Under the pieces are notes generated by a model. The model was not told the origin of the DNA. It saw only the letters and a list, made by a program, of their open reading frames with translations, and did not search any database. From an uncultured Clostridia bacterium (GTDB lineage: Bacteria; Bacillota; Clostridia; Oscillospirales; Ruminococcaceae): DNA of 64,000 bases. The stretch is from NCBI GenBank assembly GCA_945923775.1, contig CAMELR010000007.1, positions 1 through 64,000 on the forward strand. Reading direction: 5' to 3'. A program made the position numbers and the translations under genes. Shown here piece by piece: positions 1-64,000 of the stretch; within the stretch, counting starts at the first letter, position 1, and each line of letters starts with the position of its first letter.

Positions 1-73
1 GTCACTCTTTTTTTGATGTGTTGCACTTATATTGTACATCCATCATTCCGAATTCAAATAAGTGGGTGTTTAA

Positions 74-1087
74 ATGGATATTTTAGCAATAGAGAGCAGC
101 TGCGACGAGACCGCAGCCGCAGTAATACGCGACGGCAGGGAGATAATCTCCTCAGTCGTGGCAACGCAGATAGAGGAGCACAAGCTGTACGGCGGCGTAG
201 TTCCCGAGATAGCCAGCCGCCGCCACTGCGAGAGCATAGTCGCGGTAGTTGACGAGGCGCTCCAGAAAGCGGGCATGAAAGCGCAGGACGTCGACGCGAT
301 AGCCGTAAGCTACGCGCCGGGGCTTATCGGTGCGCTGCTGGTAGGAGTCAACTTCGCGAAGGGGCTTGCGCTGTCGCTGGATAAGCCGCTTATCCCGGTG
401 CACCACATTCGCGGTCATATCGCGGCGAATTACCTGGCTCACCCGGAGCTTGAGCCTCCGTACCTCTGCCTGGTGGCCTCCGGATCTCACAGCCATATCG
501 TGAAGGTCAGCGATTGGACGGAGTTCGAAACGATAGGTCAGACCGTCGACGACGCCGCAGGAGAAGCCTTCGACAAGGCGGCGCGCGCGATGGGATACCC
601 CTACCCCGGCGGAGTCCACATCGACAAGGCGGCGCAGACCGGCGACCGGAAGAAATACCAGCTTCCGCACCCGCACACTGCGAATCCGTACGATTTCAGC
701 TTCTCAGGTCTGAAAACCGCGGTCATAAATCTCATACACAACGCCAAGCAGAAAGGCGAGGAGATCGACGTCAACAGCCTTGCGGCGTGCTTCCAGTATA
801 CCGTTGCAGATATCCTCACGCAGAAGTTCATCGCAGCGGCGAAGGAGGGCGGCTACAAGACGCTGGCTCTCGCAGGCGGAGTTGCGGCGAATTCCGGGCT
901 GCGGAGCATGCTCCAGCAGCGCGCGGACTACAACCACATGAAGGTATACTACCCGCCGCTGGCCCTGTGCGGAGACAACGCGGCAATGATAGGCTGCCAG
1001 GCGTATTATGAGTACAAGACGGGACACATCGCCGGGTCTGACCTCAACGCCGTTGCGACCATGCGCCTCGACCGCGTAACATGGTAA
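74..1087 (+). CDS. tsaD: tRNA N6-adenosine threonylcarbamoyltransferase TsaD
   Basis: TsaD transfers threonylcarbamoyl from TC-AMP to A37 of ANN-reading tRNAs, working with TsaB and TsaE in the cytoplasm. The 337-residue protein has the usual family length. It starts MDILAIESSCDETAAAV, the typical N-terminus, and carries the metal-binding histidine motif HHIRGH near residue 115. The C-terminal ASKHA-type elements LALAGGVAANSGLR and LCGDNAAMIG are also present. The start is the ATG at 74; the upstream GTGGGTG is only a weak ribosome site. It is followed after 22 bp by aroK on the same strand, so the two may be co-transcribed. Recognition is by family motifs and is very secure. Confidence 0.97.
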   Translation: MDILAIESSCDETAAAVIRDGREIISSVVATQIEEHKLYGGVVPEIASRRHCESIVAVVDEALQKAGMKAQDVDAIAVSYAPGLIGALLVGVNFAKGLALSLDKPLIPVHHIRGHIAANYLAHPELEPPYLCLVASGSHSHIVKVSDWTEFETIGQTVDDAAGEAFDKAARAMGYPYPGGVHIDKAAQTGDRKKYQLPHPHTANPYDFSFSGLKTAVINLIHNAKQKGEEIDVNSLAACFQYTVADILTQKFIAAAKEGGYKTLALAGGVAANSGLRSMLQQRADYNHMKVYYPPLALCGDNAAMIGCQAYYEYKTGHIAGSDLNAVATMRLDRVTW

Positions 1088-1109
1088 TTCAGTAAAAGGA
1101 CGCGTCAGC

Positions 1110-1622
1110 ATGAAAAACATAGTATTAATAGGAATGCCCGGCTGCGGCAAATCCACCATCGGAGTGCTGCTTGCAAAGGCAATGGGCTTCCGGTTCATAG
1201 ACACTGATATCACTATCCAGAACCGCACGGGAATGCTCCTTCAGCAGATAATCGACCAGAAGGGGCTCGACTGGTTCTGCATCGAGGAGGAGAGGGCAAT
1301 AATGTCCGTTGAGGAAAGCGGCGGCTGCGTTATCGCCACCGGCGGAAGTGCGGTGTATTCCCGCAGCGCGATGATGTACCTGAAGGAACACGGCTACGTA
1401 TACTATCTCGCCCTCCCGGTGGAGCAGGTCGAAAAGCGCCTGCACAACATAAAGACCCGCGGCATAGCAATGCGCCCCGGGGACTCCATCGAGGACGTTT
1501 TCCGCAGGCGCCGCGCGCTTTACGAGGAGTACGCTGACATCACCGTGGACTGCGCCGGTAAATCCATCGAGGAAATTGTTGAGGAGATAGTCGGCGAGCA
1601 TTCCCTTATTGCGGGAAAGTGA
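1110..1622 (+). CDS. aroK: Shikimate kinase
   Basis: It phosphorylates shikimate at O3 using ATP in the aromatic amino acid pathway. The 170-residue protein has a Walker A loop GMPGCGKST at residues 8-16, the DTD motif (FIDTD) that binds Mg and shikimate, the ATGGSAVY motif for substrate binding, and RGIAMRPG in the lid region. Length matches single-domain AroK enzymes. It sits 22 bp behind tsaD and 28 bp before the CPBP protease gene, so a three-gene transcript is plausible. No other aromatic pathway genes are in the window. Confidence 0.93.
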   Translation: MKNIVLIGMPGCGKSTIGVLLAKAMGFRFIDTDITIQNRTGMLLQQIIDQKGLDWFCIEEERAIMSVEESGGCVIATGGSAVYSRSAMMYLKEHGYVYYLALPVEQVEKRLHNIKTRGIAMRPGDSIEDVFRRRRALYEEYADITVDCAGKSIEEIVEEIVGEHSLIAGK

Positions 1623-1650
1623 CCGTTTTGCTTTGACGAAAGGAGCGGAA

Positions 1651-2715
1651 ATGGAGGAAAACACGATAGGGATAATTCCCGGGGACATGTCGAAAATGCC
1701 CGGATTCAAGAGCGTCTGCATGAAGCTTGGCGCGATGATGATAATTATTTTCGTGTCCCGGGGACTGGAAACCGTGCTGCTGTCGGCGGCGGTGAATCTC
1801 GGAATGTTCGACGGGCTGGATCCGAATATGTCGTATCTGCTTCAGACCGTGGTGAGCTTCCTGTTTCTGTACATCATTCCCATTGTCTGCGCGGCTGCGC
1901 TTCTGAAGCCGCCGGGAATGTGCGCGAAGGTCTACAGGAAACCGCAGTTCTTTGGCAGCGCAATGGGAATGTTCCCGGCGTTCTACGGGCTGTCGCTGTT
2001 TGTGAACCTGCTGACCATGCTGGTTTCAAAGCTGTTCGAAAACACCGATCTTTACAAATCGTTCAACACGGTGAACGACCTTGCGCCGGATAACCTGTTC
2101 TGCGCCGGAGTTCTGCTGTTTCAGCTAGTAATAATCGCGCCGCTGTTTGAGGAATTCTGGTTCCGGGGAATCGTCCTGGAGTCGCTCAGACCATACGGAA
2201 ACGGCTTCGCGATATTCGTTTCCGGCATATTGTTCGGCATGACCCACGCGAATTTCAGCCAGTTCTTCTATGCTACGGTTCTTGGGATATGCCTCGGATA
2301 TATCGCGGTTTCGACGAATTCCATCGTGACGACCACGATAATGCACGCGATGTTCAACGGAATTTCCGGGCTGCTGCTTCTGTTCATCACCTTCGACGAC
2401 GTAGGAGATTATCTCCTTGCAAAGGAGCGCGGCATGGAAGGCGTCCAGACCCCTGTAGTCGTGTGCTACCTGATATTCTGCTTCTTCGTGATAATGCTCA
2501 TGATAATCGGAGTTCTGATGGCTATTATGAAGCTGCGAAAGATAAAGCGCTACAAAGTCCCGAAGATGTGGGACGTCCCGGCTTCAAAGCGCTGGGGAGT
2601 ATTTTTCACCCGCGCGACCGTTATAATCGCGCTTGTGCTTGCCGCGGATACGTTCACGTTCCAGTTTGCGGCACGCGGAGTGCTGAAGCTCATGAAGCTG
2701 GTCACAGGACAATAA
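1651..2715 (+). CDS. CPBP family intramembrane metalloprotease
   Basis: This is a polytopic membrane protein of the CPBP (CAAX/Abi) protease family. The signature EEFWFRG (two glutamates and an arginine) is visible near residue 166, followed by a FGMTHANF histidine motif and a third motif HAMFNG, all within hydrophobic segments. Eight or so membrane segments are predicted by eye. I chose the ATG at 1651 because AAAGGAGCGG lies 3 bp upstream; a TTG at 1609 would overlap aroK and lacks such a site. Substrate is unknown; relatives are implicated in peptide maturation, bacteriocin immunity or prenyl-protein processing. A hairpin and a repeat element follow its stop codon. Confidence 0.9.
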   Translation: MEENTIGIIPGDMSKMPGFKSVCMKLGAMMIIIFVSRGLETVLLSAAVNLGMFDGLDPNMSYLLQTVVSFLFLYIIPIVCAAALLKPPGMCAKVYRKPQFFGSAMGMFPAFYGLSLFVNLLTMLVSKLFENTDLYKSFNTVNDLAPDNLFCAGVLLFQLVIIAPLFEEFWFRGIVLESLRPYGNGFAIFVSGILFGMTHANFSQFFYATVLGICLGYIAVSTNSIVTTTIMHAMFNGISGLLLLFITFDDVGDYLLAKERGMEGVQTPVVVCYLIFCFFVIMLMIIGVLMAIMKLRKIKRYKVPKMWDVPASKRWGVFFTRATVIIALVLAADTFTFQFAARGVLKLMKLVTGQ

Positions 2716-2720
2716 TTATT

Positions 2721-2744
2721 CGCCCCGGAATCGCCTCCGGGGCG
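2721..2744 (+). terminator. Hairpin of a split terminator after the CPBP gene
   Basis: A 9-bp perfect stem (CGCCCCGGA / TCCGGGGCG) just after the CPBP stop codon has the shape of an intrinsic terminator but no T-run. The same 3' arm (TCCGGGGC) occurs again at 2952-2959, directly before TTTTTT, on the far side of the repeat element 2752-2929. An interrupted or duplicated terminator is the simplest reading. Confidence 0.55.
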
Positions 2745-2751
2745 TTAGACC

Positions 2752-2929
2752 GTCGAAAAAGTCACTAAAGTGACTTTTCCGCCGAAACATCCCAGCCGCG
2801 CGCACGTCTTGGCGGCTTTGCCGCCAACCCGCACACTTGCTGGGATAGAAGTGTTTTTTGCCTCGGCAGAGCTGAGGCAAAAAACGTATTTCAAATTCCC
2901 GCTTCGCGGGCAAAAGCTACTTTTTCGAC
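2752..2929. repeat. 178-bp element with 11-bp terminal inverted repeats and structured core (copy A)
   Basis: The ends are a perfect inverted repeat, GTCGAAAAAGT at 2752-2762 and ACTTTTTCGAC at 2919-2929. Inside is a series of hairpins: 2757-2778 (10-bp stem), 2809-2827 (8-bp stem, loop TTT), 2854-2884 (long stem with T6/A6 at its base), and 2898-2910. CCCAGC at 2791-2796 can pair with GCTGGG at 2839-2844, which itself lies in the loop of ACACTT (2833-2838) / AAGTGT (2849-2854). The core is shared with 60815-60946. There is no credible gene inside. It is non-autonomous, with no transposase seen. Confidence 0.8.
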
Positions 2930-2937
2930 AAGCTGCA

Positions 2938-2966
2938 CCCTCGGAGCCGTCTCCGGGGCTTTTTTG
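2938..2966 (+). terminator. Intrinsic terminator after copy A
   Basis: The stem CCCTCGGAG / CTCCGGGG (one T-G wobble, loop CCGT) is followed by a run of T to 2965. It would end transcription from the CPBP gene after reading through the repeat element. Confidence 0.75.
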
Positions 2967-3102
2967 TGAGATATCACCAAACGCATTTTCTTTAGTTGTC
3001 AGAAACATACAATTTTCTTAAGATTGCGAGTTATGTATTGACAGAATCAAAATCGCATGATACAATTAAAGAAAAGCAATAATTGTCAGCGGAGGTGTTC
3101 AT

Positions 3103-3504
3103 ATGAAAAAAACAAGAACTTATATTTTTGACGCACTTGTAAACCTGATCGTACAGTCGGTGCTGTTCTTTATAGGAATGTTCGTGTGGGTCAACCCGGT
3201 ATACGAAGTTATATGGGCGCTTGCCGCCGCCGGATTTGCGGCGTTCCTGGCATTCATGGAGCGCGGCTCTGAGAAACGGAGCGGCGCGGATTTCCGGCAC
3301 TATCTCATGTTTTCAGTACTTCCGGTGAATATTATCGCGCTGATAGTTGCGGCGGTCCGCGGCGTCGCGGAGTACAAAACCTGGAGCACCGGAACGCTTA
3401 TCTACGTTTATAATCCGCTATATCCTATAGGTATCGCGGTCGGAACCATCTGGATAACGTTAGCGTTCATCGCCGTAAACCGCCTTACCCGCAGGGAGGC
3501 TTAG
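3103..3504 (+). CDS. Small integral membrane protein, unknown function
   Basis: The 133-residue protein has about four hydrophobic segments (roughly residues 8-28, 32-50, 66-88 and 104-124) and a basic C-terminus. A good ribosome site GCGGAGGTG lies 7 bp before the ATG. It stands alone: a repeat region lies upstream and 540 bp without a clear gene lie downstream. I do not recognise the family. It could be any small membrane protein; no catalytic motif is visible. Confidence 0.75.
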   Translation: MKKTRTYIFDALVNLIVQSVLFFIGMFVWVNPVYEVIWALAAAGFAAFLAFMERGSEKRSGADFRHYLMFSVLPVNIIALIVAAVRGVAEYKTWSTGTLIYVYNPLYPIGIAVGTIWITLAFIAVNRLTRREA

Positions 3505-4046
3505 AGAATGTACAAATTCCGTGTTTTTGAATTCGACTGGTTGATCTGACAAGACATGCTGTTTCCACATCAGGATATTATGGTCTATTCCGAAGCAGAC
3601 AGCCACAGTATAAGGCAAGAGTGCAACTAGATGTTGTTAATATTTCGTCAATCTTCGCATATGATGTGTCGGAAGCTTTGCTCCCGATTTTTTTGTGCAA
3701 AAGGGAGAGAAGTTTTCCACATTTTCAACGGTGAAAACAGTTGAAAGTACGGTTAAAACTGTTGAATGGTTGATTATTTCGACAGATTTTTCAACAGAAA
3801 CGTTGAAAAACAAGCTTATCCCGCATGAAAACTAGTCCGGCGAAGTTGAAAACTATGTTAAAACCGTGGAAAACTTATTCTGGAAATTCCCTTGAATTTA
3901 CCGCGCCATGTCAGGAAAAAATCGCGGAAATATGGAGAAAATCCGCGTTTACCCCTTGACAAAGCCGTATACACATGATATAATATTAACGTTGCTGTAA
4001 AGCGTTTTTACCTGACACCTGAATGAAAGTGAGCAATTAAACACCG
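3505..4046. other. Gene-free stretch with GTTGAAAA-like repeat cluster
   Basis: This 540-bp stretch holds no convincing gene. An imperfect terminator-like hairpin (GGAAGC / GCTCCC followed by T-run) is at 3671-3694. From 3713 to 3874 about eleven copies of TTTTCAAC-like 8-9-mers occur in both orientations, including TTTTCCACA at 3713, TTTTCAACA at 3788, GTTGAAAAC at 3845 and GTGGAAAAC at 3866. The first differs from the DnaA box TTATCCACA at one base. A promoter for ylxM-ffh follows at 3956. A short frame at 3508-3630 is broken by an in-frame TGA at 3547. Confidence 0.6.
3956..3984 (+). promoter_or_regulatory. Consensus sigma-A promoter for ylxM-ffh
   Basis: TTGACA at 3956-3961 and TATAAT at 3979-3984 are separated by exactly 17 bp, a perfect match to the housekeeping consensus. 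Transcription would start near 3991, leaving a leader of about 55 nt before ylxM. Confidence 0.9.
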
Positions 4047-4394
4047 ATGGAACGCAGCCTTGATTTTGTGATACTGCTTGATATCTACGGCGAGCTGCTG
4101 GCGAATTCCCAGCGCGAAGCCCTGGATATGCGGTATAACGCAGACCTCTCCCTGGCAGAGATCGCCGAAGAGATGGGCGGAGTTACAAGGCAGAGTGTGG
4201 TTTCCGCAATAAAAAAGGGCGAGCAGCGCCTGGAGGAGCTGGAGCAGAAGCTCGGCTTCGCGGCAAGGCTCAGGACCCTTTCGGTGGAGCTCGACCAGGC
4301 GTCCGACATCGTTTCCGCGATGAAGCAGGAAACCAGCGACCAGCGCCTTGAAAGGCTCGGCGGGATACTATCAGATATCCGGCGCGGCCTGTGA
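4047..4394 (+). CDS. ylxM: YlxM family DNA-binding protein (UPF0122)
   Basis: The 115-residue protein has a sigma-70 region-4-like helix-turn-helix: LLANSQREALDMRYNADLSL followed by AEIAEEMG and TRQSVVSAIKKGE in the first 60 residues. This is the typical arrangement of YlxM. The gene nearly always precedes ffh in Firmicutes and is thought to act with the signal recognition particle pathway. Here it lies 44 bp upstream of ffh under one promoter. The C-terminal half is helical. The start has a weak AAAGTGAG site far upstream, so the exact start is less certain than the gene. Confidence 0.92.
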   Translation: MERSLDFVILLDIYGELLANSQREALDMRYNADLSLAEIAEEMGGVTRQSVVSAIKKGEQRLEELEQKLGFAARLRTLSVELDQASDIVSAMKQETSDQRLERLGGILSDIRRGL

Positions 4395-4438
4395 GGCATT
4401 CCAAAGAGAACAACTTCTGAATATAAAGGGGTGAGTAC

Positions 4439-5824
4439 ATGGCTTTTGAAGGACTTTCCGGCAAGCTGAACAATGTTTTCGGCAAGCTCAAGGGACGCGG
4501 CAAGCTCAACGAAAAGGATATCAAGGACGCTATGCGGGAGGTTCGCATGGCCCTGCTGGACGCGGACGTAAACTACAAAGTCGCTAAGGACTTTGTGGCG
4601 AAGGTCAGCGAGAAGGCGGTCGGCGAGAAGGTCATGGACAGCCTGACTCCGGCGCAGCAGGTCATCGACATAGTTCACCGGGAGCTTATCGAGCTGATGG
4701 GCAACACCACAGCGAAGCTCAACTTCCCTTCAAAGCCGCCGTGCGTTATCATGATGTGCGGTTTGCAGGGCGCCGGTAAGACCACACACTGCGCAAAGCT
4801 CGCAAAGCACCTCATCGCGCAGAATCACCGTCCACTGCTGGTAGCCTGCGATATCTACAGACCCGCGGCTATCGACCAGTTGAAAATAGTTGGCGAAAAG
4901 GCAGGCGCGCATGTGTTCGAAATGGGTCAGACAGACCCGGTGAAGATCGCAAAGGAAGGTATCAAGTACGCAAAGGACAACGGTTTCGACATTGTTCTGC
5001 TGGATACCGCCGGACGTCTCCACATCGACGAAACGCTGATGGACGAACTTCGCAATATCAAGCGCGAGACAAATCCGAGCGAGATACTCCTCGTTGTCGA
5101 CTCCATGACCGGTCAGGACGCGGTGAACGTCGCACAGAGCTTCAATGAAGCCCTCGACATCACGGGCGTTATCCTCACCAAGCTGGACGGCGACACCAGA
5201 GGCGGTGCCGCGCTGACAGTCCTTGCGATAACCGGCAAGCCGATAAAGTTCGCAGGTATAGGCGAAAAGCTCGACGATATCGAGCCGTTCCACCCGGACA
5301 GAATGGCGAGCCGAATCCTCGGCATGGGCGATGTACTGACCCTCATCGACAAGGCGAAGAACACCATTGATGAGAAGGCAGCCGCCAAGACCATGCAGAA
5401 GATGCAGGAAAACAAATTCGACCTGAACGACCTGTACGCACAGTTCGAACAGATAGAGAAAATGGGAAGCATTCACTCCCTGCTGAAGATGATCCCCGGA
5501 GTTGCCGGAAAGGTAAAGGAAGAGGACATCGACGAGAAGAAAATGCCCCGCACAAAGGCGATAATCTCCTCTATGACGCCGAAGGAGCGCGAAAAGCCCT
5601 CCATCATCGACGCGAAGCGCAAACGCCGTATCGCGGCAGGCAGCGGCACAAGGGTCGAGGACGTCAACCAGCTTCTCAGGCAGTTCGAGCAGATGCAGAA
5701 AATGATGAAGCAGATGGGTCTTGCAGGCAAGGGTAAGGGCAAGAAAATGCGCATTCCCATGAACATGATGAAGCAGATGGGTAACATGGGTAACATGGGC
5801 GGCCCCGGCGGATTCCCGATGTAA
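4439..5824 (+). CDS. ffh: Signal recognition particle protein Ffh
   Basis: Ffh is the SRP GTPase that binds signal sequences emerging from the ribosome and delivers them to FtsY. The 461-residue protein shows the N domain, then the G domain with GLQGAGKTT (P-loop near residue 107), DTAGRLHID and TKLDGDTRGGAA. The methionine-rich M domain ends in MPMNMMKQMG-like repeats that bind signal peptides and 4.5S RNA. AAAGGGGTG precedes the ATG. It is followed by rpsP, the common Firmicutes order. The SRP RNA gene is not in the window. Confidence 0.98.
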   Translation: MAFEGLSGKLNNVFGKLKGRGKLNEKDIKDAMREVRMALLDADVNYKVAKDFVAKVSEKAVGEKVMDSLTPAQQVIDIVHRELIELMGNTTAKLNFPSKPPCVIMMCGLQGAGKTTHCAKLAKHLIAQNHRPLLVACDIYRPAAIDQLKIVGEKAGAHVFEMGQTDPVKIAKEGIKYAKDNGFDIVLLDTAGRLHIDETLMDELRNIKRETNPSEILLVVDSMTGQDAVNVAQSFNEALDITGVILTKLDGDTRGGAALTVLAITGKPIKFAGIGEKLDDIEPFHPDRMASRILGMGDVLTLIDKAKNTIDEKAAAKTMQKMQENKFDLNDLYAQFEQIEKMGSIHSLLKMIPGVAGKVKEEDIDEKKMPRTKAIISSMTPKEREKPSIIDAKRKRRIAAGSGTRVEDVNQLLRQFEQMQKMMKQMGLAGKGKGKKMRIPMNMMKQMGNMGNMGGPGGFPM

Positions 5825-5943
5825 GTAAACAGCGGCTTTGCCGTTGAAATAAAACGATATTGCCCGAAAAGGGCGGAGCTGATATGATTTCACTGCGCTT
5901 AACGCGCATGATGAATATATCAATGCTGAAAGGAGAAAATAAA

Positions 5944-6174
5944 ATGGCAGTTAAGATCAGACTCAGAAGAATGGGCGCAAAGAAGGCTCCCTTCTACCGT
6001 GTAGTTGTAGCTGATTCCCGTTACCCCAGAGATGGCCGTTTCATCGAGGAGATCGGCACTTATGATCCCACCAAGGAGCCGGCTCTCGTAAACATCGACA
6101 CAGCTAAGGCTGACGAGTGGATCAAGAAGGGCGCACAGCCCACTGATACTGTTAAGAGACTTCTCAAGAAGTAA
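5944..6174 (+). CDS. rpsP: 30S ribosomal protein S16
   Basis: The 76-residue protein starts [19 protein letters not shown], a textbook S16 N-terminus, and contains [15 protein letters not shown] chose the ATG at 5944 because AAAGGAG lies 7 bp upstream; an upstream in-frame ATG at 5860 would add a non-conserved extension. Codon use is noticeably more biased than in neighbouring genes, as expected for a ribosomal protein. It lies between ffh and khpA. Confidence 0.97.
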
Positions 6175-6253
6175 TCACAGCAGTAACGCGGGCGTCGCAG
6201 CCCGTTAAGAACGTACCGGGGATTTCCCCTTTATCCCACAGGAGGGACTATAT

Positions 6254-6487
6254 ATGAAAGAGCTTCTGGTAACTATCGCCTCTGCGCTTGTAGAGGACAA
6301 GGCGGCAGTTCAGGTGACTGTTGACGAGCCGGACGCCGAGGGCGTTGTCGTTTACCACCTCCATGTTGCACAGGAGGATATGGGCAGAGTCATCGGCAAG
6401 CAGGGCAGGATCGCTAAGGCTATCCGCACTGTAATGCGCGCGGGCGCTGTCAGAGCAGACGAAAAGATCTCCGTAGAGATCGACTGA
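6254..6487 (+). CDS. khpA: KH domain RNA-binding protein KhpA
   Basis: The 77-residue single KH-domain protein carries the GKQG loop inside MGRVIGKQGRIAKAIRTVMRA. KhpA binds RNA and pairs with KhpB/Jag in Firmicutes; a jag gene is present at 53544-54578. A strong AGGAGGGA site precedes the ATG. It follows rpsP by 79 bp, the common order. The rimM-trmD-rplS genes that often follow are absent here. Confidence 0.95.
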   Translation: MKELLVTIASALVEDKAAVQVTVDEPDAEGVVVYHLHVAQEDMGRVIGKQGRIAKAIRTVMRAGAVRADEKISVEID

Positions 6488-6493
6488 TACAAA

Positions 6494-6522
6494 GGGACGG
6501 AACAGAAATGTTCCGTCTTTGG
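6494..6522 (+). terminator. Hairpin between khpA and the FTR-like gene
   Basis: GACGGAAC / GTTCCGTC with a 6-nt loop is followed by TTTGG, a short T-run only. It may attenuate rather than fully stop transcription from the ffh operon. Confidence 0.5.
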
Positions 6523-6537
6523 TTTTAAGGAGATATC

Positions 6538-6735
6538 ATGAAGGTTACAGAAAACGAAAACAAGGAAATCGTAAAAAAGATACGCGAGGGTCTGGAAAAG
6601 ACCGGCGGCTACTGCCCGTGCAGGATACAGCGCACGCCTGAGAACAAGTGCATGTGCGAGGAATTCAGACGCCAGATAGCCGACCCGGACTTTGAGGGCT
6701 ACTGCCACTGCATGCTGTACTACAAGAGCAAGTAA
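6538..6735 (+). CDS. Ferredoxin-thioredoxin reductase catalytic chain-like protein
   Basis: The 65-residue protein has three Cys-X-Cys pairs, CPC at residues 26-28, CMC at about 39-41 and CHC at about 57-59. This matches the CPC/CPC/CHC pattern that in ferredoxin-thioredoxin reductases holds a 4Fe-4S cluster next to a redox-active disulfide. It is shorter than the plastid enzyme and has no variable-chain partner nearby. Small stand-alone relatives are known in anaerobes. AAGGAG precedes the ATG. A role in passing electrons to thioredoxin-like proteins is inferred. Confidence 0.8.
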   Translation: MKVTENENKEIVKKIREGLEKTGGYCPCRIQRTPENKCMCEEFRRQIADPDFEGYCHCMLYYKSK

Positions 6736-6758
6736 AGCCGCCCCAGACGGATTTCCCG

Positions 6759-6787
6759 TTGACATAATAAGCAAACCGTGCTATACT
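6759..6787 (+). promoter_or_regulatory. Promoter of the GH2 gene
   Basis: TTGACA at 6759-6764 and TATACT at 6782-6787 are spaced by 17 bp. The -10 element is overlapped by one arm of an inverted repeat (6771-6782 / 6802-6813). Confidence 0.88.
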
Positions 6788-6813
6788 TTAGTTAATAAAG
6801 CAGCACGGTTTGC
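6771..6813. promoter_or_regulatory. Operator-like 12-bp inverted repeat over the GH2 promoter
   Basis: GCAAACCGTGCT at 6771-6782 is repeated exactly in inverted form as AGCACGGTTTGC at 6802-6813. The centres are 31 bp apart, about three helical turns. The left arm fills the spacer up to the -10 box and the right arm covers the expected start of transcription. There is no T-run, so it is unlikely to be a terminator. A repressor of a sugar-inducible glycosidase is the likely user; no regulator gene is adjacent. Confidence 0.65.
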
Positions 6814-6848
6814 TGCATATAGGCGTATAGGGAAAACGGAGAGATCAC

Positions 6849-8906
6849 ATGAGGGCATACGAATATATCAACAGCGGCTGGCGGTTCAGCAGGGTCGGCG
6901 GGCTTCCCGAGGGAAGGCAGACTGAGCCAAAGTCCGACGACAGCGGCTGGGAGCTTGTGGAGCTTCCGCATACATGGAATGCCGCCGACTGCACCGGGGT
7001 TTCCGGCAGGGCGCCGGAGTACTCCGAGGGGTACTACCGCGGCGCGGGGTGCTACCGCAGGAAAGTAAAGCTGCCGCACGAGCAGTATCACGGTAAGCGT
7101 GTGTTTATCGAATTCGCCGGAGCGAATACCACAACGGTGCTTTTCGTCAACGGGAAAAAGGCGGGAGTGCATGTCGGAGGGTATTCCGCATTCAGGTTTG
7201 ACATCACGAAGCTGGTAAAGCCGGGAGCCGACAATCAGTTCACAGTGTATGTCAGCAACGCAACGTCAGAATTCGTGGCGCCGATAGGCGACTGCGGAGA
7301 TTTCACGAAAATGGGCGGGATCTACCGCGCCGTAAGGCTCATCGCCGTTGACAAGCTGCGCATTGCACTGCGTGATAACGGTTCTTCCGGCGTGTACATA
7401 ACAGCAAAGCCGGAAGCGGACGGCAGCGCGGAAGTACGCGTGCTTGTAAAGCTGGAGAATGATTCCGCTGAGGAAAAAAACGCGGCTGTCCGTGTGACGA
7501 TATCCGGCGGGGAAACGAATATTCAGAAAGAAGCAAAACTCACAATCGCACCCGGCGAAGCATCTGCTGAGTTATCGCTGAAGCTCCCCGGCGCGCACCT
7601 GTGGGACGGAGTTCGCGACCCATTCCTGTACTCAGCTAAGATAGCCGTACTTTCCGGTGGAACTGCCCTGGACGGCGTTACGGAGCAGTTCGGCGTGAGG
7701 GAGTTCAGCATTGACCGCGAGAAAGGGTTCTTCCTGAACGGAAAGCACACTCCCCTGCACGGCGTGAATTATCATCAGGATTCCCCGCGCGCCGGCTGGG
7801 CTATGACCAACAAACAGCGCGAGCGGGATTACACAGTAATGCGCGACATGGGCTGCAATGCGGTCAGAATGGCGCATTATCAGCACGCCGCCGAGGAATA
7901 CGCGCTTTGCGATAAGCTTGGCATGTGCGTGTGGACGGAAATCGGCATAATCGGCAAACTGTGTCCCGGCGAGCCTGCGGAGCCGCAGCTTTCCCGGGAG
8001 TTCGCCGACAGCGCCATGCAGCAGCTAACCGAGCTTATCGCGCAGACCTACAATCACCCTTCTGTGATGTTCTACGGAATGTCTAATGAAATCTACCAGA
8101 TGTCTGACAGCATACACTCGCTTTATGAGCAGATGTACGATTATATAAGCGAAAACGGCGGCGGAAGAGCCGCAGTTTACGCTGACGCGCAGTTCTGGGG
8201 AAAGTTCTGCACGCTTCCCGCGGACGCGGTGGGTTACAATCGGTATTTCGGGTGGTATAAGGAAGCCGGAAGCGTGGAGCAGTTCCGCGAGTGGTTCGAT
8301 AAGGCCCACGAGGAGCAGAAGCGTCCGCTGTGCATTTCGGAATACGGCGGCGGCGGGGCGATATCCCAGCACAAGGACAACATCAACTGGCTGACTGATA
8401 TAGACCCGAACGGCGAACGGCACTACGAAAACTATCAGTCGAGGCTCCATGAGCAGATCTGGGCGCAGATAGGCAGCCTTGACTACCTCTGGGCGAAGCT
8501 GGTCTGGTGTATGTTCGACTTCCCCGCAGCGGGTCGCAGGGAGGGCGACACAGCCGGAATAAACGACAAGGGGCTCTGCACCCGCGAGCGGGTACCGAAA
8601 GATGCCTACTGGTTCTACCGCTCGGTATGGAGCAGCGAAAAGACCTGCCGGCTTACAGAGAAGCGTTATACAAAGCGCCCCGCAAATGTTCCGGAGGTTC
8701 GCGCCTACGCAAATGCAGAACGCACTGAGCTGCTGCTGAATGGGAACTCCCTCGGATTCGGAGAAGTTCCGGACAGCAGATTGCCGACTGTGTTTGTCTG
8801 GAATGGCGTTAAGCTCAGGCCGGGGAAAAACGATCTGTTGTTAAGGGCGTTTTATTCTGATGGAACTGTGCTTGAGGACGGCGCGTCATGGGAGACAAGT
8901 TGTTAA
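6849..8906 (+). CDS. Glycoside hydrolase family 2 (beta-galactosidase/beta-glucuronidase type)
   Basis: The 685-residue protein has an N-terminal jelly-roll sugar-binding domain (GYYRGAGCYRRKVKLP, then FVNGKKAGVHVGGYSAFRFD), an immunoglobulin-like domain and a TIM-barrel. The likely acid/base is Glu414 in MSNE and the nucleophile is Glu498 in ISEYGGG. HGVNYHQDSP at about residue 304 is the family signature. There is no signal peptide, so it should act on imported oligosaccharides. It is a single gene under its own promoter. Exact sugar specificity cannot be told from sequence alone. Confidence 0.92.
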   Translation: MRAYEYINSGWRFSRVGGLPEGRQTEPKSDDSGWELVELPHTWNAADCTGVSGRAPEYSEGYYRGAGCYRRKVKLPHEQYHGKRVFIEFAGANTTTVLFVNGKKAGVHVGGYSAFRFDITKLVKPGADNQFTVYVSNATSEFVAPIGDCGDFTKMGGIYRAVRLIAVDKLRIALRDNGSSGVYITAKPEADGSAEVRVLVKLENDSAEEKNAAVRVTISGGETNIQKEAKLTIAPGEASAELSLKLPGAHLWDGVRDPFLYSAKIAVLSGGTALDGVTEQFGVREFSIDREKGFFLNGKHTPLHGVNYHQDSPRAGWAMTNKQRERDYTVMRDMGCNAVRMAHYQHAAEEYALCDKLGMCVWTEIGIIGKLCPGEPAEPQLSREFADSAMQQLTELIAQTYNHPSVMFYGMSNEIYQMSDSIHSLYEQMYDYISENGGGRAAVYADAQFWGKFCTLPADAVGYNRYFGWYKEAGSVEQFREWFDKAHEEQKRPLCISEYGGGGAISQHKDNINWLTDIDPNGERHYENYQSRLHEQIWAQIGSLDYLWAKLVWCMFDFPAAGRREGDTAGINDKGLCTRERVPKDAYWFYRSVWSSEKTCRLTEKRYTKRPANVPEVRAYANAERTELLLNGNSLGFGEVPDSRLPTVFVWNGVKLRPGKNDLLLRAFYSDGTVLEDGASWETSC

Positions 8907-8915
8907 TTTTAACTC

Positions 8916-9101
8916 TATAAATTGTTGTTTAGCGGCTACATGTTAACTACCGCGTCAGCAATTAAGTTTTAGGTCAAGCCTTTTTCAAAAGGCTTGCGAG
9001 TCGAGGGCAGCGCCCTCGACTCGCAAGGGGGACTAGTCCCCCTTGACTCCCGATTAAGGGTTGCAGTAAATGGAACACTCGCCGCTAAATTATAGTTTAC
9101 C
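8916..9101. repeat. MITE-like hairpin element, copy 1
   Basis: The ends TATAAATTGTTGTTTAGCGG (from 8916) and, on the other strand, GGTAAACTATAATTTAGCGG (from 9101 leftwards) form an imperfect terminal inverted repeat that closes in the exact 9-mer TTTAGCGGC / GCCGCTAAA. Inside are three strong hairpins: CAAGCCTTTT stem at 8975-8996, a 15-bp stem at 8994-9026 with loop AGC, and AAGGGGG / CCCCCTT at 9025-9044. Both ends recur, in the opposite orientation, at 25414-25798. No coding capacity is seen. Confidence 0.75.
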
Positions 9102-9107
9102 ACAATA

Positions 9108-9146
9108 AAAACCGGGCAAGCTCACCGCCTGCCCGTCTTTTTATAT
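9108..9146. terminator. Bidirectional terminator between the GH2 gene and the M23 gene
   Basis: CGGGCA and TGCCCG form a stem around 9113-9135 with a T-run on the plus side (TCTTTTTAT) and a matching A-run on the other (read as T on the minus strand). It separates two convergent genes. Confidence 0.7.
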
Positions 9147-9178
9147 TACGTAAATATCGGAACCACAATCCGAATTCA

Positions 9179-10522
9179 TCATACATATTCGTAGGAATAA
9201 CTGAACGGATTGACCGCAGTACCATTCACACGCGTCTCAAAATGCAGGTGGTTTCCGGTCGACCAGCCAGTAGTGCCGACATATCCAATAACGTCGCCCT
9301 TATTGACCTGCTGACCTACCGTAACTGTGACCGCACTGCAATGCGCGTAAACCGTGGAAAGTCCGCCGCCGTGGTCGATTATGATGTAATTCCCGAAGCC
9401 GCCGTGCCAGCCGCTGTCGCCGTATGCCGTGATCACCGTACCGCCCTGCGCCGCGTAGATATTCTTACCGCCGATACCCGCATTGCCAACGTCGATACCG
9501 TAGTGATTTCCACCGCGCCAGCTATCGTAGCCAAAATAGGTTGTTATCATCTGGAGGTTGCTGTCAAGCGGCCATCTGAAGCCGTCTGAGCTGTACACAG
9601 TGCCGTCGGTGTTCTGCGCCTGCTTTGCACGTATCAGCTCCTCGATCGCGGAGTTGATCTCCTCAACCTCGTCGTTGGAAGCGTTGATCTGACCGCGTAT
9701 ATTGTTCACCTGATTCTGGAGGTCCTGATTGTCGCTCGCAAGGTCGTAAAGGTCGCTGGTGCGCTGGTCTACTATCTGCTGCACCTCGGATTTCTTGCCT
9801 TCAAGGGCGGTAAGCTCTCCCTCAAGTTCGCTCTTTTTGTCGATAAGCTCCGACTTATCCGTGTTGAGCTGGTCTATATCCGCTTCAAGTCCCGCAATAA
9901 GGTCCTGCTGTTCGTGGATATCGTCCAGCAGTCCGTTCATGAAATCCATGTTCTGCTCTGAGATATTCTGAACAACGTCAACATATGTAAAGAAGTTGTA
10001 CCAGTCGTCAGAACCCTCAAGTATAGGAAGCGTATCCGATGTGTTATTCATGTAAAGCGCGCGTATCAGCTTTGAGAATTTCTTCAGATTTTCGTCGTTC
10101 TGGGCTTCAAGCTCGGATATCTTGATTTCCGTCTGGCTTATTTCTTCCTGCTTGGATTCGATGTCCTGCTCGGTAAGGTATATCTCGTTTTCCTTTTCCG
10201 CGATTTTTTCCTGCTGCGTGGTTATGAGCTGACCGTAGGTCTTTACCTCGTCGTTGATACCATTTATCTGCTCCTGCAAAAGTCCCATCTTCTGCTCGTT
10301 TTCCGCGACGTCGCTTTTCAGGCTGCCTATCTGCTGCTCGCGGGCTTCGTTGTCTTTCTTGATCTGCTCCGCTTTCTGCTCAAGCTGGGCTATTTCCTGG
10401 TCGTAGTCCTTCGTATCCGCAAAAGTCGTGCCGCCCATGACCGGTACGGCTGCCGCTGCAAATGCAGTCACCGCTGCGCACAGATTGCGCAGTATTCCTT
10501 TCCTGATATTATTTTTCCCCAT
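9179..10522 (-). CDS. Murein hydrolase activator / M23 endopeptidase with coiled coil
   Basis: The 447-residue secreted protein has an N-terminal signal segment (after MGKNNIRKGILRN, a hydrophobic stretch ending near TFADT). Long heptad-rich coiled coils run from about residue 30 to 310, like EnvC or the PcsB-type cell-division peptidases. The C-terminal LytM/M23 domain has zinc ligands visible in NHYGIDVG and HLHFET, so it is probably catalytically active. The start at 10522 is chosen for its AGAGAGGG site; the upstream in-frame ATG at 10543 has none. A TTGACA/TATAAT promoter lies at 10604-10633. Confidence 0.92.
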   Translation of the reverse strand: MGKNNIRKGILRNLCAAVTAFAAAAVPVMGGTTFADTKDYDQEIAQLEQKAEQIKKDNEAREQQIGSLKSDVAENEQKMGLLQEQINGINDEVKTYGQLITTQQEKIAEKENEIYLTEQDIESKQEEISQTEIKISELEAQNDENLKKFSKLIRALYMNNTSDTLPILEGSDDWYNFFTYVDVVQNISEQNMDFMNGLLDDIHEQQDLIAGLEADIDQLNTDKSELIDKKSELEGELTALEGKKSEVQQIVDQRTSDLYDLASDNQDLQNQVNNIRGQINASNDEVEEINSAIEELIRAKQAQNTDGTVYSSDGFRWPLDSNLQMITTYFGYDSWRGGNHYGIDVGNAGIGGKNIYAAQGGTVITAYGDSGWHGGFGNYIIIDHGGGLSTVYAHCSAVTVTVGQQVNKGDVIGYVGTTGWSTGNHLHFETRVNGTAVNPFSYSYEYV

Positions 10523-10603
10523 GGTATTCCCTCTCTGTAACATGCCCTGGCTGCCAAAAACTTAACTGCACAGCCGCCGCTGTCCGTATGACTGTACATT
10601 GTA

Positions 10604-10633
10604 ATTATACACCATTTTGTCGGGATATGTCAA
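10604..10633 (-). promoter_or_regulatory. Promoter of the M23 peptidase gene
   Basis: On the minus strand TTGACA (10628-10633) and TATAAT (10604-10609) are separated by 18 bp. Both hexamers match the sigma-A consensus. Confidence 0.82.
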
Positions 10634-10704
10634 GTCCCGTTTTGTGGAAATTGACGCGGCAGCTCCCGTAAATACAGACGGAAAAACTGCCGCGCCGGCG
10701 CATA

Positions 10705-13700
10705 TTACTTATTTTTGTGCACTCCGCACTTCACTTCGATGGTGCTGCCCTCGCCCGCTTTCCCCTTGTGGACGTATATCTGGCTTTCCCTGAAATACTG
10801 CTTGATGCCGTCGATATGCGTTACCAGACCTATCATGCGCCTGCCCGCGCTGATACCCTGAATAACATTGAGCGCCATCTCAAACGTACTGCTGTCAAGG
10901 GAACTGAATCCCTCGTCCACAAACAGCATATCAGACTGCTTGTTTCCTCCCCTTTGCAGCGTGTAATCCGAAAGCCCTATCGCCAGCGCAAAAGAAGCCA
11001 TGAACCGTTCTCCTCCGGACAGCGAGGAAACGTCCCGGCGCCTGGTGCGGCTGGAATTGTTGTCTATCATGTTGATGTCAAGACCCTCGGAGGCGTTGCC
11101 GCGGACGTTTTGTGTGCGCAGCTCGAATTCATAGCGGCCGCCGCTCATTACCTTCAGGCGGTCGTTTGCGCGCTGCAATACGCCCTTGAACATTCTCATC
11201 TGTATAAACGTTTCAAAGGCTATGCGCTCTGCTCCCTTGCCGTTTATCGCCCTTTCAAGCTTCTCAAGCACGGCGTAGGTGCGAAGGTTTTCGCCGCTGG
11301 CGCTGACGATATCGGAAAGCTCCCGGGCTGCGACGGTGTATCGGTCAAGCTCAGTGCCGAGCTTCATAAGGCGCTGCTTGCGCTCCTCAAGCTCGGCGCG
11401 CAGGGTTTTCTCCGCTTCGTCGAATTCCTCCGTGCTGCGCGGAGTCCTGTCCTCCGGAAGCCGCTGCTCGCATTCGTCAAGGCGCGCCTTCGCCGCGGAT
11501 ACGCTCTTGTCGTGCTCGGATATCTCAGCGCGCAGCGACTGCAATACGCTTATCCGGACGTTATTTGCAGCAAGCTCCTGCTCGTCTGCAAAGCCGCAGC
11601 GGGAAATCTCCGTACCAAGTGTTTCCTCTGCTTCGGAAAATTCCTTCTGCGTGCGCTCGAGGTCGCCCTCCAGCGTACTTCTCAGCGAAGCTGCAGAGGC
11701 CGCACGCCTGGTTGCTTCGGCAAGTTTATCCGCAGCAGACTTCATCAGACTGTCTATCTCGCTGCCTCGGGCTATCTTGTCCACTTTCTCTTTGCACAGT
11801 CTGTCCATATCGCGCCCCTCAAGCCCGACGCGCTTTTCATTCAGAGTGGCTTCCTCGGCGGCGTGGCGGCTCTGCAATGCAGAAGCCTCGTTTTTCAGCT
11901 TCTCCTGCCGCTCTGCGAGGGAATCCTGAATTTTCTTCTGCGCACTGAGCTGCTTCTCGAGCGATTCTATCCTTAACTGCGCCCATCTGCACCCTTCCAG
12001 CCTTATGGAAGCCTCGTCAAGCTGCCTATCTACCTCTTCAGTTTTCTCCTCCACTGCTTTTGCGGCGCCGTTTTCCGGAAGCTCCGCGCCCATCAGCGAC
12101 AGATAATCCCTTGATACATTCGTGCGATGAGCGTTAAGGCTGCCCTCCTTTTCGGCGAGGTCGCGCTCCGCGGCGGATTTCGCCCTTGCCGCTTTTGCAG
12201 AGTCCGCCTCAGCCTTGTCTAGCTGCTGCTGAGATGGAATCTCGTCCGTCCACGCCGCTGGGAACGGGTGCTCCGTAGAGCCGCACACCGGGCACTTCGC
12301 GCCTTTTTCGAGCTTCTTCGCGAGCCGTGCAGCTTCCCCGGCGTAGTATTTCGCCTGAAGCCCGGAGAATTCCAGCGCGGCATTGTCAGCGGCTTCCGAC
12401 TTTCTGGCAAGGACAGTGCGTGCAGTATCCGCAGCCTTTTTAAGCTTCGAAAGCTCCTCAATTCCCTCGGAAAGCTGGCGCAGCCGCTTGAACAGACTCA
12501 TTTTTGCATTCAGCTCCGCTTCCTCTGCGTCCGCCCGTGAAGCCGCCTGCTTTGTATCCTCAAGCAGCCCGGACAGCTCTTCCTGCTCTTTCTGGCAATG
12601 TTCCTGCTGAGCCTGATTGCTGGTCATTTCCTTCTGAACAGAGGATATCTCCTGCTCAGTCGTATGCATTTTCTTTTCGGCTTCGTCCGCTTCGCTGAAT
12701 TTTTTTAACAGGTCGTCAAGCCTTGAAATGTCAGCGGTTAACTGCTCGCGCTCCGGTGCAAGCGAATTTGCCTGCTCCTGCTGCGCTTCGGCGGCGGCGA
12801 GGTTTTCGGCCGCCTGCTTCTCCTCGGCGGCCGCAGCGGCAAGCCTGCTTTGAATCCCGGTCAGGCTGTTGGAGAGCTTATTGCGCGCTTCCAGCGCCGG
12901 AGCCGCTTCCGCCGCAAGCTCATACCGTTTGAGCTGCACCCGTTTTCCGTCGAATTCCTCCTGCATGCTGTCGAGCTGCTCCATTTTTGATTTTGCCTCT
13001 TCCCAGGCTGACAGCGCTTTATTCACCGACTCCGCCGCGGATCTCATCGCGCTGTTCTGCCGCAGCTTCTCGTTGGTGGAATTGAACTCCTCCTCGGCGG
13101 CATTTTTCCTTTCAGCGCAGGAGCTCTCAAGTTCGTCGATACGCGCGGCGTATTCATCGCAGTCGGACAGCGGATACTTCTCCCCCACTGTTTCAAATGT
13201 GCAGTTCAGAAGCGTATTGCACGCGTCGGAAGCGCGGTCTGCCTGCTTTCCGGCGGTTTTCAGCCAGGACTGCACCACGTCCGCGTAGCTTTCGTAAAGC
13301 TCCGTGCCGAATATATTCCGGAGAGTTTCCCGGCGCTCCGCCGAGTTCTGGTTGAGGAACTTGTCGAATTCCCCCTGAGGAAGTATCGACACGCGGATAA
13401 AGGACTCGCGGTCGAATCCGGTGAGCGCCTCTACTCTGCTGTTGACCTCCCTTGCGCCCTTTGTGACGGTCTTATCGGAGAGGTCGGTCAGATTTATGCT
13501 GTCCTTCGTCATCGCCGCCGGCTTGTCGCCCACCGCCCGGAGCGCCCTGGTGTCGCGGTGCACGAGATAGTCCTTGCCGTCGACTCCGGTGAACAGCAGC
13601 TCAACATAGCTTTTATCGCCCTTCACCGAATCCTGGTTGCGGAGGGTGTCGTTTTTCCTGAGACTGCCGCTCGGCTCGCCGTAGAGCGCGTAGCACACCG

Positions 13701-13836
13701 CGTCGAATATGGTGGTTTTTCCCGCGCCGGTGTCGCCGCTGACAAGGAACACCTTTCCGGTGAACTGTTCAAAATCCACGACCGTTTCCTTGATGTACGG
13801 CCCGAATCTCACCATTTTAAGCGTTTTGATCGTCAT
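10705..13836 (-). CDS. sbcC: Nuclease SbcCD subunit C (SMC-like ATPase)
   Basis: SbcC is the Rad50-like ATPase that with SbcD cleaves hairpins and protein-blocked DNA ends. The 1043-residue protein has the Walker A GDTGAGKTT at about residue 34, two long coiled-coil arms, a zinc hook CPVCG at about residue 514 in the middle, and the C-terminal signature LSGGERF with Walker B MLFVDEGF. All required elements are present. It overlaps the end of sbcD by 20 bp, so the two are translationally linked. The neighbourhood is rich in palindromic repeats, which are natural SbcCD substrates. Confidence 0.97.
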   Translation of the reverse strand: MTIKTLKMVRFGPYIKETVVDFEQFTGKVFLVSGDTGAGKTTIFDAVCYALYGEPSGSLRKNDTLRNQDSVKGDKSYVELLFTGVDGKDYLVHRDTRALRAVGDKPAAMTKDSINLTDLSDKTVTKGAREVNSRVEALTGFDRESFIRVSILPQGEFDKFLNQNSAERRETLRNIFGTELYESYADVVQSWLKTAGKQADRASDACNTLLNCTFETVGEKYPLSDCDEYAARIDELESSCAERKNAAEEEFNSTNEKLRQNSAMRSAAESVNKALSAWEEAKSKMEQLDSMQEEFDGKRVQLKRYELAAEAAPALEARNKLSNSLTGIQSRLAAAAAEEKQAAENLAAAEAQQEQANSLAPEREQLTADISRLDDLLKKFSEADEAEKKMHTTEQEISSVQKEMTSNQAQQEHCQKEQEELSGLLEDTKQAASRADAEEAELNAKMSLFKRLRQLSEGIEELSKLKKAADTARTVLARKSEAADNAALEFSGLQAKYYAGEAARLAKKLEKGAKCPVCGSTEHPFPAAWTDEIPSQQQLDKAEADSAKAARAKSAAERDLAEKEGSLNAHRTNVSRDYLSLMGAELPENGAAKAVEEKTEEVDRQLDEASIRLEGCRWAQLRIESLEKQLSAQKKIQDSLAERQEKLKNEASALQSRHAAEEATLNEKRVGLEGRDMDRLCKEKVDKIARGSEIDSLMKSAADKLAEATRRAASAASLRSTLEGDLERTQKEFSEAEETLGTEISRCGFADEQELAANNVRISVLQSLRAEISEHDKSVSAAKARLDECEQRLPEDRTPRSTEEFDEAEKTLRAELEERKQRLMKLGTELDRYTVAARELSDIVSASGENLRTYAVLEKLERAINGKGAERIAFETFIQMRMFKGVLQRANDRLKVMSGGRYEFELRTQNVRGNASEGLDINMIDNNSSRTRRRDVSSLSGGERFMASFALAIGLSDYTLQRGGNKQSDMLFVDEGFSSLDSSTFEMALNVIQGISAGRRMIGLVTHIDGIKQYFRESQIYVHKGKAGEGSTIEVKCGVHKNK

Positions 13837-15007
13837 GGCTGACCTCCTGTTCCGATGTTACCAGCGTGGGGATCTCATTCATAAGCTGTTTTTCGCTGCC
13901 GGTCGCGCAGGCCTCCTCGGTGAGCCTGAAAATATGCTCCGCGTTCGCGAGAAGCTCCTCGTCGATGTCCTCTTTGGTGACTTCCTTGTAGAATGCAGTG
14001 AAATCCTCGGAGAAATCCCGCTTTTCCTCCTCCGCGATATCTACGCTGCTTTCCTCCCTGTCGCTCTTGAAATACAGCCTTACAAGGTTTGGGAACTTAT
14101 CCCGGATACGTGCGCCGATGTTCTCCTCGCCATCTATGCCGCTGACCGTGATGTAGCAGTAATCCTCAGATGCGGGGTACTTTTCGGAGAGTATGCTGTT
14201 CAGCGCGTCATCTATGGTGACGAACTCGTGAAGCGGCTGTATCTTCACGCTCTGCACGCGGACGCTCTTGTCGTCTATGTCAATTATATCTACGAATTTA
14301 TCCGGAGCCTTCGCCTCTGAAGCCGAATAGCACACTGGAGACCCGCAGTATCGCACATTTTCCGCGACATTCTGCGGAGTGTGGATATGCCCGAGCGCCG
14401 TGTAAGCAAATCCGCTGAACGCGTCAGCGTCCACGGTCGCCTGCTTTCCTATCACTCGGTCATGCTCCGCGACCGCCTGATGAGCCACCAGAAGGCACCT
14501 GCGCTCACCCGGAAGCCCCGCCTTTTTTAACACCTTTTTTATTGCGTCAGTCATGGTCAGCAGCTCCTCGCCGTACGCAGCGTTTACGTCTGAGAGTGTG
14601 ACGTTAGGCAGCAGCGCGATGTCGATATCGCCGAATTTTTCAACGCGCAGCGGCTCCTCTGCAGAGAATGGGCGGTTTATAAAGATGTCCAGCCTGGACA
14701 TAAGCTTCTCGTTTGCGGCAAGGCGCAGCGGATCGTCGTGATTCCCACTGCACACGAAAACCTTCATGCCAAGATCTACTGCGGCGGTCAGCAGCCTGCC
14801 GTATATTTCCTCGGCGTAAGCCGGGGGCTGAGCCTTGTCGAAAACGTCTCCTGCGATGATAAGCCCGTCTATTCTGCCCTGCGCGGAGACCTCCCTGTAA
14901 ATGCGCCCGAGTATCTCAGAGAACAGCGCATGTTCGATGTCCGCCGTGATGTCGGTGTCATAGAGGGAAGCCCCTAAATGCAGGTCGGAAATGTGCATTA
15001 GTCTCAT
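13817..15007 (-). CDS. sbcD: Nuclease SbcCD subunit D (Mre11-like)
   Basis: The 396-residue metallophosphoesterase has all core motifs: ISDLHLG at residues 6-12, AGDVFD, SGNHDDP, and later GHIHTPQ. These bind the two metal ions of the Mre11 active site. AGAAGGAGC precedes the ATG. It is the first gene of the sbcD-sbcC pair; the GH5 gene upstream ends 50 bp away behind a terminator-like hairpin. Confidence 0.97.
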   Translation of the reverse strand: MRLMHISDLHLGASLYDTDITADIEHALFSEILGRIYREVSAQGRIDGLIIAGDVFDKAQPPAYAEEIYGRLLTAAVDLGMKVFVCSGNHDDPLRLAANEKLMSRLDIFINRPFSAEEPLRVEKFGDIDIALLPNVTLSDVNAAYGEELLTMTDAIKKVLKKAGLPGERRCLLVAHQAVAEHDRVIGKQATVDADAFSGFAYTALGHIHTPQNVAENVRYCGSPVCYSASEAKAPDKFVDIIDIDDKSVRVQSVKIQPLHEFVTIDDALNSILSEKYPASEDYCYITVSGIDGEENIGARIRDKFPNLVRLYFKSDREESSVDIAEEEKRDFSEDFTAFYKEVTKEDIDEELLANAEHIFRLTEEACATGSEKQLMNEIPTLVTSEQEVSHDDQNA

Positions 15008-15024
15008 GTTTTGCTCCTTCTGAA

Positions 15025-15052
15025 AAGACCCCCACTTCTGCGCGGGGGTCTT
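15025..15052 (-). terminator. Terminator downstream of the GH5 pair
   Basis: A 9-bp stem AAGACCCCC / GGGGGTCTT with a 10-nt loop is followed on the minus strand by TTTTC. It separates the GH5 operon from sbcD. Confidence 0.7.
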
Positions 15053-15056
15053 GATT

Positions 15057-16214
15057 TTACTTGCAGCTCTTTGCAGCGTTTACAAGCGCCTTGATGTACT
15101 CTGGATACTCCCATGTGAGGGTGTTTCTGTGGAGCTGACCGAACTTCTCGGTACCAACACCGAACGCATTGTTGTCCCACAGGAATACCGGTATTCCGTT
15201 ATCGCCGAACACCACGGGGAAGTACTTGGCCCACGCGATACGGGAAGAAAGATTATTCTTGTTGACCGTTCCGCACTCGCCGATGATGGCTCCGACTCCC
15301 TTGCTGATGAAACGGTCGTAAAGCGTGTCGGAAAGCCAGATAAGTTCGCCGGTGCTGTCGTTCTTTGACGGGTCGAACACCTTGGTGCCGTTCTCGTTCA
15401 TCGCGAAATTATAGGGGGAATACGCGTGTATAGACACGATAAGGCTGTCGTCCTCGGGAACGGTGAATCCCTCGAGCGCGGAAGCGCTTGCCGCATAGGT
15501 CGGTATCATCAGCGCACGGTACTTGTTGTTGCCGCCGGTGGAACGCACTGCCTTCACGAAATCAGCGTTCAGCTTGTTGACTACGCTTCTGCCTTCGGAG
15601 TTGCCGCCGTTCCATTCAAAGTTTGTGTTCTTCCAGCGCGGCTCGTTCATGCCCTCGAAAATAAGGCGGCTGCCGTAGTCCTTGAATTCGTTCGCTATCT
15701 GCTTCCAGAGGTTCTTGAGCTTCTTGGATGCCGCCTTGTAGGAATCCTCGTAGGGGTCGTTCCAGTTTTCGTGGTGAACGTTCAAGATAACGTACATACC
15801 CTCGTTGTACGCGTAGTCAACGACTTCGTGAACGCGCTCGAACCAGGCGTCGTCAACGTTGAGGTCGGAATCGGAGTGATTGAACCAGGTAGTCGGGATA
15901 CGAATTGCGTCAAAGCCCGCTTCGCGCACAGTGTCTATAAGCTCCTTTGTGACTACGGGGTTGCCCCAGCTTGTTTCGCTGGTGTAGCCGCTTCCGGTGG
16001 CGTCAAGGGAGTTTCCAAGGTTCCAGCCGATGGTTATCGACTTGCAGAGCGCTATCGGGTCTACCGGGGCGGTCAGCTCCTCGCTGTCGACAAATGCGGT
16101 ATCACCGGGCTGCTGAACCAGTCCGTTCAAATTATCCAGGGCGGTGCCCGGGTTTGTTCCTAAGAGTGTGAGCGCGGTGATAGCCGCCGCTATCTTTGTA
16201 AATAATCCTGTCAT
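15057..16214 (-). CDS. Secreted GH5 endoglucanase-type glycoside hydrolase
   Basis: The 385-residue protein is a single GH5 catalytic domain. Motifs include IGWNLGNSLDA, RIPTTW, NVHHENW, the acid/base Glu191 in GMNEPRW and the nucleophile Glu313 in IIGECG. The N-terminus MTGLFTKIAAAITALTLLG reads as a short signal peptide but lacks a lipobox. There is no carbohydrate-binding module or dockerin. It lies 33 bp behind its paralogue (16248-17447) in the same operon. Beta-1,4-glucanase activity on cellulose or mixed-linkage glucan is the usual activity; mannan or xyloglucan cannot be excluded. Confidence 0.92.
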   Translation of the reverse strand: MTGLFTKIAAAITALTLLGTNPGTALDNLNGLVQQPGDTAFVDSEELTAPVDPIALCKSITIGWNLGNSLDATGSGYTSETSWGNPVVTKELIDTVREAGFDAIRIPTTWFNHSDSDLNVDDAWFERVHEVVDYAYNEGMYVILNVHHENWNDPYEDSYKAASKKLKNLWKQIANEFKDYGSRLIFEGMNEPRWKNTNFEWNGGNSEGRSVVNKLNADFVKAVRSTGGNNKYRALMIPTYAASASALEGFTVPEDDSLIVSIHAYSPYNFAMNENGTKVFDPSKNDSTGELIWLSDTLYDRFISKGVGAIIGECGTVNKNNLSSRIAWAKYFPVVFGDNGIPVFLWDNNAFGVGTEKFGQLHRNTLTWEYPEYIKALVNAAKSCK

Positions 16215-16247
16215 TGCTGTGCCTTTCTTTTATTCTGTTGGTGCTTT

Positions 16248-17447
16248 TTACGCCGCTTTGTCCGCTGTGTCGGGAGCTTCACCGGAAGCGCCCTTCATCA
16301 TTCCTTCAAGGAGCGCGGGGTACTTGACCTCGTTCAAGTGGCGGTCGAACAGACCGAAGGTCTCGCCGCTGAGGAACGCGCCGTTATCCCACCAGAAGCA
16401 GGGAATACCGATCTCCTTGAACTTGCTGAAATAGTACTGCGCCCACTGTGCGCGGTAGTCCTCGTTGTCGCGGTTCATAGCGCCGCATTCACCGATGATG
16501 ACAGCCTGCCCCTTGCTGATGAACAGTCTGTCGAGCACCTCGGCGAGGGTGTCTATGTCACGGGTGCAGTTGACCTTGGAAGCTACCCACTTATCCGTGC
16601 CTGGCTGTGCCAGCGCAAAGCTGTAGGGTATGTACGCGTGAACCGAAACGATGAGCCTGTCGTCGTCCGGAAGCTCCAGAGAGGCAAGCGCCGGCTCGGT
16701 GGAGTTCGCAGCGTAGGGACACACCATCAGGAAACGGTACTGATTGTTTCCGCCGGTGGCTCTTACTGCGTCAACGAACACCTTGTTCAGGTGGTTTACT
16801 ACGGTCCTGCCCTCGTCGTTGCCGCCGTTCCACTCAAAATCTGTGTTCTTCCAGCGCGGCTCGTTCATGCCCTCGAAAATGAGGTGCTGGTCGTAATCCT
16901 TGAAGTTTTCCGCGATCTGAGTCCAGCAGCTCGACAGCTTGGCGGATATCTCCTCTTCCTTGTCGGCGTAGGGCTGGTACCACTCCTCGTGGTGCATGTT
17001 CAGTATAACGTACATATCCAGGTCGTATGCGTAGTCAACTATCTGCTGAACGCGGCTCATCCAGTCGGCGCTTATCGTGCCGTCGTCGCCTATCTGGCGC
17101 TCCCATGTGGTGGGTACGCGTATCGCGTTGAATCCCGCGTCCTTCACTGCCTGTATGAGTTCCGGAGTTACCGCGGGATTTCCCCAGCTCGTTTCCTGCG
17201 TAAGCCCGGAACCGCCTGTGGCGTCAAGGGTATTGCCGAGGTTCCAGCCTATCTTGATATCGGAAGTGAGCTGCATTGCGGTCAGTTCGGTGTCGAACTC
17301 CCTCGCGGAGCCGCCGTCCGAAACGGTTCCGTCAGTATTTCCGGTATCGCCGGTATTCCCGGAGCTTTCCACGGACCTGGAGCAGCCCGCTCCGGTCACG
17401 CATAATGCAGCCGCCATTAAAGCGGCGGCGAGTTTCTTGAAATTCAT
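16248..17447 (-). CDS. Lipoprotein GH5 endoglucanase-type glycoside hydrolase
   Basis: The 399-residue GH5 enzyme starts with a lipoprotein signal (MNFKKLAAALMAAALCVTG followed by AGC, lipidated Cys). A Gly/Ser/Thr/Asp-rich linker to about residue 55 would hold the catalytic domain off the membrane. Catalytic residues are Glu196 (GMNEPRW) and Glu320 (IIGECG). The start at 17447 has AAGGAG 6 bp upstream; the longer in-frame start at 17483 does not. It is closely related to the next gene, so the pair arose by tandem duplication. One copy is membrane-anchored and the other appears freely secreted. Confidence 0.93.
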   Translation of the reverse strand: MNFKKLAAALMAAALCVTGAGCSRSVESSGNTGDTGNTDGTVSDGGSAREFDTELTAMQLTSDIKIGWNLGNTLDATGGSGLTQETSWGNPAVTPELIQAVKDAGFNAIRVPTTWERQIGDDGTISADWMSRVQQIVDYAYDLDMYVILNMHHEEWYQPYADKEEEISAKLSSCWTQIAENFKDYDQHLIFEGMNEPRWKNTDFEWNGGNDEGRTVVNHLNKVFVDAVRATGGNNQYRFLMVCPYAANSTEPALASLELPDDDRLIVSVHAYIPYSFALAQPGTDKWVASKVNCTRDIDTLAEVLDRLFISKGQAVIIGECGAMNRDNEDYRAQWAQYYFSKFKEIGIPCFWWDNGAFLSGETFGLFDRHLNEVKYPALLEGMMKGASGEAPDTADKAA

Positions 17448-17497
17448 GTTTTTCTCCTTGCAGCGGGCTTGCGCCCTTTCCATAAAAGTACAATCAT

Positions 17498-17526
17498 ATT
17501 ATATAATACTTTGTTAAAATCGTCAA
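17498..17526 (-). promoter_or_regulatory. Promoter of the GH5 pair
   Basis: On the minus strand TTGACG (17521-17526) and TATAAT (17498-17503) are 17 bp apart. It drives the GH5 genes and diverges from the VTC operon promoter region at 17595-17649. Confidence 0.8.
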
Positions 17527-17594
17527 GTGGATTAGTGTATTTTGATATAAACTGAGCTTTTTATGCTACAAAATCCGCAGAGATCTTCTGCATT

Positions 17595-17649
17595 TTCACG
17601 TTAAATTCAGGTTAAATTTCAGGTTGGTTTCAAGTGGGGGGCTTATAAT
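17595..17649 (+). promoter_or_regulatory. Putative PhoP-type promoter of the VTC-DUF4956-CotH operon
   Basis: Four direct repeats of TTCA(C/G/A)G start at 17595, 17606, 17618 and 17629, so they are phased by 11-12 bp: TTCACGTTAAA, TTCAGGTTAAA, TTCAGGTTGGT, TTCAAG. A perfect TATAAT lies at 17644-17649 and there is no good -35 box. This is the layout of PhoP-activated promoters in Bacillus (four TT-A-A repeats from about -60 to -20). The repeat sequence differs somewhat from the Bacillus consensus, so assignment to PhoP is inference. Confidence 0.6.
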
Positions 17650-17680
17650 CAGGATATCAAAACGAAAGGAGCCAAGCCTG

Positions 17681-18373
17681 ATGGAAAAAACACCAAGATA
17701 CAGGGACGAGCTGAAATATCAGATATCCCGCGGCGAACACCTCGCACTGAGAAGCCGCCTGCGCGCCGTTATGAAGCCCGACCCGCACACCGATGAAAAC
17801 GGGCTTTACTGCATACGCAGCATATATTTCGACAACTACCGCGACAAGGCGCTCCGGGAAAAGAACGACGGCGCGCCGCAGCGCGAGAAGTTCCGGATAA
17901 GGTACTACAACGACGACACCCGGCACCTGACCCTAGAAAAGAAAATAAAGCACGACCGCCTGTGCTTGAAATGCAGCGAGCCGCTCTCCAGCGAGGACTG
18001 CGGAATGCTCCTGGACGGCAGGCAGCACGAGATACCTACCGAAGGCAAGCCGCTGCTAGCGGAGCTTATCACCAAGATGAACACCCAGCTCCTGCGGCCG
18101 CGCGTGCTGATATCCTACCGGAGGGAGCCGTTCATCTACGCTCCGGGAAATGTCCGGATAACGTTTGATTTCGATGTCCGCACCACGATGTACCACCAGA
18201 AGTTCCTTGAAGCCGACCCGTTCGACCTCAGCGCTTCGGATTCCCCCGGTGACATGATAATGGAGGTCAAATACGACGACTTCCTGCCGCAGGTCATTTC
18301 CGACCTTATCCAGTCCGAGGGAGTACGCCAGCAGTCATTTTCAAAATATGGAGCCTGCCGCAGATTCGGCTGA
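17681..18373 (+). CDS. VTC domain protein (polyphosphate polymerase-like)
   Basis: The 230-residue protein is a stand-alone VTC catalytic tunnel domain, related to the yeast Vtc4 polyphosphate polymerase. Conserved positions are readable: a basic pair in KFRIRYY, LEKKIKH, RITFDFD, the acidic EVKYDD and the final FSKY lysine. No membrane segment is present, so it is cytoplasmic or bound to the DUF4956 protein encoded next. The ATG at 17681 has GAAAGGAG upstream; the longer in-frame start at 17624 falls inside the promoter. Whether the product is polyphosphate or another phosphate polymer is not known for such bacterial operons. Confidence 0.88.
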   Translation: MEKTPRYRDELKYQISRGEHLALRSRLRAVMKPDPHTDENGLYCIRSIYFDNYRDKALREKNDGAPQREKFRIRYYNDDTRHLTLEKKIKHDRLCLKCSEPLSSEDCGMLLDGRQHEIPTEGKPLLAELITKMNTQLLRPRVLISYRREPFIYAPGNVRITFDFDVRTTMYHQKFLEADPFDLSASDSPGDMIMEVKYDDFLPQVISDLIQSEGVRQQSFSKYGACRRFG

Positions 18374-18404
18374 CACATTTATATAGTAATTCAGGAGGTT
18401 TATT

Positions 18405-19076
18405 ATGACATTCAGCGATATTTTCAAATCCAGCTTTCTTGAGAGCGTTACAGAGTTCTCCATTCTCGATACAGTGATAGGTCTGGCGTTCGCGCTTGCT
18501 ATCGGCCTGTTTATTTTCCTTGTTTACAAAAAGACCTTCTCCGGCGTTATGTACTCCACCGGATTCGCGCTTTCACTCATCGGACTTTCGCTTGTGACCA
18601 CCCTGGTCATCATGGCAGTAACGTCAAACGTCGTGCTTTCACTCGGTATGGTCGGCGCGCTTTCTATCGTCAGATTCCGCGCGGCTATCAAGGAGCCCAT
18701 GGAAATCGTGTTCCTGTTCTGGGCTATCGCGGCCGGTATCGTTATCGGCGCAGGAATGATCCCGCTTGCAGTCGCAGGTTCCGTTATCATCGGCGTTGTA
18801 CTTATCCTCTTTGCCAACAGAAAGCACATCGAAACTCCCTATATCGTAGTTATAAACGCTGAAAACGACGCTGCCGAGAAAGCCGCTCTCGACCTCGTTA
18901 ACCGCTCCGTCAAGCGCTGTGTAGTCAAGAGCAAGACCGTAAACGCTTCCGGTATCGAGCTTACCGCAGAGGTCAAGATATCCGGCGATTCCACACAGTT
19001 CGTAAACAGCCTCATCGCGCTGGACGGCGTTACAAATGCGGCTCTCGTAAGCTACAACGGCGAGTACATGTCGTAA
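18405..19076 (+). CDS. DUF4956 membrane protein
   Basis: The 223-residue protein has about four membrane segments in its first 140 residues and a soluble C-terminal domain. The block SNVVLSLGMVGALSIVRFRAA is the family signature and is shared with the second copy at 58174-58875. It lies 31 bp behind the VTC gene with an AGGAGG site. The pairing VTC-DUF4956 suggests that the membrane protein exports or anchors the product of the VTC enzyme, in the way that Vtc1/Vtc4 transmembrane parts form a channel in yeast. That is inference. Confidence 0.88.
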   Translation: MTFSDIFKSSFLESVTEFSILDTVIGLAFALAIGLFIFLVYKKTFSGVMYSTGFALSLIGLSLVTTLVIMAVTSNVVLSLGMVGALSIVRFRAAIKEPMEIVFLFWAIAAGIVIGAGMIPLAVAGSVIIGVVLILFANRKHIETPYIVVINAENDAAEKAALDLVNRSVKRCVVKSKTVNASGIELTAEVKISGDSTQFVNSLIALDGVTNAALVSYNGEYMS

Positions 19077-19088
19077 GGAGGGATACCC

Positions 19089-21491
19089 TTGCTGGGAACT
19101 AAATTCGCAGAGCGCTTCGCGGTGGTGTTCATCGCGGCGGCGTTTCTGATAAGCATAGGGCTGTGCATGTTCTCCGGAACCGCCTTTGCAGGAGCAGACT
19201 CCGGCGTAACGATGGAGTACGAAAGCGCCCTTTTCGACCACAGCCAGATAATCAGCGTTAACATCATCATGGACGAGGACGACTGGCAGGACATGCTTGA
19301 CAACGCCGCGTCCGAGGAATACTACAAATGCGACGCCGTGATAAACGGTACCACCTTCTACAGCGTAGGAATACGCCCGAAGGGAAACACCAGCCTCTCC
19401 TCCATAGTAAACGACCCCACCACCGACCGCTACAGCTTCAAGCTGGAATTCGACAAGTATGTCGATGGTCAGACCTGCTTCGGACTTGACAAGCTGGTGC
19501 TCAACAACAACTACGCCGACGCCACAAACATGAAGGAAGCGATAGTTTACGACATGTTCGCCTATCTCGGCGCTGACAGCTCGCTTTACAACTATGCGAA
19601 GATATCCGTAAACGGCGAATACTGGGGCGTCTACCTCGCGCTCGAGGCTGTTGAGGACAGCTTCCTGCTGAGGAACTACGGCGTTTCCTCCGGCGACCTC
19701 TACAAGCCGGACTCCATGCAGATGGGCGGCGGAAAAGGCGGAAACGACGATAACGGCGGCAACGGCGGTCCCGGTGGAAACAAGCCCGACAATATGCCTG
19801 ATTTCGCAGGAGGATTCCCGGACAACAGCTCCGACGGCACCTCTGAAGCGGATATCCCGACCCCGCCGGACGGGACGTTCACTCCCCCGGATAACACCAA
19901 TGCAGATACACAGTCCGATGAAAACTCCACGGATTCCGAGCGCCCCGGCGGCGCAGGCGAAAACGGCGGGAACGGAGGACACGGCGGCGCTATGAACTTC
20001 GGAAGCTTTGGAAGCTCCGGCGGCTGTGACCTTAACTACACCGACGATGACCTCGACAGCTACTCCGACATCTGGGACGCAGAGGTGACAAGCACCAGCA
20101 AATCCGACCACAAGCGCGTAGTAGCCGCGCTGAAAGCCGCCGCTGAAGGCACAGACCTCGAAGAATACCTCGATATTGACAACCTTCTGAGATACATGGC
20201 GGCTCACACCTTTTCAGTTAACCTCGACAGCCTCAGCGGGAACATGGCGCACAACTACTATCTCTACGAAAACAACGGCGTGATAAACCTTATCCCCTGG
20301 GACTACAACCTTGCATTCGGTGGAATGAACAGCAATGATTCCGACGCGGTGAACTTCGCGATAGATTCGCCGTTCTCCGGAACGCAGTTCTTCGACAAGA
20401 TACTTGAGAACGAGGAATACCTCGCGAAATATCACGAGTACCTGCGCATACTCAGCGAGGAATACGTCCAGGGCGGAGTATTCCAGCAGACCTACGACCG
20501 CATACGCTCCCAGATCGACGAGCTGGTAAGCACCGACCCGAATGCATTCTTCACCTATGACGAATACGACGACGCGGCTCAGATGCTGGTAAAGGTAGTC
20601 GGACTTCGCGCTGAGAGCGTCCTCGGTCAGCTTGACGGTACCGTACCCTCCACCACCGAGGCACATCGGCAGAACTCCGCGGCGCTTATCGACACCTCCG
20701 ATATCGACATCTCCGTAATGGGGACGATGGGCGGCAACAAGGGCGGCATGGGAGGTATGGGAGACAAGCGCGAATTCAACGCGCAGGCTCAGCAGACCGC
20801 CACGGAAAGCTCCGGAACTTCCACTGATAACACAGACTCTGCGGATACATCAAGTTCAGCAGATTCGGACGCCACAGGCAATTCCGCTGAGCTTGTGAGC
20901 CTTTCAGATACGACACTTTCAGCGCCTGACGGTCAGCCGCCGGAGCTCCCCGCAAACGGGGATATGAACGGTGCAGGCGGTCAGGCAGGTCAGGACAGCC
21001 AGGGGTTCGGCGGAAACGGAACGCCTCCTGCAAAGCCCTCCGGCGACCCGCCTTCCGGGGCTCCCGGCGGCGAAATCACCCAGCCTGCGCAGCCCAGTGA
21101 ATCCGGTGACTCAAGCAGTACGTCAAGCGCTGATGATACCGCTTTCGGAACTGCAGGAACTCCCTCGTCAGACGGCGATAAAACTCTGGAAACCACCGGA
21201 ACCACAGAAGCCACAGCCACTGGAACAACCGCTGAAAGCGCCGCAGACGCATCGTCTGACGATAATTCCACCACAAATGGACAGCCGGGCTTCCCGGGCG
21301 GCAACGCTGATAACGCCGGGAATGTTGGTAACGGCAACGGAGGATTCGGAGGCGGCTTCCCTGGCAACCCCGGGGGTTCCGGGAATTCCGGAGCATCAGG
21401 AAGCAGCAATTCGGGGCTTGTGCCGCTTATTATAAGCGCAGGCGCTGCTGCCGCCGGACTGTTGTTTGCAGCTTTATTCCACCGCAGATAA
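19089..21491 (+). CDS. CotH-like surface protein with low-complexity tail
   Basis: The 800-residue protein starts at a TTG with a strong AAGGAGGGA site. It has a signal peptide (cleavage near TAFAG), a CotH protein-kinase-like domain (GIRPKGNTS, then SVNGEYWGVYLALEAVED, and the metal-binding-type LIPWDYNLAFGG) up to about residue 530. Gly/Asn/Pro/Ser-rich stretches occur at about 215-310 inside the kinase-like region and again from 535 to 770. A final membrane segment with basic tail HRR lacks an LPxTG motif. CotH of Bacillus phosphorylates coat proteins; here the domain is extracellular, so it may modify surface proteins or polymers. Confidence 0.9.
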   Translation: MLGTKFAERFAVVFIAAAFLISIGLCMFSGTAFAGADSGVTMEYESALFDHSQIISVNIIMDEDDWQDMLDNAASEEYYKCDAVINGTTFYSVGIRPKGNTSLSSIVNDPTTDRYSFKLEFDKYVDGQTCFGLDKLVLNNNYADATNMKEAIVYDMFAYLGADSSLYNYAKISVNGEYWGVYLALEAVEDSFLLRNYGVSSGDLYKPDSMQMGGGKGGNDDNGGNGGPGGNKPDNMPDFAGGFPDNSSDGTSEADIPTPPDGTFTPPDNTNADTQSDENSTDSERPGGAGENGGNGGHGGAMNFGSFGSSGGCDLNYTDDDLDSYSDIWDAEVTSTSKSDHKRVVAALKAAAEGTDLEEYLDIDNLLRYMAAHTFSVNLDSLSGNMAHNYYLYENNGVINLIPWDYNLAFGGMNSNDSDAVNFAIDSPFSGTQFFDKILENEEYLAKYHEYLRILSEEYVQGGVFQQTYDRIRSQIDELVSTDPNAFFTYDEYDDAAQMLVKVVGLRAESVLGQLDGTVPSTTEAHRQNSAALIDTSDIDISVMGTMGGNKGGMGGMGDKREFNAQAQQTATESSGTSTDNTDSADTSSSADSDATGNSAELVSLSDTTLSAPDGQPPELPANGDMNGAGGQAGQDSQGFGGNGTPPAKPSGDPPSGAPGGEITQPAQPSESGDSSSTSSADDTAFGTAGTPSSDGDKTLETTGTTEATATGTTAESAADASSDDNSTTNGQPGFPGGNADNAGNVGNGNGGFGGGFPGNPGGSGNSGASGSSNSGLVPLIISAGAAAAGLLFAALFHRR

Positions 21492-21550
21492 CGTAATGCA
21501 TAAGCGCTGATTATTTTATCCTGATACGCTTCTTCATTTTCCATACAGTT

Positions 21551-21581
21551 AAATCGCCCGGAGCGCTGCTCCGGGCGATTT
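21551..21581. terminator. Terminator between cotH-like gene and tautomerase gene
   Basis: A perfect 14-bp stem, AAATCGCCCGGAGC / GCTCCGGGCGATTT with loop GCT, lies between two convergent genes. The T-run is short on both strands. Confidence 0.65.
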
Positions 21582-21600
21582 AATGCTTATTTTCAGATAA

Positions 21601-21942
21601 TCAGAAGTTTCCGCCGTTCCAGCCCCAGCAGTCGGTAGGGGCGTACTTTACGTATATTTTATCTGCGGGAACTCCCAGAACCTCGGTGTAGATACGGCAT
21701 ATCTCGGCGGTCATTTTGTCGCAGGCAGCCGGGGAAGCCGGTCCGTAAAGGCTGACGTCAACGAACGCTATCTTCTCGGACTTCTCACCGCGGAAGTACA
21801 GCGAGCACTCCTGCTCAAAGCCCAGCATGAGCCAGCTCTCGGTTTTTCCGAGTATGGAAACCGCAGAGCCGAGGGCGGTCTTGAGTTCCGTTTCCTGCTC
21901 GGGGGTTATCTTCTGGGAATACTTTGTGTTGATAAACGGCAT
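21601..21942 (-). CDS. MIF/phenylpyruvate tautomerase family protein
   Basis: The 113-residue protein begins MPFINTKYS, leaving the catalytic N-terminal proline after methionine removal. It has the length and pattern of the MIF branch of the tautomerase superfamily (LMLGFEQECSLYF, then VDVSLYG). Bacterial members keto-enol tautomerise small pyruvoyl compounds in vitro; the real substrate is unknown. AAAGGAG precedes the ATG. It lies 16 bp downstream of the Nudix gene and is likely co-transcribed with it. Confidence 0.88.
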   Translation of the reverse strand: MPFINTKYSQKITPEQETELKTALGSAVSILGKTESWLMLGFEQECSLYFRGEKSEKIAFVDVSLYGPASPAACDKMTAEICRIYTEVLGVPADKIYVKYAPTDCWGWNGGNF

Positions 21943-21958
21943 GTAGTTATCTCCTTTC

Positions 21959-22528
21959 TTATGGCAGGATATCCCCGGCGCAGGTCTGCACCTCGCGGAA
22001 TTCCTGTAGATCTATGCAGTATCCGGGATCCTTTTTCTCAAGCGCTTTTCTGATGGAAACGGCATTCTGCCACTCCACGCCGGATATCTCTTCCTCCTCG
22101 AAATGTATCGAGGTATCAGCCAGCGCGCCTTTATACAGGAACACCCATTTCAGTTCATTGTTTAAGAAGCGCTTGCCGTGGAATATGTTGTCCTCGCTGA
22201 CCTTCCGGCGGAATAACAGCACGAATTCTGACGGCCTTGCACGTATGCCAAGCTCCTCGCGGAGTTCCCGTATTGCGGCGGATATCGCGTCCTCTCCGGC
22301 ATCGATGTGTCCGGTGGAGGCAGCGTCCCAGCAGCCCGGGAAGGAATCCTTGTCGTCGGCGCGCTTTTGCAGCAGGAACTCCATTCCGGAGATACGCCGC
22401 CGCGCTATCCAGATGTGGACGCTCGCGTGCCAGTCGCCGTCGCGGTGAATGTCGCCGCGACGCTTGGTGGTCTCGGTACGCTCCCCGCTGTCGTTCAGGA
22501 CATCGAAAAGCTCGTCGTCAGAATACAT
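21959..22528 (-). CDS. Nudix hydrolase
   Basis: The 189-residue protein contains the Nudix box, from GHIDAGED to REELGI, near residues 75-97, which binds the metal for pyrophosphate cleavage. The preceding FPGCWDAASTGHI and DWHASVHIWI are like isopentenyl-diphosphate isomerase or YfcD-type Nudix proteins. The start at 22528 is preceded by TGGAGG; the longer in-frame start at 22636 would run into ung. It lies 32 bp after ung on the same strand. Substrate unknown. Confidence 0.88.
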   Translation of the reverse strand: MYSDDELFDVLNDSGERTETTKRRGDIHRDGDWHASVHIWIARRRISGMEFLLQKRADDKDSFPGCWDAASTGHIDAGEDAISAAIRELREELGIRARPSEFVLLFRRKVSEDNIFHGKRFLNNELKWVFLYKGALADTSIHFEEEEISGVEWQNAVSIRKALEKKDPGYCIDLQEFREVQTCAGDILP

Positions 22529-22560
22529 ATGCTTACCTCCATTCCGTATGGTATGACAAG

Positions 22561-23229
22561 TCAGTCCAGCTTCCAGTCTATCGGCTTCATGCCGCGGCTG
22601 ACCAGGAATTCGTTGGTCTTTGAAAAGTGCCTGCACCCGAAGAACCCGTTATAAGCAGATAGCGGACTCGGGTGAGCGCATTGCAGCACCAGGTGAGCCG
22701 GATTTGTTATGAGCCGCGCCTTAGACCGCGCGTTCCCTCCCCACAGCAGGAACACCATAGGCTGCTGCCGCTCGTTGAGGAGCTGTATTATACGGTCAGT
22801 GAACTGCTCCCAGCCCATACCCTTGTGGCTGTTGGGTTGTCCCTCGCGGACGGTCAGCACCGTGTTCAGAAGCAGCACGCCGTTATCCGCCCAGGAGGTC
22901 AGCTCGCCGTGCTGGGGCGGGTCGATACCAAGGTCGGACTTCATTTCCTTGAATATGTTCTGCAATGACGGAGGCGGCGGAGTTCCCCTTTTTACTGAGA
23001 AACACATACCGTGCGCCTGCCCGGGGCCGTGGTAGGGATCCTGACCGAGTATAACAGCCCTTACGTCGCTGTAGGAAGTATGCCGCAGAGCATTGAAAAT
23101 ATCCTCCATCGGCGGGTAAATGCGGCGCGTGGTGTATTCGCTTATCAGAAACTGCCGCAGCTTCAGGTAGTAGTCCTTCTGTATCTCGTCGGCAAGCAGG
23201 GCGTCCCATTCGTTTCCTATGTGCATCAT
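22561..23229 (-). CDS. ung: Uracil-DNA glycosylase
   Basis: Ung removes uracil from DNA as the first step of base excision repair. The 222-residue protein shows the water-activating motif GQDPYHG, the uracil pocket, and HPSPLSAYNGFFGCRHF near the C-terminus for DNA minor-groove intercalation. Length is typical. It starts 3 bp after the end of the flavin reductase gene, so it belongs to a flavin reductase-ung-Nudix-tautomerase run. Confidence 0.97.
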   Translation of the reverse strand: MMHIGNEWDALLADEIQKDYYLKLRQFLISEYTTRRIYPPMEDIFNALRHTSYSDVRAVILGQDPYHGPGQAHGMCFSVKRGTPPPPSLQNIFKEMKSDLGIDPPQHGELTSWADNGVLLLNTVLTVREGQPNSHKGMGWEQFTDRIIQLLNERQQPMVFLLWGGNARSKARLITNPAHLVLQCAHPSPLSAYNGFFGCRHFSKTNEFLVSRGMKPIDWKLD

Positions 23230-23232
23230 GGC

Positions 23233-23835
23233 TTATTTCTTCTTTTTGTGGGAATCCTTATGCGGCTTCTTGGTGCGCTTGGGCTTCACAGAGAATCCGA
23301 AGGTGCCTATCTTCTTTCCGAGGGCGAAATAGGTTCCGTGGGCGTATGCCATCAGACCCGCCTTTTCAATGTGCAGCTTGCCCTTCTCGTCGATGAGGTC
23401 CTTTGCGATATTCACGGAGGTTATCTCCGCGATGAACATATCATGCGAGCCTTGCGGCAGGATCTCAGTCACTTTGCACTCGATAGAGATGGGAGCCTGA
23501 GCGATCTGCGGCGCGGAGACCGTGTTGCTTTCCTGCGGGTAGAGCTTCATCTTGCCGAGCTTATCCTCGTTCTTTCCGGACTTTATGCCGCAGTAGTCAA
23601 GGGAGCGCACGAGCGTGGACGGCATCATATTGATAACGAACTCGCCGCTTTCCTTGATGATATTATAGGAGTTTCTCTCCGGTCTTACTGAAATGTAGGT
23701 CTTAGCCGGGTCAGAGCATATTATACCTGTCCACGCGATCGTGAGAGCTGTGGGCTTCTCCATCGTTCCGCAGGATACCAATACAGCCGGAACCGGTGCA
23801 AGAAGGGTTCCTGGCTTCCATTGTACTTTTTCCAT
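23233..23835 (-). CDS. Flavin reductase family protein (FMN-binding split barrel)
   Basis: The 200-residue protein matches the flavin reductase/flavoredoxin family: TLLAPVPAVLVSCG at the N-terminus, ALTIAWTGIICSDPAKTYISVRP in the FMN site, and SGEFVINMMP. The C-terminus is unusually lysine- and histidine-rich (PKRTKKPHKDSHKKKK). It could reduce FMN or act as an electron carrier; partners are not identifiable. AAAGGAAAG precedes the ATG. It heads the operon with ung. Confidence 0.88.
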   Translation of the reverse strand: MEKVQWKPGTLLAPVPAVLVSCGTMEKPTALTIAWTGIICSDPAKTYISVRPERNSYNIIKESGEFVINMMPSTLVRSLDYCGIKSGKNEDKLGKMKLYPQESNTVSAPQIAQAPISIECKVTEILPQGSHDMFIAEITSVNIAKDLIDEKGKLHIEKAGLMAYAHGTYFALGKKIGTFGFSVKPKRTKKPHKDSHKKKK

Positions 23836-23951
23836 TGCATTGCTTTCCTTTCTGTGTGATGCATATTACTGCATTTTAATTATACCACATTGTTACGCAT
23901 TATGCAACATTATTTTATCTGAAAATGTGGTTCGGGCTGCAAAAAAGGGGC

Positions 23952-24163
23952 TGTCGATAAAGTTTATAACTTTTCGCGTAGCGTATTGGTTTTCGCTTCC
24001 TTTTGCTTCCAAAAGGAAGCGGGAGTGTGAGGGCAGAGCCCTCACCACTCTGCGCGCTGGCGCGCAGTTAAACGATTCAATGGCGCTAAAGGGGTGTGGG
24101 GGAAAACAAGAGTTTTCCCCCACAGTTTTTTGAAATTTACTGCCGTTATGACTTTTTTCGACA
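23952..24163. repeat. Hairpin-rich element with TGTCGA ends (copy 3)
   Basis: TGTCGATAAAG at 23952 and, on the other strand, TGTCGAAAAAAG from 24163 form imperfect terminal inverted repeats like those of 2752-2929. Inside are perfect hairpins: 23995-24020 (10 bp), 24027-24045 (GTGAGGGC), 24050-24067 (CTGCGCGC) and 24095-24124 (13 bp, TGTGGGGGAAAAC). The central part is shared with the element at 25414-25798. The element is bracketed by AAAAAAGGGGC at 23941 and a GGGGC/GCCCC terminator at 24171-24195. Confidence 0.72.
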
Positions 24164-24170
24164 AGCTGAA

Positions 24171-24195
24171 AGGGGCCGTTTAAGCCCCTTTTTTT
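24171..24195 (-). terminator. GC-rich terminator stem downstream of the rhodanese-TtcA gene
   Basis: GGGGC / GCCCC with a short loop lies just past the stop codon of the minus-strand gene. On the minus strand its own T-run is only TTT, but a second GCCCCTTTTTT occurs at 23941-23951 beyond the repeat element. The terminator looks split by the element, as at 2721-2966. Confidence 0.55.
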
Positions 24196-25333
24196 AATCG
24201 TCATATCCGTCAAGGAAACTGTGGATCACTCCGTCCTTCTTGTAGGAAATGATCTTGTTCAGCTTTACATTCTCAACGCTGCGGAAGATATTCATAACAA
24301 CCTGCGGATTGCCCTCGTTCAGGTGGGCGATGAGCTGCTTTATCTCCTGGCGCTTGGAACGCGCGGCGCCGTCAGGGTTGCAGGTCGTGCAGGTATCCGT
24401 GAACCGGCACGCGCACTGAATGAAATGCAGATCGTTGTACTTTGCCCAGTGCTTTATTTCGTCCTCACGTATGAAGTACATCGGGCGGATAAGCTGCATT
24501 CCCGGGAAATTTGCACTGTGGAGCTTCGGCATCATGGTCTCCACCTGACCGCCGTAGATCATGCTCATGAGTATAGTCTCGATAACGTCGTCAAAGTGAT
24601 GACCCAGCGCTATCTTATTGCAGCCGAGTTCCTTCGCCTTGTTGTAGAGATGTCCGCGGCGCATTCTCGCGCAGAGGTAGCAGGGGTTGTTCTCCACATT
24701 GTACACGGAATCGAAAATGTTTGTTTCAAACACTGTTATCGGAATGTTCATCAGCCTTGCGTTTGCCTCGATTATTGCGCGGTTCTCGCTGCTGTAGCCG
24801 GGATCCATGACCAGGAACACAAGCTCGAAATCAAACTTGCGGTGGCGCTTTATCTCCTGGAACAGCTTCGCCATCAGCATGGAATCCTTACCGCCGGAAA
24901 TGCACACGGCTACCTTGTCACCGGGCTTGAGCAGCTCGTATTCGTTAAGAGCCTTTGCAAACTTGCTGAAAATACTGCGGTGGAACTTCTTAGTCAGGCT
25001 GCGTTCGATCTCCGCAGCGCGGTCGGAGCTGCTCTGGAGCGCGATCTTCTGACCCAGCCAGCGCACATATCCTCCGACAAGGTTAACAGCGTCGCGGCCC
25101 TCGGCACGGAGCCTCTCCGCGATCTCCTCGCTGATAATGCCGCTGCGGCAGCAGATGACCAGTGTCTTTCCGTCGGGCAGGAGACATTCAGCGGTTCCCA
25201 GGTCGTCGGGCTGGACGTTAACGGCGCCGTCGATGTGCCCCAGCGCAAACGCGGAGCTGTCGCGGACGTCATATATCATGTATTGTTCCGGGGAGAGTTC
25301 CCGGAGTTCTTCAACGGTTATTTCCTCTTTCAT
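24194..25333 (-). CDS. Rhodanese-TtcA fusion (tRNA sulfurtransferase-like)
   Basis: The 379-residue protein joins an N-terminal rhodanese domain (about 1-95, active-site Cys in CCRSG near residue 61) to a PP-loop ATPase of the TtcA type (SGGKDS at about residue 145). Two CXXC-like sites, CYLCARMRRG and CTTCNPDG, fit the 4Fe-4S cluster and thiol chemistry of TtcA, which makes 2-thiocytidine at position 32 of tRNA. Having its own rhodanese suggests that the persulfide donor is built in. GAGGT precedes the ATG. Whether it acts on C32 or another site is unproven. Confidence 0.88.
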   Translation of the reverse strand: MKEEITVEELRELSPEQYMIYDVRDSSAFALGHIDGAVNVQPDDLGTAECLLPDGKTLVICCRSGIISEEIAERLRAEGRDAVNLVGGYVRWLGQKIALQSSSDRAAEIERSLTKKFHRSIFSKFAKALNEYELLKPGDKVAVCISGGKDSMLMAKLFQEIKRHRKFDFELVFLVMDPGYSSENRAIIEANARLMNIPITVFETNIFDSVYNVENNPCYLCARMRRGHLYNKAKELGCNKIALGHHFDDVIETILMSMIYGGQVETMMPKLHSANFPGMQLIRPMYFIREDEIKHWAKYNDLHFIQCACRFTDTCTTCNPDGAARSKRQEIKQLIAHLNEGNPQVVMNIFRSVENVKLNKIISYKKDGVIHSFLDGYDD

Positions 25334-25413
25334 AGTAAACCTCGGCTTTCAGTATACATAATACGATTTATTATAACACCTTTGATTTATCTTGTCAATA
25401 ACCGCGAACTGTG

Positions 25414-25798
25414 GGTAAACTATAATTTGTGTAGCTAGTGTTCACCTTTGAGCAACCCCATATCGGGAGTCAAGGGGTGTCTCCCCCAGTGGGGGAGGTG
25501 GCGCGAAGCGCCAGAGGGGTTGACCGACAGACCTAGTCCCCCTTGCGAGTCGAGGGCAGAGCCCTCGTCGCCGTCAGGCGAAACCTCCGCACGAAGTGCG
25601 GTACTCTGCGCGCTGGCGCGCAGTCAAAACGTCCAAAAGCGCTAAAGGGGTGTGGGTCGGGGAGACAAACGAAGTTTGTCTGAGAAACGTAAGAGTTTTC
25701 CCCCACAAGCAACATATAAAATCTAGTCGCGCCTATCCTCCGAAACAGTCCGGCGGACTGTTTCGGAAGCATAAAGCGCCTCTAAACAACAATTTATC
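25414..25798. repeat. MITE-like chain of hairpins, copy 2
   Basis: The left end GGTAAACTATAATTTG at 25414 and the right end (minus strand, from 25798) TGATAAATTGTTGTTTAG match the two ends of copy 1 (8916-9101) in opposite orientation. Between them lie at least eight hairpins with 2-4-nt loops, for example CTCCCCC/GGGGGAG, TGGCGC/GCGCCA, GAGGGC/GCCCTC, CCGCAC/GTGCGG, CTGCGCGC/GCGCGCAG, AGACAAAC/GTTTGTCT and CCGAAACAGTCC/GGACTGTTTCGG. About 100 bp in the middle are shared with copy 3 (23952-24163). This fills the gap between two minus-strand genes; no gene is seen in it. Confidence 0.75.
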
Positions 25799-25826
25799 AC
25801 CCCCACAAATCCCCGACAGACTGAAA

Positions 25827-25848
25827 TGCCCTCCGTAACCGGAGGGCA
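25827..25848 (-). terminator. Hairpin after the flavoredoxin gene
   Basis: TGCCCTCC / GGAGGGCA with a 6-nt loop lies 8 bp past the stop codon on the minus strand. The T-run is weak (TTT). Confidence 0.5.
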
Positions 25849-25855
25849 CTCATAT

Positions 25856-26413
25856 TTACTTGATCTTCTTTCCGTCGCTGAACGCGTTTCCGACTTTCTC
25901 ACCGATTACACAATAAGCATTGTTTACCGGATCGAATGTGATCGGACGGAGCTTCGCCGGATCTATCTTTCCATCGGTGAGCACGCTCTCGTCAGCGCTG
26001 ACGTTAACTATCTCGCCGATCATTATCATGCTGTCCTGATCGTAGCTTACGAGTCTGCACTCGACCGCCATCGGAAGTTCCTCAATTACCGGAGCGTCAA
26101 TGTTTTCAGCCTTTACAGTGTGGAATCCCGCCTTCTCCAGCTTGTCCGGCTCCTTGTTTGCGGATACTATTCCAACGTAGTCGCACTCGGCAACATGCGC
26201 AGCGTCCGCCATACTTACCGTGAATGCCTTGCGCTTCAGAATATTCTTGACTGTCTTGTGACCCGCGCTCAGGCACATGGAGATCTCCTTGTCACCGCAG
26301 ATCCCGCCCCAGGCTGCGTTCATTGCGTCAGGCTTTCCGTTCTCATCGTAGCTCGCGATGATAAATACCGGCTGCGGATAGGTTATCGGCTTTGCTCCAA
26401 AATTCTTTCTCAT
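25856..26413 (-). CDS. Flavin reductase family protein (flavoredoxin-like)
   Basis: The 185-residue protein starts RKNFGAKPITYPQPVFIIASY and has NAAWGGICGDKEISMCL and KAFTVSMADAAHVAECDYVG, typical of flavoredoxin-like FMN proteins of anaerobes. It is only distantly related to the other flavin reductase at 23233. A TACAGGAGGT site precedes the ATG. Its promoter has a MerR-family architecture (26477-26507), suggesting induction by a small reactive or redox-active molecule; the regulator gene is not adjacent. Confidence 0.88.
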   Translation of the reverse strand: MRKNFGAKPITYPQPVFIIASYDENGKPDAMNAAWGGICGDKEISMCLSAGHKTVKNILKRKAFTVSMADAAHVAECDYVGIVSANKEPDKLEKAGFHTVKAENIDAPVIEELPMAVECRLVSYDQDSMIMIGEIVNVSADESVLTDGKIDPAKLRPITFDPVNNAYCVIGEKVGNAFSDGKKIK

Positions 26414-26446
26414 GTTATATACCTCCTGTAATTATTATAACTATAC

Positions 26447-26472
26447 TTATCAGGGTCAGTTCCCCTGATAAT
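26447..26472 (-). promoter_or_regulatory. Inverted repeat in the 5' region of the flavoredoxin gene
   Basis: TTATCAGGG at 26447-26455 and CCCTGATAA at 26464-26472 form a perfect 9-bp inverted repeat between the -10 box and the ribosome site. It could be a second operator or an mRNA hairpin. Confidence 0.5.
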
Positions 26473-26476
26473 TATA

Positions 26477-26507
26477 TTATACATCTTAGAGCGCACTCTA
26501 AGTCAAT
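26477..26507 (-). promoter_or_regulatory. MerR-type promoter with 19-bp spacer and dyad operator
   Basis: On the minus strand TTGACT (26502-26507) and TATAAT (26477-26482) are separated by 19 bp instead of 17. The spacer carries the dyad CTTAGAG-TGCG-CTCTAAG. A long spacer filled by a dyad is the hallmark of promoters activated by MerR-family regulators, which untwist the DNA. No merR-like gene is in the neighbourhood. Confidence 0.78.
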
Positions 26508-26582
26508 ACAATTTCCGTAATTTCACAATATTTTCATCTTTCTGGCCGATAACTAAGCGAACATCTCCATAAATTTCCCACC

Positions 26583-26612
26583 TTGAAATATGTAAGCTTT
26601 TTGTGATATACT
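26583..26612 (+). promoter_or_regulatory. Promoter of the thiT-like gene
   Basis: TTGAAA at 26583-26588 and TATACT at 26607-26612 are 18 bp apart. I looked for a TPP riboswitch between this and the start codon and saw none; the leader is only about 35 nt. Confidence 0.7.
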
Positions 26613-26655
26613 GAATATACAGAATCCACCGCACATCATAGAAAGGACTGAAAAT

Positions 26656-27255
26656 ATGTCGAAAAATAAAAAGGTCAACGTAAAAAAACTCACCATGAGC
26701 GCCGTTATGGTCGCCCTGTCCGCCGCACTCAGCATGGTGAAAATATTTGAAATGCCGCTGGGAGGCTCTGTGACGCTCCTGAGCATGCTGCCGGTCTGCA
26801 TGCTTGCAATCATGTACGGCTGCAAGTGGGGGCTGTTCTGCTCGTTTGTTTACGCGCTGTCGCAGCTTCTGTTCGGTATCGGAGCCGTTCTCGGCTGGGG
26901 ACTTACGCCCGCAGCGCTGGTAGGCTGCATCACATTTGATTACATCATAGCGTTCACGGTACTGGGATTTGCCGGTCTGTTCAGAAAGCACGGAGTACCC
27001 GGCTACATCTTCGGGATCTCTCTTGCTCTTGTAATGCGCCTGGCAAGCCACGTTATAAGCGGAGTTATCTTCTTCGCAAGCTGGGCTCCAGAAGGCTGGA
27101 ATCCGTTCATCTACTCGGTAAGCTACAACGGACTGTACATGCTTCCGGAAATGGCGTTCACAATCATCGGCGCAGTGTTCCTCCTCAAGGAACCGCATAC
27201 CGCAAAGCTGTTCAAGGTGGAGTACCCCTCAAAACCCGCCGCAAGCGGAATTTAA
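26656..27255 (+). CDS. ECF transporter substrate-binding subunit, ThiT-like (thiamine)
   Basis: The 199-residue membrane protein has about six hydrophobic segments. The start (TMSAVMVALSAALSMVKIFEMPLGGSVT), a LLSMLPV segment and the TFDYIIAFTVLGFAGLF motif resemble ThiT/YuaJ thiamine-binding S components, which work with a shared EcfAA'T energising module encoded elsewhere. AAAGGAC precedes the ATG. Substrate assignment is by family resemblance. The lack of a TPP riboswitch is a mild argument against thiamine. Confidence 0.78.
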   Translation: MSKNKKVNVKKLTMSAVMVALSAALSMVKIFEMPLGGSVTLLSMLPVCMLAIMYGCKWGLFCSFVYALSQLLFGIGAVLGWGLTPAALVGCITFDYIIAFTVLGFAGLFRKHGVPGYIFGISLALVMRLASHVISGVIFFASWAPEGWNPFIYSVSYNGLYMLPEMAFTIIGAVFLLKEPHTAKLFKVEYPSKPAASGI

Positions 27256-27260
27256 CACAT

Positions 27261-27297
27261 AATTCCCGCCGAACCACTGGTCGGCGGGAATTTTTTA
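27261..27297. terminator. Terminator between thiT-like and GNAT genes
   Basis: AATTCCCGCCGA / TCGGCGGGAATT, a perfect 12-bp stem with an 8-nt loop, is followed by TTTTTT on the plus strand. The two genes converge on it. Confidence 0.85.
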
Positions 27298-27777
27298 TTT
27301 GTCGAGAAGTATCTCCATCTGGGTCTCTTTAACGAACATTCCCATTTTCTCATAAAATCGGCGGGCGTTATCGTTGCCTTCCCACACGTTCAGCGTAACA
27401 TCGTAGCAGCCATTATCCCTGGCATACTGCTTCACATAGTCGAACAGCAGCGTTCCCACATGCTGGCCGCGGCAGTTCTCATCAACGCACAGGTCGTCGA
27501 TGAACAGCGTGCTGAAATCCTTCATGTTGGTGCTGAACGGCTGTCGCTTCATCACGCAGAAAGCGTACCCGACTACCTCGCCGCTGTCGTCAGCCGCGAC
27601 AAACACCGGGGTCTGATCGTTGTCGAATATCGCCTGGAGCTCCTCGCGTGTATATTTTGTCGTGCCTGAAATAAAGATGTCCGGGCGTATTTTCGCATGA
27701 AGCTCCAGCACCTCGCTGAGAAGTTTCAGAGTTTTATCAAGGTCGCGGGACTCCGCGCGTCTTATTGTTATCGCCAT
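27295..27777 (-). CDS. GNAT family N-acetyltransferase
   Basis: The 160-residue protein has the GNAT fold: an N-terminal beta-strand AITIRRAESRDLD, FIDDLCVDENCRGQHVGTLLFDYVKQYA as the acetyl-CoA binding motif (R/Q-x-x-G-x-G/A variant RGQHVG), and TLNVWEGNDNARRFYEKMGM near the end. The start at 27777 is used because it gives the canonical N-terminus with GAGGT upstream; an in-frame extension to 27915 would overlap the upstream RidA gene. Acceptor substrate is unknown. Confidence 0.9.
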   Translation of the reverse strand: MAITIRRAESRDLDKTLKLLSEVLELHAKIRPDIFISGTTKYTREELQAIFDNDQTPVFVAADDSGEVVGYAFCVMKRQPFSTNMKDFSTLFIDDLCVDENCRGQHVGTLLFDYVKQYARDNGCYDVTLNVWEGNDNARRFYEKMGMFVKETQMEILLDK

Positions 27778-27844
27778 TTTGTGTACCTCGCTTTTTCTGT
27801 ATTTTCTGCGTTTCGCGCGTTTTGTGTGTTGTATTAGGAATCGG

Positions 27845-28216
27845 TCACTTTCCGCAATACGCAATGCCGTCCACCTGGAACAGCAATCCGCCTGTTTCGC
27901 CGCCGACATGCGCAAAATTTGTCTGTATCGACTTGCGAACGGGATATCTTCCGTTAAACCGCTCTTTTATCACTTTTTCCATCACCGGGATATTCCATAC
28001 ATCGCGGAACAGGCAGTCCATCTGAACCACGTTTTCAAGCGTAAGCCCAGCCAGAGCCAGACGGCGTTCCATCTCGTCGAACGCACCGTTTATCTGCTCT
28101 TCGACAGTTCCGCCGACATTCCCGGCACAGTAATTCAAAAAGCAGAAATCGCCTGCACGGATCATTCCGGAATGCGCCCATTCCTCGTTTACATCGTACC
28201 TTGCTATGCCTTCCAT
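27845..28216 (-). CDS. RidA family protein (YjgF/YER057c/UK114)
   Basis: The 123-residue protein matches the RidA family in length and in blocks such as GTVEEQINGAFDEMERRL and MDCLFRDVWNIPVMEKVIKERF. RidA hydrolyses reactive enamines/imines. The usual C-terminal Arg-containing motif is altered here (VRKSIQTNF), so it may belong to a subfamily without that activity. I chose the ATG at 28216 because GGAGGGG lies 6 bp upstream; ATGs at 28228 and 28234 lie before that site. Confidence 0.83.
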   Translation of the reverse strand: MEGIARYDVNEEWAHSGMIRAGDFCFLNYCAGNVGGTVEEQINGAFDEMERRLALAGLTLENVVQMDCLFRDVWNIPVMEKVIKERFNGRYPVRKSIQTNFAHVGGETGGLLFQVDGIAYCGK

Positions 28217-28293
28217 AATCCCCTCCATGTTCATATAAAAACCTTCTGCAAGTACATTATATCACGGTTCGCTTATTGTGTCAATACGAACAA

Positions 28294-28322
28294 AAACCCA
28301 CCCCGTTTCCGGAGTGGGTCTT
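28294..28322 (-). terminator. Terminator of ppdK
   Basis: On the minus strand ACCCACTCCG / CGGGGTGGGT with loop GAAA is followed by TTTTTG. It lies 30 bp past the ppdK stop codon. Confidence 0.85.
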
Positions 28323-28351
28323 GTAATTAAGCTATCGCTTTCAGATCACGA

Positions 28352-30982
28352 TTATCTGAGTGCAGCCTGAGCAGCAGCCAGTCTAGCGATCGGAACACGG
28401 AACGGAGAGCAGGATACATAATCCAGACCGATCTCGTGGCAGAACTCAACAGATGTCGGATCGCCGCCGTGCTCACCGCAGATACCGCAGTGCATCTCGG
28501 GACGGGTCTTCTTACCCAGCTCAATAGCCATCTTCATCAGCTTGCCAACGCCAACCTGGTCGAGCTTAGCGAACGGATCGTTCTCGAAGATCTTAGCGTC
28601 ATAGTAAGCGTTGAGGAACTTACCAGCGTCATCTCTGGAGAAGCCGTATGTCATCTGAGTCAGGTCGTTTGTACCGAAGCAGAAGAACTCAGCTTCCTTA
28701 GCGATGTCGTCAGCAGTCAGGGCAGCTCTCGGGATCTCGATCATGGTACCTACGGAGTACTTCAGATCAGTGCCGGAAGCAGCGATGATCTCGTCAGCAG
28801 TCTTAACAACGATGTCCTTAACGAACTTGAGCTCCTTAACCTCGCCAACCAGCGGGATCATGATCTCAGGAACGATAGTCCAGTCGGGGTGAGCCTTCTT
28901 GACGTTGATTGCAGCCTTGATAACGGCAGCAGTCTGCATCTTAGCGATCTCAGGGTAGGTAACAGCCAGACGGCAGCCACGGTGACCCATCATCGGGTTG
29001 AACTCGTGCAGGGAAGCAATGATGTTCTTGATGGTCTCAACGGACTTGCCCTGAGCCTTAGCAAGAGCCTCAATGTCAGCTTCCTCAGTAGGAACGAATT
29101 CGTGGAGAGGAGGATCAAGGAATCTGATGGTTACAGGATTGCCCTCGAGTGCTTCGTAAAGCTTCTCGAAGTCGCCCTGCTGCATCGGCTCGATCTTAGC
29201 AAGTGCTGCTTCCCTCTCTTCAACAGTGTCGGAGCAGATCATCTCGCGGAATGCTGCGATTCTGTCTGCCTCGAAGAACATGTGCTCGGTACGGCAGAGA
29301 CCGATACCCTCAGCGCCCAGCTCTCTTGCCTTCTTAGCGTCAGCAGGAGTATCAGCGTTGGTTCTAACCTTGAGCTTTCTGTACTTGTCAGCCCAAGCCA
29401 TTACACGGCCGAACTCGCCAGCGATGGAAGCGTCAACGGTCGGAATGATGCCATCATAGATGTTACCAGTTGTACCGTCGATGGAGATGAAGTCGCCCTC
29501 GTGGTAGGTCTTGCCTGCCAGCTCGAACTTCTTGTTCTCCTCGTCCATCTTGATGTCGCCGCAGCCGGATACGCAGCAGGTACCCATACCACGAGCAACA
29601 ACGGCTGCGTGGGAGGTCATACCGCCACGAACGGTCAGGATACCCTGAGATACCTTCATACCTGTGATATCCTCAGGAGAGGTCTCCAGACGAACCAGAA
29701 CTACCTTCTCGCCCTTAGCAGCCCACTTCTCAGCGTCGTCTGCTGTGAACACGATCTTACCGCAAGCAGCTCCAGGGGAAGCGCCCAGACCCTTGCCTAC
29801 CGGTGTAGCAGCCTTCAGAGCCTTAGCGTCGAACTGCGGATGGAGCAGTGTATCGAGGTTTCTGGGGTCGATCATCAGAACAGCTTCCTGCTCGGTCTTG
29901 TGGCCTTCGTCAACAAGGTCGCAAGCGATCTTCAGAGCAGCCTGAGCGGTTCTCTTACCGTTACGGCACTGGAGCATGTAGAGCTTCTTGTTCTCTACGG
30001 TGAACTCCATATCCTGCATGTCGTGATAGTGGTTCTCGAGGGTGTCGCAAACCTTGATGAACTCTGCGTAAGCCTCGGGGAACTCCTTCTCCATCTGAGC
30101 GATGGGCATAGGAGTACGAACACCAGCAACAACGTCCTCGCCCTGAGCGTTGATAAGGAACTCGCCCATGAGCTTCTTCTCGCCGGTAGCAGGATCACGT
30201 GTGAATGCAACGCCGGTACCAGACTCATTGTTCAGGTTACCGAATACCATCGGCATTACGTTTACTGCGGTACCCCAGCTGTACGGGATATCGTTGTCGC
30301 GGCGGTATACGTTTGCACGGGGGTTGTCCCAAGAACGGAATACAGCCTCGATAGCGAGCTTGAGCTGCTGAACAGGGTCGGACGGGAAGTCCTCGCCGAG
30401 CTGCTTCTTGTACTCAGCCTTGAACTGCTCTGCAAGAGTCTTGAGGTCAGCAGCGGTCAGGTCGATATCGTACTGAACGCCCTTCTCAGCCTTCATCTTG
30501 TCGATGAGCTGCTCGAAGTACTTCTTACCTACTTCCATAACTACATCAGAGAACATCTGAATGAAGCGTCTGTAGGAGTCGTAAACGAATCTCTCGAACT
30601 TAGGATCGGGGTTGCCTGCGATCATAGCGTTAACAACGTCGTCGTTAAGACCGAGGTTAAGAATGGTATCCATCATACCGGGCATGGATGCGCGTGCGCC
30701 GGAACGTACGGAAACGAGGAGCGGATTCTTGAGATCGCCGAACTTCTTGCCGTTGATCTCCTCCATCTTCTTAACGCCTTCCATAGCCTGAGCCATGATC
30801 TCGTCATTGATCTTTCTGCCATCTTCGTAGTACTGAGTGCAAGCCTCGGTAGTGATGGTGAAGCCCTGGGGTACAGGCAGACCGATGCTGGTCATCTCGG
30901 CAAGGTTTGCGCCCTTACCGCCGAGGAGATTACGCATGGTCATGTCGCCTTCGCTGAACATGTAGACCCACTTGTTTGCCAT
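28352..30982 (-). CDS. ppdK: Pyruvate, phosphate dikinase
   Basis: PPDK interconverts pyruvate + ATP + Pi and PEP + AMP + PPi; in fermenting clostridia it acts in PPi-linked glycolysis. The 876-residue protein has the ATP-grasp domain (LLGGKGANLAEM), the phospho-histidine in GGMTSHAAVVARGMG, and the C-terminal PEP domain with the catalytic cysteine in CGICGEHGG. The ATG at 30982 is preceded by AGGAGGT. Codon use is strongly biased (repeated CTT/CTC, GAA/GAG, AAG choices) compared with neighbours, which indicates very high expression. A terminator follows at 28294-28322. Confidence 0.98.
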   Translation of the reverse strand: MANKWVYMFSEGDMTMRNLLGGKGANLAEMTSIGLPVPQGFTITTEACTQYYEDGRKINDEIMAQAMEGVKKMEEINGKKFGDLKNPLLVSVRSGARASMPGMMDTILNLGLNDDVVNAMIAGNPDPKFERFVYDSYRRFIQMFSDVVMEVGKKYFEQLIDKMKAEKGVQYDIDLTAADLKTLAEQFKAEYKKQLGEDFPSDPVQQLKLAIEAVFRSWDNPRANVYRRDNDIPYSWGTAVNVMPMVFGNLNNESGTGVAFTRDPATGEKKLMGEFLINAQGEDVVAGVRTPMPIAQMEKEFPEAYAEFIKVCDTLENHYHDMQDMEFTVENKKLYMLQCRNGKRTAQAALKIACDLVDEGHKTEQEAVLMIDPRNLDTLLHPQFDAKALKAATPVGKGLGASPGAACGKIVFTADDAEKWAAKGEKVVLVRLETSPEDITGMKVSQGILTVRGGMTSHAAVVARGMGTCCVSGCGDIKMDEENKKFELAGKTYHEGDFISIDGTTGNIYDGIIPTVDASIAGEFGRVMAWADKYRKLKVRTNADTPADAKKARELGAEGIGLCRTEHMFFEADRIAAFREMICSDTVEEREAALAKIEPMQQGDFEKLYEALEGNPVTIRFLDPPLHEFVPTEEADIEALAKAQGKSVETIKNIIASLHEFNPMMGHRGCRLAVTYPEIAKMQTAAVIKAAINVKKAHPDWTIVPEIMIPLVGEVKELKFVKDIVVKTADEIIAASGTDLKYSVGTMIEIPRAALTADDIAKEAEFFCFGTNDLTQMTYGFSRDDAGKFLNAYYDAKIFENDPFAKLDQVGVGKLMKMAIELGKKTRPEMHCGICGEHGGDPTSVEFCHEIGLDYVSCSPFRVPIARLAAAQAALR

Positions 30983-31180
30983 TGGTATATACCTCCTGAA
31001 TTTGTTTGATCGCTGAACCGCCCGTGCACGAGCAGGCACAGCGTTTTTGATTTTTTCTGACAGAGAATGCCAAATAAAAGAACACGCTCTATCACATCAT
31101 TTATTATAACAGATATTCTGAAAAATTGCTAGATGTTTTTTTAAATTTTCTGAAAATTTTCGCATTTTAACGGGATTTTT

Positions 31181-31921
31181 TCAGACTAAATGCTCAGCAG
31201 CCCTGTTAAGAGCCTGTGCGAGGTGCTCCGGACGGAGCATTCTATGGCCGGTCTCCTCGATACACAGCCGCTGAATACGCGGGTTGAGCCGCAGGAATTC
31301 CTCGGTATCCGCCCGGGCGACCAGCTCGTCGCGCCCTGCGTAGACCGCCAGCACATCGGGGCTGTCCCAGATATCGGAGTGCCGCACTTCGTTCAGTTCC
31401 AGAAGCCGGCTGTAGAATTCATACGGAATATTCAGCTCCCGGCTCATTTTAACGTGGAATCCGCTCTGCTTTGCCGCTTCCAGCGTGAATTCCGGCTGGA
31501 ACAGCCGCATGCACCGCATCAGCGAATCCGCCATGTTGACCGCCGGGACCCTCAGCGCCACCTTCCGGAACGAATTTCCGTAAAGCTCCATGCGCTTTAA
31601 AAGGAGGCACCCTCCGAAGCTGGTTCCAAATGCTGAGACCTCCCCGCCAAGCCCACGGAGCCAGCACTCCACCGCAAGGATATCGGAAAGGCAGCGTTCC
31701 GGAGTCAGCTCGCGCTCGTTTTCGGTACGCTCCCCGTGACAGGGAAGATCGGGCGCGGCGACCCTGAATCCCTTATCGCAGAGCCGCTGAGCCAGCCCCT
31801 CTATAGCGAGGCTGTCCTTGCTTCCGCCGAAACCGTGCACCGCGAGCACCGATTTCGTCGGATTTTCTCCGGTGAATAGCTTTACCGGAACAGTTCCGAT
31901 GTATTTTACTTCTGTTTTCAT
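31181..31921 (-). CDS. Alpha/beta hydrolase
   Basis: The 246-residue protein has an oxyanion loop HGFGGSKDS, the nucleophile elbow GTSFGG (Ser at about residue 99), an acid near AGRDELV and the histidine in ETGHRM, completing a serine-hydrolase triad. It looks like a cytoplasmic esterase or peptidase of the dienelactone-hydrolase/acyl-esterase type. AAAGGAG precedes the ATG. It lies 48 bp behind the EAL-domain gene with a terminator between them. Confidence 0.88.
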   Translation of the reverse strand: MKTEVKYIGTVPVKLFTGENPTKSVLAVHGFGGSKDSLAIEGLAQRLCDKGFRVAAPDLPCHGERTENERELTPERCLSDILAVECWLRGLGGEVSAFGTSFGGCLLLKRMELYGNSFRKVALRVPAVNMADSLMRCMRLFQPEFTLEAAKQSGFHVKMSRELNIPYEFYSRLLELNEVRHSDIWDSPDVLAVYAGRDELVARADTEEFLRLNPRIQRLCIEETGHRMLRPEHLAQALNRAAEHLV

Positions 31922-31936
31922 ATTTTCTCCTTTGAA

Positions 31937-31966
31937 AAAAGCGGAGGGCGCTGTGCCTCCGCTTTT
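31937..31966 (-). terminator. Terminator after the sensor/EAL gene
   Basis: AAAAGCGGAGG / CCTCCGCTTTT with a short loop is followed by TTTTTT on the minus strand. It ends the long sensor gene before the hydrolase gene. Confidence 0.75.
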
Positions 31967-31969
31967 GCT

Positions 31970-34900
31970 TTATTCAGTGGTGACTGCGGGTTCCCCTGAG
32001 CCGTCGTTTTTTTCCGTCTCCTTCGGCTCAGCGGAGGTATCCTCGGCTTCTGCCATAGCTCCCTTACCGTCCTGCTCCGCCTGTTCGGAGTCAGCCTTAT
32101 CAGCCTCATCAGCCGTTTCGGTATTCGCAGGCTCAGCGGCAGAATTTCCGCTGTGCTCGGCGGAGTGAGCGTCAAGACGTGCCTGCTGCTGTGCCGCGGC
32201 GCGCTCCTTCTTGCGGCGGATATCCTCAAGGTCGGAGTACCACAGCTTCTCGAAATCAGCGATAGGCATAGGCTTCGCGAAATAGTAGCCCTGAACCATC
32301 GCGCAGTGTATCTCGGTCAGGAACTCCACCTGCTCGCGGGTCTCGACGCCTTCGGATATTACGTCCATATCAAGGTTGTTCGCGAGATCGACGACCGTGG
32401 AAATTACCGCCCTGCCCTTCTGGGTGTTCATCGTGTCGCTGAAGAACTCCTTGTCGATCTTTACAACGTCGACCGGCATATCCTTGAGCATGTTCAGCGA
32501 GGAATAACCGGAACCGAAGTCGTCCAGCGACAGCTTGAAGCCTATCTCATGCAACTTGTGCATTATCTTGAGCAGCTTCTCGGCGTTTTCGGTGAATACG
32601 CTCTCGGTAAGCTCCAGCTCGATGTACTCATACGGAATATCGTACTTATCGACTATCTCGCGCAGGCGCCAGATATAGTCGTCGTAATTAAGGTGGAGTC
32701 TCGACTGGTTAACGGAAATTACCACCGGCTTTTTTCCGTCGTCTATCCAACGGCGCATGCAGCGGCAGACTTCTTCGAGAATGAAGAAATCCAGCTCGAC
32801 TACGAAGCCGTTTTTCTCGGCTATCGGAATGAAATCCCCGGGGGAAATGAACCCGAAATCCGGGCTGTTCCAGCGGATAAGAGCTTCCGCGCCTTCGATG
32901 TTGCGTGAACGCAGCCCGTATTTAGGCTGGAGGTAGCACTGGAACTCGCGGCGCTGGAGCGCTCCCGGCATAATGCTTTCGTAATCCTTCTCGCGTAGTG
33001 CACGGTCCCTGATAGAGCCGTCGTAGAACGCGATGGAGGAGAAATGCGTACCCTTGAGCGTGCTCTTTGCGATCTTGCAGCGGTCGATAGCGGCGTTGAT
33101 GTCCACCTCGCCGTGCTTGCTCTCATGAACGCACTGATTCAGTCGGCAGATACCCGCGCTGAATACGACAGGGTACTTTACGAAAAGGCTGTTGCGGCGC
33201 ATGAACTCGTTGAATATCTCGCTTATGCGCCCGTTAAGCTCGATATCTGTCGCATTGTGTATGGTCAGCACGAAGTTATCGTCCGCCATGCGCGCGAAAA
33301 CCTCATCGTGATCAAGATGATCGGAGATGGTCTTGTAGAGGCGTTCCAGCATGCGGTTGCCCTCCTCGTAGCCGAGGCGGTCGTTGACATACTTGAACTT
33401 GTCGATATCGAACAGCGCGATAGCCCAGCCCTCCGGGTTGGAGCGCTTGAGCAGCTTCTTAGTATCCTCGAAATACTTCGCCCTGCTTCTGCCGCCGGTG
33501 AGCGGGTCTACGTCAGCAACCCTGCGTGAGCGGAACGAGGACACGCAGACGACAACGAACACCGCCGCAAGTACCACAAGAATACCGCTGATCACCCACA
33601 CAAGGTATTTCTCAACGAACTCATTGGCAGCGGAATGATTTCCGCCGCTGATATAAGCATAGGTATATACTCCCGAGCTGTTTGAATTCATGCCGCTGAT
33701 GATCTTTCCGAATATTCCCGACAGCTCCGGCAGGTCAGAGCTGAATGCAAGGCACTCAGCATGTATCGCGGGGCTGACGTCTATGATGTCGAGACCGTCG
33801 TAGCCGCGGTCGAGGTAGTACAGCATTTCATATGCGCCGGCGAATGCAACGTCGGCTTCGCCGTTCTGAACCGCGTCAAGGCACTTCTTCTCGGTGTCGA
33901 AATGAAGTATCTGCGCGCCGGGATATATCTCAGAAATGTACTTTGAGATATCATCACCGATTGCGGGGATCGCTATCATAGAATGCGCGCCGACGGAAGA
34001 GCCTGCCTTTCCGACAGCGGCAATAGGCACCTTAGTGTAGGGGCGTGATATTTTCAGTCCCTGATACTTCAACATGCTGTTGGAATTCACGCCGCCGCAT
34101 ATTATCTGCGCGGAGCCGTTATTTATCGCTGTCACGCAGTCCCCGAGGGAGTCGCAGCCTATCACCTTTATCTCCAGACCTGTTGCGTCGGAGATCATTT
34201 TCAGGAATTTGTCCGTGGGGCCGATTATGGAATCAGTGCTGCTTTCCAGCCGGTCCACAACAGCCGCCTGGCGGTTATAAGCAACGGTTATCACCGGGTT
34301 CTTTTCAATGAAGTGCTTCTCGGCTTCGGTGAACGCATAACGCTGTGCGCCGTACTTCGTGACATATTTCTCATATATGTCGGATGTGAACTCCGGGTCG
34401 CTCATGATAACGCTTGCAACGGCTGTGTCCAGCGCGCTTATCAGCGTCTCGTTCGCTGAGGAGGTCATGAAGTAGCAGTCCTCGGTGGCTACCTGGCATG
34501 CTACAAGCTCATCGCCCCAGATACGGTAGCAGTCCTTGGCAACGGCGTCTATCTTGCCGGATTCGAAGTCGTTTTTCATCTGCGACTCGGAATCGTACCC
34601 GACAAACTCCGCCTTGCGGACGTCAGCGCCGATGAACGCTCCGTTTATGAAATACTTGCTGTAATCTTCCTTTAAATAACCAATTCGGCAGCCTTTCAGC
34701 GCTTCGTAATCCTGGAACGATATGTCGCTGTCAGCCGGAATATATATCGCGGTGTACTTTGTTGTGAGCGGAAGGTTCGTGAGGGTCAGCCGGAGGGGCT
34801 CGGCGGGTTCTGCCGCGGAGGTCATGCCCTGCCATGCGTTAAGCTCCTTTGAGCTTACGCAGGGGATAACGTCGACCTCTCCCTTTGCTATCTTTGAAGC

Positions 34901-35155
34901 CAGCTCAGGCGCAGTGCCCTCCACGAAGGTGAAGGTCAGGTCAGAGCGCTTCTGTATTTCTCTCAGGAAATCGAAGGCGAAGCCGGTGTAGCTCCCTCCC
35001 ACGGCGGAAATGCCGTAATCAGCGTTAACGCCGACAACTACCGTGTTTCCGGTGTCGGCAGCGTAAACGGCGTAAGCCCCGGCGGGAATGAACATCAGCG
35101 CCATCATCAGCGCTGCCGCCAACGCTGCGGCTTTCTTCAAACACTTCCTTATCAT
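31970..35155 (-). CDS. Sensor with two SBP domains, degenerate GGDEF and EAL (c-di-GMP phosphodiesterase)
   Basis: The 1061-residue protein has a signal peptide, two tandem family-3 solute-binding domains outside the cell (about 36-275 and 285-505), a membrane helix at about 518-540, a GGDEF domain whose active site reads ADDNF at about 624 and is therefore probably inactive, and an EAL domain (EALIRW near 757, then ELTES, DDFGSGYSS, VVKIDKEFF and SEGVETREQ) that has the residues of an active phosphodiesterase. A Glu/Ala/Asp-rich tail of about 75 residues follows. It should sense an amino acid-like ligand and lower c-di-GMP. Its own promoter is at 35259-35287. Confidence 0.92.
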   Translation of the reverse strand: MIRKCLKKAAALAAALMMALMFIPAGAYAVYAADTGNTVVVGVNADYGISAVGGSYTGFAFDFLREIQKRSDLTFTFVEGTAPELASKIAKGEVDVIPCVSSKELNAWQGMTSAAEPAEPLRLTLTNLPLTTKYTAIYIPADSDISFQDYEALKGCRIGYLKEDYSKYFINGAFIGADVRKAEFVGYDSESQMKNDFESGKIDAVAKDCYRIWGDELVACQVATEDCYFMTSSANETLISALDTAVASVIMSDPEFTSDIYEKYVTKYGAQRYAFTEAEKHFIEKNPVITVAYNRQAAVVDRLESSTDSIIGPTDKFLKMISDATGLEIKVIGCDSLGDCVTAINNGSAQIICGGVNSNSMLKYQGLKISRPYTKVPIAAVGKAGSSVGAHSMIAIPAIGDDISKYISEIYPGAQILHFDTEKKCLDAVQNGEADVAFAGAYEMLYYLDRGYDGLDIIDVSPAIHAECLAFSSDLPELSGIFGKIISGMNSNSSGVYTYAYISGGNHSAANEFVEKYLVWVISGILVVLAAVFVVVCVSSFRSRRVADVDPLTGGRSRAKYFEDTKKLLKRSNPEGWAIALFDIDKFKYVNDRLGYEEGNRMLERLYKTISDHLDHDEVFARMADDNFVLTIHNATDIELNGRISEIFNEFMRRNSLFVKYPVVFSAGICRLNQCVHESKHGEVDINAAIDRCKIAKSTLKGTHFSSIAFYDGSIRDRALREKDYESIMPGALQRREFQCYLQPKYGLRSRNIEGAEALIRWNSPDFGFISPGDFIPIAEKNGFVVELDFFILEEVCRCMRRWIDDGKKPVVISVNQSRLHLNYDDYIWRLREIVDKYDIPYEYIELELTESVFTENAEKLLKIMHKLHEIGFKLSLDDFGSGYSSLNMLKDMPVDVVKIDKEFFSDTMNTQKGRAVISTVVDLANNLDMDVISEGVETREQVEFLTEIHCAMVQGYYFAKPMPIADFEKLWYSDLEDIRRKKERAAAQQQARLDAHSAEHSGNSAAEPANTETADEADKADSEQAEQDGKGAMAEAEDTSAEPKETEKNDGSGEPAVTTE

Positions 35156-35258
35156 GAAGCACCTCCGATATATGATGCGGTGGATTTACTAACATTATTG
35201 TCAAAATATTACCGCGTAAACGCCAAAAAAAGGCAATAAAACAAATCGAACCAAAGAT

Positions 35259-35287
35259 ATTATACCAAATTGTTTCGTTAATTGCAA
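35259..35287 (-). promoter_or_regulatory. Promoter of the sensor/EAL gene
   Basis: On the minus strand TTGCAA (35282-35287) and TATAAT (35259-35264) are 17 bp apart, about 100 bp upstream of the start codon. Confidence 0.72.
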
Positions 35288-35357
35288 GGGCTTTGTAAAA
35301 GTTTTTCATAGAAAGGCAATAAAATATAAAATAAATTGTAGAATTTGCACAAGAAAC

Positions 35358-35386
35358 TTGACATAGGGTTACAAATGTGATATACT
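35358..35386 (+). promoter_or_regulatory. Promoter of the GH13 gene
   Basis: TTGACA at 35358-35363 and TATACT at 35381-35386 with a 17-bp spacer. The leader would be about 110 nt. Confidence 0.85.
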
Positions 35387-35505
35387 GTATTTGCACACTT
35401 TTAGAGATTTTAGCTAATTTCTCAGTTGTTTACGACATGCTTTATATGCAAAACATCTTGTGAATTGCACGCATCTCTTATTTAAAACCTAAGGAGAACT
35501 GCTTT

Positions 35506-36828
35506 ATGAACTGGTTTGAAAACGCTGTATTCTATCACATCTACCCCATCGGATACTTCGGCTGCCCCAGGCAGAACGATTTCACGTCTGAACCGACCCA
35601 CAAGATACTCCGTGTCATCGACGATATCCCGCATATAAAGGAACTTGGCTGCAACGCCGTATACTTCGGGCCGGTATTTGAATCCTCCGCGCACGGCTAC
35701 GACACCGCTGATTACACCAAAATAGACCGACGCCTCGGCACAAACGAGGATTTCAAGAAGGTCTGCGACGCGCTCCACGAAAACGGTATCAGGGTCGTTC
35801 TGGACGGCGTGTTCAACCATGTCGGCCGCGACTTCTGGGCTTTCAGGGACGTCCGCGAGAACAAGCTCGGCAGCGCGAAGAAGGACTGGTTCCATGTGCG
35901 CGAGGGCAACGACGGCTACAACGACGGCTTCTGGTACGAAGGCTGGGAGGGTCACTACGAGCTGGTAAAGCTCAACCTCTACAACCCCGAGGTAAAGCAG
36001 TACCTCAAGGACTGCATAACCGGCTGGAAGAAGGAATTCGGGATAGACGGCCTGCGCATTGACGTAGCGTACTGCCTCGACCTGAACTTCCTCAAGGAGC
36101 TGCACGGTCACTGCAAGTGGCTCGCCGAGGATTTCTTCCTGCTTGGCGAGACCCTCCACGGCGACTACAACAAGTGGATGAACCCCGAAATGCTCGACAG
36201 CGTTACCAACTACGAGTGCTACAAGGGTCTGTTCTCCAGCTTCAACGACATGAACATGTTCGAGATAGCGCACTCGATAAACCGCCAGTTCGGAAGCGAA
36301 AACTGGTGCCTTTACAGAGGAAAGCACCTTTACACCTTCGTTGACAACCACGACGTCAACCGCATAGCCTCCATGCTGAAAACAAAGGAGCACCTGCCGG
36401 ACATCTACACGCTGATGTTCATGATGCCGGGAATCCCCGCAGTATACTACGGAAGCGAATTCGGCGTGCTAGGCGACAAGAACAACGGCGGCGACGACCA
36501 GCTCCGCCCCGAGTTCGACCTCGAAAAGATGAAGTCCGAGGGTATCCGCGACCTGACCGCGCACATAAAGGCGCTCGCCGAGATACAGAAGAATCACCCG
36601 GCGGCTTCCCAGGGCGACTACAAGCAGGTGCAGCTCACCAACAGGCAGTACGCGTTCTCGCGCAGCGCCGAGGGCGAGACCCTGCTGACCGTCATCAACG
36701 CGGACGCAAATCCGTTTACATTCAACCTCAATGCCTCCGGCGCTAAGGAGGATCTCCTCACCGGAGAAACAATGGAGCTTGGCGGGCTGACTCTCCCGGG
36801 CTTCACAAGCGCAGTTTTCAAGCTGTAA
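35506..36828 (+). CDS. GH13 alpha-amylase family enzyme
   Basis: The 440-residue protein is an intracellular GH13 enzyme with no signal peptide. Catalytic residues are Asp186 (GLRIDVAY), Glu215 (LLGETLHGDY) and Asp283 (FVDNHDVNR); DGVFNHVGRD is the first conserved region. The N-terminus starts directly in the barrel (WFENAVFYHIYPIGYF), as in small neopullulanase- or maltodextrin-hydrolase-like proteins. TAAGGAG precedes the ATG. It probably breaks down imported maltodextrins; exact specificity is open. Confidence 0.9.
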   Translation: MNWFENAVFYHIYPIGYFGCPRQNDFTSEPTHKILRVIDDIPHIKELGCNAVYFGPVFESSAHGYDTADYTKIDRRLGTNEDFKKVCDALHENGIRVVLDGVFNHVGRDFWAFRDVRENKLGSAKKDWFHVREGNDGYNDGFWYEGWEGHYELVKLNLYNPEVKQYLKDCITGWKKEFGIDGLRIDVAYCLDLNFLKELHGHCKWLAEDFFLLGETLHGDYNKWMNPEMLDSVTNYECYKGLFSSFNDMNMFEIAHSINRQFGSENWCLYRGKHLYTFVDNHDVNRIASMLKTKEHLPDIYTLMFMMPGIPAVYYGSEFGVLGDKNNGGDDQLRPEFDLEKMKSEGIRDLTAHIKALAEIQKNHPAASQGDYKQVQLTNRQYAFSRSAEGETLLTVINADANPFTFNLNASGAKEDLLTGETMELGGLTLPGFTSAVFKL

Positions 36829-36846
36829 AACGACAGAATTCCTAGC

Positions 36847-36894
36847 AATACCGCCGGCAAGACCATCATAGGACACCTTCCGGCGGTATTTTTC
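36847..36894 (+). terminator. Terminator of the GH13 gene
   Basis: An 11-bp perfect stem AATACCGCCGG / CCGGCGGTATT with a 22-nt loop is followed by TTTTC. Confidence 0.78.
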
Positions 36895-36927
36895 TACATG
36901 TTTATCGTGACACGAAAGAGGTGCGTT

Positions 36928-37350
36928 ATGAAAAAGGCTCTGCCTGTTATCCTGCTTATCCTCGGCGGCATACTGACCTGCGGTGCGGGTGCTTTCGTCT
37001 GCACTTACCTGCTGACATTTATAGGAAGCATATACCGATGGGTACCATGTGTTCTGCTTGCCGCGCATGTCACCGGAGCGGTATTCCTGCAGAGACTGTA
37101 TCAGCGGCGCGGCTGGCTGAACAAATGGCAGTTCTGGCTCTGCGCGGGGCTTCCAAGCGCGCTTGCAGGAGCGTTTTCACTGATACTGTTCTTCGTGCTC
37201 ATGGCGCACGGGTTTTTTTCCGGATTTTTCGGCGGGTTCGGCGAGCTTGTCACGGCGTTTTACATGTTCGTATATTCCGGCGCGTTCTTCGTGGTTCTGG
37301 GGATTGTCCTGCTGATAATGCATGCGTTATCCCGGAAAATATTGAGGTAA
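36928..37350 (+). CDS. Small membrane protein (paralogue 1), unknown function
   Basis: The 140-residue protein has four hydrophobic segments and a short loop RRGWLNKWQFWLCAG between the second and third. It is clearly related to the next gene, which has RGWLGKPAFLICACAPG at the same place. The ATG at 36928 has GAAAGAGGTG upstream; an earlier in-frame ATG at 36898 lies in the preceding terminator region. I do not recognise the family. Confidence 0.75.
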   Translation: MKKALPVILLILGGILTCGAGAFVCTYLLTFIGSIYRWVPCVLLAAHVTGAVFLQRLYQRRGWLNKWQFWLCAGLPSALAGAFSLILFFVLMAHGFFSGFFGGFGELVTAFYMFVYSGAFFVVLGIVLLIMHALSRKILR

Positions 37351-37409
37351 TTTGTCGAAAAATGCTTGAATCGGACGTATTTTGTGTTATAATGTAGAAA
37401 GGTACAGCC

Positions 37410-37790
37410 ATGAAGCGAATAATACCGATAATTCTGCTTATCCTCGCGAATACCGCGCTGATGTTCCTGATGTACGTCATAACTGCAATGTCTCTGCTGA
37501 CGGTGGTCGCCATGCCGCTTTCAGTAGCGCTGTTCGCCGGCCACGTCTGGGCGGCGGCTGTGGTGCAGAAACGCTTCGAGAAGCGCGGCTGGCTGGGCAA
37601 GCCGGCTTTCCTGATATGCGCGTGCGCTCCCGGCATAGCGCTGACCGCACTGCTGTCCGTCAGAATGTTCTCCGCAGACGACGGCTCCGGACTGGGCGCT
37701 GTCGCGCTGTATATCATTATTTACGCCGCGGCATTCACGGCGGCGCTCGGAATAGTCATGCTGACAAGATACGGTCGCTCACGCCGATAG
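37410..37790 (+). CDS. Small membrane protein (paralogue 2), unknown function
   Basis: The 126-residue protein has the same four-segment layout and RGWL loop as the gene before it, so the two come from a tandem duplication. It has its own -10-like TATAAT at 37388-37393, only about 17 bp before the ATG, so the promoter may belong to a leader-poor transcript; the ribosome site GAAAGG is moderate. It lies 37 bp before dprA. No function is visible. Confidence 0.72.
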   Translation: MKRIIPIILLILANTALMFLMYVITAMSLLTVVAMPLSVALFAGHVWAAAVVQKRFEKRGWLGKPAFLICACAPGIALTALLSVRMFSADDGSGLGAVALYIIIYAAAFTAALGIVMLTRYGRSRR

Positions 37791-37827
37791 CATGGCTGAA
37801 TAAATCAAACAAAACAGGAGTGATACT

Positions 37828-39075
37828 ATGAAACCCTCAACAATAGAAGTCTGGCTGTGGCTTCTGCTTGTGATGTGTCCGTATAACCGCAAAACCACTG
37901 AGCTTCTGGAGCACTTCGATTCTGCCGAGGAACTCGCCTGTGCGATCCGCGATGGCAACTGCCCCGGGCTTTCCGAGGCCGAGAAACAGCGCGCACGCAA
38001 TATCCGCAGCCGCGAAGTCAGCCAGATCATGCAAGAATGCGCACAGAACGGCATTCGAATCATCACTCTTGACGACCCGGAATACCCTACCCTGCTGAAA
38101 AACATCTACTCGCCGCCTATCGTGCTTTTCGTACGCGGTTCGCTCATGTGCCTCGAAAACGAGGTTTCCCTCGCCGTGGTAGGTCCCCGGCACCCATCGG
38201 ACTACGCCCGCCGAGCCGCCCGAATGCTGTGCGGCAATCTTGCGCGGCTCGGAACTGTGCTGGTGAGCGGTCTGGCGGTGGGGATCGACGCCGTAGCGCA
38301 CTCCTGCGCTGTGGAGCATGGAACTCCCACCATCGGAGTTCTCGCCTGCGGCCAGCTCGTGAACTACCCCGCCGAGAACGAGGAGCTGAAACGCCGTATC
38401 GTTGCCGGAGGCGGCGCGGTCATCTCCGAGCTTCTCCCGCACGCCGGCGTTGAGGGAAGGTACTTCCACCAGCGCAACCGCATGATATCCGGACTTGGAC
38501 TCGGCACCCTCGTTGTGGAAGCCTCCACGCGCAGCGGCTGCCTTATCACTGCAAATCACGCCATCGAGCAGGGTCGCGACCTGTTCTGCGTACCTCCGGG
38601 GGATATCACCCGGGAAAGCTGCGCAGGAGTTGTGCAGTTCCTGCGCGACGGCGCTATCCCGGTGTTCGACTACCTCGATATCGTCAACGAGTACATGTAT
38701 CACTTCCTGAGCAAAATACACGGCGAACCCGGAACTGGCACGCAGCAGTCCGCCGAGAGGACTCCGCGTCCTAAGCCGGAACGCGCGGCACCAAGCATGA
38801 GACCTCCGGAAGCTCCCGCGCAGGCAGCTCCAGAAACAGTGCAGGAACCCGCCCAGGAAGAACCTCCGAAACGGCAGGTTCCGCAGGAAATCTACGCCGA
38901 ACTCAACGAGGTGCAGTCAAAGCTGTTGAAGCTGATCGAGAAATCTCCGCTTTCAGTCGACGAACTTGTAGACAAGACCGGACTTCCCTACGCCCAAACC
39001 GTGGAAGCGCTCACGGAGCTTGAGATACTCGGACACATTCAGCTTGAGCCAAACGGGAAATACTCCCTGACTTAA
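37828..39075 (+). CDS. dprA: DNA processing protein DprA
   Basis: DprA loads RecA on incoming single-stranded DNA during transformation. The 415-residue protein has an N-terminal SAM-like helical region, then the Rossmann-like core with VGPRHPSDY, LVSGLAVGIDAVAH, GVLACGQ, PAENEEL and RNRMISGL. A Pro/Ala/Glu-rich linker at about 305-345 leads to a C-terminal winged-helix domain. ACAGGAGTG precedes the ATG. The usual neighbour topA is not present. Confidence 0.96.
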   Translation: MKPSTIEVWLWLLLVMCPYNRKTTELLEHFDSAEELACAIRDGNCPGLSEAEKQRARNIRSREVSQIMQECAQNGIRIITLDDPEYPTLLKNIYSPPIVLFVRGSLMCLENEVSLAVVGPRHPSDYARRAARMLCGNLARLGTVLVSGLAVGIDAVAHSCAVEHGTPTIGVLACGQLVNYPAENEELKRRIVAGGGAVISELLPHAGVEGRYFHQRNRMISGLGLGTLVVEASTRSGCLITANHAIEQGRDLFCVPPGDITRESCAGVVQFLRDGAIPVFDYLDIVNEYMYHFLSKIHGEPGTGTQQSAERTPRPKPERAAPSMRPPEAPAQAAPETVQEPAQEEPPKRQVPQEIYAELNEVQSKLLKLIEKSPLSVDELVDKTGLPYAQTVEALTELEILGHIQLEPNGKYSLT

Positions 39076-39089
39076 TAATCCGGAATGCA

Positions 39090-39120
39090 AAAGCGGCTGT
39101 TATCAACAGCCGCTTTATTA
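39090..39120. terminator. Bidirectional terminator between dprA and DUF58 gene
   Basis: A 12-bp perfect stem AAAGCGGCTGTT / AACAGCCGCTTT with loop ATC lies between convergent genes, flanked by A/T on each side. Confidence 0.8.
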
Positions 39121-39130
39121 TTTACACTGA

Positions 39131-40111
39131 TCATGCAGAAATCTGCTGAACCGATATCCCTCCTGCGGATATAGTCACAACAGAATGCGACAGGCTCGAC
39201 GACCTGAGCGGTTCGGCAAGATTATCTGATGAAAGATCCCGGAAAGCCAGCCACTCCCGAAGGCGGTCCAGTGAAGCCGGAGAAGCCGCGCTGAAACTGT
39301 CCGCGCCGCAGATGACCCGTGCCGCTCCGCCCAGCCCGACCAGCCTCCTTGCAAGCGCCAGCGCCTGCTCCATGCAGGTATCGTCAGAGCCTGGAGCTAT
39401 CACGATATCCGTGCTCTGCGCGGAGGTGTTCTCATCGCGGCGCACCATCAGCGTGCGCTTCTTGGCTGAGAGCTTGTAATTTATGCGGTTGAGCGGGTCT
39501 CCGGGTTCGTAGCTGCGGTGCTCGTACCCCGGGAACCCTCCCGAAACCGAGCCTTCCTCGGCTTCCTCGTCGTTGTCGGACGGAAGCGCGCTCGGAAGCA
39601 CCTCCGGTCCCGTATACTCCACGATATCCGGAAGCACCGCCGCCGCGCCGCTCTCCGGAATAATGTCCGACCTGTAAGTTATAAGCCCCAGGCTGTCGCG
39701 GAGTATCACATCTTCTATACTGAGCCTGTTAAGGCCACAGTACTCCGCAGGCATGGAGATCTCCACGCGGCACGTTCTTCCGATAAGGTCACAGCGCGCT
39801 GTAAAAGGTTTCCCCATGAAGTCTCCGTTTACCGTGATATGCGGCAGAATGCAGAATCCCTTCGCGTGGAACACCAGTTCCGCTTTCACTGTATCGCCCT
39901 TGCGGTACAGTCCGGAAAAGCTGCTGCACTCCACCGTAAAATGCTTGTGCGACACCGCGAAAACCACCGTGGACGCCACGATACCCGCCGCGATAATGTA
40001 GATCATTCCCCAGCCCGCTTCGCCGTTGATGAAGATAAGCAGCATCGCTGAAAACAAAAGCGCCTGGACATACCCGAAAATGCTCAGCCGGAGCCGTTTG
40101 TTCACGTTCAC
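39131..40111 (-). CDS. DUF58 domain protein
   Basis: The 326-residue protein has two N-terminal membrane segments and a C-terminal DUF58 (vWA-like) domain marked by RSYEPGDPLNRINYKLSAKKRTLMVRR. It overlaps the transglutaminase gene upstream by 4 bp. DUF58 and transglutaminase proteins usually form a trio with a MoxR AAA+ ATPase; no moxR is next to them here. The role is probably in envelope protein maturation, unproven. Confidence 0.88.
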   Translation of the reverse strand: MNVNKRLRLSIFGYVQALLFSAMLLIFINGEAGWGMIYIIAAGIVASTVVFAVSHKHFTVECSSFSGLYRKGDTVKAELVFHAKGFCILPHITVNGDFMGKPFTARCDLIGRTCRVEISMPAEYCGLNRLSIEDVILRDSLGLITYRSDIIPESGAAAVLPDIVEYTGPEVLPSALPSDNDEEAEEGSVSGGFPGYEHRSYEPGDPLNRINYKLSAKKRTLMVRRDENTSAQSTDIVIAPGSDDTCMEQALALARRLVGLGGAARVICGADSFSAASPASLDRLREWLAFRDLSSDNLAEPLRSSSLSHSVVTISAGGISVQQISA

Positions 40112-42240
40112 TTTCCGAGCCTCCTTCTGCGCCTGCGAAGCGCCTTCAGATACTTCAGCAAAGCCTTCGGATCAACACCTGAGATGTTCCCGCCGGAGTA
40201 CATCAGCTCATCGGCGGCACTGCATATAGCGCCGGATTCCTGCGGCATTCCGAGGCGGTCGGTAAGCAGCCGCCTTACCTCTCCGGACGACATGCATTCT
40301 TCATCTGATCCGGACAGCCCCGCGGCGAGCCTTCGCGTATAGACGTACACTCCGCGCACTTTGCTTTCAGTGCTCCTCAGCGGATAGAAAAGGTTGAATC
40401 CCGCCCAGGCAAGCGGCTTCCTCAGCAGGAACACCGCGAGTATCACCGCCGCAGCCACCGCAACCGCGAACACCCAGTCCGGCATTTTGCCGCCGTCCTC
40501 TGCAAGGGCGGCGTAGCGTGTTCCATCAAGGGCTATCCAGCCTCCGCCGGGTATGTAGACCTCCGTCCAGGCGTGAGCCTGCGAGCCGGTAATATCGTAC
40601 GCTCCGGTGATCTCGTTGTAGGCGCTCTGCGGCATCGCGAAGCCCTCGCAATACCGTGCAGGAAGCCCCGCCGCCCTTGCAAGCAGCGTCAGCGCGGAAG
40701 CGTAGTCGCTGCATATTCCGCGCTTGCTTTCAAACAGGAAATAGTTCGGGGTATGCTCCGCCGGAGCATAGGAAAGGTCATATACGAAGCCGTCGTCGCC
40801 GAACCACTTTTCAAGCGCCTCCGCCTTGTCGTAGTCGTTGGTAAGTCCAGCGGTTATCTCATCTGCAAGCGCCTGTATCTCCGGAGTTATACCGGTATCC
40901 CCGACCGTTTTCCGATACGTCTGCGCGTCCATATACTGCGCCCTGAGCGCGGAAGATCTGTACGTAGTGAAGGAGCTGTCGAGCAGCCCGAGGAACGTTT
41001 TCTTATCCATTCTGCGCAGGAATTCCGCATTCGGAGCCGGATTCGTGCAGCGCAGGACATACGACGTACCGTCCGGCATGGGACGTTCAGAGAAGCAGTC
41101 TCCGCGGGGCGTCATGTAGGTCCTGCCGCACTCGTCTGGTATCGACATCATATAGGTGGTCTCCGGGTGGAGTATCACGTAGGTCTGAACCTCTCCGCGC
41201 AGGTAGATTATCATTTTGTAGTTTTCAAGATCGGAATCCGGCAGGCCTTCCGTAAGATAACTGTAATCCCCGTCTACCATATCCGGATAGTAAACCATAT
41301 CCTCCAGCAGGCGCTGGGCATTGCATAAATCCGCGTTGTACTCCCAGCCGGCTTCTCCGTTGTTAAAATCGTCGAGCGCCGTCCAGCCGTCCTCGTCATA
41401 CTGGTCGAACACCCAGCGCTTGAGAAGCTGCGGTTTTTCCGTCACCACTGAAAACAGTATTTTGTCCGGCTGCTGATTGTTTCCCGTGTTCACTGAGGAG
41501 CGTATCGCGAAGTTCTGCGAAAGTCCCGCGTTGATGTTGTAGCCGCCGGTCTGCGGAACCATTTTGTTGAGGTAGTCCTCCAGCGGAGTTTCCGTGCTTT
41601 TCGGGAGCACCGCCGCCGCGAGGGTCATCAGCAGGGACGCGGTGCAGGACAGCAGGGCGCGGCGCAGGCGCGTGTGCTTTCCCTCGAAGTTCTTGACTCC
41701 CGGGAAGCACGGCACGGAGAGGTTCGCCGAAGCGAAGATGAAGCACCCGGTCATTATCAGCATGAAATACACCGGAAGCTCCCGCATAGTCCTGGACGAA
41801 AGTATCAGCGGGATAAAGCTGAGGAGCAGCAGGAAGCACGGCCGCGGGCTGTCCACCGAGAAATAGAACCCGATAAATCCGATTATTGACGAAAACATGA
41901 ATATCGAAGCAGCCGCGAAAACTATGTCAAAATTCGCCGAGGCAGTAAACAGGAAATTCATGAATCCGCCGTCTGCATTCTCATGCCGCCCCGCGATGGT
42001 GCCGATCACACACGACCCTACGATCTGCAGCAGGACGCACACCGTGATCCACAACGGCTTTTTCCTCAGGCAGTAGAACAGCATGAATATACCCGCCGTA
42101 AGCGCCGCCATTATCAGCGCGCAGGGCAGGAACTGGCTGCGGCACAGCGTGTACATCAGCGCGGCGCACACCGAGACAAGATAGCATATTATCGGAACCG
42201 GAGAGGCTCCATCATATCTGACGCGTGTTTTTGAAGTCAT
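40108..42240 (-). CDS. Membrane transglutaminase-like protein
   Basis: The 710-residue protein has about six N-terminal membrane segments (to about residue 210), a large extracellular region with a transglutaminase-like core (catalytic Cys in RGICSDYAS, His in QAHAWTEVYIPG, Asp in WIALDGT), and a further membrane segment (AVAVAAAVILAVFLL) before a cytoplasmic tail. This is the TgpA/DUF3488 layout. The start codon lacks a visible ribosome site, so the start is uncertain. Confidence 0.88.
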   Translation of the reverse strand: MTSKTRVRYDGASPVPIICYLVSVCAALMYTLCRSQFLPCALIMAALTAGIFMLFYCLRKKPLWITVCVLLQIVGSCVIGTIAGRHENADGGFMNFLFTASANFDIVFAAASIFMFSSIIGFIGFYFSVDSPRPCFLLLLSFIPLILSSRTMRELPVYFMLIMTGCFIFASANLSVPCFPGVKNFEGKHTRLRRALLSCTASLLMTLAAAVLPKSTETPLEDYLNKMVPQTGGYNINAGLSQNFAIRSSVNTGNNQQPDKILFSVVTEKPQLLKRWVFDQYDEDGWTALDDFNNGEAGWEYNADLCNAQRLLEDMVYYPDMVDGDYSYLTEGLPDSDLENYKMIIYLRGEVQTYVILHPETTYMMSIPDECGRTYMTPRGDCFSERPMPDGTSYVLRCTNPAPNAEFLRRMDKKTFLGLLDSSFTTYRSSALRAQYMDAQTYRKTVGDTGITPEIQALADEITAGLTNDYDKAEALEKWFGDDGFVYDLSYAPAEHTPNYFLFESKRGICSDYASALTLLARAAGLPARYCEGFAMPQSAYNEITGAYDITGSQAHAWTEVYIPGGGWIALDGTRYAALAEDGGKMPDWVFAVAVAAAVILAVFLLRKPLAWAGFNLFYPLRSTESKVRGVYVYTRRLAAGLSGSDEECMSSGEVRRLLTDRLGMPQESGAICSAADELMYSGGNISGVDPKALLKYLKALRRRRRRLGK

Positions 42241-42311
42241 TTTAAAAATTTATATCGTCGCTGCGAATATCTGACCGGGTTTCCGGACAGCGGCAGCGGG
42301 CGCTTTCGCGC

Positions 42312-43430
42312 TCATTTGAAGTAGGAATACAGCCGGCAAAGCATCATGCCGTTATAGAGCTTGCGGTTTTTGTCCGCCTTCTGCCCGAAGATGGTCTCGA
42401 ATTCCTCGTCGGGCGTGATGATATAGAGCTGCGAGCCGTTCAGCGGAAGCAGCCTTTCCCCCATCGCGCGGTATATCTCCCTCGCCTGCTCCACCTCGAG
42501 CATACGCTCGCCGTAGGGCGGGTTGGTAATTATTTTGAGTTCGTCTGCGGGCGGGGTGTAATCCCGGATATCGCGGCGCTCGGCGGTGATGCTGAGCTGC
42601 GGCGCGGCTTTCTTCGCGTTGGACAGCGTGAGCGATACGCACTCGCCGTCGATATCGTAGCCGAACGCCCGGAACTTCGCGTCGCGCTTTATCGCGTCCG
42701 CCGCCTCAGAGCGAGCCGCCCTCCACGCCTTGTCAGATACGAAGCCGAGGCGCTCCGCCGCAAAGCTGCGGTTGAGTCCCGGGGCGATATTCAGCGCCTT
42801 CAGCCCGGCTTCTATCAGCAGTGTTCCCGAGCCGCAGAACGGATCGCACACCGTGTCGTTCTCGCGGATACGCGCGAGGTCGACGATCCCCGCCGCCAGC
42901 GTTTCCTTGATGGGGGCAGCGTTGGATTCCCGGCGATAGCCGCGCTTGTGAAGCCCTACGCCACTGGTGTCCAGCATGAGCGTTACCTCGTCTTTCATGA
43001 TGGAGAAGCGTATCTGGGCTGTCGCGCCGCTCTCAGGCATGGTCTGCAATCCGTAGGCCTTGCAGAGGTTCACCGCCATCGCCTTCTTCACGATCTTCTG
43101 GCAGGCGGGAATGCTCTTCAGCACCGAATTCAGCGAGTGACCCGTGTTCGGAAATGCGTCGTATCTTCCGATGTACTCCGACAGCGGGAGCGCGCGTATC
43201 CCCTCGAACAGCTCGTCGAACGTCTTGGCGCGGAACTGTCCCAGAACTATGCACACTCTCTCCGCAGTGGAAAGGCAGATGTTAGCCTTGGCGCAGAGCT
43301 CCGGCGAGCCGCTGAACGCGACCTTTCCGTCAGATACGGCGATGTCCTCGCCGCCTATCTTCTTTACCTCGAAGGAAAGGGTCTTTTCTATGCCGAAATG
43401 GCAGGGTGCGATGTATCTGTAATTTGTCAT
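42312..43430 (-). CDS. THUMP-domain 23S rRNA guanine-N2 methyltransferase (RlmL/YpsC-like)
   Basis: The 372-residue protein has an N-terminal ferredoxin-like and THUMP region (about 1-155) and a Rossmann methyltransferase domain with DPFCGSGTLLIEA (SAM site) and the catalytic NPPYGERM. GVGLHKRGYR is typical of the YpsC/RlmL group. ACGGAG precedes the ATG. It is likely to methylate a guanine in 23S rRNA; the exact base is not deducible. Confidence 0.92.
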   Translation of the reverse strand: MTNYRYIAPCHFGIEKTLSFEVKKIGGEDIAVSDGKVAFSGSPELCAKANICLSTAERVCIVLGQFRAKTFDELFEGIRALPLSEYIGRYDAFPNTGHSLNSVLKSIPACQKIVKKAMAVNLCKAYGLQTMPESGATAQIRFSIMKDEVTLMLDTSGVGLHKRGYRRESNAAPIKETLAAGIVDLARIRENDTVCDPFCGSGTLLIEAGLKALNIAPGLNRSFAAERLGFVSDKAWRAARSEAADAIKRDAKFRAFGYDIDGECVSLTLSNAKKAAPQLSITAERRDIRDYTPPADELKIITNPPYGERMLEVEQAREIYRAMGERLLPLNGSQLYIITPDEEFETIFGQKADKNRKLYNGMMLCRLYSYFK

Positions 43431-43516
43431 GTTTATTCTCCGTTTTTTGCATGGATAAGCTGAATTTGTATACTTTATATTATATCAAAAAAAAACTGTA
43501 AAGTCAACAAAAACAC

Positions 43517-43545
43517 TTGATTTTTATTGTGGCATGCATTATAAT
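43517..43545 (+). promoter_or_regulatory. Promoter of the lipoprotein gene
   Basis: TTGATT at 43517-43522 and TATAAT at 43540-43545 are 17 bp apart, about 22 bp before the start codon. Confidence 0.75.
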
Positions 43546-43567
43546 ATCCCCAAGGGAGGGATCATTA

Positions 43568-44185
43568 ATGAAAAAGCGCATTCTGATACTCGCTTCGGCG
43601 CTGCTGCTTACTGGCTGTTCCGGGAATACTCCGTCAGATAACGCGCCGGACGTATCTAACGTATCCAACGTATCCAACATACCCAGCGAATCAAGCCAGG
43701 GAACGCCGGGCGCCGAGCAGTCCGGGAACGTCCAGACTGCGGAAGCGGCAACCGAGGAGATAACAATCGGCTATGTGACCTGCGAGGCTCCTGACGTCAA
43801 CGGCGAGCCAGTCATAGCGGACAACAACAGCACATTCTACAGATACGCCGGAAAACGCTGGTGGGTGGACTATTCAGAGCCCGCAGCGGAATTCGTCCTG
43901 CGCGACGGGAAATACTCACCGTTCTTCGACTACGAACACGACCCCGCCGCAAGCGCCGGTCTGGAACAGGGCTTCGCGATATACCAGACCGTGGAGAGCT
44001 TCAACGAAGGCGGCTGGAAATACATCGGCACCATTAAGTTAGACGGCCGGGACAACCAAAGGCATTTCTATATTTCCCCGGACGGCGGGACTATACTCCA
44101 GTTTTTAGAGGACGACGGCTACGCGGAAGTCTCAGAAGATGAGAAGCTGTTTACAGTTGGTATTCTGACCGCGTCCGTAGTATAA
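43568..44185 (+). CDS. Putative lipoprotein, unknown function
   Basis: The 205-residue protein has a lipoprotein signal MKKRILILASALLLTGC with lipidated Cys17. An Asn/Ser/Val/Asp-rich linker with DVSNVSNVSN repeats runs to about residue 55, then a compact domain of about 145 residues follows. I do not recognise the domain. The ATG at 43568 has AAGGGAGGG upstream. It is a monocistronic gene with its own promoter and terminator. Confidence 0.8.
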   Translation: MKKRILILASALLLTGCSGNTPSDNAPDVSNVSNVSNIPSESSQGTPGAEQSGNVQTAEAATEEITIGYVTCEAPDVNGEPVIADNNSTFYRYAGKRWWVDYSEPAAEFVLRDGKYSPFFDYEHDPAASAGLEQGFAIYQTVESFNEGGWKYIGTIKLDGRDNQRHFYISPDGGTILQFLEDDGYAEVSEDEKLFTVGILTASVV

Positions 44186-44191
44186 ATGATT

Positions 44192-44223
44192 CAGCGGCGG
44201 TGCATGTTGCACCGCTGTTTTTT
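44192..44223 (+). terminator. Terminator of the lipoprotein gene
   Basis: CAGCGGCGGTGCA / TGCACCGCTG pair around a 2-nt loop and are followed by TTTTTT. Confidence 0.8.
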
Positions 44224-44296
44224 GTGAAACATGCACATGTTTTGCAATGAAATTTCGTTTTGTTTAATCAAAATCAACAGCTTGCCCGAAAATCTG

Positions 44297-44325
44297 TTGC
44301 AAAAAAAATAAATATAAGGTATAAT
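44297..44325 (+). promoter_or_regulatory. Promoter of pgi
   Basis: TTGCAA at 44297-44302 and TATAAT at 44320-44325 are 17 bp apart. The leader of about 80 nt contains a small hairpin CAGGAA / TTCCTG near 44356-44374. Confidence 0.75.
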
Positions 44326-44414
44326 AGAAATAGGCATAATCGGTGCGGCCCGAGCAGGAAACTAGTTCCTGACATTATATAGAAATGCCGTGCCGCGAAA
44401 GGAGAAATCTAAAA

Positions 44415-45755
44415 ATGGCAATCAAACTCAACGACAGATATTTAAGCAGCTTCGTTGCAGAGCATGAGCTTACCGCCATCGCTCCCGCAGTAAAGGCAGC
44501 GCACGACCAGCTCGTTAACAGAAACGGTCTGGGCAGCGACTTCCTCGGCTGGATCGACCTCCCGGTCGACTACGACAAGGAAGAATTCGCACGCATCAAG
44601 CAGGCTGCCGCAAAGATCAAGAAGGACAGCGATGTTCTCATCGTTATCGGCATCGGCGGTTCTTACCTCGGCGCAAGAGCAGTTATCGAGGCTATCAAGT
44701 CCTCCCTCTACAACAGCCTGAAGAAGGACACACCCGACATCTATTTCATCGGCAACTCCATCAGCCCGACATACCTCAGCGAAGTAGTTTCCCTCGTTGA
44801 AGGAAAGGACTTCTCTGTAAATATCATCTCCAAGTCCGGCACCACCACTGAGCCGGCTCTCGCATTCCGCGTATTCCGCGACATGCTGGTAGAGAAGTAC
44901 GGCGAAGAAGGCGCAAAGGGACGTATCTACGCTACCACAGATAAGGCAAAGGGCACCCTCAAGGAGCTCTCCGACAAGAAGGGCTACGAGACCTTCGTAG
45001 TTCCGGACGACGTAGGCGGCAGATTCTCCGTTCTGACCGCAGTAGGCCTTCTCCCCATCGCATGCGCAGGCTGCGATATCGACGCACTCATGAAGGGCGC
45101 TGCTGACGCACGCACCGCTTACGCTGACTGCGACCTCGAGAAGAACGACTGCTACAAGTACGCAGCGCTCCGCAATATCCTCTACCGCAAGGGCAAGAGC
45201 GTTGAAATGCTCATCTCTTACGAGCCGAGCTTCGCAATGATGAACGAGTGGTACAAGCAGCTCTTCGGCGAGAGTGAAGGCAAGGACAACAAGGGTATCT
45301 ACCCGTCCTCCGCTGTATTCTCCACAGACCTGCACTCCCTCGGTCAGTTCATTCAGGACGGTTCCCGCGTAATGTTCGAGACCGTTATGCAGTTTGCAAA
45401 GCCCCAGAAGGAGTTCTTCCTCAAGGACGACCCCACCAACGTTGACGGTCTGAACTTCCTTTCCAACCAGAACATGTCCGTTGTAAACCGCAAGGCTTAC
45501 GAGGGCACTGTTATCGCACACACCGAGGGCGGCGTTCCCAACATCGTTCTCGAAGCTCCCGAGCTCAACGAGTACGAGCTTGGCTACATCATCTACTTCT
45601 TCGAGAAGGCTTGCGCTGTCAGCGGCTACCTGCTCGGTGTAAATCCGTTCAACCAGCCCGGCGTTGAGAGCTACAAGAAGAACATGTTCGCGCTCCTCGG
45701 CAAGCCCGGCTACGAAGCTCAGAAGGCAGAGCTCGAAGCTAAGCTCGGTCTCTGA
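44415..45755 (+). CDS. pgi: Glucose-6-phosphate isomerase
   Basis: It interconverts glucose-6-phosphate and fructose-6-phosphate. The 446-residue protein is of the short bacterial type with [21 protein letters not shown] (phosphate site), the catalytic region [10 protein letters not shown] and the C-terminal [11 protein letters not shown] lysine. The ATG at 44415 has AAAGGAG upstream; an in-frame ATG at 44385 adds a non-conserved extension. Strong codon bias points to high expression. Confidence 0.97.
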
Positions 45756-45838
45756 TCCAACAAAGGCAAAAATGGAGAGATCCGCGATCTAGCGGCGCTT
45801 TCCTCGCAATAATACAACACTATTCATGGAGGTTTACT

Positions 45839-46243
45839 ATGATTAAGCTTATCACAGGCAAGAGAGGCACCGGCAAGACCAAGATCCTTATCGACGCTAT
45901 CCACGAGGCAGAGAACAAGTCCAACGGCAACGTTGTTGCTATCCAGAAGGGCTCTTCCCTCAACACCGACATCACCCCGAAGGTTCGCCTTATCAACATC
46001 GAGGACTACGCAGTAGAGGGTGTTGACGCATTTTACGGCTTCGTTTCCGGCATTCTGGCTTCCGACTACGACTGCACAGATCTGTTCGTTGACGCTACAC
46101 TCAAGATCACCGGCAGAGACTACGCTAAGGTTGGCGAGCTGTTCGAGAAGCTGGATAAGATCTCCGGCGACACCGTTATCACCTGCACTATTTCCGCTGA
46201 TAACTCCGAGCTGCCCGAGTCTATGAAGAAGTTCATCGTTTAA
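45839..46243 (+). CDS. Small P-loop NTPase-like protein
   Basis: The 134-residue protein begins MIKLITGKRGTGKTKILID, a clear Walker A motif, and has a candidate Walker B strand DLFVDATLKI near residue 82. It ends after about a minimal alpha/beta P-loop core. ATGGAGG precedes the start. Codon use is as biased as in pgi, so it appears highly expressed. It follows pgi by 83 bp with no terminator between. I do not recognise a named family; twitching-motility or ABC functions are not supported. Confidence 0.78.
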   Translation: MIKLITGKRGTGKTKILIDAIHEAENKSNGNVVAIQKGSSLNTDITPKVRLINIEDYAVEGVDAFYGFVSGILASDYDCTDLFVDATLKITGRDYAKVGELFEKLDKISGDTVITCTISADNSELPESMKKFIV

Positions 46244-46259
46244 TTTCTGGCTGACTTTT

Positions 46260-46306
46260 TCAGGCTGGCGCCGGGCTGAAACGCTCCGCGCCAGCCTGAT
46301 GATTTT
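46260..46306 (+). terminator. Terminator after the P-loop gene
   Basis: TCAGGCTGGCGC / GCGCCAGCCTGA, a perfect 12-bp stem with a 16-nt loop, is followed by TGATTTTA. Confidence 0.75.
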
Positions 46307-46339
46307 AGTCAATAATTCCGTTTTGGACGAGCAATTCGG

Positions 46340-46363
46340 GTGCAAAAGTGACTATTTCGACAA
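46340..46363. repeat. Possible solo end of the TGTCGA element family
   Basis: Read on the minus strand, TTGTCGAAATAGT followed by CACTTTTGC resembles the inward sequence of the right ends of 2752-2929 and 23952-24163 (TTGTCGAAAAAGT, then CTTTTGC). No partner end is near, so it may be a decayed remnant. Confidence 0.4.
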
Positions 46364-46399
46364 AACCCGGAATATTTTTTGTAAAATGTCCGAAAACCC

Positions 46400-46428
46400 T
46401 TGACAAAACGGATTTCGCATGTTATAAT
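46400..46428 (+). promoter_or_regulatory. Promoter of rpmF
   Basis: TTGACA at 46400-46405 and TATAAT at 46423-46428 are 17 bp apart, a full consensus match fitting a ribosomal protein gene. Confidence 0.9.
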
Positions 46429-46502
46429 ATTATGCGTGACTGTAAAAGGGTTCATTATATGAACCCTTAGGAAAAGAAATGTTATATTAAGGGGGTGCAA
46501 TA

Positions 46503-46685
46503 ATGGCAGTTCCGAAGAGAAAGGTATCCCGCGCAAGACGCGACAAGAGACGTTCACAGGTATGGAAGTTATCTGCACCGTCCTTCTCTCGCTGCAAGCA
46601 GTGCGGTGAGCTCAAGCTCGCTCACAGAGTATGCGGCAATTGCGGTTATTACAATGATAAGGTCGTTATCGCTAAGGAAGCATAA
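46503..46685 (+). CDS. rpmF: 50S ribosomal protein L32
   Basis: The 60-residue protein starts MAVPKRKVSRARRDKRRSQ and has a zinc ribbon with two CXXC pairs (CKQCGELKLAHRVCGNCGYY). All four cysteines are present, so this is the zinc-containing form. AAGGGGGTG precedes the ATG. The DUF177 gene (yceD) that commonly precedes rpmF is not here. Confidence 0.97.
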   Translation: MAVPKRKVSRARRDKRRSQVWKLSAPSFSRCKQCGELKLAHRVCGNCGYYNDKVVIAKEA

Positions 46686-46802
46686 TTTGCCTTCATTCAG
46701 TAACTAAACACAAGTTTACGGGAAGTCCCTCCGGTTCAGCCGGGGGGATTTTTGCTGATTCTAAACAATTTAAGAGTTATCGTCAAATATACATATAATT
46801 CC

Positions 46803-46831
46803 TTGAAAATACCGCTGAAATATGCTATACT
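46803..46831 (+). promoter_or_regulatory. Promoter of der
   Basis: TTGAAA at 46803-46808 and TATACT at 46826-46831 are spaced by 17 bp, 41 bp before the der start codon. Confidence 0.75.
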
Positions 46832-46871
46832 ATAGTTATATGGTTTAAAAACTGAGAACAGGAGAAATAAT

Positions 46872-48188
46872 ATGCAGGTAGTAGCAATAGTAGGACGCCC
46901 GAACGTGGGAAAGTCCACACTTTTCAATAAGCTGGTGGGTCAGCGCCTGTCCATCGTGGACGACAAGCCCGGCGTTACCCGCGACCGTATCTACAGCCGC
47001 TGCGAGTGGCTCGGCAAGGAGTTCATGCTCATCGACACCGGCGGTATTGAGCCAAAGACCGACGACGTCATCCTCGCGCAGATGAGGGAGCAGGCAATGC
47101 TCGCAGTGGAGCGCGCCGACGCAATCATATTCGTCACCGATATCACCACCGGAGTCACCGCCAACGACAGCGACGTAGCCTCCATGCTGATAAAGAGCGG
47201 CAAGCCGGTAGTCCTCGCCGTAAACAAGGTGGACGGCATCGGCACTCCGCCTCCGGAAATATACGAGTTCTACAACCTCGGTCTCGGCGACCCGATACCG
47301 GTTTCCTCCGTGCACGGACACGGCACCGGTGACCTCCTGGAAGCCGTTTTCGAGAACCTCCCGCCGGAGGAGCCGGACGAATACGACGCTGACGCCATCA
47401 AAGTAGCCGTCATCGGCAAGCCGAACGTCGGAAAGTCCTCGCTCATCAACCAGATAGCCGGCGAGGAGCGCTCCATCGTCTCCGACATTGCCGGAACCAC
47501 CCGCGACGCGATAGACACCGAGATACAGCGCGGCGAGGATAAGTTCATCTTCATCGACACCGCCGGAATGCGCCGCAAGGCTAAGGTCATCGAGAATATT
47601 GAGCATTTCAGCGTTCTGCGCGCCCTCATGGCAGTCGACCGCGCCGACGTCTGCGTTATCGTCATCGACGCGACGGTAGGCTTCACCGAGCAGGACAGCA
47701 AGGTCGCAGGCTACGCCCACGACAAGGGCAAGGCGTGCGTAATCGCCGTAAACAAGTGGGACGCAGTCGAGGACAAGACCGACCGCACTATGGACGATTT
47801 CCGCAAGAAACTGGAGATAGACTTCTCGTTCATGTCCTACGCGCCGTTCGTGTTCATTTCCGCAAAGACCGGTCAGCGCATAGACAAGCTGTTCGAGCTG
47901 ATAAAGTTCGTACACGAGCAGCACTGCATGCGTATCTCCACCGGCGTGCTCAACGATATGCTGAACTACGCGACCTCCCGCGTTCAGCCGCCGTCAGACA
48001 AGGGCAAGCGCCTGAAGATCTACTACATGACCCAGGCTTCCGTATGCCCGCCTAATTTCGTTATCTTCTGCAACAGCCGCGAGCTGTTCCACTACTCGTA
48101 TCAGCGCTACATCGAGAATCAGCTCCGCGAGACCTTCGGACTGACTGCAACGCCGATCAAGCTGACCATTCGTGAAAGAGGAGAATAA
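46872..48188 (+). CDS. der: Ribosome biogenesis GTPase Der (EngA)
   Basis: Der is an essential double GTPase for 50S assembly. The 438-residue protein shows the first G domain with GRPNVGKST, DTGGI and NKVDG, a second G domain with GKPNVGKSS, DTAGMRRKAKV and NKWD, and a C-terminal KH-like domain ending KLTIRERGE. ACAGGAG precedes the ATG. Its stop codon overlaps the next start by one base (TAATG). Confidence 0.98.
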   Translation: MQVVAIVGRPNVGKSTLFNKLVGQRLSIVDDKPGVTRDRIYSRCEWLGKEFMLIDTGGIEPKTDDVILAQMREQAMLAVERADAIIFVTDITTGVTANDSDVASMLIKSGKPVVLAVNKVDGIGTPPPEIYEFYNLGLGDPIPVSSVHGHGTGDLLEAVFENLPPEEPDEYDADAIKVAVIGKPNVGKSSLINQIAGEERSIVSDIAGTTRDAIDTEIQRGEDKFIFIDTAGMRRKAKVIENIEHFSVLRALMAVDRADVCVIVIDATVGFTEQDSKVAGYAHDKGKACVIAVNKWDAVEDKTDRTMDDFRKKLEIDFSFMSYAPFVFISAKTGQRIDKLFELIKFVHEQHCMRISTGVLNDMLNYATSRVQPPSDKGKRLKIYYMTQASVCPPNFVIFCNSRELFHYSYQRYIENQLRETFGLTATPIKLTIRERGE

Positions 48189-48754
48189 TGAAGCAGATCC
48201 TGTCGGATTTCATACGCCGCCGCACCGGAATGCTGATAAAATGCGCGCTCATCGCCGTGGGATTCGCTGCTGCGGCGTGGATCCCGCTGATGTTTTCCGG
48301 CGGCTGGGCGGACTGGTTCAGGCTCGTCTGGACTATAGGAGCCATCGTGGTCTCCGCCGCCGTGGCTTCACTGCTGGTTAAGGCGTTCGTAGATATCTTC
48401 GGAGTGGCAAGGTGCCGTCTGGAGGAGCAGCTCAGCAATATGCCGGAAGCCGAACGCGAAGGCGTTATATCCGCCTACCCGTCGGCAAAGACCCTCGGGG
48501 AGCGCTGGTTCATGCCGGAGCATATACTGTTCTATACGGCGCGCAGGGCGCTCCTGCTGCGCTACGACGCAATAAAAATGATAACCCTGAAAAATGACGG
48601 CGACCTGCTGCTGGTGACTTCCTCCGGCGACATAACCATGCCGGTAAAACCCAGGGAAAACGCCGGGGTGCTGTACGCGGTGCTTCGCAGCAAGAATCCG
48701 GAGATAAAGCCCGGAACCGCTGAGACCGGAGAAAAAGAGACCGCGCCGAATTGA
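48188..48754 (+). CDS. Two-TM membrane protein, unknown function
   Basis: The 188-residue protein has two membrane segments (about 18-38 and 46-70) followed by a soluble domain with RRALLLRYDAIKMITLKNDGDLLLVTSSGD, which has the look of a small pleckstrin-homology-like or YcxB-like domain (inference). Its ATG overlaps the der stop codon, so it is translationally coupled. It lies between der and plsY. I do not recognise the family. Confidence 0.78.
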   Translation: MKQILSDFIRRRTGMLIKCALIAVGFAAAAWIPLMFSGGWADWFRLVWTIGAIVVSAAVASLLVKAFVDIFGVARCRLEEQLSNMPEAEREGVISAYPSAKTLGERWFMPEHILFYTARRALLLRYDAIKMITLKNDGDLLLVTSSGDITMPVKPRENAGVLYAVLRSKNPEIKPGTAETGEKETAPN

Positions 48755-48791
48755 CCCGCGTCTCCAAAAAACCGAAAGGACATAACACACA

Positions 48792-49454
48792 ATGATGTGG
48801 CTTTGTTATATAATCATGATCGTCGTTCCCTATCTTCTGGGCGGCGTTAATACATCAATAATCGTCACCAAGCTGAAAACGGGCAAGGATATCCGCACGA
48901 TGGGAAGCGGCAACGCCGGACTCACCAACACCCTGCGCACACAGGGCAAGGCGGTTGCCGGGATAGTACTTCTCGGCGACGTTGCAAAGGCGGTCCTCGC
49001 GATATGGGCGGTCAGGCTCGCATTCCAGTTCATCGGCGGCGTTGACACCACCGTGCTCGAAAACGGCATGAACTGGGTAGGATACATGGCTGGTTTCATG
49101 GCTGTAGTCGGCCATGTGTTCCCCGTTTACTACGGGTTCAGGGGAGGAAAGGGCGTTCTCGCCGCTATCTCCGCTATTTTCACGCTGGACTGGCGCACCG
49201 GCTGCGTACTGCTCGCCGTGTTTATAATCATCGTGGCAATTACACGCTACGTTTCTCTCGGAAGCTGCATCGCTTCCTCGCTGTACGGCTTCGGCACGCT
49301 CGGATTCGTGTACTTCATGGACGGCGACCCCGCCGGTATCGTCTGCACATTCATCGCATTCTTCACCGCCGCGCTCGTTATCTATATGCACCGCGGAAAT
49401 ATAAAGCGCCTTGCCACTCACACTGAGAAGAAGCTCGGCGAAAAAGCAAAGTAA
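48792..49454 (+). CDS. plsY: Acyl-phosphate glycerol-3-phosphate acyltransferase PlsY
   Basis: PlsY transfers the acyl group from acyl-phosphate to glycerol-3-phosphate, the first step of phospholipid synthesis. The 220-residue membrane protein has the conserved motifs GSGNAGLTNTLRT, GHVFPVYYGFRGGKGV and a C-terminal basic region, with five or so membrane segments. It is followed after 18 bp by gpsA, which makes its acceptor substrate, forming a functional pair. The first segment LLGGVNTSIIVTKLKTGKD replaces the more common GSIPTG form. Confidence 0.93.
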   Translation: MMWLCYIIMIVVPYLLGGVNTSIIVTKLKTGKDIRTMGSGNAGLTNTLRTQGKAVAGIVLLGDVAKAVLAIWAVRLAFQFIGGVDTTVLENGMNWVGYMAGFMAVVGHVFPVYYGFRGGKGVLAAISAIFTLDWRTGCVLLAVFIIIVAITRYVSLGSCIASSLYGFGTLGFVYFMDGDPAGIVCTFIAFFTAALVIYMHRGNIKRLATHTEKKLGEKAK

Positions 49455-49472
49455 ATTTCGGAGGCTGTCACA

Positions 49473-50474
49473 ATGGCAAAGATCACTATTCTGGGCTGCG
49501 GCTACGGCACGGCTCTGGGCGTATTATTCACCACATTCGGGCACGAAGTAGTCACCTGGACGAAATTCGAGCAGGAAGCGGAGCTTCTCCGCACCGAGCG
49601 CGAGCACAAGCGGCTCCTCCCCGGCGTAAAGCTGCCGGAATCCCTCGGCGTCACCACCGACCCGAAATGCGTCAGCGGCGCGGATATCGTGCTTGTGGCT
49701 ATCCCCTCGCCGTTCTTCCGGGAAGCCATTCAGACCGTGAAGCCCTATGTGGATAAGTCCACCATCATGATAAACGTCAGCAAGGGTCTGGAAGCCGCTA
49801 CAGGCTACAGGCTGTCGCAGACAATCTCCGAGGAGCTTCCGGAAAACCCGGTCGGCGTTATCACTGGCCCCTGCCATGCGGAGGAAATCGCACGCCTGGT
49901 CCCCACAACGGAGGTCTGCGCCAGCAACAATGACGGCGTTGCGGAGTATATCCAGCGCACTCTTTCAAGCGAGAAGTACCGCATTTACGTCAACGATGAC
50001 GTTGCCGGCTGCGAGCTTGGCGGCGTGCTGAAAAACCCGATAGCCCTCGGCTGCGGTATCGCCCGCGGAATGGGTCTGGGCGACAACACCGTAGCTGCAC
50101 TGATGACCAGAGGCATGACCGAGATAACACGACTTGGCGTAGGTCTCGGAGCAAACTGGAAAACCTTCACCGGCATGGCGGGAATAGGCGACCTTATCGT
50201 TACCTGCACCTCGCTGCACTCACGTAATTTTCGCGCCGGAAACCTCATCGGAAAGGGAACACCCGCGCCGGAGGCAGTAAAGCAGGTCGGCACCGTGGAA
50301 GGCTACACCAGCAGCATAATCGCCTACAAATTAGCGCAGGAGCGCGGCATAGACACGCCGATAATCGAACAGATAGTAAAGATATGCTACGAGGGATTTG
50401 ACCCGAGAGCGAGCATTTCCGCGCTTATGACGCGCAAGAGCAAGCACGAGCGCGAAGTATTCTGGATGGACTGA
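49473..50474 (+). CDS. gpsA: NAD(P)H-dependent glycerol-3-phosphate dehydrogenase
   Basis: GpsA reduces dihydroxyacetone phosphate to sn-glycerol-3-phosphate for lipid synthesis. The 333-residue protein has the dinucleotide loop LGCGYGTALG, slightly shorter than the usual GAGSWGTAL, NVSKGLE, the catalytic region KNPIALGCGIARGMGLGDN, and GMAGIGDLIVTC. GGAGG precedes the ATG. It ends the der-plsY-gpsA run. Confidence 0.96.
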   Translation: MAKITILGCGYGTALGVLFTTFGHEVVTWTKFEQEAELLRTEREHKRLLPGVKLPESLGVTTDPKCVSGADIVLVAIPSPFFREAIQTVKPYVDKSTIMINVSKGLEAATGYRLSQTISEELPENPVGVITGPCHAEEIARLVPTTEVCASNNDGVAEYIQRTLSSEKYRIYVNDDVAGCELGGVLKNPIALGCGIARGMGLGDNTVAALMTRGMTEITRLGVGLGANWKTFTGMAGIGDLIVTCTSLHSRNFRAGNLIGKGTPAPEAVKQVGTVEGYTSSIIAYKLAQERGIDTPIIEQIVKICYEGFDPRASISALMTRKSKHEREVFWMD

Positions 50475-50525
50475 TATAACCCGCATAACCCGACAACCAC
50501 GACAAACTATTTGAAAGGTGCCCAC

Positions 50526-51443
50526 ATGAATCAGAAGATACCAGCCACCATAAAAGAACAGGTACAGAAGCTGCGCGACCGCGGCTGCATTATAAAAGAC
50601 GAAAAGCTGGCTGAACAGACCCTGACCTACATCAACTATTTCCGGCTGTCGGACTATTTCGCGCCGTTCACCGTGTGCAAGGGGCAGTACGAAAAGGGCA
50701 CTACTTTCGAGAATATCCTGCGGGTATACGAATCCGACCGCAAGCTGCGAAGCATTCTGCTCGCCGCACTTGAGGAAACGGAGATCTCAATGCGCGCCGC
50801 CGTTTCGAACTACCATGCGCTGAAATACGGCGCCCTGGGCTACCTGAACGCATCCTCGTTCGACTTCCGGCACAACCACCAGCAGTTCATGAACAAGGTG
50901 AAGCACCTCATAGAAGTCAACGACGACCGGGAATTCGTACGGCACTACAACTCGAAATACTGCGGAGCGTTTCCGCTGTGGGTAGTTATGGAGCTGTTCA
51001 GCTTCGGCACGCTGGCGTTTTTCTACAAGGATATGCACTCCGGCGACAAAAAGGAGCTTGCCGACCGCTACTACGGCTGTTCCAGCGCAGACCTCGACAA
51101 CTGGCTGTTCTGCCTGAACGAACTCCGCAACTACTGCGCGCATTACAACCGCCTTTACGGAAACACGTTCCAGGTGGAGCCTCGCGTTCCAAAGGGGCTT
51201 GACCTCGAGCTGAAACCCGATGTTTTCGGGTACATAATCGTGCTCAAGCAGCTCGCGCATGATCACACAGCATGGAACCAGCGCGTTGTGAAGCCTATTT
51301 CAAGGCTTATCTACAAGAATTCCGACGTACTGCGGCTCAAGGATCTGGGATTCCCTGAGGGCTGGGAAAAGCTCATCGCATTCAACGACGAGAAAGCCGA
51401 CGAACCCGAAAAATCCGAGAGCGCAGGCAATTCAGAAAACTAA
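50526..51443 (+). CDS. Abi_2 (AbiD/AbiF-like) family protein
   Basis: The 305-residue protein belongs to the Abi_2 family, known from lactococcal abortive phage infection. The start IPATIKEQVQKLRDRGCIIKD and YINYFRLSDYFAPF are typical. An R-X4-H motif (RNYCAH, Arg201 and His206) fits the HEPN RNase active site described for this family. The ATG at 50526 is preferred over a TTG at 50511 as GAAAGGTG lies before it. It is encoded 51 bp upstream of the TerB-like gene and 51 bp after gpsA. Defence function is inferred from the family. Confidence 0.88.
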   Translation: MNQKIPATIKEQVQKLRDRGCIIKDEKLAEQTLTYINYFRLSDYFAPFTVCKGQYEKGTTFENILRVYESDRKLRSILLAALEETEISMRAAVSNYHALKYGALGYLNASSFDFRHNHQQFMNKVKHLIEVNDDREFVRHYNSKYCGAFPLWVVMELFSFGTLAFFYKDMHSGDKKELADRYYGCSSADLDNWLFCLNELRNYCAHYNRLYGNTFQVEPRVPKGLDLELKPDVFGYIIVLKQLAHDHTAWNQRVVKPISRLIYKNSDVLRLKDLGFPEGWEKLIAFNDEKADEPEKSESAGNSEN

Positions 51444-51494
51444 AGACAAAACGGCGGAGCATTCTGCCGTTTTTTGCAAAAAGGAGTGAGCGCC

Positions 51495-53501
51495 GTGGCT
51501 GATAAATTCCGCCTTATGATGGACAACAACGCGAAGTCTAAAGAGGAGATACAAGAGGAACTCCGCCGCATGATAGAGCTGAAAAATCAGCCAGTGGATC
51601 CCGTCGAAACGTCCCACGAGCAGTTCGACCCCGCCGTACGGGAAAAGGTCAGCGAAGCGGTGAAGCGCTCCATACAGAACAAGATAAGCTCCATAGTGCA
51701 TGAAGCGATAAAAACTGCGGAGGAGGACGAAAGATCCTACGGCGAGAAGATACCGCCCCGCCCGCCGCGGGAGAACCTCGATTACCTCACCGGGAAGCCC
51801 GTGGAACAGCAGCCGGAACGCCTCCAGCCCGACGAGCTTGCATATGCTCCGTCCACGCACGAGACCGACGACGAGGGTGCCGATATCCGCGCAAAAATAA
51901 CTGAAATGCGCTACCTCTCGCACACGTTCTACACCGGGTTCATGCTCAAGAAGAACGCCGGAGAGACCCTGATAAAGCAGGGCGAGTTCATGAAGGACGT
52001 CACCGACAATTTCGGCTGGAACTGCTTCTGCAACATCGACCGCCCGATATACGGCGCGATGTCCACCGACCAGCTCCGCACCTACTTCACCTGGAGAACA
52101 GCCGCACGAAACGGCGTGTACAGCCAGACCGACAAGCCCTACATCATTCTCTACTGCTACGAACTGCTGAACAAGATCGGCGTGATGTCCTCCACCGACG
52201 CGTACAACCGGCTCTCTGCCGTATGGGAAGGCTGCCGCGGCTTCTGCCCGGCTCTGGATACCGTCCTCCCGCGCTGGCTCAAGGATTTCCGCGCCTACAA
52301 CGACATCGGCGACGTCGCCGCCTGTCCTGCTGAATCCGCCCTGGACACCCGCCCTCCGGACGACCTTGATATACTCGAACGCCGTTACTCCGGCAAGCTG
52401 GAATACCTCATGGGGATCTCCTCCTACAATCTCCGGGGGAGCATATTCCTGACCGACGAAACCCGCCCGCTGATGGAGGGCGCTCTTGAATCCGCCCTGA
52501 CCGCGCTGGACGGCTACTTTGAAAAATCCGGCGTGACTATGTTTGAGCTGCTGTGCGGAAAGCTGAGAAAGGATTTCTTCTGGTCTCCGTTCAACGGCGC
52601 ATATGTTGACCTTTCCCGCATGGACGGCTTCCACAATCTCAGAATAAGCCCTACCGAGCAGTACACCACCAAGCGCGGCGAGCCATGCCTCGAGACCTTC
52701 GAGCCGTCGCCATACCGCAGTTTCGTCGGGTGGATACTGAAAAGCGTAGAATCCGTGCTCCGGAAGCGCACCGGCTTCCGCTATGGGATTTCACCGAACA
52801 TCACCCCGGTGCTGAACGATTTTCTGAACCGCGACAAGCTGGTGCGCGCCGCGGACGCTCCCGAATTTTCAGAGCTTATCCCGAACGCGGTGAATGCGTG
52901 GTGCGATGAAAACGGAGTTTTCCCGCCGAAAAAACAGGCGAAAAAACGCAGCTCCTATAATTATGACGAAGCTCCCGCAGAAGCGCCTTTCGCCCCGCCG
53001 AACCCCGTAAAAATCGAAATCGACGTCACCAAGCTGTCGCAGATACGCGAGGAGTCCGACGAGACCACACGCAAGCTCATAGTCGAGGAGGCGGACACGG
53101 TAACTCCCGAGGAGCTCACCGACCGCATATCCAGCATATCCGAGGACGATTTCGACGAACAGACCGCCGGATTTGCTGAGAGCTACGGAAACCCGGATAC
53201 CGCCGAACCTCCCGCGCCAGCGCCGCAAACAGACGTACCCGGTAATTTTACGGACCTTCCAGACGGCTGGAGGGAATTCGCGCAGTCGCTCACCCGCGAT
53301 GATATCGCGCTGCTGAAGGCAGTCCGGGACGGCTGCGGAGAGGCGCTCTGCCGCTCCCGCAGCGTAATGCCTGAAACGGAATACGACCGGATCAACGCTC
53401 TCGCAATGGAGTACATCGGGGACGTGCTGATCGAAAACGGCGAAATTCTTGAGGATTACCTCTCCGATATTCAGCCTATTCTCGATAAATGCGACATATA
53501 A
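51495..53501 (+). CDS. TerB-N/TerB-C domain-like protein
   Basis: The 668-residue soluble protein starts at a GTG with AAGGAG 8 bp upstream. A central part (about 185-260, MSTDQLRTYFTWRTAARNGV then YIILYCYELLNKIGV) resembles the TerB-N domain. The last 70 residues (LLKAVRDGC, then INALAMEYIGDVLIENGE) resemble TerB-C. The N-terminal 100 residues are charged and helical; a Pro/Ala/Glu-rich region lies at about 475-580. Such proteins occur with helicases and ATPases in putative stress or defence loci. Domain naming is from memory of the family pattern. Confidence 0.65.
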   Translation: MADKFRLMMDNNAKSKEEIQEELRRMIELKNQPVDPVETSHEQFDPAVREKVSEAVKRSIQNKISSIVHEAIKTAEEDERSYGEKIPPRPPRENLDYLTGKPVEQQPERLQPDELAYAPSTHETDDEGADIRAKITEMRYLSHTFYTGFMLKKNAGETLIKQGEFMKDVTDNFGWNCFCNIDRPIYGAMSTDQLRTYFTWRTAARNGVYSQTDKPYIILYCYELLNKIGVMSSTDAYNRLSAVWEGCRGFCPALDTVLPRWLKDFRAYNDIGDVAACPAESALDTRPPDDLDILERRYSGKLEYLMGISSYNLRGSIFLTDETRPLMEGALESALTALDGYFEKSGVTMFELLCGKLRKDFFWSPFNGAYVDLSRMDGFHNLRISPTEQYTTKRGEPCLETFEPSPYRSFVGWILKSVESVLRKRTGFRYGISPNITPVLNDFLNRDKLVRAADAPEFSELIPNAVNAWCDENGVFPPKKQAKKRSSYNYDEAPAEAPFAPPNPVKIEIDVTKLSQIREESDETTRKLIVEEADTVTPEELTDRISSISEDDFDEQTAGFAESYGNPDTAEPPAPAPQTDVPGNFTDLPDGWREFAQSLTRDDIALLKAVRDGCGEALCRSRSVMPETEYDRINALAMEYIGDVLIENGEILEDYLSDIQPILDKCDI

Positions 53502-53504
53502 AAA

Positions 53505-53528
53505 ACGGCAGCCTTTTCAGGCTGCCGT
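53505..53528 (-). terminator. Terminator of the rpmH-jag run
   Basis: ACGGCAGCCT / AGGCTGCCGT with a 4-nt loop is followed by TTTTTT on the minus strand, 15 bp past the jag stop codon. Confidence 0.85.
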
Positions 53529-53543
53529 AAGCTATTTAATAAA

Positions 53544-54578
53544 TCAAAGCTCGATCTTTCCGTAGAGTGTTGCACTCTTCTCAGCTTCAACGGTCTCCTT
53601 GCTGAACTCGCCTGCGTCTGCGGTCTCGTCCGGCTCGTATGTGCGGCGCTTGTACTCGCGCTCAAAGCTGGTAGAGAATCCGGTGGACTGGCGGTAGTTG
53701 CGGGTGTTCCCGTTTCCGGAACCTCTGCGCTCTCCGCGGTCGCCGCGCTCACTGCGCTCGCCGTTTCCGCGTCTGCCGCGACGGCTGTCGAACTTGGGCT
53801 TGTCGGCGTAGATTACGACCTTTCTGTAAGGCTCGACGCCGGTGGAGTGACTGGATACGCCTTCGATCTCAGCAACGCAGCTATGGATTATGCGGCGCTC
53901 GTAGGGGTTCATCGGCTCGAGGGCGATCTTTCTGCCCTGCTTGATGACCTTCGCGGAAGTGCGCTTTGCAAGGGACTCCAGAGTCTCGCGGCGCTTGTCG
54001 CGGTAGCCGTTGCAGTCGATGGAGATACGGCAGTAGGATTCTTCAGTGCGGTTGCTTGCGAGGATAGTCAGATACTGGAGGCTGTCGAGAGTCTCGCCGC
54101 GTCTGCCGATAACTACGCCGAGCTTATCGCCGGTGATGTCAAGAACAACGTTTCCGTCGCGGCGGATAGCGTTTATCTGGAAGTTCTCAAGACCAAGAGC
54201 GTGAAGCACGTCGGTGAGGTACTTCTTTGCTGCCTGCACCTTTGCGCTGCCCTCGATGTCGAAATCCTCCGGAAGCTCCGGTACGTCCTTTTCGCCCTCG
54301 TCCTCAAAGGAAGCCGGTGCTGGCTCCTCTGCTGTCTCGGAATGCTCGGCAGCTTCAGCAGCCTCAGAAACCTCGGAAACTGCGGGCGTCTCGGGAGCCG
54401 CGGGAGCTTCGGGGGCTTCGTAGGAAGCCATAACTCTTGCAACGCCCTTCATTCCGAACAGCCCCTTTCTGGGCTGTTCAAGAATGTCGAAATCTATCTC
54501 CTCGGCAGCAACGCCGAACTCAGCGGCTGCCATTGCCTTTGCTTCATCAAGGGTCTTTGCTGTGAATTCCTTTTTCAT
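53544..54578 (-). CDS. jag: RNA-binding protein KhpB (Jag, SpoIIIJ-associated)
   Basis: The 344-residue protein has the Jag-N domain (FTAKTLDEAKAMAAAEFG), a KH domain (DKLGVVIGRRGETLDSLQYL) and an R3H domain (TSAKVIKQGRKIALEPMNPYERRIIHSCV). An Ala/Pro/Glu-rich spacer at about 55-105 and an Arg/Gly-rich tail (RRGRRGNGERSERGDRGERR) are unusually long. KhpB pairs with KhpA (6254-6487) and binds many RNAs. It follows yidC by 21 bp, the standard order. Confidence 0.95.
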   Translation of the reverse strand: MKKEFTAKTLDEAKAMAAAEFGVAAEEIDFDILEQPRKGLFGMKGVARVMASYEAPEAPAAPETPAVSEVSEAAEAAEHSETAEEPAPASFEDEGEKDVPELPEDFDIEGSAKVQAAKKYLTDVLHALGLENFQINAIRRDGNVVLDITGDKLGVVIGRRGETLDSLQYLTILASNRTEESYCRISIDCNGYRDKRRETLESLAKRTSAKVIKQGRKIALEPMNPYERRIIHSCVAEIEGVSSHSTGVEPYRKVVIYADKPKFDSRRGRRGNGERSERGDRGERRGSGNGNTRNYRQSTGFSTSFEREYKRRTYEPDETADAGEFSKETVEAEKSATLYGKIEL

Positions 54579-54599
54579 ATTTCACCCTCCTGTGATACG

Positions 54600-56138
54600 T
54601 CAGGTATCGTCGTCGTTATCCTCGTGATATTCCTCGCCGTACTTCTCGGCGTCAGCCTTTCTTGCGGCTGCGAGCTTTCTGCGGTTGATCTCCTTCTGGG
54701 TGAGCTTCTCGCCTTCATACTCGGAAACTGCGTTGAGATCCTCTGCCTGTCTCTTGCGCTTTTCTTCCTTCGCGGCGTTCTTCATGCGCTCGTTGTACTC
54801 AGCCTCAGCCTGCGCGCGGAGCTTTGCAGGGCTGTAGACCTTATTGAGCAGCAATGTTTGCAGGATACCGAACGCATAGCTTATCGTCCAGTAGAAGCCC
54901 GCGCCGGCAGGTACGGTAAATACCAGCACGATGGAGAAGATAGGCATGATGAAGAACGTAGCCTTCATGCAGCCGGAATTTCCGCCGGCAGCGCTTGTAT
55001 CCATAGTTTTCATGGAGATGAGGGTCTGCGCCATAGAGAACACGAACGCCAGTATCGGAATAAGGATCATCGGCCAGCCGAGGTCGCTTGCGGGATCCTT
55101 GCCAAGCGGGATTCCGAGGAACTCGAGCTTGTCGTTGAGCTCTGCCATGTTGTCCTTGTCGGACTGCTGGAGGCTGTAAGCGGAAGCAGTCGGATCAATT
55201 GTAGATACCTGACCGTACATCTCGATAGCGTAAAGCTCTCTCTGGAGCGTAGACGCCTGGGTGTAGGTGAGGGTATCGCTGTCTGCGGTAGCCTTAACGG
55301 AACCGTACTTGCGCTGTACGGTCTCGACCGCGCTTCTTGTGGAAGCAGAGAAGCTGTGAGCCTGTCTGTACTCGTTCTTCTCGGTCTCATCGCCGATAGC
55401 GTCGACCTCTGCCTGCTCCGCCTTGGTGAGGGAGTAGAGGTCGCTCTCGGTGAACAGGTCGTTGCCGTTGTCCTCGTTGAAAGCGGTCAGAGTAGCCTTG
55501 GTGATGACCTTCTTCACCATGTTCTTGCTGGTGGCGTCGAGATTTGCCCACACGTCTTCAGTGAGAGGCTCTTCTCCGTCGCCGAGGCAGTTGTCGTTGT
55601 AGAACTCAAGGATCTGCTTCGCGTCGCGGACGATCTCGTCATGCTTCGTGAGCGCGTCGCCGGTAAGCTCCTGCGTGTTGCCGTACTCGTCGACAAAGAT
55701 CTTCGTCATGGAAACGTAGTAGGATTCCTGCATTATCTGCGCAGTATTTCCCATGTGCATGATGTGGGTCATGGGCTTGTAAACTACGTCCAGTACGCCG
55801 AACAGAAGCAGGAAGGTTATAGCCATGGTGCCGCAGCCGCCCATCGGGCTGTAGCCCTGCTGCTGGAGCTTCGCAAGCTCCTGCTGCTGCTTTTCCTGAT
55901 TGTTCTTGTATTTCTGCTGGATCTCTCTTACCTTAGGTGCGAAAATTGCTGATTTTGCGGTGTTTTTCTGCTGCTTTATCGACAGCGGCAGCATAGCCAG
56001 CTTTACGATAAAGGTAAACACCAGGATTGCCACGCCGATGCTGGCGCCCGTGTTCTTGCAGATGACCTCATAGATCGCCCACATGATGTAGCCGAGGGGG
56101 TAGCCTATGATACTGTACAGGAACTCTATTGTGTCCAC
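54600..56138 (-). CDS. yidC: Membrane protein insertase YidC (Oxa1 family)
   Basis: YidC inserts small membrane proteins such as the ATP synthase c subunit. The 512-residue protein has an N-terminal membrane segment, the conserved SIKQQKNTAKS-containing loop with hydrophilic-groove arginine region, and C-terminal segments GFYWTISYAFGILQTLLLNKV. An inserted soluble region at about 150-330 between the first two helix groups is larger than in most Gram-positive YidC (about 260-330 residues in total). A basic, charged tail follows. The start is a GTG with AAAGGA unusually close, so the exact start is uncertain. Confidence 0.93.
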   Translation of the reverse strand: MDTIEFLYSIIGYPLGYIMWAIYEVICKNTGASIGVAILVFTFIVKLAMLPLSIKQQKNTAKSAIFAPKVREIQQKYKNNQEKQQQELAKLQQQGYSPMGGCGTMAITFLLLFGVLDVVYKPMTHIMHMGNTAQIMQESYYVSMTKIFVDEYGNTQELTGDALTKHDEIVRDAKQILEFYNDNCLGDGEEPLTEDVWANLDATSKNMVKKVITKATLTAFNEDNGNDLFTESDLYSLTKAEQAEVDAIGDETEKNEYRQAHSFSASTRSAVETVQRKYGSVKATADSDTLTYTQASTLQRELYAIEMYGQVSTIDPTASAYSLQQSDKDNMAELNDKLEFLGIPLGKDPASDLGWPMILIPILAFVFSMAQTLISMKTMDTSAAGGNSGCMKATFFIMPIFSIVLVFTVPAGAGFYWTISYAFGILQTLLLNKVYSPAKLRAQAEAEYNERMKNAAKEEKRKRQAEDLNAVSEYEGEKLTQKEINRRKLAAARKADAEKYGEEYHEDNDDDT

Positions 56139-56270
56139 GTCCTTTCATTTGGTGCAGCGCTGTGGAAGGGTCGGTATGCGCGCTGCTGTGTGCGTCCGAC
56201 CGGATAGGCTCCGGCGTCTTTGGAATGGTATATTATAACACGGCGCATAAAGCCGCAGTTGACTTCACTT

Positions 56271-56597
56271 TTAAGTTTTATCTTTGTAGGATCGCTTTAT
56301 ATCTTCGCTGAGGTAGTCTGCGCTGTCGTCGTCAGGTATCCCGAAATCCGGCGGCACAGGCAGCCTCTCGGGGTGGAAACAGAACTTCTGCGGCACAGGG
56401 TCGATGCCGCCTGCACCGAATGGGTTGCACCGCATAATTCTCCATAACGTCAAATAACCGCCCCTCACCGCACCAAAACGCCGAATAGCGGTAAGCCCGT
56501 ATTCGGAACAGCTTGGATAATAGCGGCAGCACGGCGGTAAGATCTTTGACAGCGTAAGTCTGTACAGCTTGATGATAGCAAGGAAAATATACTTCAT
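56271..56597 (-). CDS. yidD: Membrane protein insertion efficiency factor YidD
   Basis: The 108-residue protein has the YidD signature: an amphipathic N-terminal helix, [22 protein letters not shown] and [17 protein letters not shown]. It supports YidC-dependent insertion. Its start overlaps the stop of rnpA by 4 bp (ATGA). The tail after residue 75 is longer than usual and acidic. Confidence 0.95.
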
Positions 56598-56947
56598 GAC
56601 AGCTTGGACAGAATATTCTTCATCATCAGTGAGTAGATCTTTGTGGATTTAAGCTCCGGGGTCTTGCTCCTTGCGACAAAGACGAAATCGTAACGCTTTT
56701 GTGTTTTCTCTTTCAAAATCGGCTCGAAAAGGCGGAAGGCTTCCCTTATTATCCGCCTTGAGCGATTTCGTTTGACCGCGTTCCCGACCTTCTTCCCGGT
56801 AACAATACCGAGACGGTTGCACCGCCCGCGCCTCTCCCTGACGTAGCAGACAAAGGCAAATGTGACGATACTCTCCCCCTTCTTGAAGAGGAAGCTGAAA
56901 TCGCGGTTGTTCTTGATCACAATGTACTTCTTTTTGAATTCAGACAT
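56594..56947 (-). CDS. rnpA: Ribonuclease P protein component
   Basis: The 117-residue basic protein contains [34 protein letters not shown], the RNR motif that contacts the RNase P RNA. Length and position directly behind rpmH are canonical. The catalytic RNA gene is not in the window. Confidence 0.96.
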
Positions 56948-56957
56948 TGCAGTCAGA

Positions 56958-57092
56958 TCAGTAGGTCAGCTTTTTTCTGCCCTTTGCGCGGCGGCGAGCG
57001 AGAACCTTACGACCGTTCTTGGTTGCCATTCTCTTCATAAAGCCGTGCTCGTGCTTTCTCTGAAGCTTCTTGGGCTGGTAAGTTCTTTTCAT
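56958..57092 (-). CDS. rpmH: 50S ribosomal protein L34
   Basis: Translating the minus strand gives a 44-residue protein [18 protein letters not shown] followed by [17 protein letters not shown] and a basic end KKLTY. This is a standard L34. A perfect promoter lies upstream at 57194-57222. It is the first gene of rpmH-rnpA-yidD-yidC-jag. In most bacteria dnaA and oriC lie just upstream; here a VTC gene does. Confidence 0.98.
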
Positions 57093-57193
57093 TGATAGAC
57101 CCCCCTTTGTTCAACATGGTAGTATCGTTGTATGTTCTACCGGAATCTGCCTTTGGATATAGCTCTTCCGCACACAACTGTCAACAATAATTA

Positions 57194-57222
57194 ATTATAC
57201 CGTATTATAAAAGCGTTGTCAA
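57194..57222 (-). promoter_or_regulatory. Promoter of rpmH
   Basis: On the minus strand TTGACA (57217-57222) and TATAAT (57194-57199) are separated by 17 bp, a full consensus match. Confidence 0.9.
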
Positions 57223-57305
57223 GGGTTTTTTGAAAATTTCCCGATATTTTTATTTATACGATAACTGAAAGTATAATATGCTCGATAATTTACTGAAAAA
57301 CGGGC

Positions 57306-57334
57306 TTGTAATTATGTCGTATTTTTGTTATACT
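57306..57334 (+). promoter_or_regulatory. Promoter of the second VTC-DUF4956 pair
   Basis: TTGTAA at 57306-57311 and TATACT at 57329-57334 with a 17-bp spacer. Unlike the operon at 17.6 kb, no phased TTCA repeats are seen here. Confidence 0.65.
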
Positions 57335-57380
57335 TATATTATACGTTTGTAAACGATTATTTACGCGGGGAGGTGCCGGA

Positions 57381-58181
57381 ATGCGGCTTCTGAAATCCAC
57401 AAGGCTTATACCCAGGCTCGGAAGCGAGGAAACGCGCGTGCATGCTCCGCAGCTCCGTGACCGCACAACGCTGTCCGGCGGGAGGAAGCTCAGGCACGAA
57501 CTGAAGTTCATCATAAACGAGGGCACCTACCTCATGCTGAGAGCGCGCCTGGCGCCGCTCATGACGGTCGACCCGCACGGAGTCAACGGCGAATACCGTG
57601 TCACCAGCCTTTATTTCGACGACGTATACAACTCGGCTTACTGGCAGAAGGTCAACGGCATTGAAACGCGCCGGAAATTCCGCATACGCGCCTACGACCT
57701 CGACCCGTCGCTTATAACCCTGGAATCCAAGCACAAGGACGCCTCCTACGTTTCAAAGCTCTCCCGGCGGCTCACCGAGGAACAATACCGGGCGCTGCTC
57801 TCCTGCGACTGCGGCTTCATGGCGGACAGCGACAGCGGCGAGGATTCCTTCGGGGAATTTTACCGCGCCGACCTGCTCACAAAGCTGCGCCCGAGGGTGA
57901 TCGTGGACTACCGCCGCCAGGCGCTGATATCCCGCTTCGGAAACGTCCGAATCACGTTTGACAAGCAGCTTTCCGCGTGCTTCAACACAATGGATATGTT
58001 CGCGCCGGAAGCACAGTACACTCAGGTTCTCGGCGGAGATATCATACTTGAAGTTAAATTTGACAGCTATATTCCCGAAAGTATACAGGCGGCATTGCAG
58101 GGGCTGAACGCTCCGCAGCAGTCAGTATCAAAATATATGATCTGCACAGACAGAATGTTGGAGGTATTATCCCATGGTTGA
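57381..58181 (+). CDS. VTC domain protein, second copy
   Basis: The 266-residue protein shares the tunnel-domain motifs of the first copy: KFRIRAY, LESKHKD, RITFDKQ, LEVKFDS and QSVSKY. It has an extra N-terminal stretch of about 35 residues rich in Arg (RLLKSTRLIPRLGSEETR). GGGGAGGTG precedes the ATG. It overlaps the DUF4956 gene by 8 bp. Sequence differs enough from the first copy that the duplication is old or the two were acquired separately. Confidence 0.87.
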   Translation: MRLLKSTRLIPRLGSEETRVHAPQLRDRTTLSGGRKLRHELKFIINEGTYLMLRARLAPLMTVDPHGVNGEYRVTSLYFDDVYNSAYWQKVNGIETRRKFRIRAYDLDPSLITLESKHKDASYVSKLSRRLTEEQYRALLSCDCGFMADSDSGEDSFGEFYRADLLTKLRPRVIVDYRRQALISRFGNVRITFDKQLSACFNTMDMFAPEAQYTQVLGGDIILEVKFDSYIPESIQAALQGLNAPQQSVSKYMICTDRMLEVLSHG

Positions 58182-58875
58182 CGTGATCAGTCAGTTCCTG
58201 ACAAGCGGCTCAAAGCTAACCGACGCTATCGAACTTTTCGGCACCGACTTCGAGCTTGCGAACATTTCCGTTGCTACGATTCTTGTTACGCTGCTCACGG
58301 CGGCAGTCTGCGGAGCGGTGATCTATCTTGTGTACCGCTTCTTTAACCGCAGCGTTATTTACAACGAAAACTTCAACATTCTCGTGATACTTACCACCGT
58401 TGTTACCTCGTTCATCATCATGACGATAAGCTCCAACGTGGTGCTGTCGCTCGGAATGGTCGGCGCGCTCTCCATCGTGAGATTCCGCGCGGCTGTAAAG
58501 GACCCACTGGACATAGGATTCCTGTTCTGGGGAATTGCAGCGGGAATCACCGCCGGAGCGCAGCTCTACTGGGTAGCTCTGCTCGGAACCGCTGTTATCG
58601 CAGTGCTGTACATACTCATCACCATCTTCCGCAAGGAAAAGAAAAGCTACCTTCTCATCGTGAGATACGACGCCTCCTGTGAGATGAACGTCAACGGCGT
58701 ACTGGGAGCCGTAAAGTACCGCCTGAAGAACAAGACACAGACCGGGGATAAAATTGAGCTGACCGTGGAAGTCAAGATCCGCCGGAACGACACCGCCTAC
58801 CTCAGCCGCTTCAACGCCATCGACGGAGTCGAAAGCGTTACCCTGCTGGAATACAGCGGCGAATATATGAACTGA
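58174..58875 (+). CDS. DUF4956 membrane protein, second copy
   Basis: The 233-residue protein carries the family block SNVVLSLGMVGALSIVRFRAA, nearly identical to that of the protein at 18405-19076, in a similar four-helix layout with a soluble C-terminal domain. TTGGAGG within the VTC gene is its ribosome site. The pair lacks a CotH partner; a bidirectional terminator follows. Confidence 0.87.
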   Translation: MVDVISQFLTSGSKLTDAIELFGTDFELANISVATILVTLLTAAVCGAVIYLVYRFFNRSVIYNENFNILVILTTVVTSFIIMTISSNVVLSLGMVGALSIVRFRAAVKDPLDIGFLFWGIAAGITAGAQLYWVALLGTAVIAVLYILITIFRKEKKSYLLIVRYDASCEMNVNGVLGAVKYRLKNKTQTGDKIELTVEVKIRRNDTAYLSRFNAIDGVESVTLLEYSGEYMN

Positions 58876-58930
58876 CAGTGCGTATATCTGCGGCATGATA
58901 TAACTTTCCGTATATTTAACGCTAAAACTA

Positions 58931-58956
58931 AAAGGGGGCTTTCGCCCCCTTTTTTA
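58931..58956. terminator. Bidirectional terminator between DUF4956 copy 2 and atpC
   Basis: AAAGGGGGC / GCCCCCTTT with loop TTTC is followed by TTTT on the plus strand and by T after the stem on the minus strand. The two operons converge here. Confidence 0.9.
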
Positions 58957-58962
58957 TTATGA

Positions 58963-59364
58963 TTACTTGAGATGTGCAGCGTCAATACGGTTGAGTGCGC
59001 GCTTGAGCTTCGCCTCTGCAAGGCGGAACTCGTTATCGCCTGCCGCAGCCTTCATGCGTTCCTCTGCGACCTGCTTTGCATGCTCGGCGCGAGCAACGTC
59101 GATATCCTCAGCCCATTCGCAGGACTGCACCAGGATAACGGTCTTTTCCTTCGATACCTTGATGATACCGCCGGAAGTCGCCGCGCGGCGGAACTTACCG
59201 TCGATCATCACCCGCATCTGCCCTATGCCAAGCGCTGCACAATAAGGCTCATGCCCATTGAGGATACCGACATCTCCGACGGTGGTGCGGGCGATTATCT
59301 GCTCCGTATTACCGTCGAAAAACGTCTTTTCGGGCGTGATTATCTCTAATCTGAACGGCGTCAT
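58963..59364 (-). CDS. atpC: ATP synthase epsilon subunit
   Basis: The 133-residue protein has the epsilon beta-sandwich (PFRLEIITPEKTFFDGNTEQIIARTTVGDVGILNGHEP) and a C-terminal helical hairpin (RAEHAKQVAEERM, then FRLAEAKLKRALNRI). It is the last gene of the F1 operon, 13 bp behind atpD, with GGAGG before the ATG. Confidence 0.96.
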   Translation of the reverse strand: MTPFRLEIITPEKTFFDGNTEQIIARTTVGDVGILNGHEPYCAALGIGQMRVMIDGKFRRAATSGGIIKVSKEKTVILVQSCEWAEDIDVARAEHAKQVAEERMKAAAGDNEFRLAEAKLKRALNRIDAAHLK

Positions 59365-59377
59365 ATATTACCTCCGA

Positions 59378-60946
<1,569 letters not shown>

Positions 60947-60967
60947 TGATTTAAATTATGAATAACA

Positions 60968-61804
60968 TTATTCAAGTGCGTTCGCGCCGGATACGATCTC
61001 GGTGATCTCCTGCGTGATGCTTGCCTGACGCGCTCTGTTATAGAGCAGGGACAGGCTCTCGGTCATTGCGTCGGCATTGTCCGTTGCGGATTCCATCGCG
61101 GTTCTGCGCGCGCCCTGCTCGGAGGCATACGCCTCAACGACAGCGCACTGCACAAGGCTCGCGGTGAATTTCGGCACGATTCTGTCGAACACCGCCTCGG
61201 GGGACGGGTCGTAATTCATCGCGCCGTAGCCCTCCAGCTTCTGCGTTTTCATCGGGAGCACAGCAAGCTGCTGCGGCTCCTGCGCAAGCTGGGAAACGAA
61301 CATGGTGAAGAACACCTGCACATCGTCCACCTCGCCGCGGCGGAACATCTCTATCGCCGTATCGGCGATATCCTGTGCCTGCGCGGGCTTAATGTTCTCG
61401 GCGATGTTCGGGTAGCTTCCCACGATGTCGTAGTCGCGCTTGGAAAAATACTCGATGGACTTCTTGCCGATCGCGATTATCTTCGGTTTCTCCGCGTCGT
61501 CCGCATGGGCGGCGGCAGCGAGCTTGAGCACGTTGGAGTTATAACCTCCCGCGAGTCCTCTGTCGCCCGCCACTACGATGAACAGACGGTGCTTTATTTC
61601 GCGCTTCTGCGTGAAAACCGTGGAGAAATCCGTATTAGCCGAGGCAATTTCGCACATGGATTTATACAGCTCGTTGAAGTAGGGACGAGCCTGCTCCGCG
61701 CGCTGTTTTGCCTTGCGGAGCTTACTTGAGGACACCAGCTCCATAGCCTTGGTTATCTGGCGGGTGGAGCCTACGGACTTTATGCGCCGCTTGATGTCCT
61801 TCAT
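60968..61804 (-). CDS. atpG: ATP synthase gamma subunit
   Basis: The 278-residue protein has the conserved N-terminal helix (DIKRRIKSVGSTRQITKAMELVSSSKLRKA) and the C-terminal helix (ESATDNADAMTESLSLLYNRARQASITQEI) that form the rotor shaft. AGGAAA lies before the ATG. It follows a 42-codon gene and is separated from atpD by 195 bp holding a repeat. Confidence 0.96.
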   Translation of the reverse strand: MKDIKRRIKSVGSTRQITKAMELVSSSKLRKAKQRAEQARPYFNELYKSMCEIASANTDFSTVFTQKREIKHRLFIVVAGDRGLAGGYNSNVLKLAAAAHADDAEKPKIIAIGKKSIEYFSKRDYDIVGSYPNIAENIKPAQAQDIADTAIEMFRRGEVDDVQVFFTMFVSQLAQEPQQLAVLPMKTQKLEGYGAMNYDPSPEAVFDRIVPKFTASLVQCAVVEAYASEQGARRTAMESATDNADAMTESLSLLYNRARQASITQEITEIVSGANALE

Positions 61805-61855
61805 ATTTCCTGATGCTATAATATCACCCCCGGAAATTCATTGCGGCGTAAGATA

Positions 61856-61984
61856 TCACTGCACGTTGTCGTCGGTAGTGATGTATCTTACCTTCTTTTC
61901 GATGTACAGCCAGGAAACGCCGAGTACGGCGATGGTGGACAGTACAGTGGCGATAACGCCTAATACAAAAGCAGCCTGCTTCAT
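61856..61984 (-). CDS. Small single-TM protein within the ATP synthase operon
   Basis: The minus strand encodes 42 residues: MKQAAFVLGVIATVL, then STIAVLGVSWLYIEKK, then VRYITTDDNVQ. Residues 4-27 form one hydrophobic helix, followed by a basic stretch and a short polar tail. AAAGGAGC lies 6 bp before the ATG, as good as for any gene of the operon. It sits 18 bp after atpA and 51 bp before atpG. It is not AtpI or AtpZ, which are larger and lie at the start of the operon. I do not recognise it; a role in assembly or regulation of the synthase is only a guess from position. Confidence 0.8.
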   Translation of the reverse strand: MKQAAFVLGVIATVLSTIAVLGVSWLYIEKKVRYITTDDNVQ

Positions 61985-62002
61985 AAAATGCTCCTTTCGC
62001 AG

Positions 62003-63511
62003 TTAAGCCGCGTAGCCCTTGGCGAAGTCAGCGAGAACCTTCTTGAGCTGCTCCTCGATCTCGGGCTTCATTACCTTTTCGGTCTTTATGCTGGTGAGGA
62101 TATCCGGGCAGGTGGACTTGATGTGATCCAGCAGATCAGCCTGATACTGCTTGATCTTGTCAACTGTGATATCCTTGAGGAAGTTGTTGATAACAGCGTA
62201 GATGATGACTACCTGCTCCTCGACCTCCAGCGGAGAGTTCTGATCCTGCTTGAGCACCTCAACGATACGCTCGCCCTTTGCAAGACGATCCTTTGTATCC
62301 TTATCGAGGTCGGAACCGAACTGTGCGAAGCTCTGCAGCTCTCTGTACTGGGAGTAATCCAGCTTCAGGGTACCTGCGACCTTCTTCATCGCCTTTATCT
62401 GCGCGTTACCGCCGACACGGGATACGGAGATACCCGGGTTTACAGCGGGGCGTACGCCGGCGTTGAACAGTTCGCTCTCGAGGTATATCTGACCGTCGGT
62501 GATGGAAATTACGTTGGTCGGGATATACGCGGAAACGTCGCCTGCCTGGGTCTCGATGATAGGCAGCGCGGTCAGCGAACCGCCGCCGTAGTTCTCGTTA
62601 AGTCTTGCTGCACGCTCGAGAAGTCTGGAGTGCAGATAGAATACATCGCCGGGGTATGCTTCACGTCCTGGCGGTCTCTTGAGCAGCAGGGAGAGGGTAC
62701 GGTAAGCTACAGCGTGCTTTGAGAGGTCGTCGTAAACTACGAGGACGTCCTTGCCCTTCTCCATGAAGTACTCACCCATGGTGCAGCCGGAATAGGGCGC
62801 GATGTACTGAAGCGGTGCCAGCTCGGAAGCGGTAGCGGAAACGACGATGGAGTAATCCAGCGCGCCGCCTGCGCGGAGCTGTTCAACAACGCCTGCAACA
62901 GTGGAGTTCTTCTGACCTATAGCAACATAGATACAGATAACGTCCTTGCCCTTCTGGTTGATGATCGTGTCGATCGCGATAGCGGTCTTACCGGTCTGGC
63001 GGTCGCCGATGATAAGCTCACGCTGACCTCTGCCTATCGGGATCATGCTGTCTATCGCCTTGATACCGGTCTGAAGCGGAACTGTTACCGGCTTTCTGGT
63101 GATGATACCGGAGGCGATCTTTTCGATGGGGCGTGTTTCCTTTGCGAGAATAGCGCCCTTGCCGTCGATGGGCTGTCCCAGAGAGTTTACAACGCGTCCC
63201 AGCAGCTCCTCGCCGACAGGAACGGACACGATGGAGCCTGTTCTCTTGACGGTGGAACCTTCCTTGATGTCCTCGTCAGAGCCAAGCATTACCGCGCCTA
63301 CGAAATCCTGCTCGAGGTTCATCGCCATGCACTGTACGCCGTTCTCGAATTCGAGCAGCTCGTTGAGCATGCACTTCTCGAGGCCGTGTATACGCACGAT
63401 GCCGTCGCCGACGGTAACAACCGTGCCGACGTCGCCGAGCTGGATCTTCGCGTTGTAATTCTTGATACGGGACTTTATAAGACCCGTTATTTCATCGGGG
63501 CGTAAATCCAT
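62003..63511 (-). CDS. atpA: ATP synthase alpha subunit
   Basis: The 502-residue protein has the non-catalytic nucleotide site [14 protein letters not shown], the alpha signature [17 protein letters not shown] and the arginine finger there. The ATG at 63511 is used because AAAGGG lies about 9 bp upstream; the ATG at 63520 would place this site directly on the start codon. It follows atpH by 46 bp. Confidence 0.97.
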
Positions 63512-63557
63512 TAAATACATCCCTTTCTTGTTTATTTTCTGCTATTGAGCGGACTGG

Positions 63558-64000
63558 TCATGCGATAACGCCGCCAAGCTCCTTCTTGAGCTCGTTCAGC
63601 CTTGTGCGGACGCTGCCGTCATAGCGTGTGCTGCCGTAGTCGATAACGACGCCGCCGATGATGGACGGGTCTACCTTCTCCTTGATGGATACGGTCTTTC
63701 CTGTCACCTCGGACATCTTCGCCGCAATCTTTTCACGAACGGACTCCGACAGCGGAGCGCTCGCCGTGACTGTGATCTCAGCTATTCTGAAATGCTCGTT
63801 ATAAAGCGCGCGGAAATTCTTCACGATACCGCTGAAGCAGCCCATTCTGCCGCGCTCCGTGAGGACGCACAGCAGGTTGCCCGTGTACTCTGAAACTCCG
63901 TCGGCGATGATGTCCTTTATCATGCCGAGCTTTTCGTCCATAGTAACGGTGGGCGTTCCCAGCAGCTTGACGAAATCCGGTTCCTCCCGGAATATGCCGT
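63558..64000 (-). CDS. atpH: ATP synthase delta subunit (5' end outside the window)
   Basis: The reading frame is open to the window edge. The visible C-terminal part contains FVKLLGTPTVTMDEK, NFRALYNEHFRIAEITVTASAPLSE and VDPSIIGGVVIDYGSTRYDGS, typical of the delta subunit that links F1 to the b subunit. The ATG at 63941 is internal, since coding sequence clearly continues upstream of it. The genes for the Fo part (a, c, b) should lie beyond the window. Confidence 0.93.
   Translation of the reverse strand, partial: GIFREEPDFVKLLGTPTVTMDEKLGMIKDIIADGVSEYTGNLLCVLTERGRMGCFSGIVKNFRALYNEHFRIAEITVTASAPLSESVREKIAAKMSEVTGKTVSIKEKVDPSIIGGVVIDYGSTRYDGSVRTRLNELKKELGGVIA

Follow-up and report, generated by a model that had tools for sequence, protein, structure and literature searches.

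The phased repeats that precede a VTC-DUF4956-CotH operon in the window (the whole stretch of DNA analysed, 64,000 nucleotides) are very probably, judging from sequence comparison, the binding site of an OmpR-family regulator from a clade linked to operons of this kind. The likeliest member would be RR_C33, acting by CiaR-like two-component activation. The genome (G000; 2.97 Mb, 89 contigs) encodes ten OmpR-family regulators above the Pfam cut-off. RR_C33 is encoded at 12417-13088 of contig C33 with a kinase gene just downstream, and its own promoter carries the box.

The repeat site comprises four forward-strand units, TTCACG (17595-17600), TTCAGG (17606-17611), TTCAGG (17618-17623) and TTCAAG (17629-17634), spaced by 11, 12 and 11 bp. 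The fourth, the proximal unit of the putative activator box, is followed after 9 bp (17635-17643) by a TATAAT -10 hexamer on the same strand (17644-17649). No -35 accompanies it: AGGTTG, the hexamer found 17 bp before it, does not match one, and a sigma-70 scan of 15000-24000 called no promoter at this TATAAT. Three TTCA(C/G/A)G units in a row occur at two overlapping places in the window, both at the repeat site, and in none of 100 dinucleotide shuffles of the window (our shuffles keep dinucleotides approximately; the null of the scored box used below keeps base composition alone). Elsewhere in the 2.97-Mb genome a triple occurs just once, at C4:92212, where the stretch examined has an 841-codon open frame around it. 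The repeats with their spacing, and the perfect TATAAT without a clear -35, had been pointed out in a preliminary description of this DNA and are upheld by the sequence, the shuffles and the promoter scan. That description was also right about the layout, since repeats phased at 11 bp and placed directly before a -10 that lacks a -35 correspond to the geometry of OmpR/PhoB-family activator promoters. In its sequence features the site fits an OmpR-family activator promoter, with head-to-tail units of about 11 bp, a distance of about 10 bp to the -10 and a weak or missing -35.

Downstream of the promoter, a likely ribosome-binding site, AAAGGAG (17665-17671), precedes the ATG at 17681 of the first operon gene, which encodes a VTC-domain protein resembling polyphosphate polymerases (17681-18373; PF09359, E 4e-37). 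It is followed by a gene for a DUF4956 protein, membrane-like on reading (18405-19076; PF16316, E 1e-11), and by one for a CotH-domain protein (19089-21491; PF08757, E 1e-59), the translation of which has a signal-like N-terminus and a C-terminal hydrophobic stretch. The gene content proposed for the operon at the outset is confirmed by Pfam. A terminator-like hairpin with a 17-bp stem (21548-21584) follows the operon, and all these features are on the forward strand; its stem is the strongest in the 9-kb region 15000-24000, in which nine terminator-like sites were found versus 8.4 expected. The strongest sigma-70 match in that region is a separate minus-strand site close to the repeats, TTGACG-17-TATAAT (17498-17526), directed toward a divergent GH5 cellulase gene. 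VTC domains make polyphosphate in yeast. The VTC family profile matches the yeast Vtc4 structures (E 5e-6), and the single VTC protein from the window alone gave no match to them.

Several side observations concern these proteins. The VTC protein of the window is 57-60% identical to the best loci among the best 80 of at least 548 relatives, many of them titled Lachnospiraceae and one belonging to a Ruminococcus sp. (L148, 58%); with proteins from its own genus the identity does not exceed 50%. This may hint at horizontal transfer of the gene. The DUF4956 protein matches the MgtC/SapB model NF007431 weakly, its 27.6 bits being far under the cut-off of 214. A second VTC-DUF4956 pair, at 57381-58875 of the window, points away from two genes that on reading are rpmH and rnpA, and the VTC-box model described below gives its promoter a low score. 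In a third pair (L048 9034-12412, contig C1 of G000), a Cthe_2159-type carbohydrate-binding protein (PF14262) replaces CotH.

We then looked at VTC promoters in other genomes. Named genomes were scanned with a VTC alignment, and the best 80 of at least 548 relatives were used, 30 of the 80 being titled Lachnospiraceae; the loci are related, and counts over them are not independent observations. Unsupervised expectation-maximization (EM) on 79 VTC upstream regions of other genomes, with no input from the window, gave the motif TTTCAGGTTCATTTCAGG, the best of 60 starts having a log-likelihood gain of 444 versus 63 for the best of 30 starts on shuffled input. When this motif was run over both strands of about 204 kb of own DNA (the window plus ten stretches), the top match was position 17617 of the window (22.3 bits), followed by the RR_C33 promoter (20.3 bits) and position 17594 of the window (14.5 bits), with the next at 11.3. 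The VTC-box model, built from 19 foreign sites, had the same three sites at its top (23.0, 22.8 and 21.8 bits; next 14.6). Its training sites had been chosen by their TTCA pattern, which favours such sites, a flaw of which the EM motif is free. Units 3 and 4 rank first with both the VTC-box model and the EM motif; units 1 and 2 (17592-17616) rank second of 407,216 own positions with the former and third with the latter.

The strict pattern TTCA-N7/8-TTCA was present within 200 bp upstream of VTC at 30 of 79 loci, versus a mean of 1.6 and a maximum of 7 in 300 shuffles, and controls on the other strand and inside the gene gave five and zero loci, respectively. The strict-pattern box is absent from the other 49 regions. 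Three units occur in 5 of the 79 (shuffle mean 0.02), and a frequent form of the box upstream of VTC is TTCAGGTTCATTTCAGGTT. Divergence is also seen: the VTC promoter of G048 has a CTAAG version of the box, and on reading no clear box was found at the VTC promoters of the same-genus orthologues in G026 and G008.

Within G000, the pattern TTCA-N7/8-TTCA-N10-12-TANAAT, that is, two units at about the distance from a -10 seen at the repeat site, has five matches, and the reversed pattern has none. The five are the repeat site, the RR_C33 promoter and three others, two of which have no downstream gene on their strand according to the open reading frame lists and one of which is upstream of a gene for a 441-aa protein. 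Across 43 genomes of the genus, the pattern with TATAAT gave 18 matches and the reversed control one. Twelve of the 18 fall within open frames, on one strand or the other, with a length of 80 codons or more, and one, in this genome (C1:70192), faces no gene. The remaining five precede VTC in this genome, G006 and G066, RR_C33 in this genome, and a small alarmone synthetase gene in G006; in every one of them exactly 9 bp separate the last unit from TATAAT. The VTC promoter of G006 has three units, 11 and 11 bp apart, and the best regulator match in that genome is only 37% identical and on another contig. In G066 the box is flanked by VTC on one side and by a divergently oriented regulator gene on the other, and a 132-codon frame of the opposite strand overlaps the box as well. 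Of the own regulators, RR_C33 is the best match of this G066 regulator (L244 6229-6897), but only to residue 186, after which the frame departs from the family. The alarmone synthetase gene of G006 (L138 180-907) encodes a YjbM-like protein (PF04607; NF053588 at 177 bits, below the cut-off of 320) and, with its own TTCA box, is directly upstream of VTC-DUF4956-CotH.

The RR_C33 promoter, TTTTTCAACTGCATTTCAGGTTTTTGTGATATAAT, was singled out on reading among the promoters of the own OmpR-family regulators; it has two units with an 11-bp period and a 9-bp distance to the -10. RR_C33 is not beside the VTC operon in G000, the former being on contig C33 and the latter on C7, and their pairing therefore rests on the shared box. 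Linkage of the two gene types was found in other genomes. A search with RR_C33 over its own genome and 60 relatives (E 1e-40), an unselected set, gave 30 matches, own included, of which five are within 10 kb of a VTC gene. The RR_C33-like genes near VTC are in G023, G016, G048, G051 and G055, and RR_C33 is the closest own regulator of all five (168-244 bits versus at most 142 for the next).

The same association was seen in the best 80 of at least 548 relatives. Of the ten own regulators, RR_C33 is the closest to 37 of the 42 OmpR-family regulators within 5 kb of VTC in these loci; the other five are of RR_C43a type (three), RR_C39 type (one) and RR_C43b type (one). A regulator of RR_C33 type is within 6 kb of VTC at 38 of the 80 loci, and at 26 of the 42 that have more than 5 kb on both sides. 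When the proteins of the same 80 loci were clustered, VTC was represented in 73, DUF4956 in 66, a CotH-like third gene in 52 and the regulator-kinase cluster in 44. Another type of third gene, one tested member of which is a Cthe_2159 protein, came up in 14, and no other family in more than 13. A further clustering set of 30 relative loci includes L135 and L136, which were added once a regulator beside VTC had been seen, and no counts were taken from it; its 'CotH' label covers two kinds of protein, one of the two CotH seeds, L048 10520-12412, being a Cthe_2159 protein (PF14262). In a maximum-likelihood tree, 42 of 45 VTC-linked regulators fall together with RR_C33 in one clade of 44 rows (support 100/99), and the neighbour of RR_C33 is the L150 regulator, which comes from an RR-HK-VTC-DUF4956-CotH-like array. 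An outer domain is predicted for twenty aligned kinases of the clade, which share it along with its proline-rich stretch and its conserved RxF motif; a few further kinases look divergent in the predicted outer domain. As an observation apart, G055 carries, between CotH and VTC (L059 10229-11840), a receiver-like protein (PF00072 just under the cut-off) and a second kinase, by their sequence an added signalling pair inside the operon.

Regulator and operon promoters were compared in pairs by a scored box, in which TTTAAG and TTTAGG units are also allowed and a call is a score above 95% of the null. The 43 pairs comprise 38 linked loci plus the own pair, G048, G023, G055 and G051 with hand-set windows; G016 was left out, and for G055 and G051 the CotH promoter was scored instead because CotH leads that operon. 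With the own pair included, the box was called at 39 of the 43 operon promoters (VTC or CotH) and at 22 of the 43 promoters of regulators; without it, at 38 of 42 and 21 of 42. At the variable third base, 12 of the 18 pairs with a box on both sides agree, versus 7.2 by permutation (P 0.016, own included; 11 of 17 with the own row excluded). In both G055 and G051 a box stands upstream of the regulator and of the CotH-led operon. By the strict pattern the box is present in 5 of 29 RR_C33-like promoters of relatives (shuffle mean 0.04) and in 6 of 37 regulator promoters of the named loci (shuffle mean 0.33). Among full-flank loci, the strict box is present at 13 of the 26 that have an RR_C33-type regulator linked to VTC and at 6 of the 16 that lack one; the difference is not significant, and we do not count this comparison as support.

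The preliminary description had assigned the repeats to PhoP of the phosphate regulon, with the operon answering to phosphate supply, and had thereby tied this surface system to phosphate metabolism. PhoP-activated promoters of Bacillus and the PHO boxes of Streptomyces, built of 11-nt units, have comparable phasing and position, and the OmpR-family geometry is common to Pho boxes. The genome does have a pst locus, on contig C6, adjoined by one OmpR-family regulator and a kinase, which by position we read as phoP/phoR, and the yeast polyphosphate activity and the Vtc4 match of the VTC family would agree with a phosphate connection. The repeat motif was looked for at the pst genes, its absence there being what the preliminary description itself had named as refuting the proposal, and the pstS promoter has a different box. 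The own pstS promoter, TTTACAGAGATTTAACA...GGATTTAACATTCTCCTGATATAAT, reads TTTACA-N5-TTTAACA...TTTAACA before TATAAT, and on reading the pst promoters of relatives have TTTACA/TTTAACA-type units too. A Pho model was trained on these promoters: 14 of 16 non-own pst loci were entered and 11 gave a site. Training omitted L109 and L118, whose upstream regions resembled other coding sequence, and the own locus (L103); the nearest relatives (L104-L106) were missed by the Pho regular expression though they visibly carry TTTACAAAGATTTAACA. Over 407,216 own positions the Pho model placed pstS at rank 1 (20.4 bits) and the VTC site at rank 129 (6.5 bits). The outcome with the VTC-box model was the opposite, the VTC site being at rank 1 (23.0 bits) and pstS at -3.7. 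The own PhoP is outside the VTC-linked regulator clade in the tree and is the best match of none of the VTC-adjacent regulators examined. With a different box at pstS and a Pho model that misses the VTC site, the promoter and genome comparisons speak against PhoP control, and we rejected it; binding of these repeats by PhoP now appears extremely improbable, and a response of the operon to phosphate supply finds no support in the sequences.

Regulators other than RR_C33 could in principle read the TTCA repeats, RR_C43a being the example at hand: its type accounts for the three VTC-near cases mentioned above, L193 and L197 among them, and its promoter itself contains TTCA repeats. The proximal repeat there, however, is about 20 bp from TATAAT, the promoter is absent among the best own matches listed (14 for the VTC-box model and 12 for the EM motif), RR_C43a is outside the VTC-linked clade, and among the best 80 of at least 548 loci the VTC-near regulators are predominantly of RR_C33 type (37 of 42). 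We consider it improbable that another own OmpR-family regulator is responsible. A separate observation concerns RR_C43b, the upstream region of which (L050 13912, contig C43) has TTTAAG/TGTAAG-like repeats with the last one 10 bp before TATAAT, which suggests that a second system of OmpR type uses another unit. It is also conceivable that the regulator acts at the repeats as a repressor, or in both ways, for instance if four units let binding exceed the two proximal ones; four units are indeed present here, and of the 79 other VTC upstream regions only 5 have as many as three in a row. Against this, the promoter has no -35 and its proximal unit is 9 bp from the -10, near the layout of activated CiaR promoters (ten bases in the available part of PMC3091779), which leaves repression or dual action unlikely, if somewhat less so than a different regulator.

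Activation by RR_C33 would proceed as follows. The kinase would phosphorylate RR_C33 on an extracellular signal, and RR_C33 dimers would bind the head-to-tail units, the proximal one taking the -35 position. Bound RR_C33 would recruit RNA polymerase to TATAAT and switch on VTC, DUF4956 and CotH together, and would drive its own gene via the box in its promoter. The sequences themselves show the box with its geometry and its recurrence at many VTC promoters, the linkage and phylogeny of the regulator clade, and the mismatch to the Pho box; from these we infer that the regulator binds there, that it activates and does not repress, that it controls its own gene and that RR_C33 is the regulator concerned.

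Neither a two-component system dedicated to VTC-DUF4956-CotH nor an established role for such modules was found in the literature (open-licence PMC papers). As a tentative and rather doubtful extension, RR_C33 and its kinase might be part of a previously undescribed envelope-sensing system that is CiaR-like and widespread among clostridial bacteria of the gut and rumen. Its core regulon would consist of one surface module, made up of VTC, DUF4956 and either CotH or a Cthe_2159-type protein, together with the genes of the system itself and, in certain species, a small alarmone synthetase. If true, (p)ppGpp, a surface kinase and an enzyme of polyphosphate type would all be connected with a signal from outside the cell. 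Modules of VTC, DUF4956 and CotH are found repeatedly in clostridia of the gut and rumen; with the two-component clade and its DNA site, an orphan operon gains a candidate regulator with a name. The rest of the regulon can be sought by means of the box, and a tempting but unsupported link to phosphate starvation is removed.

Parts of the arrangement have counterparts in described systems. The Pho box of the PhoP/PhoB regulon likewise consists of phased 11-bp direct repeats upstream of a -10, read by an OmpR-family regulator, but is built of TTTACA/TTTAACA units, and two models separate the pstS and VTC promoters. CotH, polyphosphate polymerase (PPP) and DUF4956 are neighbouring accessory genes of Gram-positive pel clusters, according to the available part of PMC7112168, so the identical three protein families are adjacent in both settings. 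In the pel clusters as described there the trio is contiguous with pel genes, whereas here the only further neighbour in more than 14 loci is the regulator-kinase cluster (44 of 80, among the best 80 of at least 548). VTC together with CotH is also in print for a Clostridium perfringens locus (PMC2879425, as far as the accessible text goes). Among the NCBIfam matches listed for RR_C33 (25 of 102), no CiaR model was found and RR_C33 is below the curated cut-offs of the families. RppA/RppB is the best-scoring named family, among the matches listed, for both RR_C33 (NF041734, 221 bits) and its kinase (NF041735, 134 bits), and both scores are under the curated cut-offs (250 and 400, respectively).

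CiaRH of streptococci has the box TTTAAG-N5-TTTAAG, which the search rule given in the available part of PMC3091779 sets ten bases from a TATAAT -10. It shares with the VTC-linked system an OmpR-type direct repeat with an 11-bp period at a nearly equal distance from the -10, ten bases there and 9 here, and the VTC promoter of one clade locus, L171, carries the exact CiaR box, TTTAAGTACATTTTAAG. The recognition helices VVWVYISYLRKKL (G023, G016) and HVEVYVGFLRKKL (L207, L212) resemble by eye the CiaR helix VVEVYVSKVRKKL printed in that part of the paper, and it is from this printed helix alone that the likeness to the CiaR protein is taken. Unlike in CiaRH, the box here is TTCAGG-like and the linked genes are VTC-DUF4956-CotH. 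Judged by the portion of the CiaRH work available, this is the closest described arrangement to the VTC-linked system.
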